This document shows, piece by piece, positions 1 to 64,000 of a DNA stretch of 64,000 nt. The stretch is from Phycisphaerae bacterium (GTDB lineage: Bacteria; Planctomycetota; Phycisphaerae; UBA1845; UTPLA1). Both the position numbers and the translations under genes were made by a program. The stretch spans positions 1-64,000 of the forward strand of contig JAHBXN010000003.1 in the NCBI GenBank assembly GCA_019636475.1. Direction: 5' to 3'. Position 1 is the stretch's first letter. Every line of letters begins with the position of its first letter. The notes beneath the pieces are model-generated. The model was given only the letters and a program-made list of their open reading frames with translations, was not told the DNA's origin and ran no database searches.

Positions 1-31
1 AAGGAGGGCCCCATCGGGTGGGACCCTCCTT
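1..31 (-). terminator. Hairpin terminator after the first gene
   Basis: Positions 1-8 (AAGGAGGG) pair perfectly with 24-31 (CCCTCCTT), and 10-13 pair with 19-22. The hairpin lies 28 bases beyond the stop codon of the minus-strand gene ending at 60, where a rho-independent terminator is expected. The T-run, which would follow on the minus strand, falls outside the window, so it cannot be confirmed. Confidence 0.5.
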
Positions 32-59
32 CATCATTTCCTGTAACGGGCGGTTGAAC

Positions 60-2693
60 TTATCGGCGTCGACAGCGGCATCCCAGCCCGACCATCAAAA
101 GGCCCGCGAACATTGCAAGCGTCGGCAGCGCCAGGCCAATCCCGCACGCCACGCCGCCCGGCAACAACGGCGACAGCGGAATGAACAACTGGAGGCCGGG
201 TTGATTGGGATTGGGTTGCGGCGCTGGTTCCGCTGGATCGATGCAATCGGGAATGCCGTTGGCATTTGTATCCTGATCGGATTGACCGCAGCCGCACGCG
301 CCGGGATCGAGTTTCGCGGGGTCATTGGGACAACCGTCGAGGCAATCCGCGACGCCATCGCCGTCCGTATCCGTGTCCGCGTTGCCACAGCCGCACGCGC
401 CGGGGTCGAGTTTCGCGGGGTCGTTGGGGCAGCCGTCGAGGCAATCCGCGACGCCATCGCCGTCCGTATCCGCGTCCGCATTACCGCAGCCGCACGCGCC
501 GGGATCGAGTTTCGCGGGGTCATTGGGACAACCGTCGAGGCAATCCGCGACGCCATCGCCGTCCGTATCCGTGTCCGCGTTGCCGCAGCCGCACGCGCCG
601 GGGTCGAGTTTCAGCGGATCGGTCGCGCAGCCGTCCTGACAATCCTGCACACCATCGCCGTCTGAATCGCCGACTGCCGGACATGCATCGAGACAATCCG
701 GAATGCCGTCGGCATCCGTGTCGGTCAGATCATCGGTGCCCGGGCACTGGTCGCAACCGTCAAACAACCCGTCGCCATCGGCGTCGGCCGGACAGCCAGT
801 CGCATCCACGGAAGCAATCGCACAAGGCGGCGTGCCGCGGCACGCATCCGCATCATTCAGCACGCCGTCGCCATCTTCATCCGTTGTCGAGCAGCCGTCG
901 GCATCCACGGTATCTCCCGCAAACGTGCCGGGGCATACGTCACAACCATCAAAGACGCTATCCGCGTCGCTGTCGATCGGACAGCCGGTTGGCGTAACGG
1001 CAGCGCAAGCGGGCGTCGCCGGACACGCATCATCGCAATCCAGAATGCCATCGCCATCGGAATCCACATCCGCAACGCCACAGCCGCACGCGCCGGGGTC
1101 GAGTTTCAGCGGATCTGCCGGGCAGCCGTCCTGACAATCCTGCACACCATCGCCGTCGGAATCGCCGACTGCCGGACACGCATCGAGACAATCCGGAATG
1201 CCGTCGGCATCCGTGTCGGTCAGATCATCGGTGCCCGGGCACTGGTCGCATCCATCGAACAACCCGTCGCCATCGGCATCGGCCGGACAGCCGTTCGCAT
1301 CCACGGAAGCAATCGCACAAGGCGGTGTACCGCGGCACGCATCCACATCATTCAGCACGCCGTCGCCATCTTCATCCGCTGTCGAGCAGCCGTCGGCATC
1401 CACGGTATCTCCCGCAAACGTGCCGGGGCATACGTCACAACCATCAAAGACGCTATCCGCGTCGCTGTCGATCGGACAGCCTGTCTCGTTGACGACCGCA
1501 CAGGATGGCGTATTCGGGCAGAGGTCCAGACAGTTGGGGACACCATCGCCGTCGACGTCCACCAACGTCTGAACTTCAAACGCTCCCACGTCCGGAGCGC
1601 ATCCGACACGTGGAAAACCCCGCTGATCGGTGACCGGCGCGCCGGTCGTGCCGCCGCCGTCAATGAGGATGCTGCTGTTGTTTACCGGCGGCAGCGTGTC
1701 GGTCAGGCCCCCGTTGTTGAAGGGGAAAGCGATGAGGATACCCGTGTTCAACTGGGCGGGCACCGTCCCGAACTTATCAGTCGGGTCAGGCGCGAAGTTT
1801 GCGCCATCGAGGTGGCCGAAGAGGTTGTGTCCGAGCGACGTCGTCGTGCCGGCGACGGTGCCGACGTGCCCACCGGGATTTCCGCCGGCGGCGTTTGCGG
1901 TGAACAGGCTGTTCTTCAAAGTCATCGTGCCGCCGGCCACTGCGATCGCGCCGCCGGAATTCCCGGCGTTGTTGACCACGAAGGTACAGTTGGTCACCTC
2001 CGCGGTGTAGTCCGTCGTGCTGAACTGGCGGATCGCGCCGCCGGCCTGACTGGCGAAGTTGTTCACGAAGGTGCAATTGACAATGCGCGCGGTCGGGGTG
2101 CCGCCGCCCTGACCATACCAGATACATCCACCGCTGCCGGCGGCCTGATCGGTGGTGAAGGTGACGCGCTCGACGTCCACGCTGCCCGACAGAATGCAGA
2201 TCGCGCCGCCCTCGTTTGTCACCAGGCACTGATCAAAGTGGCAGTCCCGGACGGTGAGCAGGTTGTCGGAGCCGCTGAACTGCACGCCGCCGCCGCGATC
2301 GGAGAAGCCGTTGGCGAGTCGAAGTCCGAAGAGTGTCAGCGAGGCGCCGGCATTGAGGATGCGGCGTGCATTGCCGCCACTGATCGAGACAATCCGGGGG
2401 CCCGGACCGTTGATGGAAAGTTCCGAGGTGATGGTGGGCAGATCGCTCGCCAGGGCGATCGTACCGGACACCCCGGCCTGAAACTCGATGACATCTGCGC
2501 CGGCCGCGGCGTTCGCATCGAGGATCGCCTGTCGCAGACTACCGGCTCCGGCATCATTGACGTTCGCCACCGTGAAGGTGGCCGCGTGCGCCGCTGTGGT
2601 AAACGCCAGCACCGCACTCGCGATCAGGATCCTCGCGCTCGCTCGGCGCGCACAATCCAACACCCGCATTGTCCATCCAGCAGTCGCGTTCAT
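60..2693 (-). CDS. Secreted beta-helix protein with thrombospondin type 3-like repeats and a CGxG C-terminal tail
   Basis: This 877-residue protein starts with a signal peptide (to about residue 37, ending in an Ala-His-Ala stretch). Residues 40-340 form a right-handed beta-helix of the polymorphic-outer-membrane/CSLREA-like kind, with repeated NCTF and GGAI motifs. Residues 350-830 are Asp/Cys-rich, calcium-binding thrombospondin type 3-like modules (DxDxDG, DGCPNDP). The C terminus has a Cys-Gly-Ile-Gly motif, a hydrophobic helix and an Arg-rich end, like a sorting signal. The ATG at 2693 is chosen because AAGGA precedes it by about 7 bases and the signal peptide follows directly; the reading frame is open up to 3131 but that part is not protein-like. 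It is presumably exported and surface-attached; its ligand is unknown. No enzymatic residues were recognised. The repeat region has clearly grown by duplication. Confidence 0.85.
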   Translation of the reverse strand: MNATAGWTMRVLDCARRASARILIASAVLAFTTAAHAATFTVANVNDAGAGSLRQAILDANAAAGADVIEFQAGVSGTIALASDLPTITSELSINGPGPRIVSISGGNARRILNAGASLTLFGLRLANGFSDRGGGVQFSGSDNLLTVRDCHFDQCLVTNEGGAICILSGSVDVERVTFTTDQAAGSGGCIWYGQGGGTPTARIVNCTFVNNFASQAGGAIRQFSTTDYTAEVTNCTFVVNNAGNSGGAIAVAGGTMTLKNSLFTANAAGGNPGGHVGTVAGTTTSLGHNLFGHLDGANFAPDPTDKFGTVPAQLNTGILIAFPFNNGGLTDTLPPVNNSSILIDGGGTTGAPVTDQRGFPRVGCAPDVGAFEVQTLVDVDGDGVPNCLDLCPNTPSCAVVNETGCPIDSDADSVFDGCDVCPGTFAGDTVDADGCSTADEDGDGVLNDVDACRGTPPCAIASVDANGCPADADGDGLFDGCDQCPGTDDLTDTDADGIPDCLDACPAVGDSDGDGVQDCQDGCPADPLKLDPGACGCGVADVDSDGDGILDCDDACPATPACAAVTPTGCPIDSDADSVFDGCDVCPGTFAGDTVDADGCSTTDEDGDGVLNDADACRGTPPCAIASVDATGCPADADGDGLFDGCDQCPGTDDLTDTDADGIPDCLDACPAVGDSDGDGVQDCQDGCATDPLKLDPGACGCGNADTDTDGDGVADCLDGCPNDPAKLDPGACGCGNADADTDGDGVADCLDGCPNDPAKLDPGACGCGNADTDTDGDGVADCLDGCPNDPAKLDPGACGCGQSDQDTNANGIPDCIDPAEPAPQPNPNQPGLQLFIPLSPLLPGGVACGIGLALPTLAMFAGLLMVGLGCRCRRR
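291..587 (-). repeat. Three tandem 99-bp repeats inside the secreted protein gene
   Basis: The same decamer, gccgcacgcg, recurs at 291, 390, 489 and 588, exactly 99 bases apart, and the units between are nearly identical. Each encodes a 33-residue calcium-binding module (about residues 703-801 of the protein). The period is a whole number of codons, so copy number can change without breaking the frame. Confidence 0.9.
585..1480 (-). repeat. 495-bp-offset duplication within the same gene
   Basis: A block of about 400 bases at 585-985 recurs at 1080-1480 with an offset of 495 bases (165 codons). For example tcggtcagat is at 721 and at 1216. The two copies differ at only a few positions and encode residues about 405-538 and 570-703. 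The near identity implies recent duplication or gene conversion. Confidence 0.85.
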
Positions 2694-2995
2694 CGAAAGA
2701 TTCCTTTTGGCTTCGAGGAGCCATCTGACTGAAAGGCACCGGCTGACGTTTGAAACACGCCATTTTGCGTCGGAGTCGACGTCGTCCGCCTGCCGTCCAT
2801 TCTGGACAGGCCGAAAGGAAAATTCAATCCGCCGCGGGTCTTCGCGAAGGAAATTCAGGCGTGCGGGAAGCTCGCCGAATCCGGAACGGACTGATGCAGT
2901 TATTCTGGGACCTGTTCCGTTTTCCGCTCTATCACACTCGCTGCTTCGACCCGCATGATGCAATTCGTTTGAGCGCCCACCAAACGTTGGGAAGG
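2694..2995. other. Intergenic region, 302 bp
   Basis: It separates two minus-strand genes and must carry the promoter of the secreted repeat protein, but I could not pick a convincing -35/-10 pair. It contains a 10-bp palindrome CTTCGCGAAG near 2840 and two similar AAGGAAAATTCA / AAGGAAATTCA segments near 2814 and 2846. No gene is evident. Confidence 0.4.
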
Positions 2996-4000
2996 TCAAG
3001 GGGCTTCCGATTCTTCGACTGTCAATTCCGCATCCTGAAACTGTTCGGCGTCCAGATCTTTGACGCGCTTGCGGAAGACGCGGTCCAGCATCTCCAGCTT
3101 TTGCAGCAGCCATGCATACTGCCTCGGCCATGCGGATTTTTCCGATGGATCTTCCGATTGATTCTCCAGTACGATCCAGCTTTCCTGCTTTTTAGGAAGT
3201 TCGCGCCAGTCCAACGCGCAGGCACTTTCACTTTCGATCTCAGCTCGCTCTTTCAACAGCAGATTGAAGTGCTGCTTTGCGTTGATCCCCTTGCACACCA
3301 GCGCAACGCGAATCAGCTTCTTCTGCGGCACCGCCCCGCAAATCAGAACAAATTCCGAGCGGCCGATGGCGACGTTCATCCAGTTTTGAGCCTGGGGCTT
3401 CTGGGGCTTGATCTTTGTTCGTTGGGTTGGAAGAAACTCATGAAATCCGGTCCAGAACTCCAACAACATGCGCTGGGTCCCGGTCATTTCATCTTTATCA
3501 ATTTTCTTTGCCGCGTCGGTGACGGTCTTTGACCAGTCATTCGGCTTGCAAACGACATTGAACTTCGGCGCAATGGGCGAATTTCCAATCCGCCAAAGTT
3601 CCACCTCAAGCCCAAAGAAACTGAAACGATCATCTGTAATTTCATTGAGCCAATCGAGGGCGGCACGATGTTCGCTCGTGAATGTTCCCGCGATCCAGAC
3701 AATGGTGACGGCCTTCAGTCCTGAGGCATAGGTGAGCAGTTGCCCGAGATGACAATGATCCGTGCGCTCGAGCTGATTCTCGATAAGCACCCAATGACCG
3801 GTCGAAGTGTCCTTGCAGAGAATGTCGGCGCGGAACGGTCCAACATTTCTCTCCAGCGCCTCGCACTCCAGTTCGAGGCCGATTGCCTCGCTAAGAAGTT
3901 CGAGATTCTCGGATTGTGCCAGCCAAGGCGTAAATGCCGTGGCTTCAGACTGCCAGACCTCGCGAAGCTCCAGTCGCTCCAAACGCCCCAATGTGTTCAT
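2996..4000 (-). CDS. DUF4268 domain protein with PD-(D/E)XK-like nuclease core
   Basis: A 334-residue soluble protein without signal peptide. Residues about 55-80 carry ADILCKD followed by WVLIENQLE, the spaced acidic residues and (E)xQ pattern of PD-(D/E)XK nuclease folds. The C-terminal half (about 190-310) resembles DUF4268, which is often joined to such cores in uncharacterised or restriction-type proteins. It stands alone: no methyltransferase, helicase or toxin-antitoxin partner is next to it. The ATG at 4000 is preceded by a good promoter only about 7 bases from the predicted transcription start. A role in DNA cleavage or defence is family-based inference. Alternatively it may be a housekeeping protein of unknown function. 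Confidence 0.75.
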   Translation of the reverse strand: MNTLGRLERLELREVWQSEATAFTPWLAQSENLELLSEAIGLELECEALERNVGPFRADILCKDTSTGHWVLIENQLERTDHCHLGQLLTYASGLKAVTIVWIAGTFTSEHRAALDWLNEITDDRFSFFGLEVELWRIGNSPIAPKFNVVCKPNDWSKTVTDAAKKIDKDEMTGTQRMLLEFWTGFHEFLPTQRTKIKPQKPQAQNWMNVAIGRSEFVLICGAVPQKKLIRVALVCKGINAKQHFNLLLKERAEIESESACALDWRELPKKQESWIVLENQSEDPSEKSAWPRQYAWLLQKLEMLDRVFRKRVKDLDAEQFQDAELTVEESEAP

Positions 4001-4013
4001 GAGGGAAACCTCG

Positions 4014-4041
4014 ATTATCTTGGAAATAGGCCGGATGCCAA
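4014..4041 (-). promoter_or_regulatory. Predicted sigma70 promoter of the DUF4268 gene
   Basis: Read on the minus strand: TTGGCA (4036-4041), a 16-base spacer and GATAAT (4014-4019). The -10 box ends 13 bases before the ATG at 4000, so the transcript would have a leader of only about 6-7 bases. Confidence 0.5.
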
Positions 4042-4117
4042 ATCGAATGTGCCCTCACGTTCGAACGCTCATCGCTTCCTCACGGGCGCGGCGCTGACGG
4101 GCGCGGTGACGCCGCCC

Positions 4118-5477
<1,360 letters not shown>

Positions 5478-7502
5478 TTAGAACTGCTGAGCGGCCCAAT
5501 CGGGCCTTCGGGGACGAATTGACTGAATGGTTGAATTGATTAATCGCAGAATCTGCTCACGCGTGAAGGGCTTTGAGAGCACTCGATATCCCGGCGCCAC
5601 TTCGCCACGATGGCGTGGCTCGTCGGTCGCGCAGCCCGTCATGAGGATGACTCCCAGATTGGTGAAGCGAGCTTTCAGAAGACCGGCCAGTTCATCGCCG
5701 CGCATCTGGTGCATCATGATGTCGGAAAGCAGCACGTCGATTTCGCTTCCATATCGATCCGCCAGGTCAATGGCCTCAGCCGGAGTGGATGCCACAAGAA
5801 CGCGATGTCCCGCGCTGATCAGCATATCCGCGGCCACCTGGCGAACGGTTTCGTCATCTTCACAGAGAAGAATCGTTCCCTTGAATTCCGGCGTATCGCC
5901 CTCGTCGGCCGCATTAACAGTCGAGGGTGATTGGTCGGCCATCGGCCAGTAGATCGTGAATTCGGTGCCCGAATCGGGGATGCTTTGGACTTCGATTTCT
6001 CCTCCGGCCTGGCGCACGATTCCGTATACGGTCGGAAGGCCAAGACCGGTGCCTTTCCCCGTCGGTTTGGTCGTGAAGAACGGCTCGAATATCCGGTTAA
6101 GCGTTTCAGGCGACATTCCCATGCCGGTGTCCGCGGCACGCAAGCGCACGAACTCGCTCTGCGGCAGGTCCGGATGGGCGGCGCGGAACCTGCGATCGGG
6201 GACGAAACGATCAATGGAGAGCTGAAATGTTCCGCCGTTGGGCATTGCGTCCCGGGCGTTGATCGCGAGATTCATCAAGACTTGTTCTATCTGCGACACG
6301 TCCGCTCGAATCGGCGAAGTCTCCGCCGATTCATGAATCTCGAATCGGATGGGTTCTCCCAGCACGCCGCGAAGAAGGCGCTCGATATCCAGAATGACGC
6401 GATTCAGGTCGATGACGCGCAGCGACACCGGCTGCCGCCGACTGAACGTAAGCAGGCGGGAAGTGAGCATGGACGCACGCTGTCCGGCGCTGTCAATCTG
6501 ATCAATGAAGGTGCGGACATCATTGCCAAGATGCGGATCGGCACGGAGTTTTTCACGAAGCAGGTCGGAACTGCCCAGAATGACGGTGAGCAGATTGTTA
6601 AAATCGTGAGCGATCCCCGCAGCGAGTTGTCCGGCCGTCTCCATTTTCTGAGTTTCGTGAATGCGTGCTTCGAACAGCTTGCGTTCCTCTTCGGCGAGTC
6701 GCAGTTCAGTCACATCTCGAAGCAGCAGTTGAACGACCGACTTCCCGCTGAGAACCACGTGAACGCCGCGAATCTCGACGCGCCGTTCGCCATTGCCGAT
6801 TATCATCAGGCATATCTCGCCGAAATCGCTCGGCATTCGATTCTTGAGAATCTGCGCCAGACATTGCTCGACATACGATCGCTGATCCTCCCGAACGAAC
6901 TCCCAGAGCCTTCTACCAATCAGCGATTGGACGTCCTGTGCGCCAAAGATCGTGACCGCGCTTTGATTGAGGTATGCGAACCCGGCATCTCCGTGCAGGG
7001 CGATGCCGTTCGGAGACAATTCGACCAGCGAGCGATATCGCTCTTCGCTTTCACTGAGTGAGGCGGTTCGCTCCGCGACGGCGGCTTCGAGATCGCCGGC
7101 GTAGCGATCGTAGTGGGACTGAATTGCACGGTGAACATGCCGGAGCAATTCTTCAGGATTGCCCGCTTTCTCGACATAAGCGAAAGCGCCGTGATTAATG
7201 GCATCCTTGGCGGAATCAAAAGAGGCGAAACCTGTGTGAATGATCACCCGGATCTGCTCGTTCATCTTCCGGATCTGTTCAAGTAGCACCGTGCCGTTGA
7301 GGTCGGGCAGCCGGAAGTCGAGTATCGCGACGCCGAACTCTTCGCGTTTCACGATATCGATCGCTTCGTGGGCGTCCACCGCGGTCGTCGTGCCGAAGCC
7401 CTCGTGTTGTAGAATGTCACTGAGGGTTGCTCGATGGTTGGCGTCATCCTCGACGATGAGCACATTCGAGAATCGCCGGCGTTCGTTTGTTGGATTTATC
7501 AT
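5478..7502 (-). CDS. Hybrid histidine kinase, REC-PAS-HisKA-HATPase-REC
   Basis: A soluble sensor kinase of 674 residues. Domains in order: receiver (about 12-130, phospho-acceptor Asp62), a coiled linker, PAS (about 155-270), HisKA with the H-box AHDFNN (His299), HATPase_c with a GKGTGLGL nucleotide loop, and a second receiver at the C terminus (LLSDIMM, SKPF). There are no membrane segments, so it acts in the cytoplasm. The ATG at 7502 has GGGTGG upstream; a TTG at 7517 is an alternative. It is transcribed divergently from the multi-PAS kinase at 8056. The N-terminal receiver suggests that it accepts phosphate from another kinase, possibly that neighbour, before signalling through its own kinase core. 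No DNA-binding output domain is present. Confidence 0.9.
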   Translation of the reverse strand: MINPTNERRRFSNVLIVEDDANHRATLSDILQHEGFGTTTAVDAHEAIDIVKREEFGVAILDFRLPDLNGTVLLEQIRKMNEQIRVIIHTGFASFDSAKDAINHGAFAYVEKAGNPEELLRHVHRAIQSHYDRYAGDLEAAVAERTASLSESEERYRSLVELSPNGIALHGDAGFAYLNQSAVTIFGAQDVQSLIGRRLWEFVREDQRSYVEQCLAQILKNRMPSDFGEICLMIIGNGERRVEIRGVHVVLSGKSVVQLLLRDVTELRLAEEERKLFEARIHETQKMETAGQLAAGIAHDFNNLLTVILGSSDLLREKLRADPHLGNDVRTFIDQIDSAGQRASMLTSRLLTFSRRQPVSLRVIDLNRVILDIERLLRGVLGEPIRFEIHESAETSPIRADVSQIEQVLMNLAINARDAMPNGGTFQLSIDRFVPDRRFRAAHPDLPQSEFVRLRAADTGMGMSPETLNRIFEPFFTTKPTGKGTGLGLPTVYGIVRQAGGEIEVQSIPDSGTEFTIYWPMADQSPSTVNAADEGDTPEFKGTILLCEDDETVRQVAADMLISAGHRVLVASTPAEAIDLADRYGSEIDVLLSDIMMHQMRGDELAGLLKARFTNLGVILMTGCATDEPRHRGEVAPGYRVLSKPFTREQILRLINSTIQSIRPRRPDWAAQQF

Positions 7503-8055
7503 TTGCCACCCGATCAATGCCGCGTCTCCAATTTCGAAGTGCCGTGAAAAAGTCCGGACATGCAGGACATTCGGCGACCTGCCTCGCGGCGCCGCCGGGC
7601 CAATCGAGAATACCCGGGGGTTGACCGATCAAGTTCCTCCACGCCGTTGAGTTCCAATGGGGCGGGCTGTGGCGCGCGGGCAATCACGAAAACCGCCGAT
7701 CGAGTCCTTCGAGATGTCTTGCCCGGCGTGCCCTTGAACACCAGCGGAATAGAAGGTTATCACCGGGCCGAGTAAACTACAACCATATTGCGTGGGCAAA
7801 TACCGTGAGGCTGCGAACCCGGGTCATCAGGCGGGTCGTTGATGCGCCGCAGAAGGTTCCCAGGTTCCGCGACGAAGTCGGCGGATGACGTTGTCCGACG
7901 TTGCGCCGCAAGTTTGAAACACACCCGACGAATCCGAAGGCGGCCTGACCATTGATCTCGCACACTCGACATGCGGTCCCGATGCCGTAACAATGTCATG
8001 TCGGGGTGTCACGTTGGGCGCAATGTAGTGTGGTGGCGCACTTGAGATTCAGACT
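7503..8055. other. Divergent intergenic region, 553 bp
   Basis: It lies between two divergently transcribed sensor kinases and should hold both promoters, though no strong -35/-10 pair stands out. An inverted repeat CGACATG (7967-7973) / CATGTCG (7997-8003) lies about 50 bp before the plus-strand kinase and may be an operator. A GC-rich 10-bp palindrome occurs near 7588. Small open frames on both strands look non-coding. Confidence 0.4.
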
Positions 8056-11000
8056 ATGAACGTGATTGTTCTTGCATCAATCGTCGTTCGTTTCATCGCC
8101 GTGGCCGTGTCGGTTCGGATTTTCCTTCGAATTCGAGATTTCCGAATCCTGCTCCTGACCGCGATGCTGCTGCTGACCGTGGCCCGGCAATTTCTGGGCG
8201 ACTTCGATCCGGGTTCACCCGATGCGTTCGGACTGGCAGGTACCGGCGTCTCGGCGGCAGACTGGCTATTCGTCTTGGTCAGCCTGGTGTCGCTCCCCTG
8301 TGTCTATTACCTCGGGCGATTGATCGACGAACGTCAGTCGGCATTGACTGCGCACGCGGTCAGCGAGTGTCGCCTGAAGGCGTGTATCGACACATCTCCA
8401 AATGTGGCAATGCAATGGTTTGACGAAGACGGGCGCATCACGTTCTGGAATCAGGCCTCTGAACGGACTTATGGCTGGCCGGCTTCCGAAGTAATGGGAA
8501 AGCGGCTGAACGAGCTCATATTCACGGAAGAGACCGAACGCAAGTTTGAGCAACTCCTGGCGGAAGCGCGCGCCACGGGCAAGAGCATTGGTCCGATTGA
8601 ATTTCCCTTCACGCGTCGCGACGGCAAAGCGTGCATATGCAGTTCATCGATTTTTGAAGTGTCGGCGCAGGACGGTCGTTCGATCGTGGCCTGCATGGAT
8701 GTGGACATCACTGACCAGCGACAGATCGAGGCTGACTTGCGTCGGCGCGAGTCGCAGATGCGTCTGTTTGTCGAATACGCGCCAGCCGCGGTGGCGTTGC
8801 TGGATTGTGATTTGCGTTATCTGGCGGTGAGCCAGCGATGGAGGGAGGACTATCGCCTCGGTGATCAGGACATCATCGGTAAGACGCATTATGAGGTTTT
8901 TCCGGAGGTTCCGGAGCGATGGAAGGAAATTCATCGTCGATGTCTGAGCGGTGCGATCGAAAAGTGCGAAGAGGATATTTTCCCGCGTGCGGATGGCAAG
9001 ATTGACTGGTTGCGATGGGAGATCCGACCGTGGGAACTCGAATCCGGCGAGCGCGGCGGCATCGTGATGTTTACCGAACTCCTGACGGACCGCATGCAGG
9101 CGCGAGAGGCGCTGCGCCAGTCCGAACAGCGATTCCGTCTGTTGGTCGAGAATCTGGAGGTGATCGCGTGGGAGGGTGATCCATCGGACAGGCGATTTAC
9201 TTTCGTGACGGGTCAGCCCGAGCGCATCACGGGCTTCACGGCCGCGGAGTGGTATGCGCCCGGGTTCTGGATGAGTCGCATTCATCCAGAGGATCGTGAC
9301 CGTGCGCTCAGTGAAAGCGAGACAGCCACGGCGGGCGGGATCGCGCACGACTTTGAGTATCGATTTGTCCGGAAGGACGGCAGCGAGGTATGGATCCATG
9401 ATTATGTGACTGTCGAGATGGATAGCGGAAATCCGGTGCGACTACGCGGGATCATGGTCGATGTGACTGCCGCCCACTCAGCCATGGAGAAACTTGAGCG
9501 AAGCGAGGCGCGGTTGCGGGACACGATTGAAGCGGTAAGCCTCGGCTTCTGGGAGATGGACGTTGCAACACAGAGGCTGACGCTTTCTCCGGAATGGTAT
9601 GCTCTTCTTGGTTATGCGGCCGGCGATTTTCCATCAACCTTCGAGACGGTCAATCAGCTTGTTCATCCGGAAGACAGGCACGAGACAACCTCTCGATTCG
9701 ATGCATTTATTGCGGATCCTTCGACGCCGTTGGAACACCAGTTTCGCATTCGACATCGTGACGGCACGTATCGATGGTGGCTGTCGCGGGGATACGCCGT
9801 TCGGACGCGGGATGGGCGAGCGTCGCTGGTGCGAGGCGTTAACATCGATATCAGCGCCGATCGGGAGAAGTCGGAGGCGCTGCGGCTGAGCGAGGAGCGG
9901 TTCAGGGGAATTGCGGATCATGGATCGGTCGGATTCTGGCAGATTTCTCTCGATCGCCGGTCGATCTACGCGAATCCGGCGATGATTCGAATGCTCGAGG
10001 TCGACGACGCGGCGGAGCTTAGTTCGCTCAGGGTCGACGATTTCTTCGATGAACAGGATCGCCAGCGGATCATCGAGGAGTTGCGGCAGCGAGGCTGCGG
10101 AAACGCCTCCACGTATGAAGTGGAATTGGTCGGGCGGAAAGGCACGCGTCGGCGCGTCCTGATCTGCGGCGTGCCGCTGAGGGACCCTTACGGCGAGGTT
10201 CGCGGTTCGATCGGGACTTTCACGGATATCACGGCGATGCGGCAGGCCGAGCAGGAGGCGCGCGAATTTCGTGAATCACTTGAGCGCGCGCAAGCCGTCG
10301 GTCAGGTCGGAAGTTGGTGGTTTGATGTCGAGTCGAAGTCGGACCTGAAGTGGTCGCCGCATACGCACCGCATGTTCGGGCTGGCCGAATCGGAGTTTGA
10401 CGGACGCGTGGAGACCTTCTTCCGGCTGGTGCATCCCGATGATCGCGCTCTTCTCCACGAAAAGCTCGATGCCGCAATTGCGGGAATGGGGCGTTATAGC
10501 ATCGATCACCGCATCGTGAAACCGGACGGTGATGCCGCCTGGATCCACGAAGAAGCGGACGTCATCTGGGGTCCGGATGGTCGCGCCTCCAAGATGATCG
10601 GAATCTGTCAGGACATCACGGACCGCAAACAGGCGGAGGATCTGGGGCAGATTCGATCGTTCATGCTCGATCGATTGACTTCGGGGCGACCGCTTCCAGA
10701 GATATTGGAGGGCATTGCGCACATCATCGAACGCATCCGGCCGGGCGTCTTCTGTTCGATTCTGCTTCTGGATGAGCGGGGACGTCGTCTGCGGCATGGT
10801 GCGGCTCCAAGTCTTCCGGATTTCTACAACAAGGCCGTCGACGGTCTTGAGATTGGCGAGGGCGTCGGCTCCTGCGGCACTTCGGCGTTTCGGGGGCAAC
10901 CCGTGGTGGCCGAGGACATCATGAACGACCCCCAATGGGCGGTAGCCCGGGAAGTGGCTCAGAAGGCCGGTTTGGGTTGTTGCTGGTCGTATCCGATCAT

Positions 11001-12306
11001 GACGGCGGGTCGAAAGGTGCTCGGTACGTTTGCGTTGTATCGCGCCAGTCCCGGTGGGCCGAGTAGGTTGGACACAGAATTGATCGAGACATCGGCCCAT
11101 TTTGTGTCGGTTGCGATCGAACGAAAGCGCGCGGAAGCGGCGCTGGCGCAGAGTGAAGAGCGTTATCGCGCGCTGATCAGTGCCACGGCGACAGTTGTCT
11201 GGACGACCGATTCCGAGGGTCGCTTTGTCACGTTGCAGCCGGCATGGGAGGCCTATTCCGGGCAGACGTGGGAGCAGTATCGGGGCACCGGCTGGGTTGA
11301 AGCGTTGCATATCGATGACCGCGAACAACTGCTATTGAAATGGAAGAATGCTGTTGCGAATGCGTCTTTCTTTGAGGCCGAGGGACGATTCTGGCATTCC
11401 GCGTCGGGAGAGTATCACCACGCCGTTTCGCGCGGTGTGCCGCTACTGAATGAAGACGGGAGCATTCGGGAATGGGTCGGCAGCATCACGGACATCGACG
11501 CACGCAAGCGAGCCGAGGAGGCCGTTCAGGCGGCGCAGAGCGCGTTGATTCGCCAGCAGGAGCGCGAGAAGGCTCGCATCGCGGCGGAACTCGCCCGGGC
11601 TCGGGATGAACTGGTCTTGAAGACCCGACTGGCCACGATCGGGCAAGTTTCAGCCAGCATCGCCCACGAGCTTCGCAATCCGCTTGGGGCGATTCGGAAC
11701 GCCGCCTACTTCCTGAAGCGACGCTCCGGCGACACTGACGAGAAACTGACGCAGTATCTGAACATCATCGAGACAGAGGTCGCGACCTCGGATCGCATTA
11801 TCACGAACCTGATGGAAATGACGCGTGCCCGCCTGCCGGACAAGCAGCCCGTGAATCTGGGTCAGATTATTGACTCCGTGCTGGGCAATTGTCGTGCGCC
11901 CGACAATGTGTCAATTCGTCGTCAGCTTCGTCCGGATCCGTTCATTGTATTCGCTGATTCCAGTCAGATTCGGCAAGTGCTCGAAAATCTCATAACCAAC
12001 GCGATTCAGGCGCTGGATGGGGCGCCGGGTTCGGTGTCTATCGACGCGCTTCAGCAGGATGATTACGATGTCTTTGTTGTTCGGGACAGTGGCGTAGGCG
12101 TTCCGCCGGAGGCGCGACCGCTGCTTTTTGAGCCGCTCTTCACGACCAAGGCCAAGGCCAAGGGTACGGGACTTGGCCTGACCATCTGCCGCCAGTTGAT
12201 CGAACGACATGGTGGCGTCATCGAGTATCTCGATGACGGACAGCGCGGCACGGCCTTTCATGTTCGCCTGCCTCGGGCCCAGGTATTTTCCGGAGAGTCC
12301 ATATGA
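8056..12306 (+). CDS. Membrane-anchored multi-PAS/GAF sensor histidine kinase
   Basis: 1416 residues. The N terminus has about three hydrophobic segments (1-25, 30-52, 72-95). About seven consecutive PAS/PAC domains follow (roughly 100-865, then 1030-1155), with one GAF domain at about 865-1030. The end is a classical kinase: HisKA with AHELRNPLG (His1204) and HATPase_c with DSGVGV and a KGTGLGL loop. The many PAS modules imply integration of several small-molecule, redox or energy signals; the ligands cannot be read from the sequence. The last codons overlap by 4 bases the start of the two-receiver protein at 12303, so the two are translationally coupled partners. The start ATG has only a weak GAGA upstream. 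Confidence 0.92.
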   Translation: MNVIVLASIVVRFIAVAVSVRIFLRIRDFRILLLTAMLLLTVARQFLGDFDPGSPDAFGLAGTGVSAADWLFVLVSLVSLPCVYYLGRLIDERQSALTAHAVSECRLKACIDTSPNVAMQWFDEDGRITFWNQASERTYGWPASEVMGKRLNELIFTEETERKFEQLLAEARATGKSIGPIEFPFTRRDGKACICSSSIFEVSAQDGRSIVACMDVDITDQRQIEADLRRRESQMRLFVEYAPAAVALLDCDLRYLAVSQRWREDYRLGDQDIIGKTHYEVFPEVPERWKEIHRRCLSGAIEKCEEDIFPRADGKIDWLRWEIRPWELESGERGGIVMFTELLTDRMQAREALRQSEQRFRLLVENLEVIAWEGDPSDRRFTFVTGQPERITGFTAAEWYAPGFWMSRIHPEDRDRALSESETATAGGIAHDFEYRFVRKDGSEVWIHDYVTVEMDSGNPVRLRGIMVDVTAAHSAMEKLERSEARLRDTIEAVSLGFWEMDVATQRLTLSPEWYALLGYAAGDFPSTFETVNQLVHPEDRHETTSRFDAFIADPSTPLEHQFRIRHRDGTYRWWLSRGYAVRTRDGRASLVRGVNIDISADREKSEALRLSEERFRGIADHGSVGFWQISLDRRSIYANPAMIRMLEVDDAAELSSLRVDDFFDEQDRQRIIEELRQRGCGNASTYEVELVGRKGTRRRVLICGVPLRDPYGEVRGSIGTFTDITAMRQAEQEAREFRESLERAQAVGQVGSWWFDVESKSDLKWSPHTHRMFGLAESEFDGRVETFFRLVHPDDRALLHEKLDAAIAGMGRYSIDHRIVKPDGDAAWIHEEADVIWGPDGRASKMIGICQDITDRKQAEDLGQIRSFMLDRLTSGRPLPEILEGIAHIIERIRPGVFCSILLLDERGRRLRHGAAPSLPDFYNKAVDGLEIGEGVGSCGTSAFRGQPVVAEDIMNDPQWAVAREVAQKAGLGCCWSYPIMTAGRKVLGTFALYRASPGGPSRLDTELIETSAHFVSVAIERKRAEAALAQSEERYRALISATATVVWTTDSEGRFVTLQPAWEAYSGQTWEQYRGTGWVEALHIDDREQLLLKWKNAVANASFFEAEGRFWHSASGEYHHAVSRGVPLLNEDGSIREWVGSITDIDARKRAEEAVQAAQSALIRQQEREKARIAAELARARDELVLKTRLATIGQVSASIAHELRNPLGAIRNAAYFLKRRSGDTDEKLTQYLNIIETEVATSDRIITNLMEMTRARLPDKQPVNLGQIIDSVLGNCRAPDNVSIRRQLRPDPFIVFADSSQIRQVLENLITNAIQALDGAPGSVSIDALQQDDYDVFVVRDSGVGVPPEARPLLFEPLFTTKAKAKGTGLGLTICRQLIERHGGVIEYLDDGQRGTAFHVRLPRAQVFSGESI

Positions 12307-13097
12307 CATCGGCGCCCCCGCAACAGACTGATTCAACCACTGTTCTGATCGTGGATGACGAGAAAAACATGCGCATCACGCTCTCAGACATACTCATCGA
12401 AGAGGGCTATCACGTCACGACGGCCTCCAACGGCGAGGAGGCGGTTGCAATGTGCGAACAACACGGTTTCGACGTGATTCTCATGGATGTGCGAATGCCT
12501 GGAATAAACGGGGTCGAAGCGTTCCGGCGGATACGCCGTCACCGCGAAGGCGTTCGCGTCATCATGATGAGCGCCTACAGCGTCGATGACCTGAAACAGG
12601 CGGCGCTGGATGAGGGGGCAATCGCCTTTCTGGCGAAGCCGCTCGACGTACAGAAAGTCGTGCAGATGATCGGTGAAGTGCGAGATACCGCCATTCTGAT
12701 CGTCGAGAACGATGAGGGAGTGGCGACGTCGCTGCACGATTCATTGAAGCATTGTGGATATCGCGTCAGCCTGACCAGTTCACCGCACGATGCCCTTGAG
12801 ATGGTGGAGCAGATCCGCTTTGACGTGATATTCATCGACACCCAGCTTCCAATCATGAATGGGTTGGAGTTGTATCTTGCGATTCGGAAGCTCACGCCAA
12901 CGGCCGTTGCGATCATGTTGACCGGAAATGAAGTTGAGTTTGAAAGACTGGCGAAGGAGGCCGTAAAGCGGACAGCTTACACCATCGTGAGAAAGCCGCT
13001 CGACGTCGATTCGATCCTGTCGATGCTTCAACGCATCACGCACGAGCGAGCAGTCGGCGGCGAGATTGTGAAACCGGAATCAGGTGAATCGACCTGA
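12303..13097 (+). CDS. Two-receiver response regulator without output domain
   Basis: 264 residues consisting of two receiver domains in tandem. The first (about 12-125) has the acidic pair VDDE, acceptor Asp62 in LMDVRMPG, and the conserved Lys in AKPLD. The second (about 128-245) has an altered acidic cluster (VENDE), acceptor Asp179 in FIDTQLP, and Lys in RKPLD. No DNA-binding, enzymatic or protein-binding output domain is visible. The start overlaps the kinase stop (ATGA), so it is very probably that kinase's substrate. It could be a phosphate shuttle or sink, passing phosphate to the hybrid kinase encoded divergently or to a regulator elsewhere. Confidence 0.9.
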   Translation: MTSAPPQQTDSTTVLIVDDEKNMRITLSDILIEEGYHVTTASNGEEAVAMCEQHGFDVILMDVRMPGINGVEAFRRIRRHREGVRVIMMSAYSVDDLKQAALDEGAIAFLAKPLDVQKVVQMIGEVRDTAILIVENDEGVATSLHDSLKHCGYRVSLTSSPHDALEMVEQIRFDVIFIDTQLPIMNGLELYLAIRKLTPTAVAIMLTGNEVEFERLAKEAVKRTAYTIVRKPLDVDSILSMLQRITHERAVGGEIVKPESGEST

Positions 13098-13141
13098 CGC
13101 TCGAATCCGTGCCGGGCATCGTCGCCGATGACAAATCGTAG

Positions 13142-14758
13142 TCACGCGGCTGCGAAGAACTTGCGGATCGTCTTCTCTGCCGGCGGGCGCGAGGCGAGCG
13201 AACCAATCACTAGTGCGAGCGCCGACGCTGCGAAGACAAACGTGACCGGCATCATTCCCCCAATCAGATAGTCACCTTTGCTTTTCAAATCCGATTTGCT
13301 GAAGAAGTAGAGCCCGACGGCGGCGGCGGCCAGAATCGAGCAGTAGGCGCCGACCTTGGTGGCGCGCTTCCAGTAGAGCGCCCCAAAGACAAGGGGCGAG
13401 AGCGCCGCAAAACCCGTGAAGCACCATGTCCCAAGAGCGAAGACGCTCGCATTTCGCAAATACAGCGACAATATGTAGCAGACCGCGACGATTGCGACGA
13501 TGAACGATCGGCCAATGATGAGCTTCTGGCCGTCCGTCAGTCGTTCGTGCCCTATGTAATGGCCGACGATGTCGTTGGTAAAGATGCTTCCGAGGCAGAG
13601 AAACTGCGAGTCCAGGCTCGACATGATGGCGGCGAGCACGCCGGCGGTGAGGAGCCCGCCCATGACGGGCGTCGAGAGTTTGCGCACCATCAGTGGCAAT
13701 ACGCCGTTCTCCGGTACGCCGGGCGGGACGACGAGCGTGCCGTCCGGCATGATGGCGGATGTGGCCCAGACTCCGATGAGCACGCAGGGCAGCCATGTGA
13801 GCATCATGAGCAGGGGGTGAAGGACGACGCTGATCTTGAAGGCCTTAGCGTTTTTCGCGGTCAGCCAATGCTGAAACAAATGGGGAAACATCGCCACGCT
13901 TAAGGGGATGAAGATGTACGTGAGAAACTTCAGCGGGGGGATCTCATCGGGTTCACGCGGTGGGGCTTTCGTAATTCCGGCCGTGAATTCGGCGAGTCGC
14001 TGATCATAGAGGATGTGATCCTGTTCGGTCGCATCGAGTTTGAGGTAGGATGGGTTGTTCTCGACAACACGCTGCGTCGCCTCCTGCACCCCGCCGAGCT
14101 TATCGGCAATAACGAAAAATGTAACGATTCCCAGACCGATGAAGAGAATCGTCTGAACCGCGTTGGCCCACGCAGCGCCGCGCACGCCGCCGAAGAAGAT
14201 GTAGATCAGCACGACGACACACATGACGAGGCCGCAAATCCAATAGGGAATGCCGCCCGCGCTTTGGGGAAAGTGGCCTGGGAAGGCGCCGGCGGTGATC
14301 TTCTCCATCGAGGTTGCGCCGCCGATGATCCCCATCAGGATGTAAGGCGTCACCAATCCGACCAATGCCGGAAAAAGCATCAGTCCGAGTTTGTCCGAGG
14401 CGAATCGGTCACGGAAATACTGTATCTGTGTCTGGTAGCCGTACTTCGCGCCGAGCGCCCAGAGCTTGATCCCAACGAAGAAAAAGCAAAAGGAGTGAAA
14501 GATCCCTGACCACGACACCATGAGGCCGTAAACGCCGATGCCGCTGCGGAACGCCTCGCCGCTGCTGCCGATGATCGCGAAACTGGTCATGGTCGTTCCG
14601 AAGAGCGACATGAGCAGCAGGAAAGAGCCAAGGCCGCGCGAAGCGACGAAGTAGTCGACGGCTGTGCCCCGGAACAATCGGCGCGTGATCACGCCGATGC
14701 CGATGAGCATGGTCATGTACAGGACAATCACGATACAGGAGATCTGACCCGGGTTCAC
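13142..14758 (-). CDS. Sodium:solute symporter family protein
   Basis: 538 residues with about 13 hydrophobic helices, of the usual size and pattern for the SSS family, which couples sodium entry to uptake of an organic solute across the inner membrane. The substrate cannot be told from the sequence. It is third in a tightly overlapping set: its first codons overlap the end of the DUF3311 gene by 4 bases. DUF3311 proteins are regular neighbours of SSS transporters and may be accessory subunits. A long loop between helices near residues 230-275 is rich in charged residues and proline. Confidence 0.9.
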   Translation of the reverse strand: MNPGQISCIVIVLYMTMLIGIGVITRRLFRGTAVDYFVASRGLGSFLLLMSLFGTTMTSFAIIGSSGEAFRSGIGVYGLMVSWSGIFHSFCFFFVGIKLWALGAKYGYQTQIQYFRDRFASDKLGLMLFPALVGLVTPYILMGIIGGATSMEKITAGAFPGHFPQSAGGIPYWICGLVMCVVVLIYIFFGGVRGAAWANAVQTILFIGLGIVTFFVIADKLGGVQEATQRVVENNPSYLKLDATEQDHILYDQRLAEFTAGITKAPPREPDEIPPLKFLTYIFIPLSVAMFPHLFQHWLTAKNAKAFKISVVLHPLLMMLTWLPCVLIGVWATSAIMPDGTLVVPPGVPENGVLPLMVRKLSTPVMGGLLTAGVLAAIMSSLDSQFLCLGSIFTNDIVGHYIGHERLTDGQKLIIGRSFIVAIVAVCYILSLYLRNASVFALGTWCFTGFAALSPLVFGALYWKRATKVGAYCSILAAAAVGLYFFSKSDLKSKGDYLIGGMMPVTFVFAASALALVIGSLASRPPAEKTIRKFFAAA

Positions 14759-15015
14759 GCATGCTCCTGGCCATCGAGGCGGGTTGAGGGCGAATTCGAA
14801 ACATGGTCATCGACGGATTGCTCGAGGTCCCTGGGCCAGCAGAACCTGACCGCGAACGCACCCAAACACGCCGCACAGATGGAGATGCCGGCGTGCCACG
14901 CAAGTCCGACCGGAATGAAGCCGAAAACCAGAGGCTCGTGGGTGTGCCACCACCAGAAATCCTGATGAGCGACGACGAGCAGCAGGAAACCGAAAATCGC
15001 GATCGCTTTCTTCAC
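14755..15015 (-). CDS. DUF3311 family small membrane protein
   Basis: 86 residues with two transmembrane helices (about 3-18 and 34-58) joined by a Trp/His-rich loop (WWWHTHEP), typical of DUF3311. Genes of this family commonly lie just before SSS transporters, as here, and are thought to be accessory to them; their mechanism is unknown. It overlaps its upstream neighbour (15012-15015) and its downstream neighbour (14755-14758) by 4 bases each, so all three are translationally coupled. Confidence 0.85.
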   Translation of the reverse strand: MKKAIAIFGFLLLVVAHQDFWWWHTHEPLVFGFIPVGLAWHAGISICAACLGAFAVRFCWPRDLEQSVDDHVSNSPSTRLDGQEHA

Positions 15016-16277
15016 GCGGATACGGACTCCTCAATCCTGATTTCAGGCGGAAGCGTCAAGTGCCGGCCCAGTGTATCAAAAAGCTCGGCGAGGTCATCCT
15101 CAAAAACATCGCCGACCAGGACGCGAGTGATCGCATTCTTCAAATGGGGGTATTGTCGTACAAACGCTCCCATCCGAAACTCGGGATTGTAATAGGCATA
15201 CACGAGCATTCGGATTCGTTGCATTCCCTTTGCGACTCGGGGGCCGAAGGTCCCTAGCGCCGCTTCGGATACGTCCCCGGCGGCCAGCGCGACATCGATC
15301 GATTCAGCGGCGAGTTCGCCGCTCTTGAGCGCGAGCATTACACCGGACGAGTAAAGCGGATCGAGAAAGCCGAAGGCGTCGCCAACGAGCGCCCAGCCGT
15401 GACCCGCCGCTTTTCTGGAACGATAAGAGAAGTCCGCGGTCGTAAAGACCGGTTTGACGCGCTCGGCGCCGATGAGCCGTCGGGAGAGGCCGGGAGTGCC
15501 GGCGATGAGGTCGTCAAGGATTGTGCCGGGATCGTCGCCACGTCCGTTATAGATGAAATCCGGCGGTGCGACGACTCCGATACTCGTAACGTCGTCTTCG
15601 AGCGGAATGAACCAGAACCAGCCCTGTGAACCGGGAAGAGCAATGACCAGCGTGGCGCCACCGTTGCGACCCTCGTCCCGAATCGCGTTCTTCCAGTAGC
15701 TGTAGATGACGGCATTTCGGAGCTGCTCGTCGCCGTAGCGGAGCTTAAAGTGTCGAGAGATGATCGCCGACTGGCCAGTGGCATCAACCGTCACAGGCGC
15801 GCGAATTTCGGCCGGACGCCCATCGATGACGACCTCAACCCCAACGGCCCGCGCTGCGTCGAAGAGGACCTGCCTGACCGCGGCCTGTTCGATGACATGG
15901 ACGCCGCACTCACGCGCATTGTCGAGCATCATTTCGTCAAACCGTGATCGCGTCACCTGCCAGGTGGAGGACCATTCGCACGGATCGAGATCGGGAAAGA
16001 AGAACGGAGCGGAATCCTTGCCGCTGGACGAGACGAATTGAACACTCTGCTTTACGACGAAATCGCTCTTTCGGAGCTTATCGAGCATGCCGAGCTTCTC
16101 AAGCGTGAAGTAGGTATAGGGAATAAGGGATTCCCCGATGTGATGTCGTGGGAATTTGCTCCGCTCAAGAAGAACGACGCGACGTCCTCTCTTTGCGAGT
16201 AGCGTTGCGACGGTAGACCCGGAGGGGCCGCCACCGATAACGATCACCTCAGGGCTCTGAAGAATTGATTGGGTCAT
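15012..16277 (-). CDS. FAD-dependent oxidoreductase, flavin halogenase-like
   Basis: 421 residues. The FAD-binding Rossmann motif GGGPSG is at 15-20, followed by LLERSKFPRHHIGESL, and a second FAD motif GDAFGFLDP lies in the C-terminal half. Around 218-224 is GWFWFIP, matching the GWxWxIP signature of flavin-dependent halogenases. That places it among halogenase-like proteins in the PHBH/geranylgeranyl-reductase superfamily. It may halogenate or oxidise a small molecule using FADH2 supplied by a separate reductase; no reductase gene is adjacent. The ATG at 16277 is preferred over an upstream TTG (16355), although no clear ribosome-binding site precedes it. It is the first gene of the overlapping trio with DUF3311 and the symporter. 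Confidence 0.8.
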   Translation of the reverse strand: MTQSILQSPEVIVIGGGPSGSTVATLLAKRGRRVVLLERSKFPRHHIGESLIPYTYFTLEKLGMLDKLRKSDFVVKQSVQFVSSSGKDSAPFFFPDLDPCEWSSTWQVTRSRFDEMMLDNARECGVHVIEQAAVRQVLFDAARAVGVEVVIDGRPAEIRAPVTVDATGQSAIISRHFKLRYGDEQLRNAVIYSYWKNAIRDEGRNGGATLVIALPGSQGWFWFIPLEDDVTSIGVVAPPDFIYNGRGDDPGTILDDLIAGTPGLSRRLIGAERVKPVFTTADFSYRSRKAAGHGWALVGDAFGFLDPLYSSGVMLALKSGELAAESIDVALAAGDVSEAALGTFGPRVAKGMQRIRMLVYAYYNPEFRMGAFVRQYPHLKNAITRVLVGDVFEDDLAELFDTLGRHLTLPPEIRIEESVSA

Positions 16278-16445
16278 GTTTCTATCGTTGGATTGCTGTC
16301 TGTCGCGACTCGATTCAAACCCATCCGGGTACGTTAGCTGTCCAGATAGTATCAACGATCATTCTAGCGATGTCACACGCAAATCGCCTTGAAATGCTGT
16401 GCTTTTTGTCACCGCATGAAACGGCCGTCGCGGGGAAGTCGTCCG

Positions 16446-16475
16446 TTGATCTGTGGCCGTCCGTCGGATTATGAT
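16446..16475 (+). promoter_or_regulatory. Predicted sigma70 promoter of the MBL-fold hydrolase gene
   Basis: TTGATC (16446-16451), an 18-base spacer and TATGAT (16470-16475). The -10 box ends 12 bases before the ATG at 16488, giving a leader of about 5 bases at most. Confidence 0.45.
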
Positions 16476-16487
16476 CGGCCATCGCGT

Positions 16488-17249
16488 ATGTTGACGATGT
16501 CCCTGCAATCCGGATCGAACGGCAACTGCATCTATGTGGAGGCAGGGGATGTTCGGTTGCTATTCGACGCAGGGATCAGCGGCAAACAGGCGTCGCTGCG
16601 GCTTGCATCGCGCGGCCGCGACATTTGCGAGTGCGACGCGCTGATACTTTCGCATGAGCATACCGATCATGTCAGCGGCGCAGGTGTTTTTCAACGCAAG
16701 TTCGGGATTCCGGTTTACTGCACACGGCCCACCTATCTTGAGACAAAGAAGCGCATCGGCTCGATTGATCAGGTTCGGTTCTTTGAATCGGGGCAATCAC
16801 TTTCGTTTGGCGATGTTCAAGTGCATACGATTCGTACGCCACACGACGGAGTGGACGTCGTGTGCTTCATCATTGAGCACGAGTGCCGCCAGCTCGGCAT
16901 ATTTACCGATCTGGGTCATCCATTTCCTGCGCTGGCCGATGCCTTGGGGCAGGTCGACGCGGCCTATCTTGAAAGCAACTACGATCCCGATATGCTGTGG
17001 AACGGCTCATACACCCAATGGGCCAAGGAGCGTATCGCCGGTAGTGGTGGGCATATTTCGAACGACGAGGCGGCCGAACTGACGCGAAACTCGATGTCGG
17101 CGCGCCTGAAATGGCTGGCGGTGGCGCACCTGAGCCACGAGAACAACGTGCCGGAGTTGGCACTGGATGCGCAGCGAAGAAGAGTCGGCCGCACGCTGCC
17201 GGTGTATGTGGCATCACGCTATGGCGTCGGCGAGTTGCTTGAGGTGTGA
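16488..17249 (+). CDS. MBL-fold metallo-hydrolase, YycJ/WalJ-like
   Basis: 253 residues of the metallo-beta-lactamase fold. The dinuclear metal motif HxHxDH is at His56, His58, Asp60 and His61 (SHEHTDH), and further metal ligands fit the Asp/His residues in FTDLGH and AHLSHEN. The N-terminal SLxSGSNGN sequence and overall length match the YycJ/WalJ group, cytosolic hydrolases or exonucleases linked in some bacteria to cell-wall and DNA-repair functions; the exact substrate is uncertain. The ATG at 16488 is chosen because the fold begins there; the reading frame runs upstream to 16389 but that part is not conserved-looking. It is divergent from the halogenase-like gene. Confidence 0.85.
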   Translation: MLTMSLQSGSNGNCIYVEAGDVRLLFDAGISGKQASLRLASRGRDICECDALILSHEHTDHVSGAGVFQRKFGIPVYCTRPTYLETKKRIGSIDQVRFFESGQSLSFGDVQVHTIRTPHDGVDVVCFIIEHECRQLGIFTDLGHPFPALADALGQVDAAYLESNYDPDMLWNGSYTQWAKERIAGSGGHISNDEAAELTRNSMSARLKWLAVAHLSHENNVPELALDAQRRRVGRTLPVYVASRYGVGELLEV

Positions 17250-17465
17250 GCAGGTGCGGCGAGCTTGATTCACTCGATTGGCCGGCGCGTCAATTCCGTA
17301 CGGACCTGTTAAGCGAGAAAGGCAACAGCAGGTTCACTCCACACGTCTGCCCGGTTGATGGCGTTCTGATTGCCGGCTAAGGCGAGCCGACGCCACATCT
17401 CCGGCGAAATACTTCATCGATCCCTTCGCATGGCCACCTCATCGCGGTCGTACGGTCGCTGCCAA

Positions 17466-19259
17466 TCATGGGCAGACGTTGCCATTCAGTGCTGCATCGA
17501 CAAACAATGCCAGGTCCGTGACATCGATCGCGCAGTCATTAGTGAAGTCGCCGGCGGCTACCTGTGATGGAGTGGCTCCATCGCCACTGAGCCATGCCGT
17601 GGAAAATCCGGCGATATCGCTGCCGTCGACGATGCAATCGCCGTTCATGTCGCCCTTGAGAATCGATGGCGCGGACAACGGCTCAAGCTGGACCACCACT
17701 TGAATGGGCGAGTTCTCGACGCCGATCGGGACATCCTGAGTGACATAGCCCGGCTTCGAGACTCGAATCGTGTAGTTTGCATGGGGCGGGACCACATAGG
17801 TCCATCGACCGAACGGCAGATGCGTGTATCGCGGCAATTCGCCTGTATCGTACGCATAGTTCAGCAGGGTGACTTCGGCTTCAATCGGTGTGCAGCCATC
17901 GCGAACGTGCAGGTCAATTCGCGCCTGCCCGAGCCGGCCGAACAGATAGCGCCAACCCGCGCGATTCTCGTTGACAAGTCCGTTCACTGCCGAAAATGCG
18001 GGGATGAACGATGTGCCGACTTCAACGATGAATGGGTATGTGCCGCGGTGTGCGTAGTACCAGCTTGTGTCATCGCCGTTGACGGGGCCGGCTGCGACGG
18101 GCGAATTGACAGCGTACGTAACGCCGTTGACGGGCTGAATCGCCGCCGCCATGCCTCGCATCATCGAGTCGACGACGGCATGTTCGGGCATCCGGTTGTC
18201 GGGGTTGCCGTCGTTGCAGGCGTAAGGGTAGTCAATGAAGCGGCCGTAGGAATGATACGAAACGGCGATCGTGAAGCGAATCGTATCGGCCAGCGCGATC
18301 ATCGCCAGGGTTTCGGGCTCGGAGGAGGCCGATGCGCCACGATAGGAATCGCTGCATGTGCTGCCGCTGGAACCATCGCCTCGCTCGCAGATCACGTTTC
18401 CCGGACTATTGGCCCCCCAGCTGTATGGATAGTTTCGATTGAGATCGACACCGGGATTGTTCGTGCCGGTCGTGCAGACAGGCCGCATGTTTTTGCGGTG
18501 GTTGAGATCGCCTGAGAATACTCTAGCGGAACCGTCGAGGTTGACCATCGGGACGCAGATCGTCTTGTAGTTTCGAACCCACGCAACAATCTGGGGATCG
18601 GCGGCTTCGTAGCCGTTGGTGAGATGCTGAATCGCGTCGACGACAATATGTGGCGTCACCACCTCCCGGGAGTGATGCAGGCCGTTGAGAAGTATCGCAG
18701 GCTCGTCCTCGTCGATGCCCGGGTTGTCCGAGATTTCGATTCCGAGGATGTTCCGCCCCTCGATCGTCGTGCCGACGATGAACACGCGCGTGATGTCGGG
18801 GTGTTGCTCAGCAGTTTGATTTAGAATGGTGGTGATGTCGTCCGGGTCGAAGTACTGGGGGTCGAGTCCGGGGCCGCGTGGGACCGCATCGGCCGGATTG
18901 GCGGCGGGATTGTCGAGCGGGTCGAAAGGAGAGACTTCAAATCCGACGGATTCAATAAGTGCCAACTGTGCGGCATCTTTCAATTCGAGCACAAAAGTTC
19001 GGCTGACGAAGTCCACCCCGCAGCGGTCGAGTACGAATTCCTGTTCGGCGAGCCAGCCTCGCCAGGTTCGGAGTGCTTCAATGTCTGAAAGGGCAACGGT
19101 CTGCGGATCAGCCGGCAAGCCGACACGCACGGTCTTCGGGAATTCGCCATCGTCGGCGCGTGAGGCATTCGCAAGGCCCGCCCATGCCATGCAGGATAGC
19201 GCAAACGCCATAGTGAAATAAGCCCGCGCGTGCCGTTTGGCGTGAATAAGCGTCGACAA
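17466..19259 (-). CDS. Secreted M14 zinc carboxypeptidase with type I dockerin
   Basis: About 597 residues. A signal peptide is followed by an N-terminal propeptide-like region and the M14 catalytic domain (about 115-430): zinc ligands HSRE (near 192) and the His of YHSYG, and the catalytic Glu in YPFIVEVG (near 411). A carboxypeptidase-regulatory-like beta-sandwich follows (about 450-525). The C terminus is a type I dockerin with two calcium-loop halves (DMNGDCIVDGSD and DFTNDCAIDVTD). It should remove C-terminal residues from extracellular peptides while attached through its dockerin. The TTG at 19259 is preferred because AAGGA precedes it by 7 bases; GTG at 19304 or ATG at 19211 are possible. 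Confidence 0.88.
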   Translation of the reverse strand: MSTLIHAKRHARAYFTMAFALSCMAWAGLANASRADDGEFPKTVRVGLPADPQTVALSDIEALRTWRGWLAEQEFVLDRCGVDFVSRTFVLELKDAAQLALIESVGFEVSPFDPLDNPAANPADAVPRGPGLDPQYFDPDDITTILNQTAEQHPDITRVFIVGTTIEGRNILGIEISDNPGIDEDEPAILLNGLHHSREVVTPHIVVDAIQHLTNGYEAADPQIVAWVRNYKTICVPMVNLDGSARVFSGDLNHRKNMRPVCTTGTNNPGVDLNRNYPYSWGANSPGNVICERGDGSSGSTCSDSYRGASASSEPETLAMIALADTIRFTIAVSYHSYGRFIDYPYACNDGNPDNRMPEHAVVDSMMRGMAAAIQPVNGVTYAVNSPVAAGPVNGDDTSWYYAHRGTYPFIVEVGTSFIPAFSAVNGLVNENRAGWRYLFGRLGQARIDLHVRDGCTPIEAEVTLLNYAYDTGELPRYTHLPFGRWTYVVPPHANYTIRVSKPGYVTQDVPIGVENSPIQVVVQLEPLSAPSILKGDMNGDCIVDGSDIAGFSTAWLSGDGATPSQVAAGDFTNDCAIDVTDLALFVDAALNGNVCP

Positions 19260-19456
19260 GTTCGAATCCTTGAGCTTTTGTTTGCGGGCTCGCGGGCTTG
19301 CCACACGGCGAGCCGGCCGTCGGCAGGGGCCTTAACTACCTTGATCTTAACGTCTGCGGTGTAGGGAACCAAACGCAGGATTCCGACCTTCCCCGGCAGG
19401 GGCCGGTACAAGGGGGCAAATCGAACGCGATTCTGGGGAAAGTTGATTCGGCCGAT

Positions 19457-21208
19457 TCAGGCTTTGACGTCTGTCTCCGTGGGCTTCACGCCGTGTGACA
19501 GGCCCAAGGCCGCCTGAACAAGTCCCAAAAAGAGCGGATCAGGGCGCAGCGGGCGGCTGGTCAGTTCCGGATGGGCCTGAGTGGCGATGAAATAGGGGTG
19601 CACGGCCTGAGGAAGTTCGAGCACCTGCATAATCGGGTAATCGGGCGCTTTGCCACTGAAGATCAGGCCGCCGCTTTCCAATTGAGCGATGTACCGCGGG
19701 TCAACTTCGTAGCGATGGCGGAAGCGTAAGCGCGTCTCGGGGGTGTTGTTGTACAGCCTGGCCGCGAGCGTGCCCGGGCGCAGAATCACGTCTTGGCCGC
19801 CGAGACGCATGTTGCCGCCGAGACCTTCGATCTGCTTCTGCTCCGGAAGAATGTCGATGACAGGGTGCTTGCACTCGAGGTCGAATTCCGTTGAATTGGC
19901 TCCGACCATGCCGCATGCGTTTCTCGCGAACTCAATGACGGCAAGTTGGAAGCCGAGACAGAGCCCGAGAAACGGCAGTCCGCTGTGACGGGCATATTGG
20001 ATGCACGCGATCTTGCCTTCCACGCCGCGTGCTCCGAAGCCGCCCGGCACGATCAGACCGTGGAGTTTCGACATCCGCTCGGCAACGTTCGCAGAGGTGA
20101 TGTCGGTGACCTCGATCCAGTCGATAATGACCCGGACGCCGGCTTTCGTGCCGCAGTGCTCCAGGGCTTTGATGACTGACGCATAGCTGTCACGCACCGA
20201 GGTGTACTTGCCGGCGACGCCGATCGTCAGTGGCGGGCCGCCGGCCGTCAGGCGAGCGAGATAGTCGCGCCAGATTTCACGGGCGGTGATTTCCATCTCG
20301 GGATGGGTTCGGTCCCCAAGCCTCAGGATGTCCACGATCTGACCGTCGAGTTTCGCGTCGCGGATCATTTCGGGGATGAGATAGATCGATTCACAGTCGT
20401 GCATCGAGAAGACGCGCTCGACCGGTACGCTGCTGTAGAGAGAGATTTTCTCTCGCGCCTTGGTGGTGACTGGGTGAATCGCCCGGCAGGCGATGATCTG
20501 CGGCTGAATTCCGCATTCAATCAGCTTCTTGATGCCCAGTTGCGCAGCCTTGGATTTCTGTTCGCCAAGCGCCGGCGGCTCCATGATGTAGGTCAGCGCA
20601 ACCCAGCAGGTGCTGTGCTCGCCCTCTTCAAAGGCCAATTGCCGCAGAGCCTCAATGTAATACGCATTTTCCACGTCTCCAACGGTGCCGCCGATTTCGA
20701 TGAAAATGACATCGGCATCCGACGCGACGGCCAATTGCCGCAGCTTGCTCTTCACTTCTCCGGTGACATGCGGGATCATCTGCACGTCGCGTCCGAGATA
20801 GCCGCCGCGGCGTTCCTTCTCGAGGACCGTGGTGAAGATCTGGCCACTGGTTGAAAAGTTCAACCTCGACATGTTCTGATCGAGCATTCGCTCGTAGGTG
20901 CCGAGGTCCATGTCGCATTCGATGCCGTCGTCGAGGACGAAAACTTCGCCGTGTCGAAACGGGTTGAGCGTGCCGGAATCCAGATTCAGATAGCCTTCAA
21001 GCTTGATTGGTGCGACTGTCAGACCCTTGTCTTTCAGGACTTTTGCAAGGCTGCTGGCGAAAATGCCCTTTCCGAGGCCGGACATGACGGTGCCGAATAC
21101 GCCGACGTACTTCGTCTTGCCAGGCTTGTAACCCGCGGGAATCGGCGTGTAGAACTCGGTGTCGTCGGAGACGTTTGCAACGGAAGATAGAAGGTTCTGG
21201 GTGTTCAT
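19457..21208 (-). CDS. pyrG: CTP synthase, divergent type
   Basis: 583 residues, longer than the usual 535-550. It makes CTP from UTP, ATP and glutamine in the cytoplasm. The synthetase half has SGLGKG, HGEVFVLDDG, a DMDLGTYER Mg-binding stretch and EIGGTVGD. The glutaminase half has the nucleophile Cys in FLGLCLGFQ (about 416) and the HPE of the catalytic triad near the end. Two usually invariant motifs are altered: GGVVSSLGKG reads GTVMSGLGKG, and the K(I/L)DPYxNxDPGT stretch reads KLEGYLNLDSGT. The start ATG is followed by a 25-residue extension before the conserved core. It has its own likely promoter region (TATAAT near 21313). The function is confident; the substitutions mark an unusual clade. 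Confidence 0.93.
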   Translation of the reverse strand: MNTQNLLSSVANVSDDTEFYTPIPAGYKPGKTKYVGVFGTVMSGLGKGIFASSLAKVLKDKGLTVAPIKLEGYLNLDSGTLNPFRHGEVFVLDDGIECDMDLGTYERMLDQNMSRLNFSTSGQIFTTVLEKERRGGYLGRDVQMIPHVTGEVKSKLRQLAVASDADVIFIEIGGTVGDVENAYYIEALRQLAFEEGEHSTCWVALTYIMEPPALGEQKSKAAQLGIKKLIECGIQPQIIACRAIHPVTTKAREKISLYSSVPVERVFSMHDCESIYLIPEMIRDAKLDGQIVDILRLGDRTHPEMEITAREIWRDYLARLTAGGPPLTIGVAGKYTSVRDSYASVIKALEHCGTKAGVRVIIDWIEVTDITSANVAERMSKLHGLIVPGGFGARGVEGKIACIQYARHSGLPFLGLCLGFQLAVIEFARNACGMVGANSTEFDLECKHPVIDILPEQKQIEGLGGNMRLGGQDVILRPGTLAARLYNNTPETRLRFRHRYEVDPRYIAQLESGGLIFSGKAPDYPIMQVLELPQAVHPYFIATQAHPELTSRPLRPDPLFLGLVQAALGLSHGVKPTETDVKA

Positions 21209-21678
21209 GCGTGCGCTCCGTGCGTGCCGACTTCAGCATTTCGGGCGGCAGTCCGAGTGACGAATCGGGAGGGTATGGGCCGCGAGTGAAACTTCGGGAC
21301 GGGCATTGAAGAATTATACCGGGCCTGTCAAGTCCCAGTAAAACCGATCTCCACGGATGATGCCGCAGGGGCATTCGCCGATCGGTCTCGTTTTTTAGCT
21401 TTACGACTGAATCGTCATCTGAACTTGGGGCAGACGCCGGATTCCACCATCGCTTCGTGCATCTTGAGCACGCTCAGCGATTCCTCCAGCAAGCGTTTGA
21501 CCGGCTGCCCAGGGCACTCCCTCACCACCGACGGGCCATGTGATTTTATGGAGGGGGCGTCGCACCATCGGCCTGTCGCCGCCGGACGCTTCGTCCGCCG
21601 GGATGAAGAACCTCGGTTCGTCGCATGCGTTCTCACTTAATCCACCGACAGGCGGTCAAGTTCGCGTACATGCGGAAA
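21209..21678. other. Intergenic region, 470 bp, with pyrG promoter element and hairpin
   Basis: A perfect TATAAT on the minus strand (21313-21318) would start transcription about 98 bases before pyrG; no good -35 box lies 17 bases before it. The hairpin at 21343-21386 lies just upstream. Between 21415 and 21528 the minus strand has a 37-codon open frame starting GTG-GTG with GC-rich third positions, which may be a small or remnant gene but has no recognisable family. Confidence 0.4.
21343..21386. terminator. Bidirectional hairpin terminator
   Basis: Arms ACCGATC (21343-21349) and GATCGGT (21380-21386) enclose a smaller TGCC/GGCA hairpin. On the plus strand CTCG and six T residues follow; on the minus strand TTTTACT follows. 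It probably ends the lipoprotein transcript coming from 21679 and insulates pyrG. Confidence 0.5.
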
Positions 21679-23169
21679 TCAGGGTGCCACATTTTTGTCG
21701 CTGCCTGGGGCGGTTGTAGGCACCGTCGTCGTACCTTGTGTCGGATCATCGCTGATGTACCCCAGCGAACGGAGTTGTCGCATCCGTTCGTCGTACCCGG
21801 CGTGTTCCGCCCGATCTTGATCACGGCTGGAGAACCACTCCTGCGATTCGTGCGTGTCCACATAGTAGATGCGTAGTTCCCGGACACGACCTTCCGACAG
21901 AATCGATTGCAATGGCCTCCCGGTCATGTCTCGACCAATGGGAACATCCAGCAACGCCAGAATGGTCGGGGCAATGTCAATCACGCGACCGATGCGGCGA
22001 ATGTCCTTTCGTTGAAGCGTTCGGATTGATTTTTCATCCGCCGTGGATGCCTTGAATGACGGACCTGCGGCAACGAATATCCCCGGCGGCCCATCAGTAT
22101 GCGCGCCGGATTCCGACGTATCTGTGGGGCTGAACTGCATGAAATCCAGCTGTGTATTGGATGCGCCCATGCCGTGATCCGAGATCACGATGACGTCGGC
22201 GTTCCGGGGGAATGCACGAATGAACTCGCCGATCGCTCGGTCCGCCTCGATGTAGGCATTGGGGATGACGTCCGCGAAGGCCGAAACAAGCTCAGCTGGT
22301 GGGGGGTATTTAAATGCACCAGGCTCGTAGAATCGCCAGAAGCGATGGCCGACGACATCGGGCGTCGAGAGATACACCGCGAAGAGGTCCGGCACTTCCG
22401 GTTCCTTCATTAACCGAAGTGCAATCTGCCGATAGGCCTCGTCCGATCGGATTGTCCATCGCGACTGTTCGATGTGGTATCTCGCCAGTGGCGCTCGGAC
22501 ACTGCCGACACTGGCGAAGAGCCGATCGCAATACTCGTTGAGCCGGCCGTCAACCTCCGCGAAAATGCCAAGCATTTCATCCTGGCGTGATTCGGGATGA
22601 ACCTGGCCGGGAACTCCTCGCAGCAATCCGCCTTTCAGAATCTCCCGCTTGCGAAACTCCTCATCAGTATTTGCCTGCGAGACGACGACGCCATTGACAT
22701 CGCGATCAACCGGAAACGTGTTCCACCAACCGATCACGTCAACCCGGCGGCCGAATTCAGAAAGTATGTTCCATATCGCCTTACAGCGCCGGTCGCGGCT
22801 GTTGTAAAAACGGCGCGTCCCGGGCGACTCGGAAATCATGAAATCCAGAATTCCGTGATTCTCGGGGGGTTTGCCCGTGGCGACGGTTGTCCAGATGACC
22901 GGTGACTTGGCCGGTGCGTATGTCTCGAGCTCGCCGAACACTCCGTCTGCCATGAGCCGCGCGAGGTTCGGCATTTTCCCCTCCCGCAACAGCGGAAGGA
23001 TCACGTTCCATTCGAGGCCGTCGATGCCGATGAGCAGAATTTTGCCGTGACCGTCGCGGTCGTCGGCTGCTTCTTCAACCTGCTTTGAGCAGGCCGGTCC
23101 GACCAGCGCGAGAAGGCTGCAGAGTTGCAGGATCCATCGTTTGAGCGGATGGGCAGATCGCCGGAGCAT
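21679..23169 (-). CDS. Alkaline phosphatase-fold phosphodiesterase lipoprotein
   Basis: 496 residues. The N terminus is a lipoprotein signal with lipobox LVGPAC, so the mature protein is lipid-anchored outside the cytoplasm. The body matches the type I phosphodiesterase/nucleotide pyrophosphatase branch of the alkaline phosphatase superfamily: LLIGIDGLEW (metal-binding Asp), a SPVIWTTVATGKPPENHG segment with the nucleophile Thr/Ser, LSTPDVVGH, and VISDHGMG (Asp/His metal ligands). It probably hydrolyses a phosphodiester or removes phospho-substituents from an extracellular substrate that cannot be named. Its stop is followed by a long gap and a hairpin, so it is likely monocistronic. It lies just beyond the ATPase operon terminator. 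Confidence 0.85.
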   Translation of the reverse strand: MLRRSAHPLKRWILQLCSLLALVGPACSKQVEEAADDRDGHGKILLIGIDGLEWNVILPLLREGKMPNLARLMADGVFGELETYAPAKSPVIWTTVATGKPPENHGILDFMISESPGTRRFYNSRDRRCKAIWNILSEFGRRVDVIGWWNTFPVDRDVNGVVVSQANTDEEFRKREILKGGLLRGVPGQVHPESRQDEMLGIFAEVDGRLNEYCDRLFASVGSVRAPLARYHIEQSRWTIRSDEAYRQIALRLMKEPEVPDLFAVYLSTPDVVGHRFWRFYEPGAFKYPPPAELVSAFADVIPNAYIEADRAIGEFIRAFPRNADVIVISDHGMGASNTQLDFMQFSPTDTSESGAHTDGPPGIFVAAGPSFKASTADEKSIRTLQRKDIRRIGRVIDIAPTILALLDVPIGRDMTGRPLQSILSEGRVRELRIYYVDTHESQEWFSSRDQDRAEHAGYDERMRQLRSLGYISDDPTQGTTTVPTTAPGSDKNVAP

Positions 23170-23288
23170 CGTGACCTCTTCGGACGGTTTACGCCGCCAT
23201 CAGTGTTTCGGCATTGTATCGAAACCGGCAGAGGTCGTCATTGCCGCGATTCGCCCTCTGAGGCTGGCCGCACCGTCGAGAGAAAGAA

Positions 23289-23319
23289 CGAAGCCTTCGA
23301 TTGGGTATCGAAGGCTTCG
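23289..23319 (-). terminator. Strong rho-independent terminator of the ATP synthase operon
   Basis: A perfect 13-bp stem (CGAAGCCTTCGAT at 23289-23301 with its complement at 23307-23319) with a 5-base loop, followed on the minus strand by TTCTTTCTCT. It begins 43 bases after the atpD stop, leaving no room for a further gene, so the operon ends with atpD. Confidence 0.85.
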
Positions 23320-23361
23320 GAGAAAGCATCAATTGTCATTTTTCGCGTCGGCTCGAGGCGA

Positions 23362-24885
<1,524 letters not shown>

Positions 24886-24989
24886 CTATCGTTCAGTCTT
24901 CTCGTTCCGACTACCGGTTCCGCTCCTGCAATTCTCATCATTTACAGCATTCGATGCTGATTCATTCAATCAAAAATCCACGATACAGC

Positions 24990-25871
24990 CTACTTCAGGG
25001 CTTCGGCGCCGCCGACGATGTCGAGCAGTTCCATCGTGATCTGCGTCTGACGAGCGCGATTGTATTGCCGCGACAGCGATTTGATCATGTCGCCGGCCGC
25101 GTCCGTCGCCGCCTTCATGGCGACCATGCGGGCGACCTGCTCGCTCACGGCCATATCGGTGAAGCACTGATAGAGCCGGACCTTCACGGTCTGCGGCAGT
25201 AGTTTCTTGAGAAGTTCGGCAGGCTCCGGCGAGAAGTCATATTGGACTTCCGACGAGCCGCCCGTTGGCGCCGCGTTGCCCACGCCCGCTGATTCGCGCG
25301 TGAGCGGGAGCAGGTGCATCACGTCCGGCACCTGTTTGCCGGCCGAGATGAACCGCATGTACACGACGTACACGTTGCCGATTTCGCCTTTTTCGTAGCG
25401 ATTGATGAAATCGGTCGCGAGCGGCTCAACCTGCTCAAAGCGGGGACGGTCGTCAATCGACGTAATGCCGCGTGCGATCGCGCGGCCGATGAACCTGAAG
25501 TATGCGATACCTTTTTTGCCGACGACGTGAATCTCGTTATTCCGGTCCGCATTCGCGTTGAGATGCTCATTCACTTTTCGAATGATGCCGGCATTGTAGC
25601 CGCCGCACAGCCCGCGGTTGGATGTCAGCACCAGCACCAGATCGGTCGTCGATTCATTTCTCTTCATCAGGGGGTGATCGATCTGCCCGGAGGCGGCCTC
25701 TGCAAGTTCGCTGACGAGCTGCGTGATCTTTCGTGTGTAGGGCTTGGTCGCTGTGGCGCGGTTGAAGGCCTGCTGAAACCGCGCGGTGGCGATGAGCTGC
25801 ATCGTCTTGGTGATTTTTCGAATATTCGTGACGGCCTTGCGGCGCTTCACAATATGTCTTGCGTTTGCCAT
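24990..25871 (-). CDS. atpG: F-type ATP synthase subunit gamma
   Basis: 293 residues, the central rotor shaft of F1. The N-terminal helix (KRRKAVTNIRKITKTMQLIATARF) and the C-terminal helix (ATDAAGDMIKSLSRQYNRARQTQIT) are both typical coiled-coil rotor segments, and GLCGGYN marks the Rossmann-like middle. A loop near 205-225 (GVGNAAPTGGSSEVQYDF) replaces the usual sequence. It lies 70 bases after atpA and 167 bases before atpD. Because no epsilon gene is visible, the epsilon-contacting face of this subunit is worth examining. Confidence 0.95.
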   Translation of the reverse strand: MANARHIVKRRKAVTNIRKITKTMQLIATARFQQAFNRATATKPYTRKITQLVSELAEAASGQIDHPLMKRNESTTDLVLVLTSNRGLCGGYNAGIIRKVNEHLNANADRNNEIHVVGKKGIAYFRFIGRAIARGITSIDDRPRFEQVEPLATDFINRYEKGEIGNVYVVYMRFISAGKQVPDVMHLLPLTRESAGVGNAAPTGGSSEVQYDFSPEPAELLKKLLPQTVKVRLYQCFTDMAVSEQVARMVAMKAATDAAGDMIKSLSRQYNRARQTQITMELLDIVGGAEALK

Positions 25872-25941
25872 GCGAATCTGCTTCCGCTATCTGCATCCGG
25901 CCGACTGCCGGTGGTAAATCACCGCGAGAAAACGCCGCCGA

Positions 25942-27597
25942 TCACTTCTTCTCGGTCTGGAACTTGGTCCGGTAGGTCTTGATGCCATCAACCAGCTTCG
26001 CTTCGATGCCGGAATCCAGCTCCTTCTTCGCCTCAAGCTCCTTCCAGACTTCAGGAATCTCATCGCGAAAATACTTGAGGAGACCGGCCTCGAACCGTCC
26101 GACATCGGAGATCGGCAATTCGTCCAGGAATCCCTTCGAACCCGCGAAAATGCTGATCACCTGATCGATGACGTTGTAAGGGCGATACTGGCCCTGTTTG
26201 AGCAGTTCGACCATTCGTGCGCCACGATCGAGCTGGCGCTGAGTGGCCGCATCGAGATCCGTACCGAGCTGGGCGAATGCTTCGAGCTCACGATACGAAG
26301 CGAGGTCGAGTCGCAGCGATCCGGCGATCTTCTTCATCGCCTTAATTTGGGCATTGCCACCGACGCGGCTGACGGAAATGCCGACGTTGATCGCGGGGCG
26401 GACGCCCGCGAAGAACAGATCTGGCTCCAGGTAGATCTGGCCGTCGGTAATTGAGATCACGTTGGTCGGGATGTAGGCGGAAACCTCGCCTTCAAGGGTT
26501 TCAATGACTGGAAGCGCCGTGAGGGAGCCACCGGAGGTGGGATCAGTCACCACCACATGTCCGGGCATGTTTTTGGCGTCGTGTTCGGCCTCATGCTTGC
26601 CGGGTACGCCGACATACGTCTTGCCATTCACCCCCCCGGCCTTGTAGGGCTGGCCTTGCGGGACGACGGCATATCGCTCGGCCAGTTTGCAGGAGCGCTC
26701 CAGCAGGCGGGAGTGTAAGTAGAACACGTCGCCCGGATATGCTTCGCGGCCCGGCGGGCGTCGCAGGAGCAGCGAAAGCTGGCGATAAGCCTGGGCCTGT
26801 TTTGACAGGTCGTCGTAAATGCAGAGCGTGGCCTTGCCCTGCGTATACATGAAATACTCGGCCATCGCGCAGCCGGAGTAGGGCGCGATGTACTGGAGCG
26901 GCGCGGGGTCGCTGCTGGCAGCGGAGACGACGATCGTGTAGTCCATCGCGCCAACTTCCCGCAAACGCTCGACGACTGTCGCGACGGTCGATTCCTTCAG
27001 GCCGATCGCGACGTAGACGCAAATGACGCCGGAGCCTTTCTGATTGATGATCGTGTCGATCGCAATCGCCGTCTTGCCGGTCTTGCGGTCGCCGATGATC
27101 AACTCGCGCTGACCGCGGCCGATGGGGATCATCGAGTCGATCGCCTTGATGCCGGTCTGGAGCGGCTCCTTGACGGGCTGTCGTTCGGCGATGCCGGGAG
27201 CCTTGTACTCAAGAGGCCAGTTCTGGCTTGACTTGATCGGACCCTTGCCATCGAGCGGGCGGCCAAGCGGATCCACGACGCGACCGATCAGAGCCTCACC
27301 CACTGGCACACTGAGCAGGCGGCCGGTCGCCTTGACCACGTCGCCCTCTTTCACGCCGAGGTAGTCGCCCAGGACGACCGCGCCGACGCTGTTCTCCTCG
27401 AGGTTCATCACCTGTCCGATCGCGCCGTTCTGATACTCGACCATTTCGCCGGCCATCGCATTGGACAGACCGTAGATCTGTGTGACGCCGTCGCCGACGC
27501 CTATCACGCGGCCGACTTCCGCAGCCTGCAACTGGTCGGAAAACTGCGCGATTTCCTGTTTGATAACGGACGTAATTTCGTCAACCTGAATCTTCAT
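25942..27597 (-). CDS. atpA: F-type ATP synthase subunit alpha, with insertion
   Basis: 551 residues, about 40 longer than usual. It forms the F1 hexamer with beta and binds non-catalytic nucleotide. The Walker A loop reads GDRKTGKT, where GDRQTGKT is usual; [20 protein letters not shown] and [14 protein letters not shown] are conserved. A segment of about 40 residues near 312-352, rich in Gly, Lys and His, is inserted between the Walker B region and SLTALP. The reading frame is intact on both sides, including across a run of seven C at 26630. The start has a normal N-terminal helix. It lies 4 bases after atpH. Confidence 0.96.
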
Positions 27598-27601
27598 TCG
27601 A

Positions 27602-28207
27602 TTACCCTTGTGTCACGAAGCGCGCCGTGCCCGCACGCAGGTGTTTGTCTGAGGAAGCGAGAAGGTGTGCCCGAAGTGCATTCAAGCGGCTTCGGATGGT
27701 CATGTCATAAAGGCGGTCACCGACTTGGATGGTCACGCCACCGAGCACATCGGGATCGACCTTTTCAATGAGGATCGCATCGCGATTGGCGAGCCGTTTA
27801 ATCTGGGCTCGAATGCTCTCACGCTGTGATTCGGAAAGCGGGGTGGCCGTTGTCACGAAGACGTCTTCGCGGCCGTGCAGCCGGTCCAGCTTTCGGCGAT
27901 AGGACTCGCAGACCCACGGAAGGATCATGGCGCGGCGATTCTTGTTGAGCACGAGAAGCAGATTCAGCACCAGCGAACTGACCCGCCCATTGCCGAACGC
28001 CTTCTGAATCGCGGTGTGCCGTGAATCCTCATCGACCGCCGCCGAGCGCATCAACGATGCGAAGGCCGGCTCTCGGTGCCATAGCTCTTTCAGGTCCGCA
28101 AGCTCGCGGCCGATTTCGTCCTCCTTGCCCTCGCTTTTGGCGAGCGACAGAAGGCTCTCGGCATAGATCTGAGCCGCCGCGATAAATGTGTCGAGTTCCG
28201 TTGCCAT
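27602..28207 (-). CDS. atpH: F-type ATP synthase subunit delta
   Basis: 201 residues, slightly longer than the common 175-180. It links the top of F1 to the b-subunit stalk. The N-terminal helical bundle ([17 protein letters not shown]) and the C-terminal signature ([30 protein letters not shown]) are clear. It lies between atpF and atpA, as is usual. A 20-residue tail after the signature is unusual but has no recognisable motif. Confidence 0.95.
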
Positions 28208-28238
28208 GAGTGCTCTGCTTCAGTTTCCTGAAAATGCG

Positions 28239-28847
28239 TCAGTTCATCTTGCTCAACTCGGCGAGCGATTCGTTGAGTAGCGCCTGATGATCGGCCGCGC
28301 TCAGTTCGCGCTTGATCAGTTTGCCGGCCACGGCGGTCGCCAGCATCACGCTCTGATCATGCATACTTTTGATCGCTTCGTCACGGGCCAGCTCGATATC
28401 CTTCTTGGCGCGGGCGACGATCGCTTCAGCCTCGGATTTCGCTTCGCCTTGAATCCGTTTTCGAAGTTCCTCGGCGTCGCGTCGGCCTTCTTCGACGATC
28501 GCTGTGGCCTCCTGATGGGACTCTTCAATCTTGGCCTTGTATTCGGCCATCATCCGTTCGGCGGCTTCGCGTTCATGTTTGGCCTGGGAGAGCGAGTCCC
28601 GGATGAAATTCTCTCGCTGATTCAGTCCCGCCAGGATCGGCTTCCACGCTGCGACCCGGAGGATCACGAGCAGGATGACAAACACGGCGATCGACCACAG
28701 TGCCGAACCGATGTCCCAGTGCAGGAGTTCAGCCTTGTGCTCGCCGTGACCGGCTTCCGACGCGGCGCTCGGCGCGGAAGCCTGCGTTTGGGCTGCGAAC
28801 GACAGCAGCGCCGAGAATACAAGAACTGTGAGGAGCGTGTGCTTCAT
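28239..28847 (-). CDS. atpF: F-type ATP synthase subunit b, with N-terminal signal-like segment
   Basis: 202 residues. The usual b-subunit plan is present: one membrane helix (about 53-72, followed by the conserved WKPI-like sequence) and a long charged coiled coil ending ALLNESLAELSKMN, the stalk that holds F1 to F0. Before that membrane helix is a second hydrophobic segment (residues 1-21) looking like a cleavable signal peptide, then a short Ala/Ser/His-rich linker. The ATG at 28847 is supported by GAGAG upstream. The open frame reaches 28955 but that part is not membrane-like. It follows atpE. Confidence 0.94.
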   Translation of the reverse strand: MKHTLLTVLVFSALLSFAAQTQASAPSAASEAGHGEHKAELLHWDIGSALWSIAVFVILLVILRVAAWKPILAGLNQRENFIRDSLSQAKHEREAAERMMAEYKAKIEESHQEATAIVEEGRRDAEELRKRIQGEAKSEAEAIVARAKKDIELARDEAIKSMHDQSVMLATAVAGKLIKRELSAADHQALLNESLAELSKMN

Positions 28848-28957
28848 TTTCAAACTCTCGATTCGAAATGTGAACCGATCCGTCGGATTCCGTAATGAAT
28901 GAGAACTCGACATCGCGCCGAACCGCGGCCCGGCGCGATGTCGATCAATGAGCAATA

Positions 28958-29239
28958 TCAGCCGCCAACCATCTTCGACAGCGAACCACCGACGCCGTTG
29001 CAGACGACCAGCGCGAAGAATGTGAAACCTTCGATCAGCGCGGCCGCGATAATCAGCGACGTGAAGATTCGGCCGCCGGCTTCGGGCTGGCGAGCGATGC
29101 CTCCCATCGCCTCGCCGGCGAGGTGACCGATACCCTTGGCGGCGCCCATCGTAACGAGGCCCGCGCCAAGGCCGGCGCCAAGAGCCACAAGACCCTTGTC
29201 ACCGAACAACATGGTGCCTTCTGCAAGCATTTCCAACAT
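28958..29239 (-). CDS. atpE: F-type ATP synthase subunit c
   Basis: 93 residues, two membrane helices joined by the polar loop ARQPE that contacts the rotor shaft. Glu70 in the second helix (AAALIEGF) is the ion carrier. Neither the helix 1 Gln nor the Ser after the Glu that mark sodium-binding c subunits is present, so proton coupling is expected. It lies between atpB and atpF with wide spacers, allowing a separate translation rate for this multi-copy subunit. Confidence 0.95.
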   Translation of the reverse strand: MLEMLAEGTMLFGDKGLVALGAGLGAGLVTMGAAKGIGHLAGEAMGGIARQPEAGGRIFTSLIIAAALIEGFTFFALVVCNGVGGSLSKMVGG

Positions 29240-29407
29240 GAGTCGACTCCTTGTCTCTCTGCGGCGATTTCCCCCGCCGCGGGGGATGAATAAATCGTTC
29301 GTCGGCGTTTGTTCAAAGTATGGCCGGGGCGCCGACTACCCCAACCGCCGTCAGTGTTCGGCTGCAAGAGGCTCGGCCTCCATTGCAGCGATTCGATGCC
29401 AGCGAAA

Positions 29408-30508
29408 TCAATGCTCCGGCGAAACCGACGCCCCGATGAACAGCGACGTCAGAAACGTAAAGATGTACGCCTGTAGAAAGGCGACAAACAATTCCAGACA
29501 ACTCAGCGCCGCACAGCCAACCGCGATCATTGGCCCGACAGTTGACTCCATCATGAAAGTGCCGAGGCCGGTAATCAGCGCGAGAATCGACGCGAGCACC
29601 ACGTGCCCCGCAACCATGTTCGCGAACAATCGCACGGCAAGCGCGAACGGCTTGATGATCGCTCCGATCGATTCAAGAACGAGCAGCACCGCCCACATGA
29701 TTACGTCCGCGATCAGGAGCAGAATCGCCATCGGACTGTCGATCTTCTCCGGTTTGAACACGTGAGGGGCGAAATTCCAGACATAGAGAATCGGTGCAAG
29801 TATCGCCGCGGCGGGCGGTGCCATCCACTTGTCAACCGAATGATGTCCATGATGGGAAGGATCGTGCGCGAGACCGAATTCGTGGCCTTCGCCATGCAGT
29901 GCATGGTCTTCATCATGTTCATGATGGTGGCCATAGGTGCCGGCGACCAGATCGCGATACACCTGCATGGCACCTGACAGGTGAATCATTACGAAAGCGC
30001 AGAAGGCCAGTCCGGCGGTAATCATGATGTTGCCGGTGGCAGTTCCGCCGATGTGCTCGAGTCGTCCGCCCGTCGCTGCACCGATGATCTCGGCCAGTGG
30101 AATCATGCCGAGCAGATTGCATGTCAGAATATAGAAGAAAACCGTCCACAAAAACGGCATGAAACGATCGGTCTTGTCACCCAGCACCGGGCGAACCACA
30201 TCGACGCGAATGAACTGCATCATCGCTTCGATCAGGTTCGTAAAACCCGATGGTATGTTGCGTTCAACTCCGGCGGCTGACATCGCGGCATATCGACGAC
30301 CCAGCAGCGTGAAGCCGATCAGGACAATCACCGCCGCGACCAATGACATCAGTAGGTGATTTGTGAAATACGTATCGTGCGGCTTGATTGTGAAGAGATT
30401 GAGCGGCGCCGTAAAATCAAAGTTCCAGTGCATCAGCGGCTCATGGCTGATCGGATGCGGCAGAACGTGACTCAGCGGGTCGCCCGAGGCGAGTGTTAGA
30501 ATTTTCAC
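29408..30508 (-). CDS. atpB: F-type ATP synthase subunit a, with His-rich loop
   Basis: 366 residues, against about 250-280 in most bacteria. It forms the ion half-channels of F0. The essential Arg is in KPFALAVRLFANM (about residue 292), and the C-terminal FLQAYIFTFLTSLFIGAS helix is normal. Extra length comes from a long N terminus and from an insertion at about 190-225 with 12 His residues mixed with Asp/Glu/Gly, located in the loop after the second or third helix. The start is GTG at 30508, overlapping the preceding gene's stop by 4 bases; a later ATG (residue 26) is an alternative. Confidence 0.95.
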   Translation of the reverse strand: MKILTLASGDPLSHVLPHPISHEPLMHWNFDFTAPLNLFTIKPHDTYFTNHLLMSLVAAVIVLIGFTLLGRRYAAMSAAGVERNIPSGFTNLIEAMMQFIRVDVVRPVLGDKTDRFMPFLWTVFFYILTCNLLGMIPLAEIIGAATGGRLEHIGGTATGNIMITAGLAFCAFVMIHLSGAMQVYRDLVAGTYGHHHEHDEDHALHGEGHEFGLAHDPSHHGHHSVDKWMAPPAAAILAPILYVWNFAPHVFKPEKIDSPMAILLLIADVIMWAVLLVLESIGAIIKPFALAVRLFANMVAGHVVLASILALITGLGTFMMESTVGPMIAVGCAALSCLELFVAFLQAYIFTFLTSLFIGASVSPEH

Positions 30509-30924
30509 GAAGCGGGGCCCTCTTTGCGCGGCGGCGGCGTCCGATAGTACTTCTGAATGGCGACCACCCCGAATGTCGTGTCGATCGCAAGCACAATGAG
30601 GTAGAAAATCACCGCCCAGAACAGAAACGACTCAAAATGCGGGCGGGCAAGTATCTGGTATCCAATCATTCCGGCAATTGCCAATATCAGACGCAGCACC
30701 GTGCCCGCGAGCGCCGCGGAACCGATCTGATCCGGCCAGCGCGGCGCCACGATCACAATCGGAGCAAACGCCACCAGCGCCGTGACAAGACAGATCGAGC
30801 CGACGGCCACCATGCTCGCCACACCCTCTGCGCCCCATCGGGCCGCTGTCGGCGCGTAACCGATCGCGGCAGCCGTGGCGACGGCGAGAATCAGGCAAGT
30901 CACGCAGGTCAATGAAAGTTTCAA
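30505..30924 (-). CDS. ATP synthase subunit I-like membrane protein
   Basis: 139 residues with four hydrophobic helices and little else. Position just before atpB and the last-helix sequence DTTFGVVAIQKYY suggest an ATP synthase subunit I (AtpI)-type protein, which in other bacteria helps assemble the c ring or import magnesium; identity is inferred mainly from context. The start appears to be TTG at 30924, shortly after the stop of the preceding AtpZ-like gene. The stop overlaps the atpB start. Confidence 0.7.
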   Translation of the reverse strand: MKLSLTCVTCLILAVATAAAIGYAPTAARWGAEGVASMVAVGSICLVTALVAFAPIVIVAPRWPDQIGSAALAGTVLRLILAIAGMIGYQILARPHFESFLFWAVIFYLIVLAIDTTFGVVAIQKYYRTPPPRKEGPAS

Positions 30925-30931
30925 CTCGCTT

Positions 30932-31171
30932 CTACCGGTTCAACTTTTCCAGTTGCTTGATCATCGTGAACAAGCCAATGGCCATTCCGATGATCAGTCC
31001 GCCGAACGTGCCCCACGGGTCGGAGCCATATCGCTCGTCCACCTTGATGCCCAGATATCCAAGGATGAGAACCGCGCCCGCGAACTCGAAGCCGATTGCA
31101 CTGAAGCGCATCCCAATTGCAAAGAACTTCGAGTCATTCTTCGGGCCGTCGGGCTTTTCAGGCTCATCCAT
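30932..31171 (-). CDS. AtpZ/AtpI family protein
   Basis: 79 residues with two membrane helices (about 22-40 and 50-70), and the AtpZ-type pattern GYLGIKVDERYGSDPWGTFGG between them. Members occur at the head of F-ATPase operons and assist assembly or magnesium handling. The ATG at 31171 gives a normal-sized member; the open frame to 31252 adds only non-conserved residues. It is the first gene of the operon, about 97 bases after the predicted transcription start. Confidence 0.85.
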   Translation of the reverse strand: MDEPEKPDGPKNDSKFFAIGMRFSAIGFEFAGAVLILGYLGIKVDERYGSDPWGTFGGLIIGMAIGLFTMIKQLEKLNR

Positions 31172-31526
31172 CTGGACTTTGTGAAAAAAGGTACGAAGTC
31201 CGAGATAAAAAAACAGCGGGTGTACGCAACGCCCACTGTATTTGCGGCGCAATCGGGCCGCCGCAAGAAGGCGAAGTCTAGCTACCCACCCATCAGGGTG
31301 TCAAGGGCGACCGCTTGCCCCGCTTCAAGCGAGCGACCCTGAGCTCTTCGCGTGCGGCGAGCGCGCAACCCTCGGCCCGCATACGCTACAGAAGCATACG
31401 CTTCAGCAGCGTCTGAAGTCCGTCCAGCAAGACTCCCCAACATGCCGCAAACCACCGGAACACCCCAAAGCCGTGAAAACGAGAATTTCCTGTCGTCATT
31501 GCCAGCAATCCATACAATGTTTCTGC
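31172..31526. other. Divergent intergenic region, 355 bp
   Basis: It holds the atp promoter and, toward 31527, the start region of the acyl-CoA dehydrogenase-like gene with a TACAAT -10 box at 31513-31518. Between them are two overlapping hairpins that cannot form together: GAAGC/GCTTC (31391-31404) and CTTCAG/CTGAAG (31401-31418). No gene is evident; the open plus-strand frame from 31242 is not protein-like. Confidence 0.45.
31275..31304 (-). promoter_or_regulatory. Predicted sigma70 promoter of the ATP synthase operon
   Basis: On the minus strand: consensus TTGACA (31299-31304), an 18-base spacer and TAGACT (31275-31280). It lies about 100 bases before the AtpZ-like gene and is the strongest -35 box I found in the window, fitting a highly expressed operon. 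Confidence 0.65.
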
Positions 31527-32609
31527 ATGAACTCCGCGCTCGATCAATTGACTGCCAGATTGGCCCGCCTCGCGACCCATTTTGACATGACCTCCGACTG
31601 GCCGGCTGAATCGCTGGAGTGCCTCGGCGCGGCCGGAGCATGGACGTGGATTATTCCGACGAAATTCGGCGGGATCGGCCTGCCCATCTCGTCGCAAATG
31701 CAAGCTTATGAAGCGGTTGCGGCCGGTTGCCTCTCATGCGCTCTGATCCTCACCCAACGCGATGGCGCGGCCGAATTCATCGCCGAGTCGGAAAACGACG
31801 CCGCAAAGGCGGATCTGCTGCCGAGCCTGGCGATGGGCAAGCGGTTCGCCTCCATCGGAATCAGTCATCTCACGACGAGTCGGCAGGGCGGCAAGCCGGC
31901 GCTGACGGCCCAGCCGGACGGCGACGGCTTTGTGCTGACCGGCTACATGCCGTGGGTCACCGCCGCGGATCATTGCGACCTGATCGTGACCGGTGCCGTT
32001 GTGCCGGATGGATCACAGGTGCTGGTCTGGGTGCCGACCGATACCGTCGGAGTCCAGATCGATCCGCCGATGCGCCTGGCGGCGCTCCAGAGTTCGCATA
32101 CATCGGAGGTTCATTGCCGACAGGTGCGCATTAAGAAAGAGCATGTGCTCAGAAGGCCGTGTGACAACGCCTTGCGCCGCGGTTCACCCGTCAAATCGAT
32201 GGTCGTCTCAGTCGTGGGCATGGGGCTGGCGAAAGCGCTCGTTCGGGATATTGAGCGTCACACCGCGGGCGAGGGCGGCGCGCTGCGCGAATTGGTTGAC
32301 GATGCCGTGGCTCGGTACGACGCTTTGCGCGAACGTGTTTTTTCGCACGTCGACCGTCTGGCCGATGAGTCCGCCGACGTGCCGAAAACGGCCTTGCGCA
32401 TCGCTGTGAACGACTTGCTTATGCGGCTGGCCATCACGGCGGTCACAATGGGAAAGGGTTCGGGATTCATTCGTCAGCGCGACACACAGCGCCTGGCGCG
32501 TGAAGCGATGTTTTTTCTCGTCTGGTCAGCTCCCGAGGATGTCAGATCCAGGACACTCTCAAATATGCTGGATCGGCCCATGCCGGAAATAAAGTCAATG
32601 GGATTCTGA
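31527..32609 (+). CDS. Acyl-CoA dehydrogenase family-like protein
   Basis: 360 residues. The N-terminal helical domain has IPTKFGGIGLP, a form of the conserved (P)xxYGG(x)G sequence, and the middle beta domain (about 120-210) has GYMPWVTAADHCDLIVTGA, matching the substrate/FAD region of acyl-CoA dehydrogenases. The C-terminal helical domain is divergent and lacks the usual catalytic-Glu neighbourhood, so it may be a flavin protein with a different reaction. The ATG at 31527 has no ribosome-binding site; a TACAAT box ends 8 bases before it, suggesting a leaderless transcript. It converges with the next gene. Confidence 0.78.
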   Translation: MNSALDQLTARLARLATHFDMTSDWPAESLECLGAAGAWTWIIPTKFGGIGLPISSQMQAYEAVAAGCLSCALILTQRDGAAEFIAESENDAAKADLLPSLAMGKRFASIGISHLTTSRQGGKPALTAQPDGDGFVLTGYMPWVTAADHCDLIVTGAVVPDGSQVLVWVPTDTVGVQIDPPMRLAALQSSHTSEVHCRQVRIKKEHVLRRPCDNALRRGSPVKSMVVSVVGMGLAKALVRDIERHTAGEGGALRELVDDAVARYDALRERVFSHVDRLADESADVPKTALRIAVNDLLMRLAITAVTMGKGSGFIRQRDTQRLAREAMFFLVWSAPEDVRSRTLSNMLDRPMPEIKSMGF

Positions 32610-32633
32610 CGCGGAGTGCTGTTTTCACAAATT

Positions 32634-33821
32634 TCATCGCGTGGCGTTTTCTATCGATTCTTCCGTTGCGTCTTCGGGCGGTCGCTCAAGTCCCATCCAC
32701 GGCGCCAGGATGCCGGGAAGCGACCAGACAACCTGTACCAGCCGCGCCGACAGCGTCAGCGCGAGCATCGTCGAATAGTCGCACCACTGTCCCTGGACCA
32801 GGACCCGGATGAATACCGCCTCCATCAACCCGAAGCCCTGAAAACTGATCGGAATCGCCGCGAACAGGAATCCCACGACCGACGCCATAAGGACGGCGAA
32901 GTAGAGATCGATCTGGGTTCGATCGCCGGACGCCGTGATTCCGAATCCGCGCGAGAGAAAGTAAATGTAGGTCACGATGCAGATGTGGCTGACGAATGTC
33001 ACGAAAAGCGCCATGGCCGCCTGAGCCTTATGGTATCTGAACGCGAAGGTCGTCTCGTCGATGTGGCGGATCTTCTCCGCGAAGGGTAGCTTGCTCAGCC
33101 AGTGGTCATATCGTAGCAGGGTTCGGACTCGCCGGGAAAAGAACATCAATCCGGCCGCGATGATGCCTACGGTGAGATAGCCGACGATCTGGCCATAAGC
33201 GCCGATTCGGCCGGTGCTCCCCGCAAACATGAGTACCACTGCCGCAATCAGCAGAAAGCTCACGAGACCCACGACACGATCGAGTATCACGATCGTGACA
33301 CCCTGCACGCGCTTCGGCGTTCGCTTCGCGATGTGATACGCCTTGTAAAGATCACCTCCGGTTGATCCGGGCATCGCGAAGTTGAAGAAATTACCGGCAA
33401 ACGTCAGCAGCAGGGCGTCGCGCAGGCTCAAGGCGATCTCCTGCGTCGCAAGCAACAGACGCAATCGCCAGCCGAGAATGAAGGTGACAGGCGCCATCAG
33501 CACGAGCGCCCAGGCCGACCACTTCCAGTCCGTGCGCCGGATGACCGACTTCAGGCCGCGAACAATGCGCGGCTCATTCTCGGAGATCGGCTCGCCGATC
33601 GCCGGTTGATGATAGGGCAGCGTGTGCTCCGCGCCAGTTACAGCATTCTGATATCGAATCGAGTCCCCGGTCTCCGCGATCAGGCGATGCAGAACACCGG
33701 GGTCGCCCGGCAGACGGACGTAGTCATCCAGCGTGACTTTGGTGCTGAGATAGACCAGGGCGGCGGCGCAGACGGCGAGCTTCAGAACCCTCAACGCCCA
33801 TTTCTTGACAGATGCGGTCAA
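32634..33821 (-). CDS. Lysylphosphatidylglycerol synthase-type (flippase-like) membrane protein
   Basis: 395 residues with about eight membrane helices. GNFFNFAMPGSTGGDLYKAYHIAKR is close to the family signature (N-x-x-P-x-R/S-x-G-G) of the LPG-synthase membrane domain/YbhN (UPF0104) family, and ISFQGFGLMEAVF fits its C-terminal motif. There is no catalytic aminoacyl-transferase domain, so it probably moves or senses a lipid rather than making LPG. An unusual loop of about 70 hydrophilic residues follows the first helix (about 35-100). It lies 106 bases after the GT-C-like gene on the same strand and may be co-transcribed with it. Confidence 0.85.
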   Translation of the reverse strand: MTASVKKWALRVLKLAVCAAALVYLSTKVTLDDYVRLPGDPGVLHRLIAETGDSIRYQNAVTGAEHTLPYHQPAIGEPISENEPRIVRGLKSVIRRTDWKWSAWALVLMAPVTFILGWRLRLLLATQEIALSLRDALLLTFAGNFFNFAMPGSTGGDLYKAYHIAKRTPKRVQGVTIVILDRVVGLVSFLLIAAVVLMFAGSTGRIGAYGQIVGYLTVGIIAAGLMFFSRRVRTLLRYDHWLSKLPFAEKIRHIDETTFAFRYHKAQAAMALFVTFVSHICIVTYIYFLSRGFGITASGDRTQIDLYFAVLMASVVGFLFAAIPISFQGFGLMEAVFIRVLVQGQWCDYSTMLALTLSARLVQVVWSLPGILAPWMGLERPPEDATEESIENATR

Positions 33822-33927
33822 ACCGGTTCCTCATCAAAGGCGGGCGGCAGCTTAACGCGACAAGTTGGCCCGGGCAATCCGGCAATCGATGAAGGAGCGA
33901 CGGCGGCACCGGGTTCGAATGGAGCAG

Positions 33928-35505
33928 TCAACGGATCGAGGCAAGGCTTTCCACGCGTCTGAACAGCGCGGCGGTGCGATCCTGATGCAACAGCTCCCAC
34001 CGGCCTGAACCGGCGAGGTAGGCGTGCTGGGGTGATTGACTGCGGACCATGGCATAATCGATATCGCGGTAGATCGCCTCACCCTCGATCTGTTGAGGGT
34101 GTTTCTGAAGCTCAACGTATCGCAGGAGTCCGATGTCGCGATAAAGCTCGCATCGATCGTCAATGAACACGCGCGCCCGAGGCTCACGATAAATCAGGTA
34201 GCCCGCGAATCGCATATCATTAAACACCCTGATGCTGTCGGAATGTCCGGTGCCGGCGATGTGACGCTGCAAGACGGCGGTGGCGTCGACAGGCCAGTAA
34301 TTGGGATCAAGCCGGCTCCATCCGGCCCCTATCACTGGCGCCCGCACCCCCGCCGACTCGAACGTAAACGCAAGGATGACGATTCCGACCGCCGCCCATC
34401 GCGCGTAACGTGCCACGCCGGTAGGTGCCTCGCTTGCTGCACTCCGCGGCACCGGACGGACGAACCCGGTGAGCGGCAGCATGTCGAGGATGACGACCGC
34501 CGCAACCATTGCGAAAATCGGGGCATGACGGACGCGCGACAGCGCAAGCATGAACCACACGGCCGGCAGCAGCCAGGTCACGCGGAGCATGTGGACGCCA
34601 TGACTCCGAAGCACGTGGAAAAGGATCGTGGCGTAAGCGCCGCCGATTGCCAGGATGAACATTCCTTCGACGCTGATCAGCCGGGTTCGAGCGTGTTCGA
34701 TGATGACGCGAGGCAGGACGTCGGAATCCATCAGGCTGATCCAGACGCGCGGCAGTGACACGCCGTAGGGATTCAGCAGCACCGCGGGAATTGCGCCGCC
34801 GACCGCCAGTGCGAAGTAGGGGAAGAGCGAACGGTCAGCATTCTCCCCGGAATCATGCGTCGGGGTGTGAACAATGCGATTGCATCGATGGAACTGCATG
34901 CGAAACACATAAAGCGATCCGATGACCAGCAACGACGCGACGCCTCCCAGTGCGCCGCCATGAAGATTGCTCCAGAGAGCCAGGACCGGCGGAATCGTTA
35001 GCAGCCACCTCGGACTGACGCGGCCGGCCTCCACGTTGCACAGGAGCATGGTGCCCGAGGTCATCGCCAGCAGAGTGACAAGATGCGGACGCGGCATGAA
35101 GTGGTAGCTGCCGGCGGCCGCGATGATCATCAGGAACACGACCGAAATCGGCCAGGACAGGCCGATGCGTTCGGCCCGTCCCGCCAGGATGCCGAATATC
35201 ACGGCAATGAGGACGCACGCGAGCGCGAGCAGTCCGTCGAGACCGGCGGCCCCATGCACCAGTGCCATGATCACTTCAGCGAGCCATTGCTGCGCGATCC
35301 ATTCATTGCCGCCTTGCGTGAAGCTGAACGGGTCTTCGCGGATCACCCGATGCTCGGTCAGCATGCGCTCGCCCGCGACGGTGTGCCAGAGCGTTCCCGG
35401 ATCGCGCATCATTCGGCTTCGACCTGCGATCATCAGGCCCAAAAAGACAATGATAAACACGATGGCGGACGCGCGGCCTGCATGGCGTGAAGTCGGCGGA
35501 TTCAT
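33928..35505 (-). CDS. GT-C-like multi-pass membrane protein of unknown function
   Basis: 525 residues with about 10-12 membrane helices and a soluble C-terminal domain (about 400-520). The first extracytoplasmic loop carries DPGTLWHTVAGERML, reminiscent of the Asp-containing catalytic loop of GT-C glycosyltransferases (PMT/ArnT type), but I cannot assign a known family. The C-terminal region (FNDMRFAGYLIYREP, VFIDDRCELY) resembles soluble domains of uncharacterised planctomycete and actinobacterial membrane proteins. If it is a glycosyltransferase it would use lipid-linked sugars at the outer face of the inner membrane. Confidence 0.7.
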   Translation of the reverse strand: MNPPTSRHAGRASAIVFIIVFLGLMIAGRSRMMRDPGTLWHTVAGERMLTEHRVIREDPFSFTQGGNEWIAQQWLAEVIMALVHGAAGLDGLLALACVLIAVIFGILAGRAERIGLSWPISVVFLMIIAAAGSYHFMPRPHLVTLLAMTSGTMLLCNVEAGRVSPRWLLTIPPVLALWSNLHGGALGGVASLLVIGSLYVFRMQFHRCNRIVHTPTHDSGENADRSLFPYFALAVGGAIPAVLLNPYGVSLPRVWISLMDSDVLPRVIIEHARTRLISVEGMFILAIGGAYATILFHVLRSHGVHMLRVTWLLPAVWFMLALSRVRHAPIFAMVAAVVILDMLPLTGFVRPVPRSAASEAPTGVARYARWAAVGIVILAFTFESAGVRAPVIGAGWSRLDPNYWPVDATAVLQRHIAGTGHSDSIRVFNDMRFAGYLIYREPRARVFIDDRCELYRDIGLLRYVELQKHPQQIEGEAIYRDIDYAMVRSQSPQHAYLAGSGRWELLHQDRTAALFRRVESLASIR

Positions 35506-35975
35506 CGAAGACGATATCGGTCAGCTCGGAAGCGGGATGGCGGTTGGTAAAACGATTGCACGCTTATCGGGCGGATCGGACGCTCGGTTTCAGCGCGCGT
35601 CGTGCGGAGGCGTAAGCCGAATCAACGTGCCGGGTGCGCGAACATGCCGCAAATGCAGCGGATGATCGCGCGAATTTGAACCTTCAGGCCGCTATTTCAC
35701 GTGTGATAATTCAAAGCTGGCATGTTTGGGAATTGGCATGTTCCGAATAATCTCGCGACTCCTGTCTCAAACCTGGGCCGATTATTGGCGAATGCGAAAC
35801 ACTGAGCAAGCATACACATTGTCGCGAGACTTGTCTTAAAGAGACACGCATGCGCACCCGATAGCGACAGTAACGAATGCACGTCAGGCGCTGTCGGAAG
35901 ACGCGAACTGGCATGGGTTTTCTGAAAGATTGTCGTCAGGCGCTGCAGGCGCCACAGCCACACGGGGGACATGAA
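35506..35975. other. Long leader/intergenic region before the major pilin gene, 470 bp
   Basis: An extended -10 element TGTGATAAT (-10 at 35705-35710) predicts a leader of about 260 bases. Within it, TCTCGCGAC (35751-35759) pairs with GTCGCGAGA (35821-35829), followed by a TGTCT/AGACA hairpin (35832-35846). TTGGGAA and TTCCGAA flank a TTGGCATG segment near 35726-35747, and GTCAGGCGCTG is repeated at 35883 and 35935. No gene is seen here; a minus-strand open frame (35697-36383) is a shadow. Confidence 0.45.
35705..35710 (+). promoter_or_regulatory. Candidate extended -10 promoter element for the pilin
   Basis: GATAAT preceded by TG at one base, the extended -10 form TGTGATAAT. No good -35 box is present at 17 bases, which extended -10 promoters tolerate. 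Confidence 0.35.
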
Positions 35976-36395
35976 ATGAGAAAGAAGGCGTTTACCCTGG
36001 TCGAACTGTTGATCGTCGTGATCATCCTTGGAATCCTCGCAGCCGTCGTGATTCCGCAGTTCAGCGATGCGAGCACTGAAGCGCGCGAAAGCTCGCTCGC
36101 GACCAATCTCGCGACGATTCGCGGGCAGATTGAATTGTATCGCTTGCAGCACAACGGGAATTATCCTCCTGAGGCGAACTTCGACACGGTCATGACGTCG
36201 AAGACGAATGCCGATCATACGACCACGGGCACGCCGACGCTCGGGCCGTATCTCCAGCGAATTCCCAACAACCCCTTTACAAATACGAACAACGTCGTCA
36301 ATACCGGCACGCCGGCTTCGACCACGGCCTGGTATTACAACGCCGCGACGGGCACCTTCCAGGCCTTTGACACCGTCGCTCACTCGAATCTGTAA
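35976..36395 (+). CDS. Major type IV pilin / GspG-like pseudopilin
   Basis: 139 residues. The N terminus has the prepilin motif KKA|FTLVE, with cleavage expected after Ala5 and Glu at mature position 5, then a hydrophobic alpha helix (to about residue 30). The rest has GspG-like features: RGQIELYRLQHNGNYPP and LGPYLQRIPNNPF, and Trp-Tyr-Tyr near the end. The protein would be processed by a prepilin peptidase and assembled into a pilus or pseudopilus. The ATG at 35976 has GGGGGA about 7 bases upstream. A strong hairpin follows the gene, so it may be made in excess over the downstream minor subunits. It heads the locus that ends with PilM-N-O-P. Confidence 0.9.
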   Translation: MRKKAFTLVELLIVVIILGILAAVVIPQFSDASTEARESSLATNLATIRGQIELYRLQHNGNYPPEANFDTVMTSKTNADHTTTGTPTLGPYLQRIPNNPFTNTNNVVNTGTPASTTAWYYNAATGTFQAFDTVAHSNL

Positions 36396-36440
36396 TTCGT
36401 ATCGTCGCTGGGCCGAACGACAATCTGCTTGACCTGAGGA

Positions 36441-36476
36441 AGGCCGGGGCGGTCGAAGATTCGATCGCCCCGGTCT
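36441..36476 (+). terminator. Hairpin after the pilin gene
   Basis: A stem of about 16 bp (36441-36456 with 36461-36476, including two G-T pairs) and an AGAT loop, followed by the weakly T-rich TCTGAATTATC. It would partly terminate transcripts after the pilin and reduce expression of the genes behind it. Confidence 0.6.
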
Positions 36477-36575
36477 TCTGAATTATCGGCACGGTCATTT
36501 TCGGGCCTCAATCGTGCCACCGGTCCGCATCGAATCGTATGGTTGCATTACCGCGAAACGACGAGAGGATTGCGG

Positions 36576-37115
36576 ATGACCACGACGAAGAATCAACACA
36601 TTCGGAACACAACGTTCGCCGGATTAAAACGCCGCCGCGCATTCACCTTCGCGGAAGCGCTGCTTGCGTCGACCATTCTCGCGATCATCGCGACAACCGC
36701 GACGCTTCCCTTCTCCGCAGGAACGCAAAGCGCCAAGGAAGCCCAAAAGCTCGAACGGGCCGTGGAACTGGCTGAATCCATGATGGAGGAGATCCTCGCA
36801 CGCCCGTTCTTCGCGCCCGGTCAGAGCGCGCCAACGCCCGGTCCGGACTCGGGCGAGACGGTACGACTTGCGTATGACAGCATCGACGATTTCAGCGGAT
36901 ATTCGGAAAGCGATCAGGTCCTCCGCAACTACAAGGGCGGGGCGATCAACGATCCGGACGTCCAGGGCTTCTGGCGACAGGTGTCGGTCGATTATGTGTC
37001 GTATCCTGACCAGCAGCCCGGTGACACGGACAGCATCATGCATGTCCGTGTGAAGGTGTATTACAAGTCCGCGTTACAGGTCACGCTCGATCGCGTCGTC
37101 ACGAGGGATGACTGA
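36576..37115 (+). CDS. Prepilin-like minor subunit (GspI-type position)
   Basis: 179 residues. The prepilin motif RRA|FTFAE is followed by ALLASTILAIIATTATLPF. Ala is at -1 and Glu at mature +5. The body (QKLERAVELAESMMEEIL) matches the helix of GspI/PilV-type minor pseudopilins, but the C-terminal domain is not recognised. The ATG at 36576 is set by GAGAGGA seven bases upstream. Its stop codon touches the next gene's start (37116), so the two are translationally coupled. Confidence 0.82.
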   Translation: MTTTKNQHIRNTTFAGLKRRRAFTFAEALLASTILAIIATTATLPFSAGTQSAKEAQKLERAVELAESMMEEILARPFFAPGQSAPTPGPDSGETVRLAYDSIDDFSGYSESDQVLRNYKGGAINDPDVQGFWRQVSVDYVSYPDQQPGDTDSIMHVRVKVYYKSALQVTLDRVVTRDD

Positions 37116-37853
37116 ATGCCTCAAAAAATCACAAAAATTGCGATGAAACGAGCATTTACGCTGATCGAAATGATGCTTGCGGCATCTGTCACGGCGCTGA
37201 CGGCGACCGCCGGCGCGACCATGATTTATGCCATCAGTTCGTCGGCCACGCAGACCCGCGACTACCGCACCCAGCGATCGGAGGGGCATTATGCTCTGAG
37301 CATGATCGGGAGGACGATTCGGCAGGCCCGCGCGATCGGCTATCTCAACGGCGACAGCATGTCACTCTGGCTGCGGGATTCGAACGGCAATGACACGGTC
37401 GATATTGAAGAAATGGGTCGAATTTACTTCGATTCATCCAACCACGCCGTCCTGTTTGACTACTTCGACAATTCCGAGGTGACGGGACTGGGCGCATTGG
37501 CATTCAATCAGCTCTTCACACCTTCGGATGTCGCGACCGTCATGAATGTCACGCAGCGAAAGACCGTGGCGCTGGCCAAAGGCGTTGATTCGCTCCAGTT
37601 TGACGGCCATCCAGACAGCGTTGAAGTTCGCATGGTGCAGATGCGTCTGACGATGTCGGTCAATGGAGAGTCACTGACCTTCCATCATGCCGCCTCTCCG
37701 AAGGCCTCGGGCGACTACCTGTTCTTCCGTGAGACATCGGTTCCGGTGAGCGACACTTCGACGAGGGTGCTTCGAAAAAAGAAGACGGCATGGGACGGGT
37801 TTTCGTATCTCGGCACACTGACACCGGCCGGAAGCAAGACGCCGACCAAGTGA
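37116..37853 (+). CDS. Prepilin-like minor subunit (GspJ-type)
   Basis: 245 residues. A short leader with KRA|FTLIEMMLAASVTAL gives Ala at -1 and Glu at +5. The body (ALSMIGRTIRQARAIGYLNGDSMSLWL, then beta-strands) fits GspJ/PilW-like minor pseudopilins. GAGGGA precedes the ATG at 37116, which follows directly on the preceding stop. With the neighbours it probably forms the tip complex of the pilus or pseudopilus. Confidence 0.82.
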   Translation: MPQKITKIAMKRAFTLIEMMLAASVTALTATAGATMIYAISSSATQTRDYRTQRSEGHYALSMIGRTIRQARAIGYLNGDSMSLWLRDSNGNDTVDIEEMGRIYFDSSNHAVLFDYFDNSEVTGLGALAFNQLFTPSDVATVMNVTQRKTVALAKGVDSLQFDGHPDSVEVRMVQMRLTMSVNGESLTFHHAASPKASGDYLFFRETSVPVSDTSTRVLRKKKTAWDGFSYLGTLTPAGSKTPTK

Positions 37854-37911
37854 TCGAACGCAGCCGGTAACACGCCACGAGGGCGAATCACGCCGCAGGA
37901 GGCGATTCGAA

Positions 37912-39120
37912 ATGAGCGCGAACGAACGAACAAATCTTCCCGAATCGAGGCGACCACGGTCGCCGCTCGCTCGCCGGGCCTATGTCCTGATCTTCGTGCT
38001 GGGACTGGCGACGGTCGTGAGTTCCCTCGGGATCGCCTATATCCACGCAAACAACACCGCGATGCCCGCGGCGATGAATCGGTACTATGCGTCGCGCGCG
38101 CAGTACCTCGCCGAGTCGGGATTCGATCTTGCGAAGCATTACCTGCTGTATCCGCCATCGTCCGTGCCTTTCGACGGATTCTGGGCCGGCGGAAACCTCA
38201 TCTCGATCGATGGCGGCAATGACTTCACCAATGTCATGGTCACGAAGGATCCGAAGCATCCGCTGGGATACCGGGTCTTCTCTGTCGGAGCCGCCAACGA
38301 TTCGGCAGGGGAACTACGTTCGAAAAAAGGCGTGCAGGCGGACGTGATACTCCCCGAGTCAAACATGTGGAAATTCAATTACGCCTTGCTCAGCAGCTCC
38401 GCAGCATTGAGCATTCCTGCCGCGGTGACGGTGAGGGGCAATCTGCATGGTAACGGTTCGGTCACGGGCATGGGCAATTGCACGGGCGACGTTTCGGCCA
38501 GCCTGAGCGCTACGTGGCCCGGAGGCGGTCCGCCGACGTCGGTGAAATCCTTGCAGCCGACGGTTACATTGCCGGCGTCGACCAATTCGCCGTACTTCAC
38601 TTATACGATTCGCGGCAAGACCTATACGGCTTATGAGTACACGTCCAATCGAATGTCTGCATCGGACGCCCTCGCGCTGAATCAGATTGACATGTCGGCG
38701 ACAAATCCCGGTCGAATCATCCGGACTCCCAACGGCAATTTTCGACTTCAAAACGGAGCCCAGGTCGACGGCACAATTCTCGTATCGGGCGGGAATCTCG
38801 AGGTCGAACTGGGCATCGTTGTCACTGCGCGTCCCAACTTTCCGGCGGTTATCTGCACGGGGAATATCGAAGCAAGAGGCAGCGGTGATGGAGTCTCCGT
38901 TACAGGTGCAGTGATTTGCGGCGGAAATATCACAGACAAGAACAATGGTAACGTCGTGATCAGCGTGCGCGGCGCCACGGTTGTCGGCGGCTCGGTCATC
39001 GTGAACGGGAAGAACAGCATGGCTGAATTCATCTGGGATGCCGATCGCAGCCGTTTTTATAATTTTGAAACCGCCGGCACACGTGAACCGGCCACAGTTC
39101 TGAACTGGACCGAGTATTGA
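37912..39120 (+). CDS. PilX-like pilus assembly protein with repeat-rich C-terminal domain
   Basis: 402 residues. The N terminus has one hydrophobic helix (about 23-42) after a basic stretch, and then AMNRYYASRAQYLAESGFDLAKHYLL, matching PilX/GspK-type N-terminal regions; no FTxxE motif is seen. Residues about 155-385 are short beta-repeats rich in Gly, Asn and Val (VTVRGNLHGNGSVTG, ISVRGATVVGGSVIVNG), resembling the beta-roll of bactofilin/polymer-forming proteins and of DUF7305-type PilX proteins. It may be an adhesive or tip subunit. It starts 58 bases after the GspJ-like gene. Confidence 0.78.
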   Translation: MSANERTNLPESRRPRSPLARRAYVLIFVLGLATVVSSLGIAYIHANNTAMPAAMNRYYASRAQYLAESGFDLAKHYLLYPPSSVPFDGFWAGGNLISIDGGNDFTNVMVTKDPKHPLGYRVFSVGAANDSAGELRSKKGVQADVILPESNMWKFNYALLSSSAALSIPAAVTVRGNLHGNGSVTGMGNCTGDVSASLSATWPGGGPPTSVKSLQPTVTLPASTNSPYFTYTIRGKTYTAYEYTSNRMSASDALALNQIDMSATNPGRIIRTPNGNFRLQNGAQVDGTILVSGGNLEVELGIVVTARPNFPAVICTGNIEARGSGDGVSVTGAVICGGNITDKNNGNVVISVRGATVVGGSVIVNGKNSMAEFIWDADRSRFYNFETAGTREPATVLNWTEY

Positions 39121-39136
39121 CAAGGAAATCGCTCCT

Positions 39137-39466
39137 ATGAGGAAAGTCGTTTCCATTTCGGACGATCGCGCGTCGCGCCTGTTTCGAATCTCAGTGGTGG
39201 CGTTGCTCGCGGTGATCGCCGTTGCATTATGGGACAGCCGACCGTCATTGCTGCCGCAGGCCGTGGGACAGATTCCGGACACCGCGTTGCAGCGTAAGCA
39301 GATGGTGGATGAACAGCGGACCACCAATCAGTTATTGGCCCGTATCCTGAAGCACCTGGAAACGAAGCCGATCAAGACGCGGGCCGCAGGCACCGATGAC
39401 TTCAATGATGCAGGCGAGCGACCCGACGCCGCGCGGAGTCCGTTTGCGGGCAGACCATCGCGGTAG
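39137..39466 (+). CDS. Small single-pass membrane protein in the pilus locus
   Basis: 109 residues: a short basic cytoplasmic start, one membrane helix (about 17-33), a helical segment likely to form a coiled coil (KQMVDEQRTTNQLLARILKHLE), and a disordered C terminus. No family is recognised. Its place between the PilX-like and GspH-like genes, with short gaps, suggests a role in the pilus machine. Confidence 0.6.
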   Translation: MRKVVSISDDRASRLFRISVVALLAVIAVALWDSRPSLLPQAVGQIPDTALQRKQMVDEQRTTNQLLARILKHLETKPIKTRAAGTDDFNDAGERPDAARSPFAGRPSR

Positions 39467-39516
39467 TGCCCGATATGGCGGCCGGGCAACGCTCGGACGG
39501 AAGGGGGAATGCCGAT

Positions 39517-40161
39517 ATGAGAATGCGCGTCGCATTTACATTAATGGAGTTGATGATCGTGGTGGCCATCGCGGCGATCATTTTCGTGGCGTCGGTGACG
39601 GGAGAGGATTCGACCGAGAATGAGAGTATCAAGCAGTTCACCGAGAAGCTTGATGGTGACGTCAGCTATGCACGAAGTCTTTCGATCGCTAATCCGCTCG
39701 ATCCGGTGGTTGTGAAAGTCGATCCGGAATCCGACAAGTACTGGCTTGCCAAGAAGGCGGCTCCGGACACACCGATCGCCAACCCGGCTGATAAAAAGCC
39801 GTACGTCGTCGCGCTGGGACAAAACCCTCAGGCCAAGGGCATCATGCGACGCCTTTCGATTGCGGCGACCGATCTCGGTGATGACAAGATGCTTGAATTT
39901 GATTCGATGGGGACTCTCAAGCGAAGCGACGCCGCAACGATCCGACTGGCCATCGGTGAGCGTGCCGTGGACATCCAGGTGGTGCCCCAGGCGAGCCGGA
40001 CAACCAAGATCACTGCCTCGGTGGATGCGTTGGCGGATGATGGCAGCGGCAAGCTGGTTCGCGAGGAGTCCGCGGACGGCGAAATCGCCACCGAAACCAA
40101 CACCGCTGATGCGAACGACAAGGGACTGATTGAATCGATCCTGGGTGGTCTGGGGCTCTAG
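39517..40161 (+). CDS. GspH-like prepilin
   Basis: 214 residues. Prepilin motif RVA|FTLMELMIVVAIAAIIF with Ala at -1 and Glu at +5. The body (YARSLSIANPLDPVVVKVD, then beta-strands) suits the GspH/FimT group. The ATG at 39517 follows AAGGGGG by about ten bases; an upstream in-frame start at 39466 overlaps the previous stop. The C terminus is an unusual acidic tail ending ILGGLGL. Confidence 0.78.
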   Translation: MRMRVAFTLMELMIVVAIAAIIFVASVTGEDSTENESIKQFTEKLDGDVSYARSLSIANPLDPVVVKVDPESDKYWLAKKAAPDTPIANPADKKPYVVALGQNPQAKGIMRRLSIAATDLGDDKMLEFDSMGTLKRSDAATIRLAIGERAVDIQVVPQASRTTKITASVDALADDGSGKLVREESADGEIATETNTADANDKGLIESILGGLGL

Positions 40162-40212
40162 GGCGGGGATTGAACCGTTTTCGAAGACGCGATTCGGCTG
40201 TGGGAGGCCGCG

Positions 40213-41358
40213 GTGTTATTCAGGAATCGTCACAAACGGGGGCCGATCGGTTTGGACATCGGCGCGTCCGGTGTCCGGATGATTCAATTCGGCAGCGAGG
40301 CGGGTCAGCCTTCGGTTGTGGCGTCGGCTTTCTGCGACTTTCCCCGGGATCTTCCGGAGTCAACGGACATCAACGATGTCGTGCGGGAGACGATCGCCGA
40401 GGCGATGAGGCGCCACCCGTTCGAGGGTCGCGATGTCGTGACGTCGTTCGGCAACGGCGAATTTCAACTCAAGAATATCCGGCTTCCGCGAATGCCGCCG
40501 GATGAATTGTCGGCGGCGGTGGAATTCGAGGCCCGCGAGCGTTTTGACTTCAGCCGGTCACCCGCGCAGGTTCGGTATCTTCCGGTCGGGGAAGTTCGAC
40601 ACGGGAACGAACTGAAGGAAGAAGTCATTGTATTTGCGGCGTTTGAAGAGGTAGTCAACGCGCGACTCGAATTGCTCGAATCGCTTAAGCTGAACCCCGT
40701 GGCAATCGACCTGACGCCGTGCGCCGTGGCGCGCAGCTTCATCCGATTTCTGCGTCGCTCCGAAGACGCCAATGCCATTAATGTCTTCATTGATCTGGGC
40801 TATCGCGGGACGAATGTCATCATCACGCGCGGCGCGGAGATTTCCTTCCTGAAACAGATCGAAGTCGGCGGCATGCAACTGACGGATGCCGTCGCCAAGG
40901 CACTTTCGATCACTCCGCAGGAAGCAACCGAACTTCGCTTGAAAATCATGCGGGAACAAAGCGGCCGCCGTTCGGACGCCGGCGTGACCGTGCCGCACGA
41001 GGTCAAGGCCGCGGTGAGTGACGCGGTTCGGCCGTTTTCGGAGCGACTGGGCCGCGATCTTCAATTGTGCCTTCGGTACTTCGCGGTCACGTTTCGCGGC
41101 CAGAAACCGGAGACCCTGACGCTGGTGGGTGGAGACGCCCACGAACCGCAGCATTCGCAGGTGCTTGGCGAGGCGGTCAGCGTTCCCTGCACGATCGGCT
41201 ACCCGCTTCGCGGGATGGGCGGTCTGGCGGGATTGAGCGGCCGAGATCGACGAACGACGCAGCCTGCGTGGGCGACGGCCTGCGGGTTGGCGCTGCGAAA
41301 CTCGCCATGGGTGCGTACCGGAGCGCGAATGAGCGAACCGGTCGGCGCGGCGACCTAG
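40213..41358 (+). CDS. pilM: Type IV pilus assembly ATPase-like PilM
   Basis: 381 residues, an actin-like fold: LDIGASGVRMIQF near the N terminus (phosphate loop), IDLGYRGTNVIITRG in the middle, and TLVGGDAHEP near the end. PilM is the cytoplasmic ring protein that binds the N-terminal tail of PilN. The start is GTG at 40213 with GGGAGG five bases upstream. It is the first of the PilM-PilN-PilO-PilP set; no motor ATPase, PilC or secretin gene follows within the window. Confidence 0.9.
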   Translation: MLFRNRHKRGPIGLDIGASGVRMIQFGSEAGQPSVVASAFCDFPRDLPESTDINDVVRETIAEAMRRHPFEGRDVVTSFGNGEFQLKNIRLPRMPPDELSAAVEFEARERFDFSRSPAQVRYLPVGEVRHGNELKEEVIVFAAFEEVVNARLELLESLKLNPVAIDLTPCAVARSFIRFLRRSEDANAINVFIDLGYRGTNVIITRGAEISFLKQIEVGGMQLTDAVAKALSITPQEATELRLKIMREQSGRRSDAGVTVPHEVKAAVSDAVRPFSERLGRDLQLCLRYFAVTFRGQKPETLTLVGGDAHEPQHSQVLGEAVSVPCTIGYPLRGMGGLAGLSGRDRRTTQPAWATACGLALRNSPWVRTGARMSEPVGAAT

Positions 41359-41463
41359 CACGAGGTGCGACTGCCAGAGGCAATCGTGCGTCCGGCCTCG
41401 ACGCATCGTCGTCCGGCCGCGCCGTTTTGAAATGGAACGAGAAGACAGGAAGCGTGACTCAGC

Positions 41464-42132
41464 TTGATAGACTGCGATTTCATCCCGAATTCCTACCATG
41501 ACCGCCGCGCCGTCGCGCGCACGATTCGGCGACGTTCCGCATGTGTCGGTGGGATGATCGCGGTCATGTGCATCTGGCTGGTGGCGAATCATCGGCAACT
41601 GAGCGTGGCCGAGGCGATGCTTGCGGATGTGGAGTCCCAGCAATCCCAGTTGAAGCATTTATCGGAAGAGAAGCTGCAACTCCAGTCCGAACTGGCGGGC
41701 ATCGTGACACACGAGCAGATGATCGGCCAGTTGGGCGATCGCGCCAGCTTGGTCATCGTTCTGGCGGACTTGTCTCGGAATATTCCGGAGAATGTGAAAC
41801 TAACACGGGTCACGATGGATGCGACGTACCTGGCACCTTATCTCGTCCTCTCCGGCGGGCATCGCGATCCGGCCAGGAATCCGGTGTCTTCCAGTGTGCC
41901 GAGTCAGGAACAGTTGAATGGCCAGCGAACCGACCGCTTTGACATCCTGCGGCTGGAGGGTATTGCACTGGGGCCGGCGGACGTCATCGAATTTGCGTCG
42001 GCCCTCGAACGAAGCGGACTCTTCGCCGATGTCTATACCGAGGTGGTCGAATCCGGCGTGTGGTCCGGCCGAGCGGTTCGTAAATTCGCATTGCTGTGCG
42101 AGATCATCCCGCACGAGAGGTCGCGGCCATGA
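41464..42132 (+). CDS. pilN: PilN-like inner-membrane pilus assembly protein
   Basis: 222 residues. The N-terminal peptide IDCDFIPNSYHDRR matches the (I/V)xFxPxxYxxRR motif by which PilN binds PilM. One membrane helix (about 28-42), a coiled coil (AMLADVESQQSQLKHLSEEKLQLQSEL) and a ferredoxin-like periplasmic domain follow. The start must be the TTG at 41464: an in-frame stop lies at 41455. It overlaps the PilO-like gene by 4 bases. Confidence 0.85.
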   Translation: MIDCDFIPNSYHDRRAVARTIRRRSACVGGMIAVMCIWLVANHRQLSVAEAMLADVESQQSQLKHLSEEKLQLQSELAGIVTHEQMIGQLGDRASLVIVLADLSRNIPENVKLTRVTMDATYLAPYLVLSGGHRDPARNPVSSSVPSQEQLNGQRTDRFDILRLEGIALGPADVIEFASALERSGLFADVYTEVVESGVWSGRAVRKFALLCEIIPHERSRP

Positions 42133-42698
42133 ATGCAAGGAAACTCAACGCAACATTCATTGCGATCATCGTGGTCGTCTCCGGCGCGTTCGGGTCGCTC
42201 ATGATGGTTCCCGGCCTGCGTGAACTGGAGAAACGCCGCGAAGCGATTGGCGCGGAGTTGAATGAAACGAAGCAGATTCAGGCTGTTGTGGCCGACATGT
42301 CGAGTCTTTATGCGGAAATTCTGCGCGTGCGGGGCAGGGATTTGACACTGTGGGAGCAGGTTCCCGCGGAGCCGCGATTCAGTGAGTTTCTGAACGGCCT
42401 GTCTCGCTGCCTGTCAGCGGGCGGCATCACGAAGTACGACGTCCAGCCGCAACTTGCGAGGGAGATTGACGCGACAAAGCTGCCGGAATCGCTGAATCTT
42501 ATCGGGCAAATCGCCGTTCAGCCGGTCGAGTTGAAGTTCGATGCGGAATTCAAGCAGGTCTTCGAGCTGCTCGCGGAGATGGAAAGGCTAAATCGCCTGA
42601 TTCATGTGGACCGGCTGCAGATGACCTGTGACGACAAGAATGCCGAGACTCTCCATGTAGAGCTGGTGCTACAGGCCTACTATCGGCGACCTGCGTGA
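42129..42698 (+). CDS. pilO: PilO-like inner-membrane pilus assembly protein
   Basis: 189 residues. One membrane helix (about 7-25), a coiled coil (LEKRREAIGAELNETKQIQAVV), and a C-terminal ferredoxin-like domain (PVELKFDAEFKQVFELLAEMERL) typical of PilO. The ATG at 42129 overlaps the PilN stop and has GAGAGG upstream. PilN and PilO form a periplasmic heterodimer in the alignment complex. Confidence 0.82.
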   Translation: MNARKLNATFIAIIVVVSGAFGSLMMVPGLRELEKRREAIGAELNETKQIQAVVADMSSLYAEILRVRGRDLTLWEQVPAEPRFSEFLNGLSRCLSAGGITKYDVQPQLAREIDATKLPESLNLIGQIAVQPVELKFDAEFKQVFELLAEMERLNRLIHVDRLQMTCDDKNAETLHVELVLQAYYRRPA

Positions 42699-42707
42699 GG
42701 ATTCACC

Positions 42708-43403
42708 TTGGATATGTCGTTTGCGACATTGAAAGCTCAACTGGCCGCCGACAAGAAGAAGTCGGTCATCCTCTCCGTACTGCTTGCGGTGCTGCTGGCC
42801 GTCATCGTGCGAGCATTCGTTGCAGACGAATCTCCGGCGGAGGCCGAGGCGCTGATTCCTCCGGCATCAACGTCTGTCAGTGGCGTGTCGACACCGACCG
42901 TGCGGCCTACGACGGTGTCGATCGGCGGCGCTTCTGCGGCCGTCGGTCCGAACTCGTCAAGCGGCGCAGGAAATTACACCGTCGTGCGTCCGAAACGAAC
43001 GAGTTCGAAGAAGATCGCCGTCGATGGCATGTCCCGCGAGATCGTCCGGGACCCCTTTGTTACGCCGTCGTGGAGTCGATTTCCGCAGGATTCCCAATCG
43101 ACGGTCCAAGCGGACGGATCAGCCAATCCAGCGGTAGAATCGGGGCCGGGCATTCTCGATTCGATTCGAAAGCAGTTCAGTCTGTATCAAGACGCGCGTC
43201 GACAGACCGTTCGGAAGTTTGACGCGGAGATCGACGGTCTTGAGTTGCAGTCCACGATGACCGGGCAGAACCGCTCGGCCTACATTTCCGGTCGGCTGGT
43301 ACATGAGGGCGATGAAATCGACGGATTCACTGTCGTGAACATTCGTGAACGGGAAGTCCACCTATCCAAGGGCGGGATTCATGGGCGGCTCAGAATGAAG
43401 TGA
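42708..43403 (+). CDS. PilP/GspC-like alignment protein
   Basis: 231 residues. A membrane helix (about 19-38) is followed by a low-complexity Ser/Ala/Pro linker, and the C-terminal 45 residues (AYISGRLVHEGDEIDGFTVVNIREREVHLSKGG) resemble the beta-sandwich homology region of PilP/GspC that docks onto the secretin. The TTG at 42708 has GAGGA six bases upstream; ATG at 42714 is an alternative. It completes the MNOP set. If the assignment holds, a secretin gene exists elsewhere in the genome. Confidence 0.72.
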   Translation: MDMSFATLKAQLAADKKKSVILSVLLAVLLAVIVRAFVADESPAEAEALIPPASTSVSGVSTPTVRPTTVSIGGASAAVGPNSSSGAGNYTVVRPKRTSSKKIAVDGMSREIVRDPFVTPSWSRFPQDSQSTVQADGSANPAVESGPGILDSIRKQFSLYQDARRQTVRKFDAEIDGLELQSTMTGQNRSAYISGRLVHEGDEIDGFTVVNIREREVHLSKGGIHGRLRMK

Positions 43404-43497
43404 CGGCAGGTCGGCCGCGCTGTTATTTGACTAACCGAGGATCGAGGTTTCCCGGAGGACGGGACGCAGGCGTGTTGACCCGATATAGTCTCGGGCC

Positions 43498-44451
43498 GTG
43501 ACGCGGCCTGCATCACTACCGGCTCTGCTTTTCGTCGCGGTGCTTTCCATTGCGACCGCAGCGATTTTCATCAAGCTGTCGTCCGATGCCGCGCCGATTG
43601 TCATCGCCGCCGCCCGGCTTTCACTATCTGCGATCCTGCTTGTTCCGATCGCGCTCGCGCGGCGCGACGGCTCGGTCCGGTCCGGTGGTCGCAAGCGCTG
43701 GGGTGGCATCGGGCTGGCGGGCGTTTTCCTTGCCGCGCACTTCTTCTGCTGGATTACGTCGCTACGGCACACGAGTGTCGTCAGCTCGGTCGTGCTGGTC
43801 ACGACCAATCCGATCTTTACCGGCATTGCTTCGTATTTTCTCTTCAAGGAACCGATTACACGCCCGCTGCTGTTCGGCATCCTGCTGGCCGTTGTCGGGG
43901 GCGGGACGATCGCCTATGCGGACGCCGGTCGCGATGCCGGCTCTGTGTATGGCAACGTCATGTCACTTCTCGGCGCGATCACCGCGTCGAGCTATTTTCT
44001 GGTGGGGCGAAGCGTTCGACGCGATGTTGACACGCTCAATTACGTTCTGCCGGTTTATTCGATCGCCGCACTTCTTCTGTGCAGCGGGGCGATGGTGCTG
44101 AGGGAACCGATTGCGGGACTTCGCACGTCGACTTATGTGTATTTCGTGCTGTTGGCGATCGTCCCGCAGCTTATCGGTCACAGTATTTTCAACTGGGCAT
44201 TGAAATACATGAGTGCGACGATGATCGCGATCTGCATCCTAGGTGAGCCGATTGGCGCGACGATCATGGCGGCTGGTTTTCTTGACGAGTCAGTTACCGG
44301 AGAGCAGGCCGTCGGTGGGGCACTGATTCTCGCGGGCATATTTCTTGCTTCTCGTGGCTCGCCGCCGGCAGAGAGCGGATCGGATCGCCCCGAATTGGCC
44401 GTTGCGGGTTCCGGGTCGGCGGGTCCGTCGGGCCGGACGAATGGCGACTAG
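43498..44451 (+). CDS. EamA/DMT family transporter
   Basis: 317 residues with ten hydrophobic helices in two homologous halves, typical of EamA-domain drug/metabolite transporters of the inner membrane. The N-terminal half (residues 1-130) contains the SSVVLVTTNPIFTGIASYFLFKEP motif of EamA domains. The substrate is unknown. The GTG at 43498 is preceded by TATAGT (43484-43489) ending 8 bases before it and no ribosome-binding site, so it may have a leaderless transcript. A C-terminal tail of about 30 residues, rich in Gly/Ser/Pro, is cytoplasmic. Confidence 0.9.
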   Translation: MTRPASLPALLFVAVLSIATAAIFIKLSSDAAPIVIAAARLSLSAILLVPIALARRDGSVRSGGRKRWGGIGLAGVFLAAHFFCWITSLRHTSVVSSVVLVTTNPIFTGIASYFLFKEPITRPLLFGILLAVVGGGTIAYADAGRDAGSVYGNVMSLLGAITASSYFLVGRSVRRDVDTLNYVLPVYSIAALLLCSGAMVLREPIAGLRTSTYVYFVLLAIVPQLIGHSIFNWALKYMSATMIAICILGEPIGATIMAAGFLDESVTGEQAVGGALILAGIFLASRGSPPAESGSDRPELAVAGSGSAGPSGRTNGD

Positions 44452-44495
44452 GGATTTCGGCCAGGTACTGCCCGGGGGGCGGTGTCCGCCATGGA

Positions 44496-44525
44496 TTGGA
44501 TTTTGGCATGACCGGGAGTTACAAT
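44496..44525 (+). promoter_or_regulatory. Predicted sigma70 promoter of the P-domain protein gene
   Basis: TTGGAT (44496-44501), an 18-base spacer and TACAAT (44520-44525), 62 bases before the ATG at 44588. Confidence 0.5.
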
Positions 44526-44587
44526 GACGTGATCCTCCGCGGGGAACTTCTGAGGCCACACGTTCGCACGATTGGAAAAACCTGCGC

Positions 44588-46105
44588 ATGCCTGATCGAA
44601 TACGACCATCCTTCGCGGCCCTGATTCTGACCGTCGCGCTACTGGTCCTCGGGAGCAGGGCGGCGATGGCGCAGCCGACCGATATGATTGTAACCTACTG
44701 CGGGCCGGTGGACCCGGACAATAGCTTGATCCTGGATGATCCAACGGAGGTGCTGGAATCACTCCTGACTCTTCCGACGTCCGGCGTGATTCATGATCTC
44801 GATGTTCAGCTTGGCATCGAGCATTCCTGGGTTGGCGACCTGCGTGTTCATCTGATTCACTTCGAGACCGGTTCGTATGCTGTGCTGGTTGATCGACCGG
44901 GAAACCCAGCGTCGCCGGCGGGGTGTGGGAGCAATGACCTACTTGTTGTGCTGGATGATGACGGCTTCGGCGGCCCACTTGAAGATCAGTGCGGGGCATC
45001 GAGCGACGCGTCATTTCCGACATCGCCTCCGAACTTCACTCCGTATCAGCCGCTGAGCGCATTTAACGGCGAAAGCCTCGACGGCAACTGGCTTCTGAGC
45101 GTGACGGATCTTCGTCCCGGCAATTCGGGTCGGCTTGTTTCATGGTGCCTCCGAGCCAACCTCGGTTCCGGGGAGATTCGCTCCACCGTCTCTGCGGCGG
45201 CTGACAGCGGCGCAGATTTGTGCGCGCCGCAGTCCGATGAACTGGTTGTCGCTCCCGGCACGACGTTGCGATTCTGCTATGAGGTGGCGAATCCCGGCGA
45301 AGTCGGGTTTGATCGGCTATCGCTGAATAGTTCGTTGCATGGAGATGTGCTTGTCGATGAGCATATTCCGCTGGCGCCGGGTGCGGACTACCGGATTTCT
45401 CAACTCGCGACCATCACGGCCGATGTGGTTGTGACGGGGACATGGCAGGCGGGCATCGCGGACGCGAGCCTGACTTCGGACGATCAAATCACGATATTGA
45501 TTGATTCCGACGGGGACGGGCGCGCCGATGTTCATGATCAATGTCCGGGAGGAGATGATTTCGTCGATTCGGATGGTGACGGCGTCGCCGACAGTTGCGA
45601 CGGATGCCCGAATGATCCCGAGAAGACGGAGCCGGGCGTCTGCGGGTGCGGCATGCCCGAGACGGACTGCGGCGAGGTCGACAATTCCAACGATAATTCA
45701 AACTCCAACGACAACGCGAACGACAACACGAATCTCAACGGCAACAAGAACGACAACACGAATCTCAACGGCAATGACAATTCCAATTCGTCCGACGAGG
45801 GCAACGCAAACGACAACGTCGGCAACGACAATCTGAATTCGAACGGTAACGGGAATTCAAACCTGAACGGCAATACCAATCAGAATTCGAACGCCAACAA
45901 CAATCAGAATTCCAACGTCGATTCCGGCGGCAACCAGAACACCAACTCCGGCAATCAGAATGGTGACGGGCCGGCAGGCTTGCCGTTTGAGGACTGCCTT
46001 TCCCATCTGAATTGCGGTGACGGTCTTTGCGGCGCGGGCGTGAATTTCTTCGCGGCCATCGCGGCCATGTTTCTTTTTGTGGCACGGAACCGTCGTACTC
46101 GTTGA
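44588..46105 (+). CDS. Secreted P-domain protein with type 3 repeats, Asn-rich linker and CGxG tail
   Basis: 505 residues. A signal peptide (to about residue 29, ending AMAQ) precedes a proprotein-convertase P-domain (about 35-190; ending GESLDGNWLLSVTDLRPGN and LVSWCLRANL), a beta-jelly-roll that in proteases is a regulatory domain but here has no catalytic partner. A second beta-domain (about 195-295) and one thrombospondin type 3-like module (DSDGDGVADSCDGCPNDP) follow. Then comes an Asn-rich linker (about 363-460) and a C-terminal tail with Cys-Gly-Ala-Gly, a membrane-like helix and RNRRTR. The tail matches that of the other repeat protein (60-2693) in design. Confidence 0.85.
   Translation: MPDRIRPSFAALILTVALLVLGSRAAMAQPTDMIVTYCGPVDPDNSLILDDPTEVLESLLTLPTSGVIHDLDVQLGIEHSWVGDLRVHLIHFETGSYAVLVDRPGNPASPAGCGSNDLLVVLDDDGFGGPLEDQCGASSDASFPTSPPNFTPYQPLSAFNGESLDGNWLLSVTDLRPGNSGRLVSWCLRANLGSGEIRSTVSAAADSGADLCAPQSDELVVAPGTTLRFCYEVANPGEVGFDRLSLNSSLHGDVLVDEHIPLAPGADYRISQLATITADVVVTGTWQAGIADASLTSDDQITILIDSDGDGRADVHDQCPGGDDFVDSDGDGVADSCDGCPNDPEKTEPGVCGCGMPETDCGEVDNSNDNSNSNDNANDNTNLNGNKNDNTNLNGNDNSNSSDEGNANDNVGNDNLNSNGNGNSNLNGNTNQNSNANNNQNSNVDSGGNQNTNSGNQNGDGPAGLPFEDCLSHLNCGDGLCGAGVNFFAAIAAMFLFVARNRRTR
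45679..45966 (+). repeat. Asn-rich low-complexity coding repeat
   Basis: About 95 codons made mostly of Asn with Asp, Ser, Gly, Thr or Leu, such as NDNSNSNDN and NTNLNGN. The unit NDNTNLNGN occurs twice. It likely forms a flexible, hydrophilic spacer between the folded domains and the anchoring tail. Confidence 0.85.
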
Positions 46106-46129
46106 TTCACACCAAACGGTCGGTAAATC

Positions 46130-46168
46130 GGATTCACCTTGAAGTGATCAGGGTGTTCGCGTGAATCC
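46130..46168. repeat. Inverted repeat between convergent genes
   Basis: GGATTCAC (46130-46137) and GTGAATCC (46161-46168) flank 23 bases between two convergent genes. It could be a weak terminator for both, but no T-run is present. GATTCAC also occurs at 46103. Confidence 0.35.
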
Positions 46169-46172
46169 AGAT

Positions 46173-46694
46173 TCACCGACTCCGGCCCCGATTTCGGTGA
46201 CGCCGCGTCCAATCCGGATTTGTATGATCCGCATCTTTTCGATCCTGGTCCATCGATTCGCCGATTGTCGCGTCTGCTGCCGTGATTCGTCCGCGGATTC
46301 CGCGTCCGCGTTCGTCCTGAACGCTCCTTGCGGCGGACCAGTAAAACGTGAGGATCGCGGCGGCCATAATGACCATTGTCGCGATACCAATCCAAAAACG
46401 GCGCTGCCGTGCGAGCGGACGTTTGGCGACTTGATCGCCGGTAATCGAGCGGCGTGCGACCTGACAAATCCACGCCCAATGCAGAATCACGTGAACGAGT
46501 ATCAGTCCGAGCAACCCAACAGCCAACCAGAAATGCAGATCGCCCCAATCGTGCCGACCCCAGTTCCAAATTGACAGTCGGCCCCCTGTTCCCGGTGGGA
46601 GCAGGAACCGCACAAGAAATCCCGTGATCACCATGCCAAGGAAGACAATCAGCGTTACGAAGTCCACGCAGAAATTCAGTGTGTTGCGTTTCAT
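46173..46694 (-). CDS. DUF4405-type membrane protein
   Basis: 173 residues with three or four membrane helices and spaced His residues (HDWGDLHFW, HVILHW) resembling the heme-binding pattern of cytochrome b561-like DUF4405 proteins. A charged C-terminal tail of about 50 residues follows. It is the last gene of the operon containing NifJ, DHOD-like and cytidylate kinase-like genes, which suggests a role in electron transfer; no direct evidence of heme binding is available. Confidence 0.7.
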   Translation of the reverse strand: MKRNTLNFCVDFVTLIVFLGMVITGFLVRFLLPPGTGGRLSIWNWGRHDWGDLHFWLAVGLLGLILVHVILHWAWICQVARRSITGDQVAKRPLARQRRFWIGIATMVIMAAAILTFYWSAARSVQDERGRGIRGRITAADATIGESMDQDRKDADHTNPDWTRRHRNRGRSR

Positions 46695-46732
46695 GGCACT
46701 TCCTCGCGATCCGGCGGTCGAGACTGCGACTA

Positions 46733-47503
46733 TTAAACGCGGGAGACGGTTGGTTTACGGGTGCGTGTCTCGTCGCTGGGGGCCTGCGCAGGGGACTCGA
46801 TCACCGATTTTGCCCTAGCGGCGGTCAGGATTACCTCTGTCGCTTGATCTATGCTTAAGTGCTCCATGTTGATTACCAGGTCGAAACGCGATAGATCGTC
46901 AGCCGCGGTCTTGAAGTGGGTCTTCAAGAACCGCGTGCGATCGTGCTCGATTTCCTCGACCTGGCGGGCGGCATAATCGAACTCGATCCGATTGAGTCGT
47001 GCGAACTCCCGGATGCAATAGTCGCGGTTTGCGGTAAACCGCACGCGAAGTCCGAGATCGCGCGGCAGAATGAGATCCGCGGCCCGACCAAGGAAGATGG
47101 CGTGGCCCTTGCGCGCGAGTGCCGAGATGGTTGCACTGAGTCGATGGAAATAGTCTTCGCGATTGATGAGGCCTTTGGTCAAGGACATGACAAAATCCGA
47201 GAGCCAGTTCAGGTCTCGTTCATCCAGACTGGAGTAGATCTGTCGGCGATATTCCTCGTCACCCGACATAATCGCGAGAATCTCACGATCAAACATCGGC
47301 CAGCCCGTGGCTTCCAGCAGCTTGCAAGCGACCTTTTCGCCAGGCAGGCCGACGGCCCGCGAAATGCAGATGAACTGCTCAACCGGTTGCAGACCTGTCG
47401 AGACCGGATCGGCGCGTTTCTGCGATCTGGCGATTTCCCAATTACGCATCTGGCGTTCGACGAGATTACCGAGGCTCCCGTCGGCGGTGATTTGGCGTTT
47501 CAT
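46733..47503 (-). CDS. Cytidylate kinase-like family protein
   Basis: 256 residues. The kinase-fold core starts with ICISRAVGLPGEKVACKLLEATGWPMFDREIL, matching the cytidylate kinase-like family; the ordinary P-loop GxxGxGK(S/T) is changed to AVGLPGEKV. FLGRAADLILP and RVRFTANRDYCIREFARLNRI are also typical. Whether it phosphorylates CMP or another substrate is unknown. The ATG at 47503 has GAGAGG upstream. It sits between the DHOD-like and DUF4405 genes, with gaps of 124 and 38 bases. Confidence 0.82.
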   Translation of the reverse strand: MKRQITADGSLGNLVERQMRNWEIARSQKRADPVSTGLQPVEQFICISRAVGLPGEKVACKLLEATGWPMFDREILAIMSGDEEYRRQIYSSLDERDLNWLSDFVMSLTKGLINREDYFHRLSATISALARKGHAIFLGRAADLILPRDLGLRVRFTANRDYCIREFARLNRIEFDYAARQVEEIEHDRTRFLKTHFKTAADDLSRFDLVINMEHLSIDQATEVILTAARAKSVIESPAQAPSDETRTRKPTVSRV

Positions 47504-47627
47504 AGGGCACCTCTCATTGGAATCAACGTGCAAACGGCGCGCCGCAAGATGGGGCGCTGCGTCGGTGTACGAGAAGCTGCAAAATGCGCGATGGGCGCCG
47601 AGTTGGCAGATCGCCGCAGGGGCCGTC

Positions 47628-48617
47628 TCAGAAGTACCGGTTCAATGCAACCATGTAGTTGGCCCGCTCGAAGGCCGCCGGGTCGGGACAGGATTTCTGG
47701 CTCATGCTCCCCTTCATTTCTTCGATCGACTGATAATCGTGCTCGTTCATCCATTCGCGCATGTTCGCGAGAATTTCCGCGATTTCCCCGATTCCACGCT
47801 TAAGCAGGACCGAGCAGAGCTGGACAATGTCAGCGCCGGCCATGGTGAGCTTGAGCACGTCGATGGCGGTATGCACGCCAGTCGTTGCCGCGAGGTTCGC
47901 GCGAATTCGTCCATTCAGAATGGCGACCCATCGCAGCGGCAGGCGAATCGCTGACGGTGCGGAAAGCTGTAAGTTGGGCACGACGCTGAGTGACTCCAGA
48001 TCGAAATCCGGTTGATAGAAGCGGTTGAAGAGGACAAGGCCGTTCGCCCCGGCCTCGTCGAGGCGCTGGGCCATCCAGGCCATTGAACTGAAATAGGGAG
48101 AGAGCTTCATTGCCACCGGGATATTTACAGCCGATTTCACCGCACTGAGAATCTCGATGTAGCGGTTTTCGATTTCGCGGCCGGAAACGAGTGGATCGGT
48201 CGCTACCTGATAGACGTTTAGTTCGAGCGCGTCGGCCCCAGCCTGCTCGATCATCTTCGCGTAGTCGGTCCAGCCGCCGACGGTCGAGCCGTTGAGGCTG
48301 GCGATGATCGGTATATCGACGGCCTGTTTGGCAGCTGCGACGTGTGACAAATATTCATCGGGGCCGAGAATGAACTGACTGACATTCGGGAAGTAATGCG
48401 TCGCTTCGGCGTAACTCTCCGTACCGAAGTTGAGATGGTGGTCCAACTCACGGGCCTCGTGACTGATCTGTTCCTCGAACAGTGAATACATGACAACGGC
48501 GGCGGCGCCGGCATCCTCAAGCCTGCGAATCGCCCCGACTTCGCGGGAGAGCGGGCTCGCCGACGGCACCAGCGGATTACCGAGTTTCAAACCCATGTAA
48601 GTTGTCGAAAGGTCCAT
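47628..48617 (-). CDS. Dihydroorotate dehydrogenase-like flavoprotein
   Basis: 329 residues, a TIM-barrel of the class 1 DHOD superfamily: GLKLGNPLVPSASPLS at the start, VMYSLFEEQI, the phosphate/FMN segment ASLNGSTVGGW, and MKLSPYF. It lies 48 bases after nifJ. The DHOD-like plus NifJ pairing recurs in many anaerobes, where the flavoprotein is thought to have a redox role distinct from pyrimidine synthesis. True dihydroorotate oxidation is possible but less likely from context. Confidence 0.85.
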   Translation of the reverse strand: MDLSTTYMGLKLGNPLVPSASPLSREVGAIRRLEDAGAAAVVMYSLFEEQISHEARELDHHLNFGTESYAEATHYFPNVSQFILGPDEYLSHVAAAKQAVDIPIIASLNGSTVGGWTDYAKMIEQAGADALELNVYQVATDPLVSGREIENRYIEILSAVKSAVNIPVAMKLSPYFSSMAWMAQRLDEAGANGLVLFNRFYQPDFDLESLSVVPNLQLSAPSAIRLPLRWVAILNGRIRANLAATTGVHTAIDVLKLTMAGADIVQLCSVLLKRGIGEIAEILANMREWMNEHDYQSIEEMKGSMSQKSCPDPAAFERANYMVALNRYF

Positions 48618-48665
48618 CGGACTTCTCCGTTCCGGCAGCTGTGCGGACTTTCACCGGTTGGTCTA

Positions 48666-52301
<3,636 letters not shown>

Positions 52302-52582
52302 CCGTTTCGCTCCCTCTGCACGACGCCACAGTCGATTGGCGGCCCCTGACGATTCGCGGTTGACTCGAAACGAATCTCAAGGTTGCATCACCGGGCGAAT
52401 ACGTCGTGCGATACCTCAGGGAGCAATCCACGTTCCGCGCGTAGGAGAGGTCCGGGAATTCTTCGGCGGGCTTGTTCGAAGGGCAGTGAGTGCTTCGTTG
52501 ATGCTCCGGTGGCGCTTTGGGCAGACGTTCGTAACGGCTGAATCCTGATGGTGATGCGGATGCCGCCCCAAAGTTTTGCGGA

Positions 52583-54421
52583 TTATTCCGCAGCAGAGAA
52601 GGCTGTGGGAGACGTTTGGAAGATTTCGAATTGTTCGTTCCGGAACACGGTTGCGAGGTGGTCAAGCTGCCCGCGATGACGGCGTCGGTCGATTACGAAA
52701 TAGCGGATGCCGAATTCTTCTGTGAGTGATTCGACGCGTGCTGAGTCGGCTTCGGCGTACTTTTGGATGGCGTCGGGAAAATCTGCCACTGATCCGCCGG
52801 CCTGTCGGTCCTGTCGCCGCTTCCATTCAAGCTGGTGTGTAGGTGTCAGGGGAAAGCACTTGAAGTCGATGATGACCGATCGGCCGGTGGCCAGTCGAAA
52901 ATGAAACAGGTCGGGGGGCACGGCGAAGGTGGCGTGTTCCGGCGTGGACGAGCGCACCCAGTCATAGAGCGCGGCTTCCTGTTGCGGCACGCGTCGCGTG
53001 AACATGTCCTGTCGCCAGAGTCCGGATCGTACGCCGAGCAGGGCAATGACGAAAAGCACAGCCCACGTGGCAATTGACGGAATCCACCGTTGGAGCTTTC
53101 CGCCTCGTATTGGGAATAGATTCGGCGTGGAGTCGATCATCCAGAGGGCCAGGCTCAACGCGGTAAGGCTCGCGATCAGCACGATGGCGCGGCGGTCCAT
53201 TTCCGTCAAAGCCAGCAGTGTGATCACCGCGAGAATCGCGGGAAGCCCCTGCAACGGCCTCTGGGGGCCGGCTGCGACGAGCATTCCGATGCAGACATAT
53301 GCGGCGATCGTCAGGTAGGGTGCGAATCGCCATGGAAAAACTGAGTTCGCAAAGTCGTTGCCGAACAGGATGATCGCGGCCGCACCGCATGCAACCACCA
53401 CGGCGACGGCTGCGGCAACACGCCGGGCATTTGCGTTCACGCGGCGGCGAATCAGCGTCCACGCGAGACCCGCCGCCGCTATCACGAGAAAGTAGTCGGT
53501 CCATTGCCTTGCAGGCCATGTTGAAGGTGCGTAATGCAGTGGGGCATAGATGCGAAAAAACGTATCCTTTGCCACTGCCGAAGGCGATGGATCGATCAGG
53601 ATTCGATAAAACATGTCGAGATGCGGGACCCAAGCAAGCACCCACGGTCCGAGAAGATGAGCTGCGACGAGAAGCCTTGCGCGCCGTTCGCTTGTCAGTT
53701 TCGGACGCGGCAATGCCGCGAGCGCGGCATAGATGACCCAAACCGGTCCGAGCAGCACCAGGTAGTTCGCATGTGCGGCGCAACCCACGGCCGCAACAAT
53801 TCCACTCGCGAGTGTGCGCCCGTAAATCAACAGCACAAACGCAATCAAGACCATCACGCCCGCAAACACTGATGGCACGAAGTAGGGCAAAAGCAGGTTG
53901 CTGTGCCCCGGTCCATCCGATGGCATAAACGCGAACATTGCGAGAATTGCGGCATAGGCGATGAGCGGTCTTGGAGAGAACCTTGCGGCGAGAAAATAAA
54001 TCGCCAGGGCTGCTGCAGTCGACGCGAGGCCGTTCAGAAGTCCGAGCGCGATGTTCAGGATGCCCGTGTTCTGGAGGGAACAGACAAGCCACCCGAAAAG
54101 CCCATGATGTTCTGGCGTTTGGGTTGTGAACCAGTCATTTGCCAAGAAATTGTTATCAGCCGCATGCATACCATGCAGCAGGTACTGCGCATGATTGCTG
54201 ATTCCAACCTGCATTCCACAGTGCATCGCGAAGCCTACAGCAAGGCCGATAACGACCAAGGCGTTGATGCACATTTGCGATGATTTCGAGAGAGCCACGG
54301 CGCGCTGTTCGTCGCTTGCTGTTACCCGTGCACCTTGCTGGTCTTGGCGCGAGCACCCGCCGGGCACGTCGGATTGCACGACTGGTGAGCGGCAGAGCGG
54401 ATTGGCGGCATGAGTTGGCAT
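52583..54421 (-). CDS. Large multi-pass membrane protein, GT-C-like
   Basis: 612 residues with about 11 membrane helices and a C-terminal soluble domain (about 490-610). The first extracytoplasmic loop has HGMHAADNNFLANDWFTTQTPEHHG, similar to uncharacterised planctomycete membrane proteins (possibly DUF6798). The soluble domain ends RYFVIDRRRHRG. No known catalytic motif is certain; a sugar-transfer role is only inference. The N terminus is uncertain: ATG at 54421 gives a 48-residue hydrophilic head, and the ATG at residue 49 would begin just before the first helix. It is likely transcribed alone. Confidence 0.65.
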   Translation of the reverse strand: MPTHAANPLCRSPVVQSDVPGGCSRQDQQGARVTASDEQRAVALSKSSQMCINALVVIGLAVGFAMHCGMQVGISNHAQYLLHGMHAADNNFLANDWFTTQTPEHHGLFGWLVCSLQNTGILNIALGLLNGLASTAAALAIYFLAARFSPRPLIAYAAILAMFAFMPSDGPGHSNLLLPYFVPSVFAGVMVLIAFVLLIYGRTLASGIVAAVGCAAHANYLVLLGPVWVIYAALAALPRPKLTSERRARLLVAAHLLGPWVLAWVPHLDMFYRILIDPSPSAVAKDTFFRIYAPLHYAPSTWPARQWTDYFLVIAAAGLAWTLIRRRVNANARRVAAAVAVVVACGAAAIILFGNDFANSVFPWRFAPYLTIAAYVCIGMLVAAGPQRPLQGLPAILAVITLLALTEMDRRAIVLIASLTALSLALWMIDSTPNLFPIRGGKLQRWIPSIATWAVLFVIALLGVRSGLWRQDMFTRRVPQQEAALYDWVRSSTPEHATFAVPPDLFHFRLATGRSVIIDFKCFPLTPTHQLEWKRRQDRQAGGSVADFPDAIQKYAEADSARVESLTEEFGIRYFVIDRRRHRGQLDHLATVFRNEQFEIFQTSPTAFSAAE

Positions 54422-54682
54422 CCGGTGGATCGAACCTTGCGCGAACGCTCCGATGGGAAGTCGCCATGAAACGACATCGTTGGCGTGCGGACGAGCTTTC
54501 GTGATGATCGGCTATCGCGTCAGTCGGCGTTGGGATCATTGCGGCCTCTGTCGCTTTGTCGGACGTTGCGGGATAGCGAGAAAATCGGACGTGGAAATGC
54601 CGGTCTGAGAATTGATAATATCGAGGGGCGCGTGCGAATCTGATCTGATCGGCCTGGGTTCGCAGCCTGCGGGGGGCTTGAT

Positions 54683-55306
54683 ATGAAGCAGGATCGATCG
54701 ACGGCAACAACTGTGCTGGTGTCGCTTCTGGCAGCCGGTGTCTATCCGCTGTTCCTGGTGTTGTCGACGCTCTATGTGTTACCCCTGTCACTCTGGAATC
54801 AACTCTTTGCAGATCGATGCACCTCGCTCGCCAGCGTCCGATCACGGGTGATTCACCGATCGCGCTGGTTCGTGCTCATCGATGTGATCGCGACAATCGT
54901 GACGTACATTGTGGCCGATCTGTTCCGCTGCGGTTTGTGGATGGGATGCGGTTGGCCGGAAAATGTGCCGGGCCATGGCAGTACCCAAAACATCCATCTG
55001 TTGATGCTGGGATTTCTGGTGTTCGCTTGGCCGTCGATCCTGTATTGGCTGGGTTGGTATCGCCCGCGACGTCGTACCATCACTTGGCGGATGCGGAACA
55101 CGGTCGCTGCTGCTGGCATTTTGACATTGCTGATGTCGGCTGTTGCACTGGCGTCGTTTCGTGAGATTTATCCTCGCGCTCAGATCGGGCTGATGGTGGG
55201 ATTATTGCCGATCATCACGGCCGTGATTCGCTTGATCGTTGAGTCACTGGAGCAGTTTGTCACTCGGCGGCATCGCGATCCGAATCGTCTTGATCCGGCC
55301 TGGTGA
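54683..55306 (+). CDS. Hypothetical membrane protein
   Basis: 207 residues with about five hydrophobic helices, a Trp/Gly/Cys-rich loop (FRCGLWMGCGWPENVPGHGST) and a basic C terminus. I recognise no family. The ATG at 54683 follows GGGGGG. It is convergent with the beta-helix lipoprotein gene and divergent from the large membrane protein gene. Confidence 0.65.
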   Translation: MKQDRSTATTVLVSLLAAGVYPLFLVLSTLYVLPLSLWNQLFADRCTSLASVRSRVIHRSRWFVLIDVIATIVTYIVADLFRCGLWMGCGWPENVPGHGSTQNIHLLMLGFLVFAWPSILYWLGWYRPRRRTITWRMRNTVAAAGILTLLMSAVALASFREIYPRAQIGLMVGLLPIITAVIRLIVESLEQFVTRRHRDPNRLDPAW

Positions 55307-55403
55307 GCCGGTGCGTTACGCTCCGACAATGGTTTGTCGCCGATCGGCCAGATCATTGATATGTCGAGCGACGCAAGAGTAACACGGAAGTAGCACCATC
55401 CTT

Positions 55404-57569
55404 TTACTCAATAGCCCCAATGGTCCACGCGCCATTTTTTGGCCGGTCGTTGCCGTCGTAGTCGGTGAGCAATTCGCTCTGGTCCAGTCTAGAGAGATTG
55501 TCACCCGCGCCGCGAAGTGGTGAATCAACTCTCGGGGTCAAGTCGATTATCTCGCGGAAATCCGCCGGCCATTCTCTGGCAAGGGGCACCTTGGTCCGGT
55601 CCGTCTCCATCCGCGCGAACATCGGATCAGCGAGCAGGCTGTGCGAATCCGCGCCGGTCGCCTTCGGCCCATTGAGTTCGTCGTCGCCGCCGGGCTCGCC
55701 GCGCGACCAGTAGTCGCTCCAGTCTTTCACGTTCCGCCATCGGTAATCCTGATATCGAAACAGGGTGGCGCCCGGATCACCGAAAGAGTAGTACAAGTTG
55801 TGATCGCCATAGAAGCTTCGATTCTGCAGGTAGGGCTTGCCGTTCTGCTGAAGCATCCACATGACACCCCCGTCGAGGGTGGCAATCACGCAATTTCGAA
55901 ATTCGGCCGTGCATGCCATGTATGGCGGAATGTGTCGTTCGCCGTTGCCGAAGGGGCCGCCTGACTTTGTTTGCGTCTCATCGCGCATCGCGAGGATGGT
56001 GCAGTTCAGCAATCGGATGTTGGCGTTTTCTCGCCAGATCACGACGCCGCTTCCGCCATTCCTCGGACCGATGCCGATGCAGTTGGTCAACAGGTGGCTG
56101 TTCATTGCATTGGTCTTTCGGCCGGGAGGGTCATCGAAGACCATGCCGCGAAGGTAGTACTGTGCGGAAGTATTGCCGTATGAGACGCAGCGATCGAGCA
56201 CGAAATTGCCGGAGCCTTTGAGGGCGAAGCCGTAGTTTGCATTGTTCCAGCATCGTGTGCGGCGAATGGTGACATTGTGCACGCCGCCTTGCGTCACCAT
56301 GCCGTTGATCTTGTTCTTTGCAGTGTTGTCGTGAAGCAGGCAGTCTTCTATCAGGATATCGTGACTGGCGGACCGTGGCGTCTCCAGATCGTCGACGTTA
56401 TTAGAGAAGTCCATCGCTCCTTCGGTCCCGTTGCATCCATGGAAATCGCATCGCCGGATCGTGATGTGCGCAACGCCGCCGCGCCGGGCGGCAATGACGG
56501 ATGCACAATCCCAAGCCTCGACATCTTCAATAGTAATATGGTGAGGCTTCGGCGCACCGGGGTGTCCCGGAAATGCGAACCGCCAGATGTGCGCCGCTCC
56601 GTGCGCTTTGAAGTTTCGAAACACATAATGGCCGTGATCCGGCCGAGAGAGCGGCGACTTTGGTGTAAAATCGAAGACCCAGCGCGCTGTCGAGCCGGTG
56701 GTGAGAACGACATTGTCGCCCTTGCGACCCTCGATGGTGATCGGGGCTTCGGGCCGGCCGCCGTGGGTAAAACGAATCTCGCTTTCCTTGTAGGTTCCCG
56801 CAGTCAGGACGATGGTATCGCCGGGACGGGCGATCTGTGCGGCGCGTGCGATTGTTCGCATCGGCATGGCTTCGGTTCCTGGGTTCATGTCAGAGCCCCT
56901 GTCCGGAAGCGGTGAGACGAAGATCATGCCATCGGAGTTGCGACCTCGAACGGTGATGGTCAATGTGCTGGTTGCGGTCGCGCCGACATCATCTGTGACC
57001 TGAAGCGTGAAGGAGTGCAGGCCGACCGGCAGTGAGACCTCTCGCGATGGGGATCTACCCAGTTCGCGGCCGTCCATCGTCCAGAGATATTCGACGATTT
57101 CACCGTCGCCATCGCTGCTATCGCGCCCGTCCAGGGTAACGACCGCGGTAACCGAGTCGGGATCCAGATCGACAGCGCGGCTTTCACCGGCTCGTGCGAC
57201 CGGCGCCAGATTGCAGCCATTTGTTTCCCGATCCGGCGACGCCGTGAAGATCAAATCGCTTCGGCCCGGTGAGTCGTCCGTGAACGAGACTGTCCGCGGC
57301 TCAAACACCGCACACTTTCGCGAAGGCGTGATTCTTCCGCGCCATGTCACGGGCATGGGAAGTGAGAATCGCCCCAGAGAGTCCGTGACAGCCGTTCGTC
57401 CTCCCGGCTCCGCGATCACCACGACACCCGCCATCGGCGTTCCATGATGGTTGAAGATTCGGCCGTCGATTGCCTGAAGCACGGACTGTCGACCGGCCTG
57501 CCGCACGTTTCGCCGGGCATTGTTTGCGCAGGCGGAAACCAGCGTCAGGCATGAAAGTAGCGCAATCAT
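55404..57569 (-). CDS. Lipoprotein with regulatory, PKD and right-handed beta-helix domains
   Basis: About 721 residues. A lipoprotein signal with lipobox LVSAC is at the N terminus. Residues about 35-95 form a carboxypeptidase-regulatory-like sandwich, residues about 125-215 a PKD domain (DGRDSSDGDGEIVEYLWTMDG), and residues about 225-640 a right-handed parallel beta-helix (RTIARAAQIARPGDTIVLTAGTY, then repeated CxxxxN turns). This architecture occurs in secreted polysaccharide lyases, epimerases and adhesins; catalytic residues could not be identified. The ATG at 57569 is chosen for the lipobox and to avoid most of the overlap with the glycosyltransferase gene; the frame reaches 57647. It closes the surface glycan operon. 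Confidence 0.82.
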   Translation of the reverse strand: MIALLSCLTLVSACANNARRNVRQAGRQSVLQAIDGRIFNHHGTPMAGVVVIAEPGGRTAVTDSLGRFSLPMPVTWRGRITPSRKCAVFEPRTVSFTDDSPGRSDLIFTASPDRETNGCNLAPVARAGESRAVDLDPDSVTAVVTLDGRDSSDGDGEIVEYLWTMDGRELGRSPSREVSLPVGLHSFTLQVTDDVGATATSTLTITVRGRNSDGMIFVSPLPDRGSDMNPGTEAMPMRTIARAAQIARPGDTIVLTAGTYKESEIRFTHGGRPEAPITIEGRKGDNVVLTTGSTARWVFDFTPKSPLSRPDHGHYVFRNFKAHGAAHIWRFAFPGHPGAPKPHHITIEDVEAWDCASVIAARRGGVAHITIRRCDFHGCNGTEGAMDFSNNVDDLETPRSASHDILIEDCLLHDNTAKNKINGMVTQGGVHNVTIRRTRCWNNANYGFALKGSGNFVLDRCVSYGNTSAQYYLRGMVFDDPPGRKTNAMNSHLLTNCIGIGPRNGGSGVVIWRENANIRLLNCTILAMRDETQTKSGGPFGNGERHIPPYMACTAEFRNCVIATLDGGVMWMLQQNGKPYLQNRSFYGDHNLYYSFGDPGATLFRYQDYRWRNVKDWSDYWSRGEPGGDDELNGPKATGADSHSLLADPMFARMETDRTKVPLAREWPADFREIIDLTPRVDSPLRGAGDNLSRLDQSELLTDYDGNDRPKNGAWTIGAIE

Positions 57570-57600
57570 GACGCGTGCACGGCGATTCCGTCCGAAGGCG

Positions 57601-58764
57601 TCAGGCTGGCAGCGCGACAAGCTCGTCCAGCAGGCTTTCATAGGCATCTCCCACGGCGCAGATCGTGTGATGTTGCTCGAAGTGTCGTCGCGCGTTGGAC
57701 GAACACTGTCTCCAGTACGACTCGTCCGTCAGCAGCCGCTGGATCTCGCGGCTGAGTTGATCGACCCCCGATGCAACCGCGCCCAGCGCCTCCGTCTTGA
57801 TGACGCCATCGGGATCAAAAGTGCTGACGACCGGCAGGCCACCCGACCATGCCTCGAGGAATGTGTTTGGAAACCCTTCAACTTCGCTTGTGCAAAGGAG
57901 GGCGGCTGCTTCATCGAGGAATGTCTGTACCAACTCGCGAGACTGAACACCATTGAATTTCACGTTCGGCGGCATCGGGTATTCAGCAGCGGTGTCCAGA
58001 CTGCGGCAATAACGCTCGGCGTCCGCCAAATCGCCTCCCAGTACATTGAATTGGACATCCGGACATCGCTGCGCAACTTGAAGCAGCCAATCAAGCCGTT
58101 TCGCTCGCGTGAATCGCGCGGCCCAGACTATTCGGCGGCGGCTTAATCGATCTGACAAGTCTGCTGCATCACTAACGCATTGGCGATCGGCGGCGCAGCT
58201 ACGAATGATGCGTGCATTCACACCGAAGTGCTTCTGCAACGCCTCCACCTGGGCGGCAGTCTGCGCGACAACCACATCCGCCCGGCGAAGGCCATAGCCT
58301 TGCAGCCACCGCTCCCGGCGATTGAGACGACATCGAAGCGATTTGAAGCAGTCGCGATCATTGGCCAGCGCCGCGATCATTGGTCTGCCGTGCCATCGGC
58401 ACCACATCGCGACCTGTCCGGTTTCAACACCGCCGGTTCGCTGATAGTAAACGGCCGCGTTGGCGCGGTTCATCGCGGCGCACAGACTGGTCCATCGCGG
58501 CTTGATGAATCGCAGCCCCGGCAATCCTTGCGAACGGGAGCACATGAAAAAGACGTGGATGCCGTCGATCTCTTCGCCATCGCGTTGTCCGTGGTTGTGC
58601 GTGATGAACGCAATTCGCCGTCCGCGCCGGGCCAACTCGCGCGCGATGTGCGTCTGCTGCACTTCGGCACCACCGATGTGGCGCGATTCATTTTTCCCGG
58701 AGAGCGCCGGGTAAGCGTTGGGTGCGACAAAGCACATGTCGAATTGTGGTGTTCGAAGTCTCAT
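57601..58764 (-). CDS. GT4-family glycosyltransferase
   Basis: 387 residues of the GT-B fold. GGAEVQQTHIARELARRG binds the acceptor side, and the C-terminal domain has ARFTRAKRLDWLL and the EVEGFPNTFLEAWSGGLPVVST nucleotide-sugar site with its spaced Glu residues. It transfers a sugar from a nucleotide donor to a lipid-linked or surface glycan. The sugar cannot be told. It lies 64 bases after the flippase gene and overlaps the lipoprotein gene's open frame, in the glycan operon. Confidence 0.9.
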   Translation of the reverse strand: MRLRTPQFDMCFVAPNAYPALSGKNESRHIGGAEVQQTHIARELARRGRRIAFITHNHGQRDGEEIDGIHVFFMCSRSQGLPGLRFIKPRWTSLCAAMNRANAAVYYQRTGGVETGQVAMWCRWHGRPMIAALANDRDCFKSLRCRLNRRERWLQGYGLRRADVVVAQTAAQVEALQKHFGVNARIIRSCAADRQCVSDAADLSDRLSRRRIVWAARFTRAKRLDWLLQVAQRCPDVQFNVLGGDLADAERYCRSLDTAAEYPMPPNVKFNGVQSRELVQTFLDEAAALLCTSEVEGFPNTFLEAWSGGLPVVSTFDPDGVIKTEALGAVASGVDQLSREIQRLLTDESYWRQCSSNARRHFEQHHTICAVGDAYESLLDELVALPA

Positions 58765-58828
58765 TTCGGTGTTCAGTCGTTTGGCATCGTGACGTACTCC
58801 AGCGAGCGCGGCCGATGCGGCGGACGGA

Positions 58829-60517
58829 TTACCTCACACGGTCCGGATGAACGATCCCTTTCGCGGGTCCGGCGATCGGCTGATCTTCTCGCGGCCATCG
58901 CTTCCAGCTTCCTGGAAACAGATTGCTCACCTGCTTCACGACTCGCTCGCGAAGACCGGACGGCAGCACCGCGAACCAGTAGACCGGCCCCATGACCAGA
59001 ACCATCGATCCGAGACCGATGCCGAGCGATATCCAATCAGATCGAGGCGACACGATACGGGCGAGGAGCAACACGGCGAAGCAAGGAATCGAGGCGAGCA
59101 GAGGTCCTGGCAGTGATTCCCGAACATATCGGCTGACCTTCAGATTCAAACAGCGGCACGCATGCAGCGGAACCCAAACGCCGTTGCTCAAAGCCAGAGG
59201 AATCGATACTGCCAGCGCGCCCCCGATGATTCCCATCCTGAGCGGTCCCATGAGCACGACGCCCAGAAGAATACTGAGTATGAGCCCCGCAATCTCGTAA
59301 ACCGAGGCCCGGCCGTGTCGATTGATTCCCATCAGGATGGAGTATGCGCTTTGCTGGGGCACAAGCAGCGCGTGACTGATGGTGAAGATCGCGAGGGCCG
59401 CGGGTGACACATAATCCGCGCCCATCCAAACGGTCATTAGAGGCGTCCCCATGACAAGCAACAGCGCAATCATCGGCAAGGTCAGGTACAGACCATACTT
59501 GGTGGAGAGGATCAGAAGCCGTTGAAGCGCTTCGTCGTTTCTGCTGGCGTCGAGGGAACTGCTCTTGGGGATGAAGACCTGCGCATACTGGTTCATGAAC
59601 TTCATTGCGTGGCTTACCGGTGATCGCTGGCGCGCGAAGATCGCCAATACGGACGGTCCCAGAAAATAGGTCATCAAAAGGCTGTTGAACTGATAGGTTC
59701 CTCCACGGCAGAGATTCCGAACCACGGTCTTACCGCCGAAAGAAAGCATTTCCTTCGTCGAGGCCCATCGGCAGTTTCGAACTGAGATCGACAATGTCGG
59801 AATGAGCCGTTTCGCCGCGATGTATTTTGAGAAATCTCCGATCAGTTCGGTCGCAAGGACGGCGGCGGCGAGCCATGCCAGCGACAACTTCGCGTTCAGC
59901 AGCGCCACCCCGGCAACGAGCAGGCCGATGTCGCGCGCGCCGCGCGCCAGATTCAGCATATCGAATCGTTCACTGCCGGTAATGACCCCGTTGAAAACGC
60001 CGCCAGGCAAGGACAAGGCCGCGCTGGCCGACAGGAGGAAGATGACCCATCGCGCCTCCGACAATACTCCCGGACTTGAGTTTGTAAGAAAGTAGGGCAC
60101 GCAATAGGCGAAGGCACCGGCCGCGACGAGTCCGATCGCGCCGCCGATCACGAGCAGCAGCAACGACGAATTCACGACCTGATTCAGCGCGTTCCAATCC
60201 TGCATTGCGCGAAATCGGGCGACATAGCGTGCGACGGCGCCGCGCGTGCCTAAAGCGAGAAGGCCGGTATAGAAGACGAGGCTCCAGCCGAGATCCCAGA
60301 CACCAAGTATTTCACGGCCGAGATGATCGCTGATCAGCCGCGGAAGGATGAAGCCCTGCGCGAGTACAATGATGTACCACGTCAGGTTGGTGAGCGTATT
60401 GCTGAATAGAGACGGCTTTCGATTCGCGATGGCCTGGACGATTCGCGCGCCGCGACCCGGCCGCGCGGGTTGCGCGGAAATCGTGGTGGGCCCGCCTGGC
60501 AGCGGCATAATCATCAC
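58829..60517 (-). CDS. Wzx-type polysaccharide flippase (MOP superfamily)
   Basis: 562 residues with 12-14 membrane helices, typical of polysaccharide flippases that move lipid-linked glycan units across the inner membrane. A hydrophilic head of about 35 residues precedes the first helix. A GTG at 60517 lies eight bases after GGAGGA, and the next ATG (60514) is nearly as good. It stands between the sulfotransferase and glycosyltransferase genes, within the operon. Confidence 0.88.
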   Translation of the reverse strand: MMIMPLPGGPTTISAQPARPGRGARIVQAIANRKPSLFSNTLTNLTWYIIVLAQGFILPRLISDHLGREILGVWDLGWSLVFYTGLLALGTRGAVARYVARFRAMQDWNALNQVVNSSLLLLVIGGAIGLVAAGAFAYCVPYFLTNSSPGVLSEARWVIFLLSASAALSLPGGVFNGVITGSERFDMLNLARGARDIGLLVAGVALLNAKLSLAWLAAAVLATELIGDFSKYIAAKRLIPTLSISVRNCRWASTKEMLSFGGKTVVRNLCRGGTYQFNSLLMTYFLGPSVLAIFARQRSPVSHAMKFMNQYAQVFIPKSSSLDASRNDEALQRLLILSTKYGLYLTLPMIALLLVMGTPLMTVWMGADYVSPAALAIFTISHALLVPQQSAYSILMGINRHGRASVYEIAGLILSILLGVVLMGPLRMGIIGGALAVSIPLALSNGVWVPLHACRCLNLKVSRYVRESLPGPLLASIPCFAVLLLARIVSPRSDWISLGIGLGSMVLVMGPVYWFAVLPSGLRERVVKQVSNLFPGSWKRWPREDQPIAGPAKGIVHPDRVR

Positions 60518-60559
60518 AGCATCGGTCCTCCAAAGCGGACGGTCGCCGGTTGTCCTCTG

Positions 60560-61462
60560 TCATTCATAGCCGTAGGCCCGGTTGAGACCGCCTGCGACAT
60601 GCTCGAACTCCAGCAGGTCCTCTGTTTCCATTTCGCGCCGCCACCGATCGTCCAGTTGAATGTCGGAGTCGTTTCGCAGCCGCATCGAGTTGCCGAGTAT
60701 GTGGTGCTCCTGTCGTCGATGGTCCGTGCCGGCTTCGTCGGGATCCAGTCCGGCAAATTCAAACACGCGTCGCATGACACTGAGTGTCCGGGTGCAGAGA
60801 TCCTCGTAGTGAACGCGGATAAATCGCTCGGGCGGCAATCGCGATGCGACCCGCTCGATCTGTTCGTGTGTCCATTGCCAATCGGTCGCGGCGGTATACG
60901 CGTCGGTGTTCTTGTTCTTGATGGTGGATGCAGTCACGCCGCGGCCGTCGCGGACGAGTTGAATGACGCGCGGCGCGTAGTCGCCGGTCGCGATGAGGTG
61001 CATCAGGCGGACGGGGTCTTTGGATCCGTCGACAAACATCGATGCATTCTGCAGATCGAGGACCGCTTCGATCGCTTCGCGATTTACGGCCGCAATCGTG
61101 GGCCATCGCTCGCGACAAACCGGCGTCACCATGATCGCGGCCGATCGAACGGCTTCAAAGACCGGTCCGCGGTTTCGCGCCCGGACCATGCGGTCGGCGA
61201 ATGGATGATCCGGGAATCTGAAGTCAGTCGGCGGCAGTCGCAGGTCAAACGGCAGTCCCTTCGATTCGACGCGGCGTTTTACGTCATTCCAGAAGCCGCA
61301 CTCGCGTAGCAGAGCGCCGCACGAACAGCGGTAGGTTTCGATATCAATGCATCCCCATTTCAGTTCGCCGATTGTGCCGATGCGCGGGTGCGCGTTGAGC
61401 AGCATGGTCAGCAGAGTCGAGCCAGAGAAACTGGGTGAGGCGATGTAAATCAGATCGATCAT
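60560..61462 (-). CDS. Sulfotransferase family protein
   Basis: 300 residues. The 5'-phosphosulfate-binding loop is PSFSGST (residues 10-16) and the 3'-phosphate-binding segment is LVRDGRGVTAS (about 172-182), the two hallmarks of PAPS-dependent sulfotransferases. A Cys-rich stretch (YRCSCGALLRECGFW) lies between. Located between Wzy and Wzx genes, it probably sulfates the surface glycan. The ATG at 61462, with GGGGGGA upstream, is preferred to the one at 61486. Confidence 0.85.
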   Translation of the reverse strand: MIDLIYIASPSFSGSTLLTMLLNAHPRIGTIGELKWGCIDIETYRCSCGALLRECGFWNDVKRRVESKGLPFDLRLPPTDFRFPDHPFADRMVRARNRGPVFEAVRSAAIMVTPVCRERWPTIAAVNREAIEAVLDLQNASMFVDGSKDPVRLMHLIATGDYAPRVIQLVRDGRGVTASTIKNKNTDAYTAATDWQWTHEQIERVASRLPPERFIRVHYEDLCTRTLSVMRRVFEFAGLDPDEAGTDHRRQEHHILGNSMRLRNDSDIQLDDRWRREMETEDLLEFEHVAGGLNRAYGYE

Positions 61463-61478
61463 TCGGAGTCCCCCCAAA

Positions 61479-62882
61479 TCAACCATTCGACATTGCTGGC
61501 GACGAATGCATTTCCGTTGACGTCGGTATCAGACACGCGCGTCGCCTGCCGGCTGCTTGCGCCGACTTCTCCACCACCGCACGAAGCAGCACTCCCCAGA
61601 TGCACAGATAGGGAACCGCGCTCTGGCCAGGGTAGAAGCTAGAACCGGCCACGCCGGCCGACAGTTCGGTGACGACACCGATCAGTCCGATCGCGCCGAC
61701 GGCAGTCATGAGCGGATCGTAACGTTGTCGCATCAGTGCGAGGCCCGACCGCGCAAGGCCGGCCATGCTGATCAGGCAGATTGCCAGGCCGATCACGCCG
61801 GCATCGATCAGCATTTCGAGATACGAGTTGTGCGGATGGGTCGGAACGCCGCCGGCGACGTCGTAAATCGCGTCGTACATGCCGGTGCGCAGGATCGTGA
61901 ATCGGCCCCGTCCGAAGATCGGCGAGTCGACGAATTGATTCAACGCGGCCGGCCAAAGATAGGTGGTTCGGCCGGCGGAAATAGCGTCCCAGTCGCTATC
62001 GGCAATGCCGTCTGAGGCGACGCCCGTCATGACGCGATCGACGACATTGGGTGCAAAGACCACGACACTCAGTAGTACGATCGGCAGGGCTAGAAGAATT
62101 CGCCGCCACTTCAGCACACCCAAAACGAGTCCAGTGGCGCAGAATGCGAGAAATCCCGCGCGGGATTTGAGCACCGCAAAACAGGGCACTACCGCTGCGT
62201 TGGCAAGTAGCCAGCCGAATTTCAGCCAGTGCCTCTGTATGAGCAGTACCGCGATCAGGCCGGCCCAGAGTGTGAAGGCGAGGACTTCCCCCATGTCGTT
62301 GGCATAAAGCCCCACGAGCTTGTCGGTCGCTCGCCGGGCCGCCGAATAGTCCATCGTGAACACGCCTGTCTTGAGCGACTTGTACATGAGGGCGGCGTAG
62401 GCTGCTCCGCTGCCGACGGCGGTGAAAACGGCCTGCTTTACGCGCAGTCGCGTTGTCGCGCCGTCGTAGAACATGATGCCGACCATGAGGTACTTCATCG
62501 GGTTGATGATTGTCTCCACGAATACGTCGCGAGCCGACGCGATCGCCCGACCGTCCGCGTGCATGGAATCGGAATCCATGACGGCCGTCAGGCCCGTCAA
62601 CGTCAGCACCGAGGCGTAGGAGAGGACGATGAGTGCGACGCGCGGCGGCGTTTGGGCGCGTGGCGGATCATTGTGGCGTGTCAGTATCCACATTGAGAAA
62701 ATCGCGAGAAAGGAGGCGTTCCACGGATTGAGTCCCTGGATTCCGGCGATTTCGCGGGGCATGTTGGGGTGCTGAGTGAGTACCGTGAGGAACACGAGGC
62801 CACAAAGCGCAAGGAACCATCTGCGAACCGCGACCACGGCCAACCCGCACACAAACAGGTAGAGTAGAGTCAGCCGCAGCAT
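61479..62882 (-). CDS. O-antigen ligase/Wzy-type polymerase
   Basis: 467 residues with about 12 membrane helices. The large extracytoplasmic loop before the last helices contains THPHNSYLEMLIDAGVIGL, the signature of O-antigen ligase/polymerase proteins. It either joins glycan chains to an anchor or polymerises glycan units. It lies 6 bases after the methyltransferase gene, and its stop falls 16 bases before the preferred start of the sulfotransferase gene. Confidence 0.88.
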   Translation of the reverse strand: MLRLTLLYLFVCGLAVVAVRRWFLALCGLVFLTVLTQHPNMPREIAGIQGLNPWNASFLAIFSMWILTRHNDPPRAQTPPRVALIVLSYASVLTLTGLTAVMDSDSMHADGRAIASARDVFVETIINPMKYLMVGIMFYDGATTRLRVKQAVFTAVGSGAAYAALMYKSLKTGVFTMDYSAARRATDKLVGLYANDMGEVLAFTLWAGLIAVLLIQRHWLKFGWLLANAAVVPCFAVLKSRAGFLAFCATGLVLGVLKWRRILLALPIVLLSVVVFAPNVVDRVMTGVASDGIADSDWDAISAGRTTYLWPAALNQFVDSPIFGRGRFTILRTGMYDAIYDVAGGVPTHPHNSYLEMLIDAGVIGLAICLISMAGLARSGLALMRQRYDPLMTAVGAIGLIGVVTELSAGVAGSSFYPGQSAVPYLCIWGVLLRAVVEKSAQAAGRRRACLIPTSTEMHSSPAMSNG

Positions 62883-62888
62883 GACGAA

Positions 62889-63761
62889 TCAACGCCTCCC
62901 CAATTGCCGACCGCAAGTTTTTTTTGCGCGCACGACGATCGTTCCAGCCAACCAGGGTGACAAGGTTCGATTGTTTCTGAGGACGTGCGATGCAAATCTT
63001 GACGCGCGAAGCATCGGTCGAAAGCGCCCGAGCCGACCCCACGGACCGACTGTATGGAGCAGCATGGCGTCGATCTCGAATCCGTTGGAAGTCATTAACT
63101 GCCTTACCTCCGTTTTCGAGAACCGGCGGTGCGGATATCGCGACGATCGTAACGCGTTGACCGCGGGATTGTTCGAAGATGCCCGCAAGCGATGGACCCA
63201 GGTATCCAGCATGCGCTCCAGTGACAGCAGCTTTCGAAAGATGCTTCCGCGATTCGGAAATGAGACAATGAACGCGCCGCCCGGCCGCAGCACCCGGAAG
63301 ACGGCAGCCAGTGCGGCCGTGGGATCGGGCAGATACTCAAGCATGCCGAGTGATGTCACAACGTCGGCACATTCGTCTGTGAACGGCAACGCTGCGGCAT
63401 CGGCCGCCAGGAACCGGTCTGATGGATGCGTACGTCGGGCGACGGCGACCATTTCCGGGACAAAATCGACACCGGTCACACGCATCAAGTCACGCGGCAG
63501 GCCATCGAGCACGTCGCCTGTGCCGCAGCCGACGTCGAGAACTCGGAGTGATTGTTCGGCTGCGTTCAAGAGCGGCCAGAGCAGCCGATGAACGCATTCT
63601 CGCCGCATTGCCAAGTCGAGATCAGCCATGCTCCTGGGTGTTCCGCTGTAGCGCGTGCTCCATTGTGCGCTTTGAATCGAGAAATGACGGCGCACGGCAC
63701 ACGTGTCATCTGTGCCGCGCGGAGTTGCCTGATCGCCGGTGCGCATGTCCTGCTTGTTCAT
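62889..63761 (-). CDS. Class I SAM-dependent methyltransferase
   Basis: 290 residues. Motif I is VLDVGCGTGDVL; motif II is in the VTGVDFVPEM region, and FPNRGSIFRKL follows. These are seven-strand SAM-dependent methyltransferases of broad range, here probably acting on a sugar or lipid carrier of the glycan. The start overlaps the stop of the upstream gene by 4 bases. It lies in the surface glycan operon. Confidence 0.88.
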   Translation of the reverse strand: MNKQDMRTGDQATPRGTDDTCAVRRHFSIQSAQWSTRYSGTPRSMADLDLAMRRECVHRLLWPLLNAAEQSLRVLDVGCGTGDVLDGLPRDLMRVTGVDFVPEMVAVARRTHPSDRFLAADAAALPFTDECADVVTSLGMLEYLPDPTAALAAVFRVLRPGGAFIVSFPNRGSIFRKLLSLERMLDTWVHRLRASSNNPAVNALRSSRYPHRRFSKTEVRQLMTSNGFEIDAMLLHTVGPWGRLGRFRPMLRASRFASHVLRNNRTLSPWLAGTIVVRAKKTCGRQLGRR

Positions 63762-64000
63762 CGCGCGTACTCCGGTCGAGACGGTCCAACAGGAGCGGCG
63801 AGCCGCGGTCTGGTGAATACTGCAAGGATCAGGTGCCGAAGACCTTCAATCGGCCGAATGGTGCGCTCAAGCAGAACGCCAAGTCGATAGGCGACAGTGG
63901 AAAACATGAGATAGTGGGGGTGGTGGGTAATGTACTTGATCTCATCAACCTCCAATCCTGCATCGAGCGCGAGTTCCGCCAGCACGCCTGCGGAATTCGC
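63758..64000 (-). CDS. C-terminal part of a probable methyltransferase, cut by the window edge
   Basis: Only the last 80 residues are inside the window; the frame remains open at the right edge. AGLEVDEIKYITHHPHYLMF resembles the last strand region of class I methyltransferases ((A)GF-xV). Its stop overlaps the next gene's ATG. Identity is tentative without the SAM-binding half. Confidence 0.6.
   Translation of the reverse strand, partial: ANSAGVLAELALDAGLEVDEIKYITHHPHYLMFSTVAYRLGVLLERTIRPIEGLRHLILAVFTRPRLAAPVGPSRPEYAR

Follow-up and report, generated by a model that had tools for sequence, protein, structure and literature searches.

The prepilin and PilM-N-O-P genes of a Phycisphaerae bacterium probably form one half of a split type IVa pilus operon

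Type IVa pili share a core set of PilM-N-O-P-Q, PilB, PilT and PilC with the minor pilins FimU, PilV, PilW and PilX. Their genes commonly occupy several loci, according to the available part of one account (PMC6668835). ComZ of Thermus thermophilus is a solenoid-bearing tip pilin whose beta-solenoid lies between the penultimate and last strands, as given in the accessible portion of its description (PMC6561018). In Xanthomonas, PdeK-PdeR exerts two-component phosphodiesterase control over PilB, as far as the available text of the source goes (PMC11656802). The MshEN domain binds c-di-GMP through a motif of two RLGxx...LxxxLxxQ copies (PMC5013675).

Here, the window (the whole stretch of DNA analysed, 64,000 nucleotides) of a Phycisphaerae bacterium carries ten intact open frames with conserved motifs at 35976-43403, all on the (+) strand (Table 1). 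Their order is kept across the class far above chance. The preliminary description had recognised prepilins followed by PilM-N-O-P, and these identities are confirmed; the prepilin pK had been overlooked. It was also correct that motor, platform and secretin are absent there, since none of the genome's T2SSE, T2SSF or secretin matches falls near C3:36-43 kb, C3 being the contig of the window. The locus is very likely the upstream half of the type IVa pilus operon that Phycisphaerae typically have, with the downstream half at C7:191322-203427(-), a reading built on gene content, orthology and gene order.

Table 1 Features of the locus, from the first prepilin gene to the operon break
Feature	Position	Strand	Evidence
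pG, GspG-like prepilin, candidate major pilin	35976..36395	+	N_methyl 4.2e-7, T2SSG 1.8e-4; N-terminus KKA-FTLVE
pI, GspI/PilV-like minor prepilin	36543..37115	+	N_methyl 1e-3; RRA-FTFAE; orthologues at same position
pJ, GspJ/PilW-like minor prepilin	37116..37853	+	N_methyl 1.3e-3; gspJ TIGR01711 16.6 bits, cut-off 64.85
pK, prepilin at PilX/GspK position, beta-solenoid head	37912..39120	+	AF2 model, ComZ-like predicted fold
sml, small bitopic membrane protein, helix-like probably periplasmic part	39137..39466	+	TM 15-33
pH, GspH/FimU-like minor prepilin	39466..40161	+	N_methyl 1.1e-3; gspH TIGR01708 21.2 bits, cut-off 80; RVA-FTLME
PilM	40213..41358	+	PF11104 101.6 bits (5.5e-29); TIGR01175 119 bits, cut-off 133
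PilN	41464..42132	+	PF05137 36.1 bits (6.7e-9)
PilO	42096..42698	+	PF04350 25.2 bits (2e-5), PF10741 T2SSM_b 28.0 bits (2e-6), both above cut-off
PilP/GspC-like, TM and HR domain, last gene upstream of break	42708..43403	+	CdsD_C 30.7 bits, 3e-7
Break point	43404..43497	.	EamA transporter gene 43498-44451 next; secretin next in 15/16 same-family relatives

Pfam and NCBIfam models identify a secretin, TPR lipoprotein, sensor kinase, response regulator, GAF-HD-GYP protein, STAS protein, PilB, PilT and PilC in the C7 cluster, which has no PilM match and no PilM-N-O-P beside it. Of the 15 same-family relatives that have the secretin gene directly after pilP, all 13 that were read further continue through HK, REC, HD-GYP, STAS, PilB and PilC; PilT is usual, but 3 of the 14 same-family relatives read in that region lack it between PilB and PilC. 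The C7 cluster is the direct continuation of the window genes in relatives, which very probably makes the two clusters halves of one system, and motor and secretin are not beside 35976-43403 because an operon that is whole in most relatives has been cut in two. Judged from sequence, the cut in the window genome is between pilP and the secretin gene. Orthology supports the pairing: the C7 secretin is 61-68% identical to its orthologues in 13 same-family relatives and 55-56% to those in the other three, while other secretins of the window genome reach about 23-30% identity to the relatives' operon secretins. The PilP/GspC-like protein occurs in 17/17 same-family genomes, the window genome counted, and the window genome has one PilP match in total. 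Among the best 80 of 109 confirmed wider loci, some of them on the same contigs as the family genomes (for example L110/G006 and L115/G007), PilP is directly followed by the orthologous secretin in 62 of the 67 with more than 2.5 kb downstream. L185 was counted as lacking the secretin, though a tblastn match exists there; the remaining four are L115 (= G007), L147, L154 and L139, the last of which has a secretin but no recognised PilP.

The class of the machine follows from its retraction ATPase. The C7 PilT scores 406.6 bits with TIGR01420, above the curated cut-off of 319.1, and this profile evidence makes type IVa pilus the best name for the machine, which comprises G/H/I/J/K-like minor pilins, PilM-N-O-P, a putative PilQ, PilB, PilT and PilC, the same core set as in described members. 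PilB carries T2SSE and MshEN and has pilB TIGR02538 as its best model (569 bits, below the cut-off of 675.65), and PilC carries two T2SSF domains. The secretin barely prefers PilQ (197.7 bits, cut-off 284.35) over GspD (190.8 bits), both below cut-off, and no AMIN domain is listed in it at E 0.01. PilM (381 aa), PilN (222 aa) and PilO are encoded in three separate frames, each above its Pfam cut-off; the PilM alignment holds 18 of 20 relatives, L062 (a fragment) and L064 being left out. The modelled C-terminal domain of the PilP/GspC-like protein aligns with the HR domain of GspC (Z 10.2, 1.6 A over 59 residues) and with PilP (Z 7.7, 1.2 A over 55 residues), a match that does not separate PilP from GspC; its sequence alignment comprises 43 of 74 sequences plus the window. 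In contrast to the several loci common for type IVa pili, the Phycisphaerae genes mostly form one long operon, with TPR lipoprotein, kinase, REC, GAF-HD-GYP and STAS genes included. What sets the machine apart as a variant is this in-operon kinase/HD-GYP/STAS cassette together with a prepilin of predicted ComZ-like fold.

A T2SS-like, lineage-specific secretion machine reliant on the secretin and motor of a different, complete system would account for the pseudopilin-like G/I/J/H prepilins and the nearly equal GspD score of the secretin; the GspC-like HR domain is a further trait in common with T2SS. The genome does contain two other T2SS/T4P-like sets (C4:38-49 kb and C1:575-601 kb), both of which have pilins and a PilM/GspL-like protein of their own. 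However, PilT passes its cut-off, PilM and PilN stand in place of one fused GspL, pK lacks a T2SSK domain, and the C7 motor cluster, without a PilM of its own, is contiguous with the window genes in relatives; such a machine is very unlikely. The lineage-specific T2SS/T4P hybrid of the preliminary description falls with the failed T2SS tests (GspL fusion, T2SSK, no retraction ATPase) and with the contiguous operon of relatives, its contents being a type IVa pilus set. Its suggestion of a core shared with another locus was right in so far as C7 carries the remaining components, but that cluster is incomplete. A core common with a complete system elsewhere is ruled out by the absence of PilM at C7 and the one PilP match of the genome. 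The case that the preliminary description gave as refuting, a complete T2SS or type IV pilus elsewhere with equivalent proteins, is half borne out: the C4 and C1 sets exist but are separate systems. Their PilM-like proteins are longer than that of the window, and the C1 set has a T2SSK match. Further copies of PilB, PilC and secretin occur in the genome, so cross-use of parts between systems is possible. One T2SS-like operon of the genome ends in a secretin of 4,881 residues with 30 N-domains.

The window genome is in 18 contigs and its relatives are contiguous here, as would be seen if the halves were truly adjacent in the chromosome and wrong flanks had been joined. Such an assembly artefact is likewise very unlikely, since the break lies inside two large contigs (at 43 kb of 505 kb in C3 and 203 kb of 267 kb in C7) and a second genome, G007, has the same break, again inside contigs (C40/C35). 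A tree suggests that the same split has a separate origin in one relative. Promoter and terminator scans at the break gave no promoter-like site on either side, an uninformative result. Least likely of all is a window half degenerate and non-functional since the split: the operon has lost its secretin and motors and some prepilins are divergent, but none of the ten frames is disrupted, their motifs are conserved, and the halves are complete and complementary.

Some of the prepilins are divergent. The best NCBIfam model for pG is TIGR01710 gspG (63.5 bits, below the cut-off of 88.85), and the N_methyl matches of pI, pJ and pH each fall below the Pfam cut-off; all three carry an A-F-T-x-x-E motif and have orthologues in the same order in relatives. 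The class III signal peptides of pG, pI, pJ and pH include Glu5, which is absent from the N-terminus of pK. At position -1 all five carry Ala instead of Gly, a difference from described type IVa pili. The single A24 prepilin peptidase match of the genome is at C1:87 kb, near Tad genes.

The pK protein (402 aa) is predicted to fold like ComZ. Its AF2 model (pLDDT 89.7) comprises a helix (21-79), strands (93-146), a solenoid (about 150-378) and a last strand (395-401). Foldseek gives ComZ 6qvi as the best match (E 4.6e-6), and structural alignment to 6qvi_C gives Z 12.5 over 306 residues at 10.4 A. Alignment to the ice-binding protein FfIBP 4nu2 gives Z 15.4 (2.9 A over 186 residues, 12% identity), a tie with other ice-binding proteins. 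Relative to ComZ as covered by the accessible portion of its description (PMC6561018), the predicted pilin helix and sheet, the FfIBP-like beta-solenoid inserted ahead of the last strand and the adjoining GspI- and GspJ-like pilin genes are alike, whereas ComZ exceeds 500 aa and identity in structural alignments is 11-15%. The predicted solenoid is near neutral (14 K+R vs 13 D+E). PilX_N matches occur in 6 of the 30 aligned members, and T2SSK has no match in pK or its 29 aligned relatives; the alignment contains 29 of 30 listed references plus the window, L154 being left out. The VIA-align listing for the model includes no GspK chain, which carries no evidential weight. Among the best 80 of 109 confirmed loci, pK was present in 30 of 57.

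Co-occurrence of the small membrane protein sml with the locus, a check proposed in the preliminary description, was borne out in 53 of 61 genomes, and in 61 of 71 loci (among the best 80 of 109 confirmed) its gene is no more than 5 kb upstream of PilM. Two alignments (A1 and A5, the latter with 28 of 69 sequences plus the window) show an AQIPDxGxQR core. In other families the sml gene directly precedes the secretin gene.

The STAS gene lies directly before PilB in all 46 loci that reach PilB, among the best 80 of 109 confirmed. A literature search covering few subscription journals found no paper joining a STAS domain, PilB and type IV pili. The MshEN domain of PilB scores 53.9 bits with the NCBIfam c-di-GMP motif model (cut-off 38), yet Q and L stand in place of the two motif Arg residues and Ala in place of the second Gln; a putative c-di-GMP switch of PilB through MshEN is not firmly supported. 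As in PdeK-PdeR, a kinase and a c-di-GMP phosphodiesterase are tied to the pilus motor, but here, compared with the available part of that account (PMC11656802), the cassette lies within the pilus operon, its phosphodiesterase is of the HD-GYP rather than the EAL type, and it also includes a separate REC and a STAS protein.

From knowledge of type IVa pili, we infer that PilB and PilC would polymerise pG, with a tip of I/J/K/H-like minor pilins, that PilM-N-O-P, as the alignment complex, would link platform to secretin, and that PilT would retract the fibre. At the tip, the solenoid pilin pK would be an adhesin or DNA receptor, and the function would be adhesion, twitching or DNA uptake. The kinase/regulator/HD-GYP/STAS cassette might control PilB, a more speculative step. 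Tentatively, and with considerable doubt, the operon could be a class-wide type IVa pilus super-operon. The PilB motor would then be gated by a phosphorelay encoded within the operon, by an HD-GYP phosphodiesterase and by an RsbV/SpoIIAA-like STAS protein, the last a new type IV pilus motor partner; pK would be a tip pilin with a ComZ-like solenoid found outside Thermus, and sml a new small membrane subunit linked to the secretin.

A seemingly incomplete hybrid machine is thus resolved as a pilus split in two, a caution to check relatives before partial clusters are named as new systems. The in-operon STAS and HD-GYP genes and the ComZ-like pilin offer testable predictions on the control of attachment or DNA uptake in a large, mostly uncultured group.

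The gene set at 35976-43403 (pseudopilin-type genes with PilM, PilN, PilO and a PilP/GspC-like protein) is present as the preliminary description listed it, and the gap it noted is real: none of the genome's ATPase, platform or secretin genes lies near this region. A 402-aa protein between the J- and H-like genes, here called pK, was absent from that list of pilins. In all five window prepilins (35976-40161) the residue preceding the cleavage site is Ala instead of Gly, and four of the five have Glu5.

Genes of the pilus operon half in the window
Feature	Position
GspG-like prepilin	35976-36395
GspI-like prepilin	36543-37115
GspJ-like prepilin	37116-37853
pK, prepilin-like protein, 402 aa, between J- and H-like genes	37912-39120
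Single-TM protein, 109 aa, between J- and H-like genes	39137-39466
GspH-like prepilin	39466-40161
PilM, PilN, PilO, PilP/GspC-like protein, in order after the H-like gene	up to 43403

Across 80 loci of the class, Ala and Gly both occur at residue -1; in the GspG-like pilin it is Ala in 16, Gly in 47 and Glu in one of the 64 matched. On the upstream side of the pilus operon, in this genome as in several relatives, one gene encodes an LPG_synthase_TM-like protein and another a membrane-type protein of 525 aa that has no Pfam match (32634-35505(-) in the window). The gene at 44588-46105 encodes a protein of secreted type (505 aa) that combines a P-domain with long Asn/Asp-rich repeats and has a hydrophobic C-terminal tail resembling a sorting signal.

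The relatives of this genome are labelled Phycisphaerae, Phycisphaerales or Planctomycetota, with few exceptions; in most of those from the same family the operon runs on past PilP. The PilP-like protein occurs in 17/17 same-family genomes, our own included (23/61 genomes overall, E <= 0.001), and an orthologous secretin directly follows it in 15 of the 16 others, the exception being G007. A TPR gene lies directly 3' of the secretin. We read downstream in 13 of these 15, leaving out G004 and G016, whose short contigs end there; in all 13 a histidine kinase, receiver, GAF-HD-GYP, STAS, PilB and PilC continue the operon, with PilT between PilB and PilC in 11.

The window's genome (4.4 Mb, 18 contigs) encodes its orthologous secretin on another contig, at C7:201304-203427(-). 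It shares 61-68% identity with the secretins of 13 same-family relatives, versus 55-56% with the other three; the genome's other secretins reach only about 23-30% with the relatives' operon secretins. The order then matches the relatives: TPR (N-terminus lipobox-like), PAS histidine kinase, receiver, GAF-HD-GYP, STAS, PilB with an MshEN domain, PilT and PilC, with gyrA next. No PilM was found at C7, the genome's four PilM matches being in the window and at C1:294 kb, C1:592 kb and C4:44 kb. By orthology, shared order and this lack of PilM, the window and C7 clusters are complementary halves. The C7 secretin (L073:15305-17428) also has a helical, TPR-like stretch past its secretin domain, near the C-terminus.

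Both ends of the break lie inside large contigs. G007 shows the same break, with PilP on its contig C40 and the secretin on C35. When PilM, secretin and PilP are concatenated for a tree, G007 falls with unsplit G002/G013 (support 99), and the window's genome falls with G005/G014/G016 and G006, none of them split, at a support of only 73; the simplest reading is that the same junction was broken twice, separately. G001 has a different break, with the pilins apart from PilM. A split operon is ordinary, because bacterial type IVa pilus (T4aP) genes are commonly scattered across several loci, as outlined in PMC6668835; on that account a single long operon is the rarer arrangement.

We then consider the class-wide set of 80 loci from named genomes (the best 80 of 109 confirmed), annotated with family-derived profiles. 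The secretin follows PilP in 62/67 loci with >2.5 kb downstream, and STAS is directly 5' of PilB in all 46 loci that reach PilB. Between secretin and PilB, 36/46 hold HD-GYP plus a kinase and/or receiver; in the remaining 10, secretin/TPR is followed at once by STAS and PilB, without this cassette. A pilin of the pK type is found in 30/57 loci with at least 6 kb upstream. The small membrane protein, whose co-occurrence with the locus had been left to be checked, was found in 53/61 genomes and lies <=5 kb upstream of PilM in 61/71 loci. It may be a functional partner of the secretin, since several more distant families place it directly before the secretin, away from PilM.

The machine matches a T4aP and not a type II secretion system (T2SS): PilT scores 406.6 against a curated cut-off of 319.1, PilM and PilN are separate proteins, and no T2SSK domain was found. 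The PilP-like C-terminal domain has fold matches to both GspC HR and PilP. Because PilM, PilB and the secretin score under their NCBIfam cut-offs, and the secretin prefers PilQ only slightly, we read the machine as a divergent T4aP.

Elsewhere, the genome has a further set at C4:38-49 kb and a T2SS-like one, with GspK- and GspJ-like proteins, at C1:575-601 kb. Adjoining the latter operon (GspL-, GspK-, GspJ- and GspF-like proteins) is a giant secretin, a 4,881-aa frame (C1:575537-590182(-); L212:1538-16183) in which 30 Secretin_N stretches precede a single Secretin domain at the C-terminus. Corresponding frames measure 4,261-5,207 aa in 15/17 same-family genomes (1,184 and 1,952 aa in the other two, where contig ends may have cut the frame), 4,050-4,719 aa in 10/13 genomes of family f4, and only 1,253-1,843 aa in the 12 genomes of family f8. 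Two T2SSE proteins sit side by side at C1:619-623 kb (L075); one of them, an ATPase, has an FHA domain at its N-terminus. Despite several type IV filament sets, the genome has a single A24 prepilin peptidase match, at C1:87218-87526 near Tad genes.

In the pK model (pLDDT 89.7), a pilin helix is followed by a small sheet and then by a beta-solenoid spanning residues 150-378 or so, and the chain closes with a last strand. For this model Foldseek ranks ComZ of Thermus thermophilus first (E 4.6e-6), and ComZ also leads a profile search of solved chains (E 0.004). The structural match to ComZ covers 306 residues (Z 12.5); its rmsd of 10.4 A may reflect a different placement of the two domains relative to each other. 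The solenoid matches the ice-binding protein FfIBP (4nu2; Z 15.4, 2.9 A, 186 residues), and other ice-binding proteins match equally well. According to PMC6561018, ComZ is a GspK-like pilin whose last two strands are separated by an inserted solenoid, closest to FfIBP, and it is proposed as a DNA receptor at the tip; pK is predicted to share this layout. DNA uptake is possible because the genome encodes ComEC; adhesion is as likely. The charge of the pK solenoid is near neutral.

The kinase, receiver, HD-GYP and STAS genes suggest that the motor would be regulated from within the operon. All 49 HD-GYP proteins examined retain intact HD and GYP motifs, and the window genome's receiver and kinase keep their motif residues. 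The STAS proteins share a DS-x-(G/A)LE stretch, which in RsbV/SpoIIAA bears the phosphorylated serine. The grouping of kinase and receiver with a c-di-GMP phosphodiesterase next to the motor gene resembles PdeK-PdeR of Xanthomonas, as presented in PMC11656802. Of the ligand contacts given in PMC5013675, the MshEN motif of PilB no longer has either arginine, and one glutamine is gone as well; this disfavours a simple c-di-GMP switch on PilB, though the NCBIfam motif model still passes. STAS is constant even in loci without the cassette, and our preferred guess is that it acts on PilB.

The genes and gaps of the preliminary description thus stand, and its interpretation, a T2SS/pilus mixture with a core shared with another locus, stands in part only: the locus is a T4aP core of the ordinary kind, divided in this genome, plus class-specific extras.
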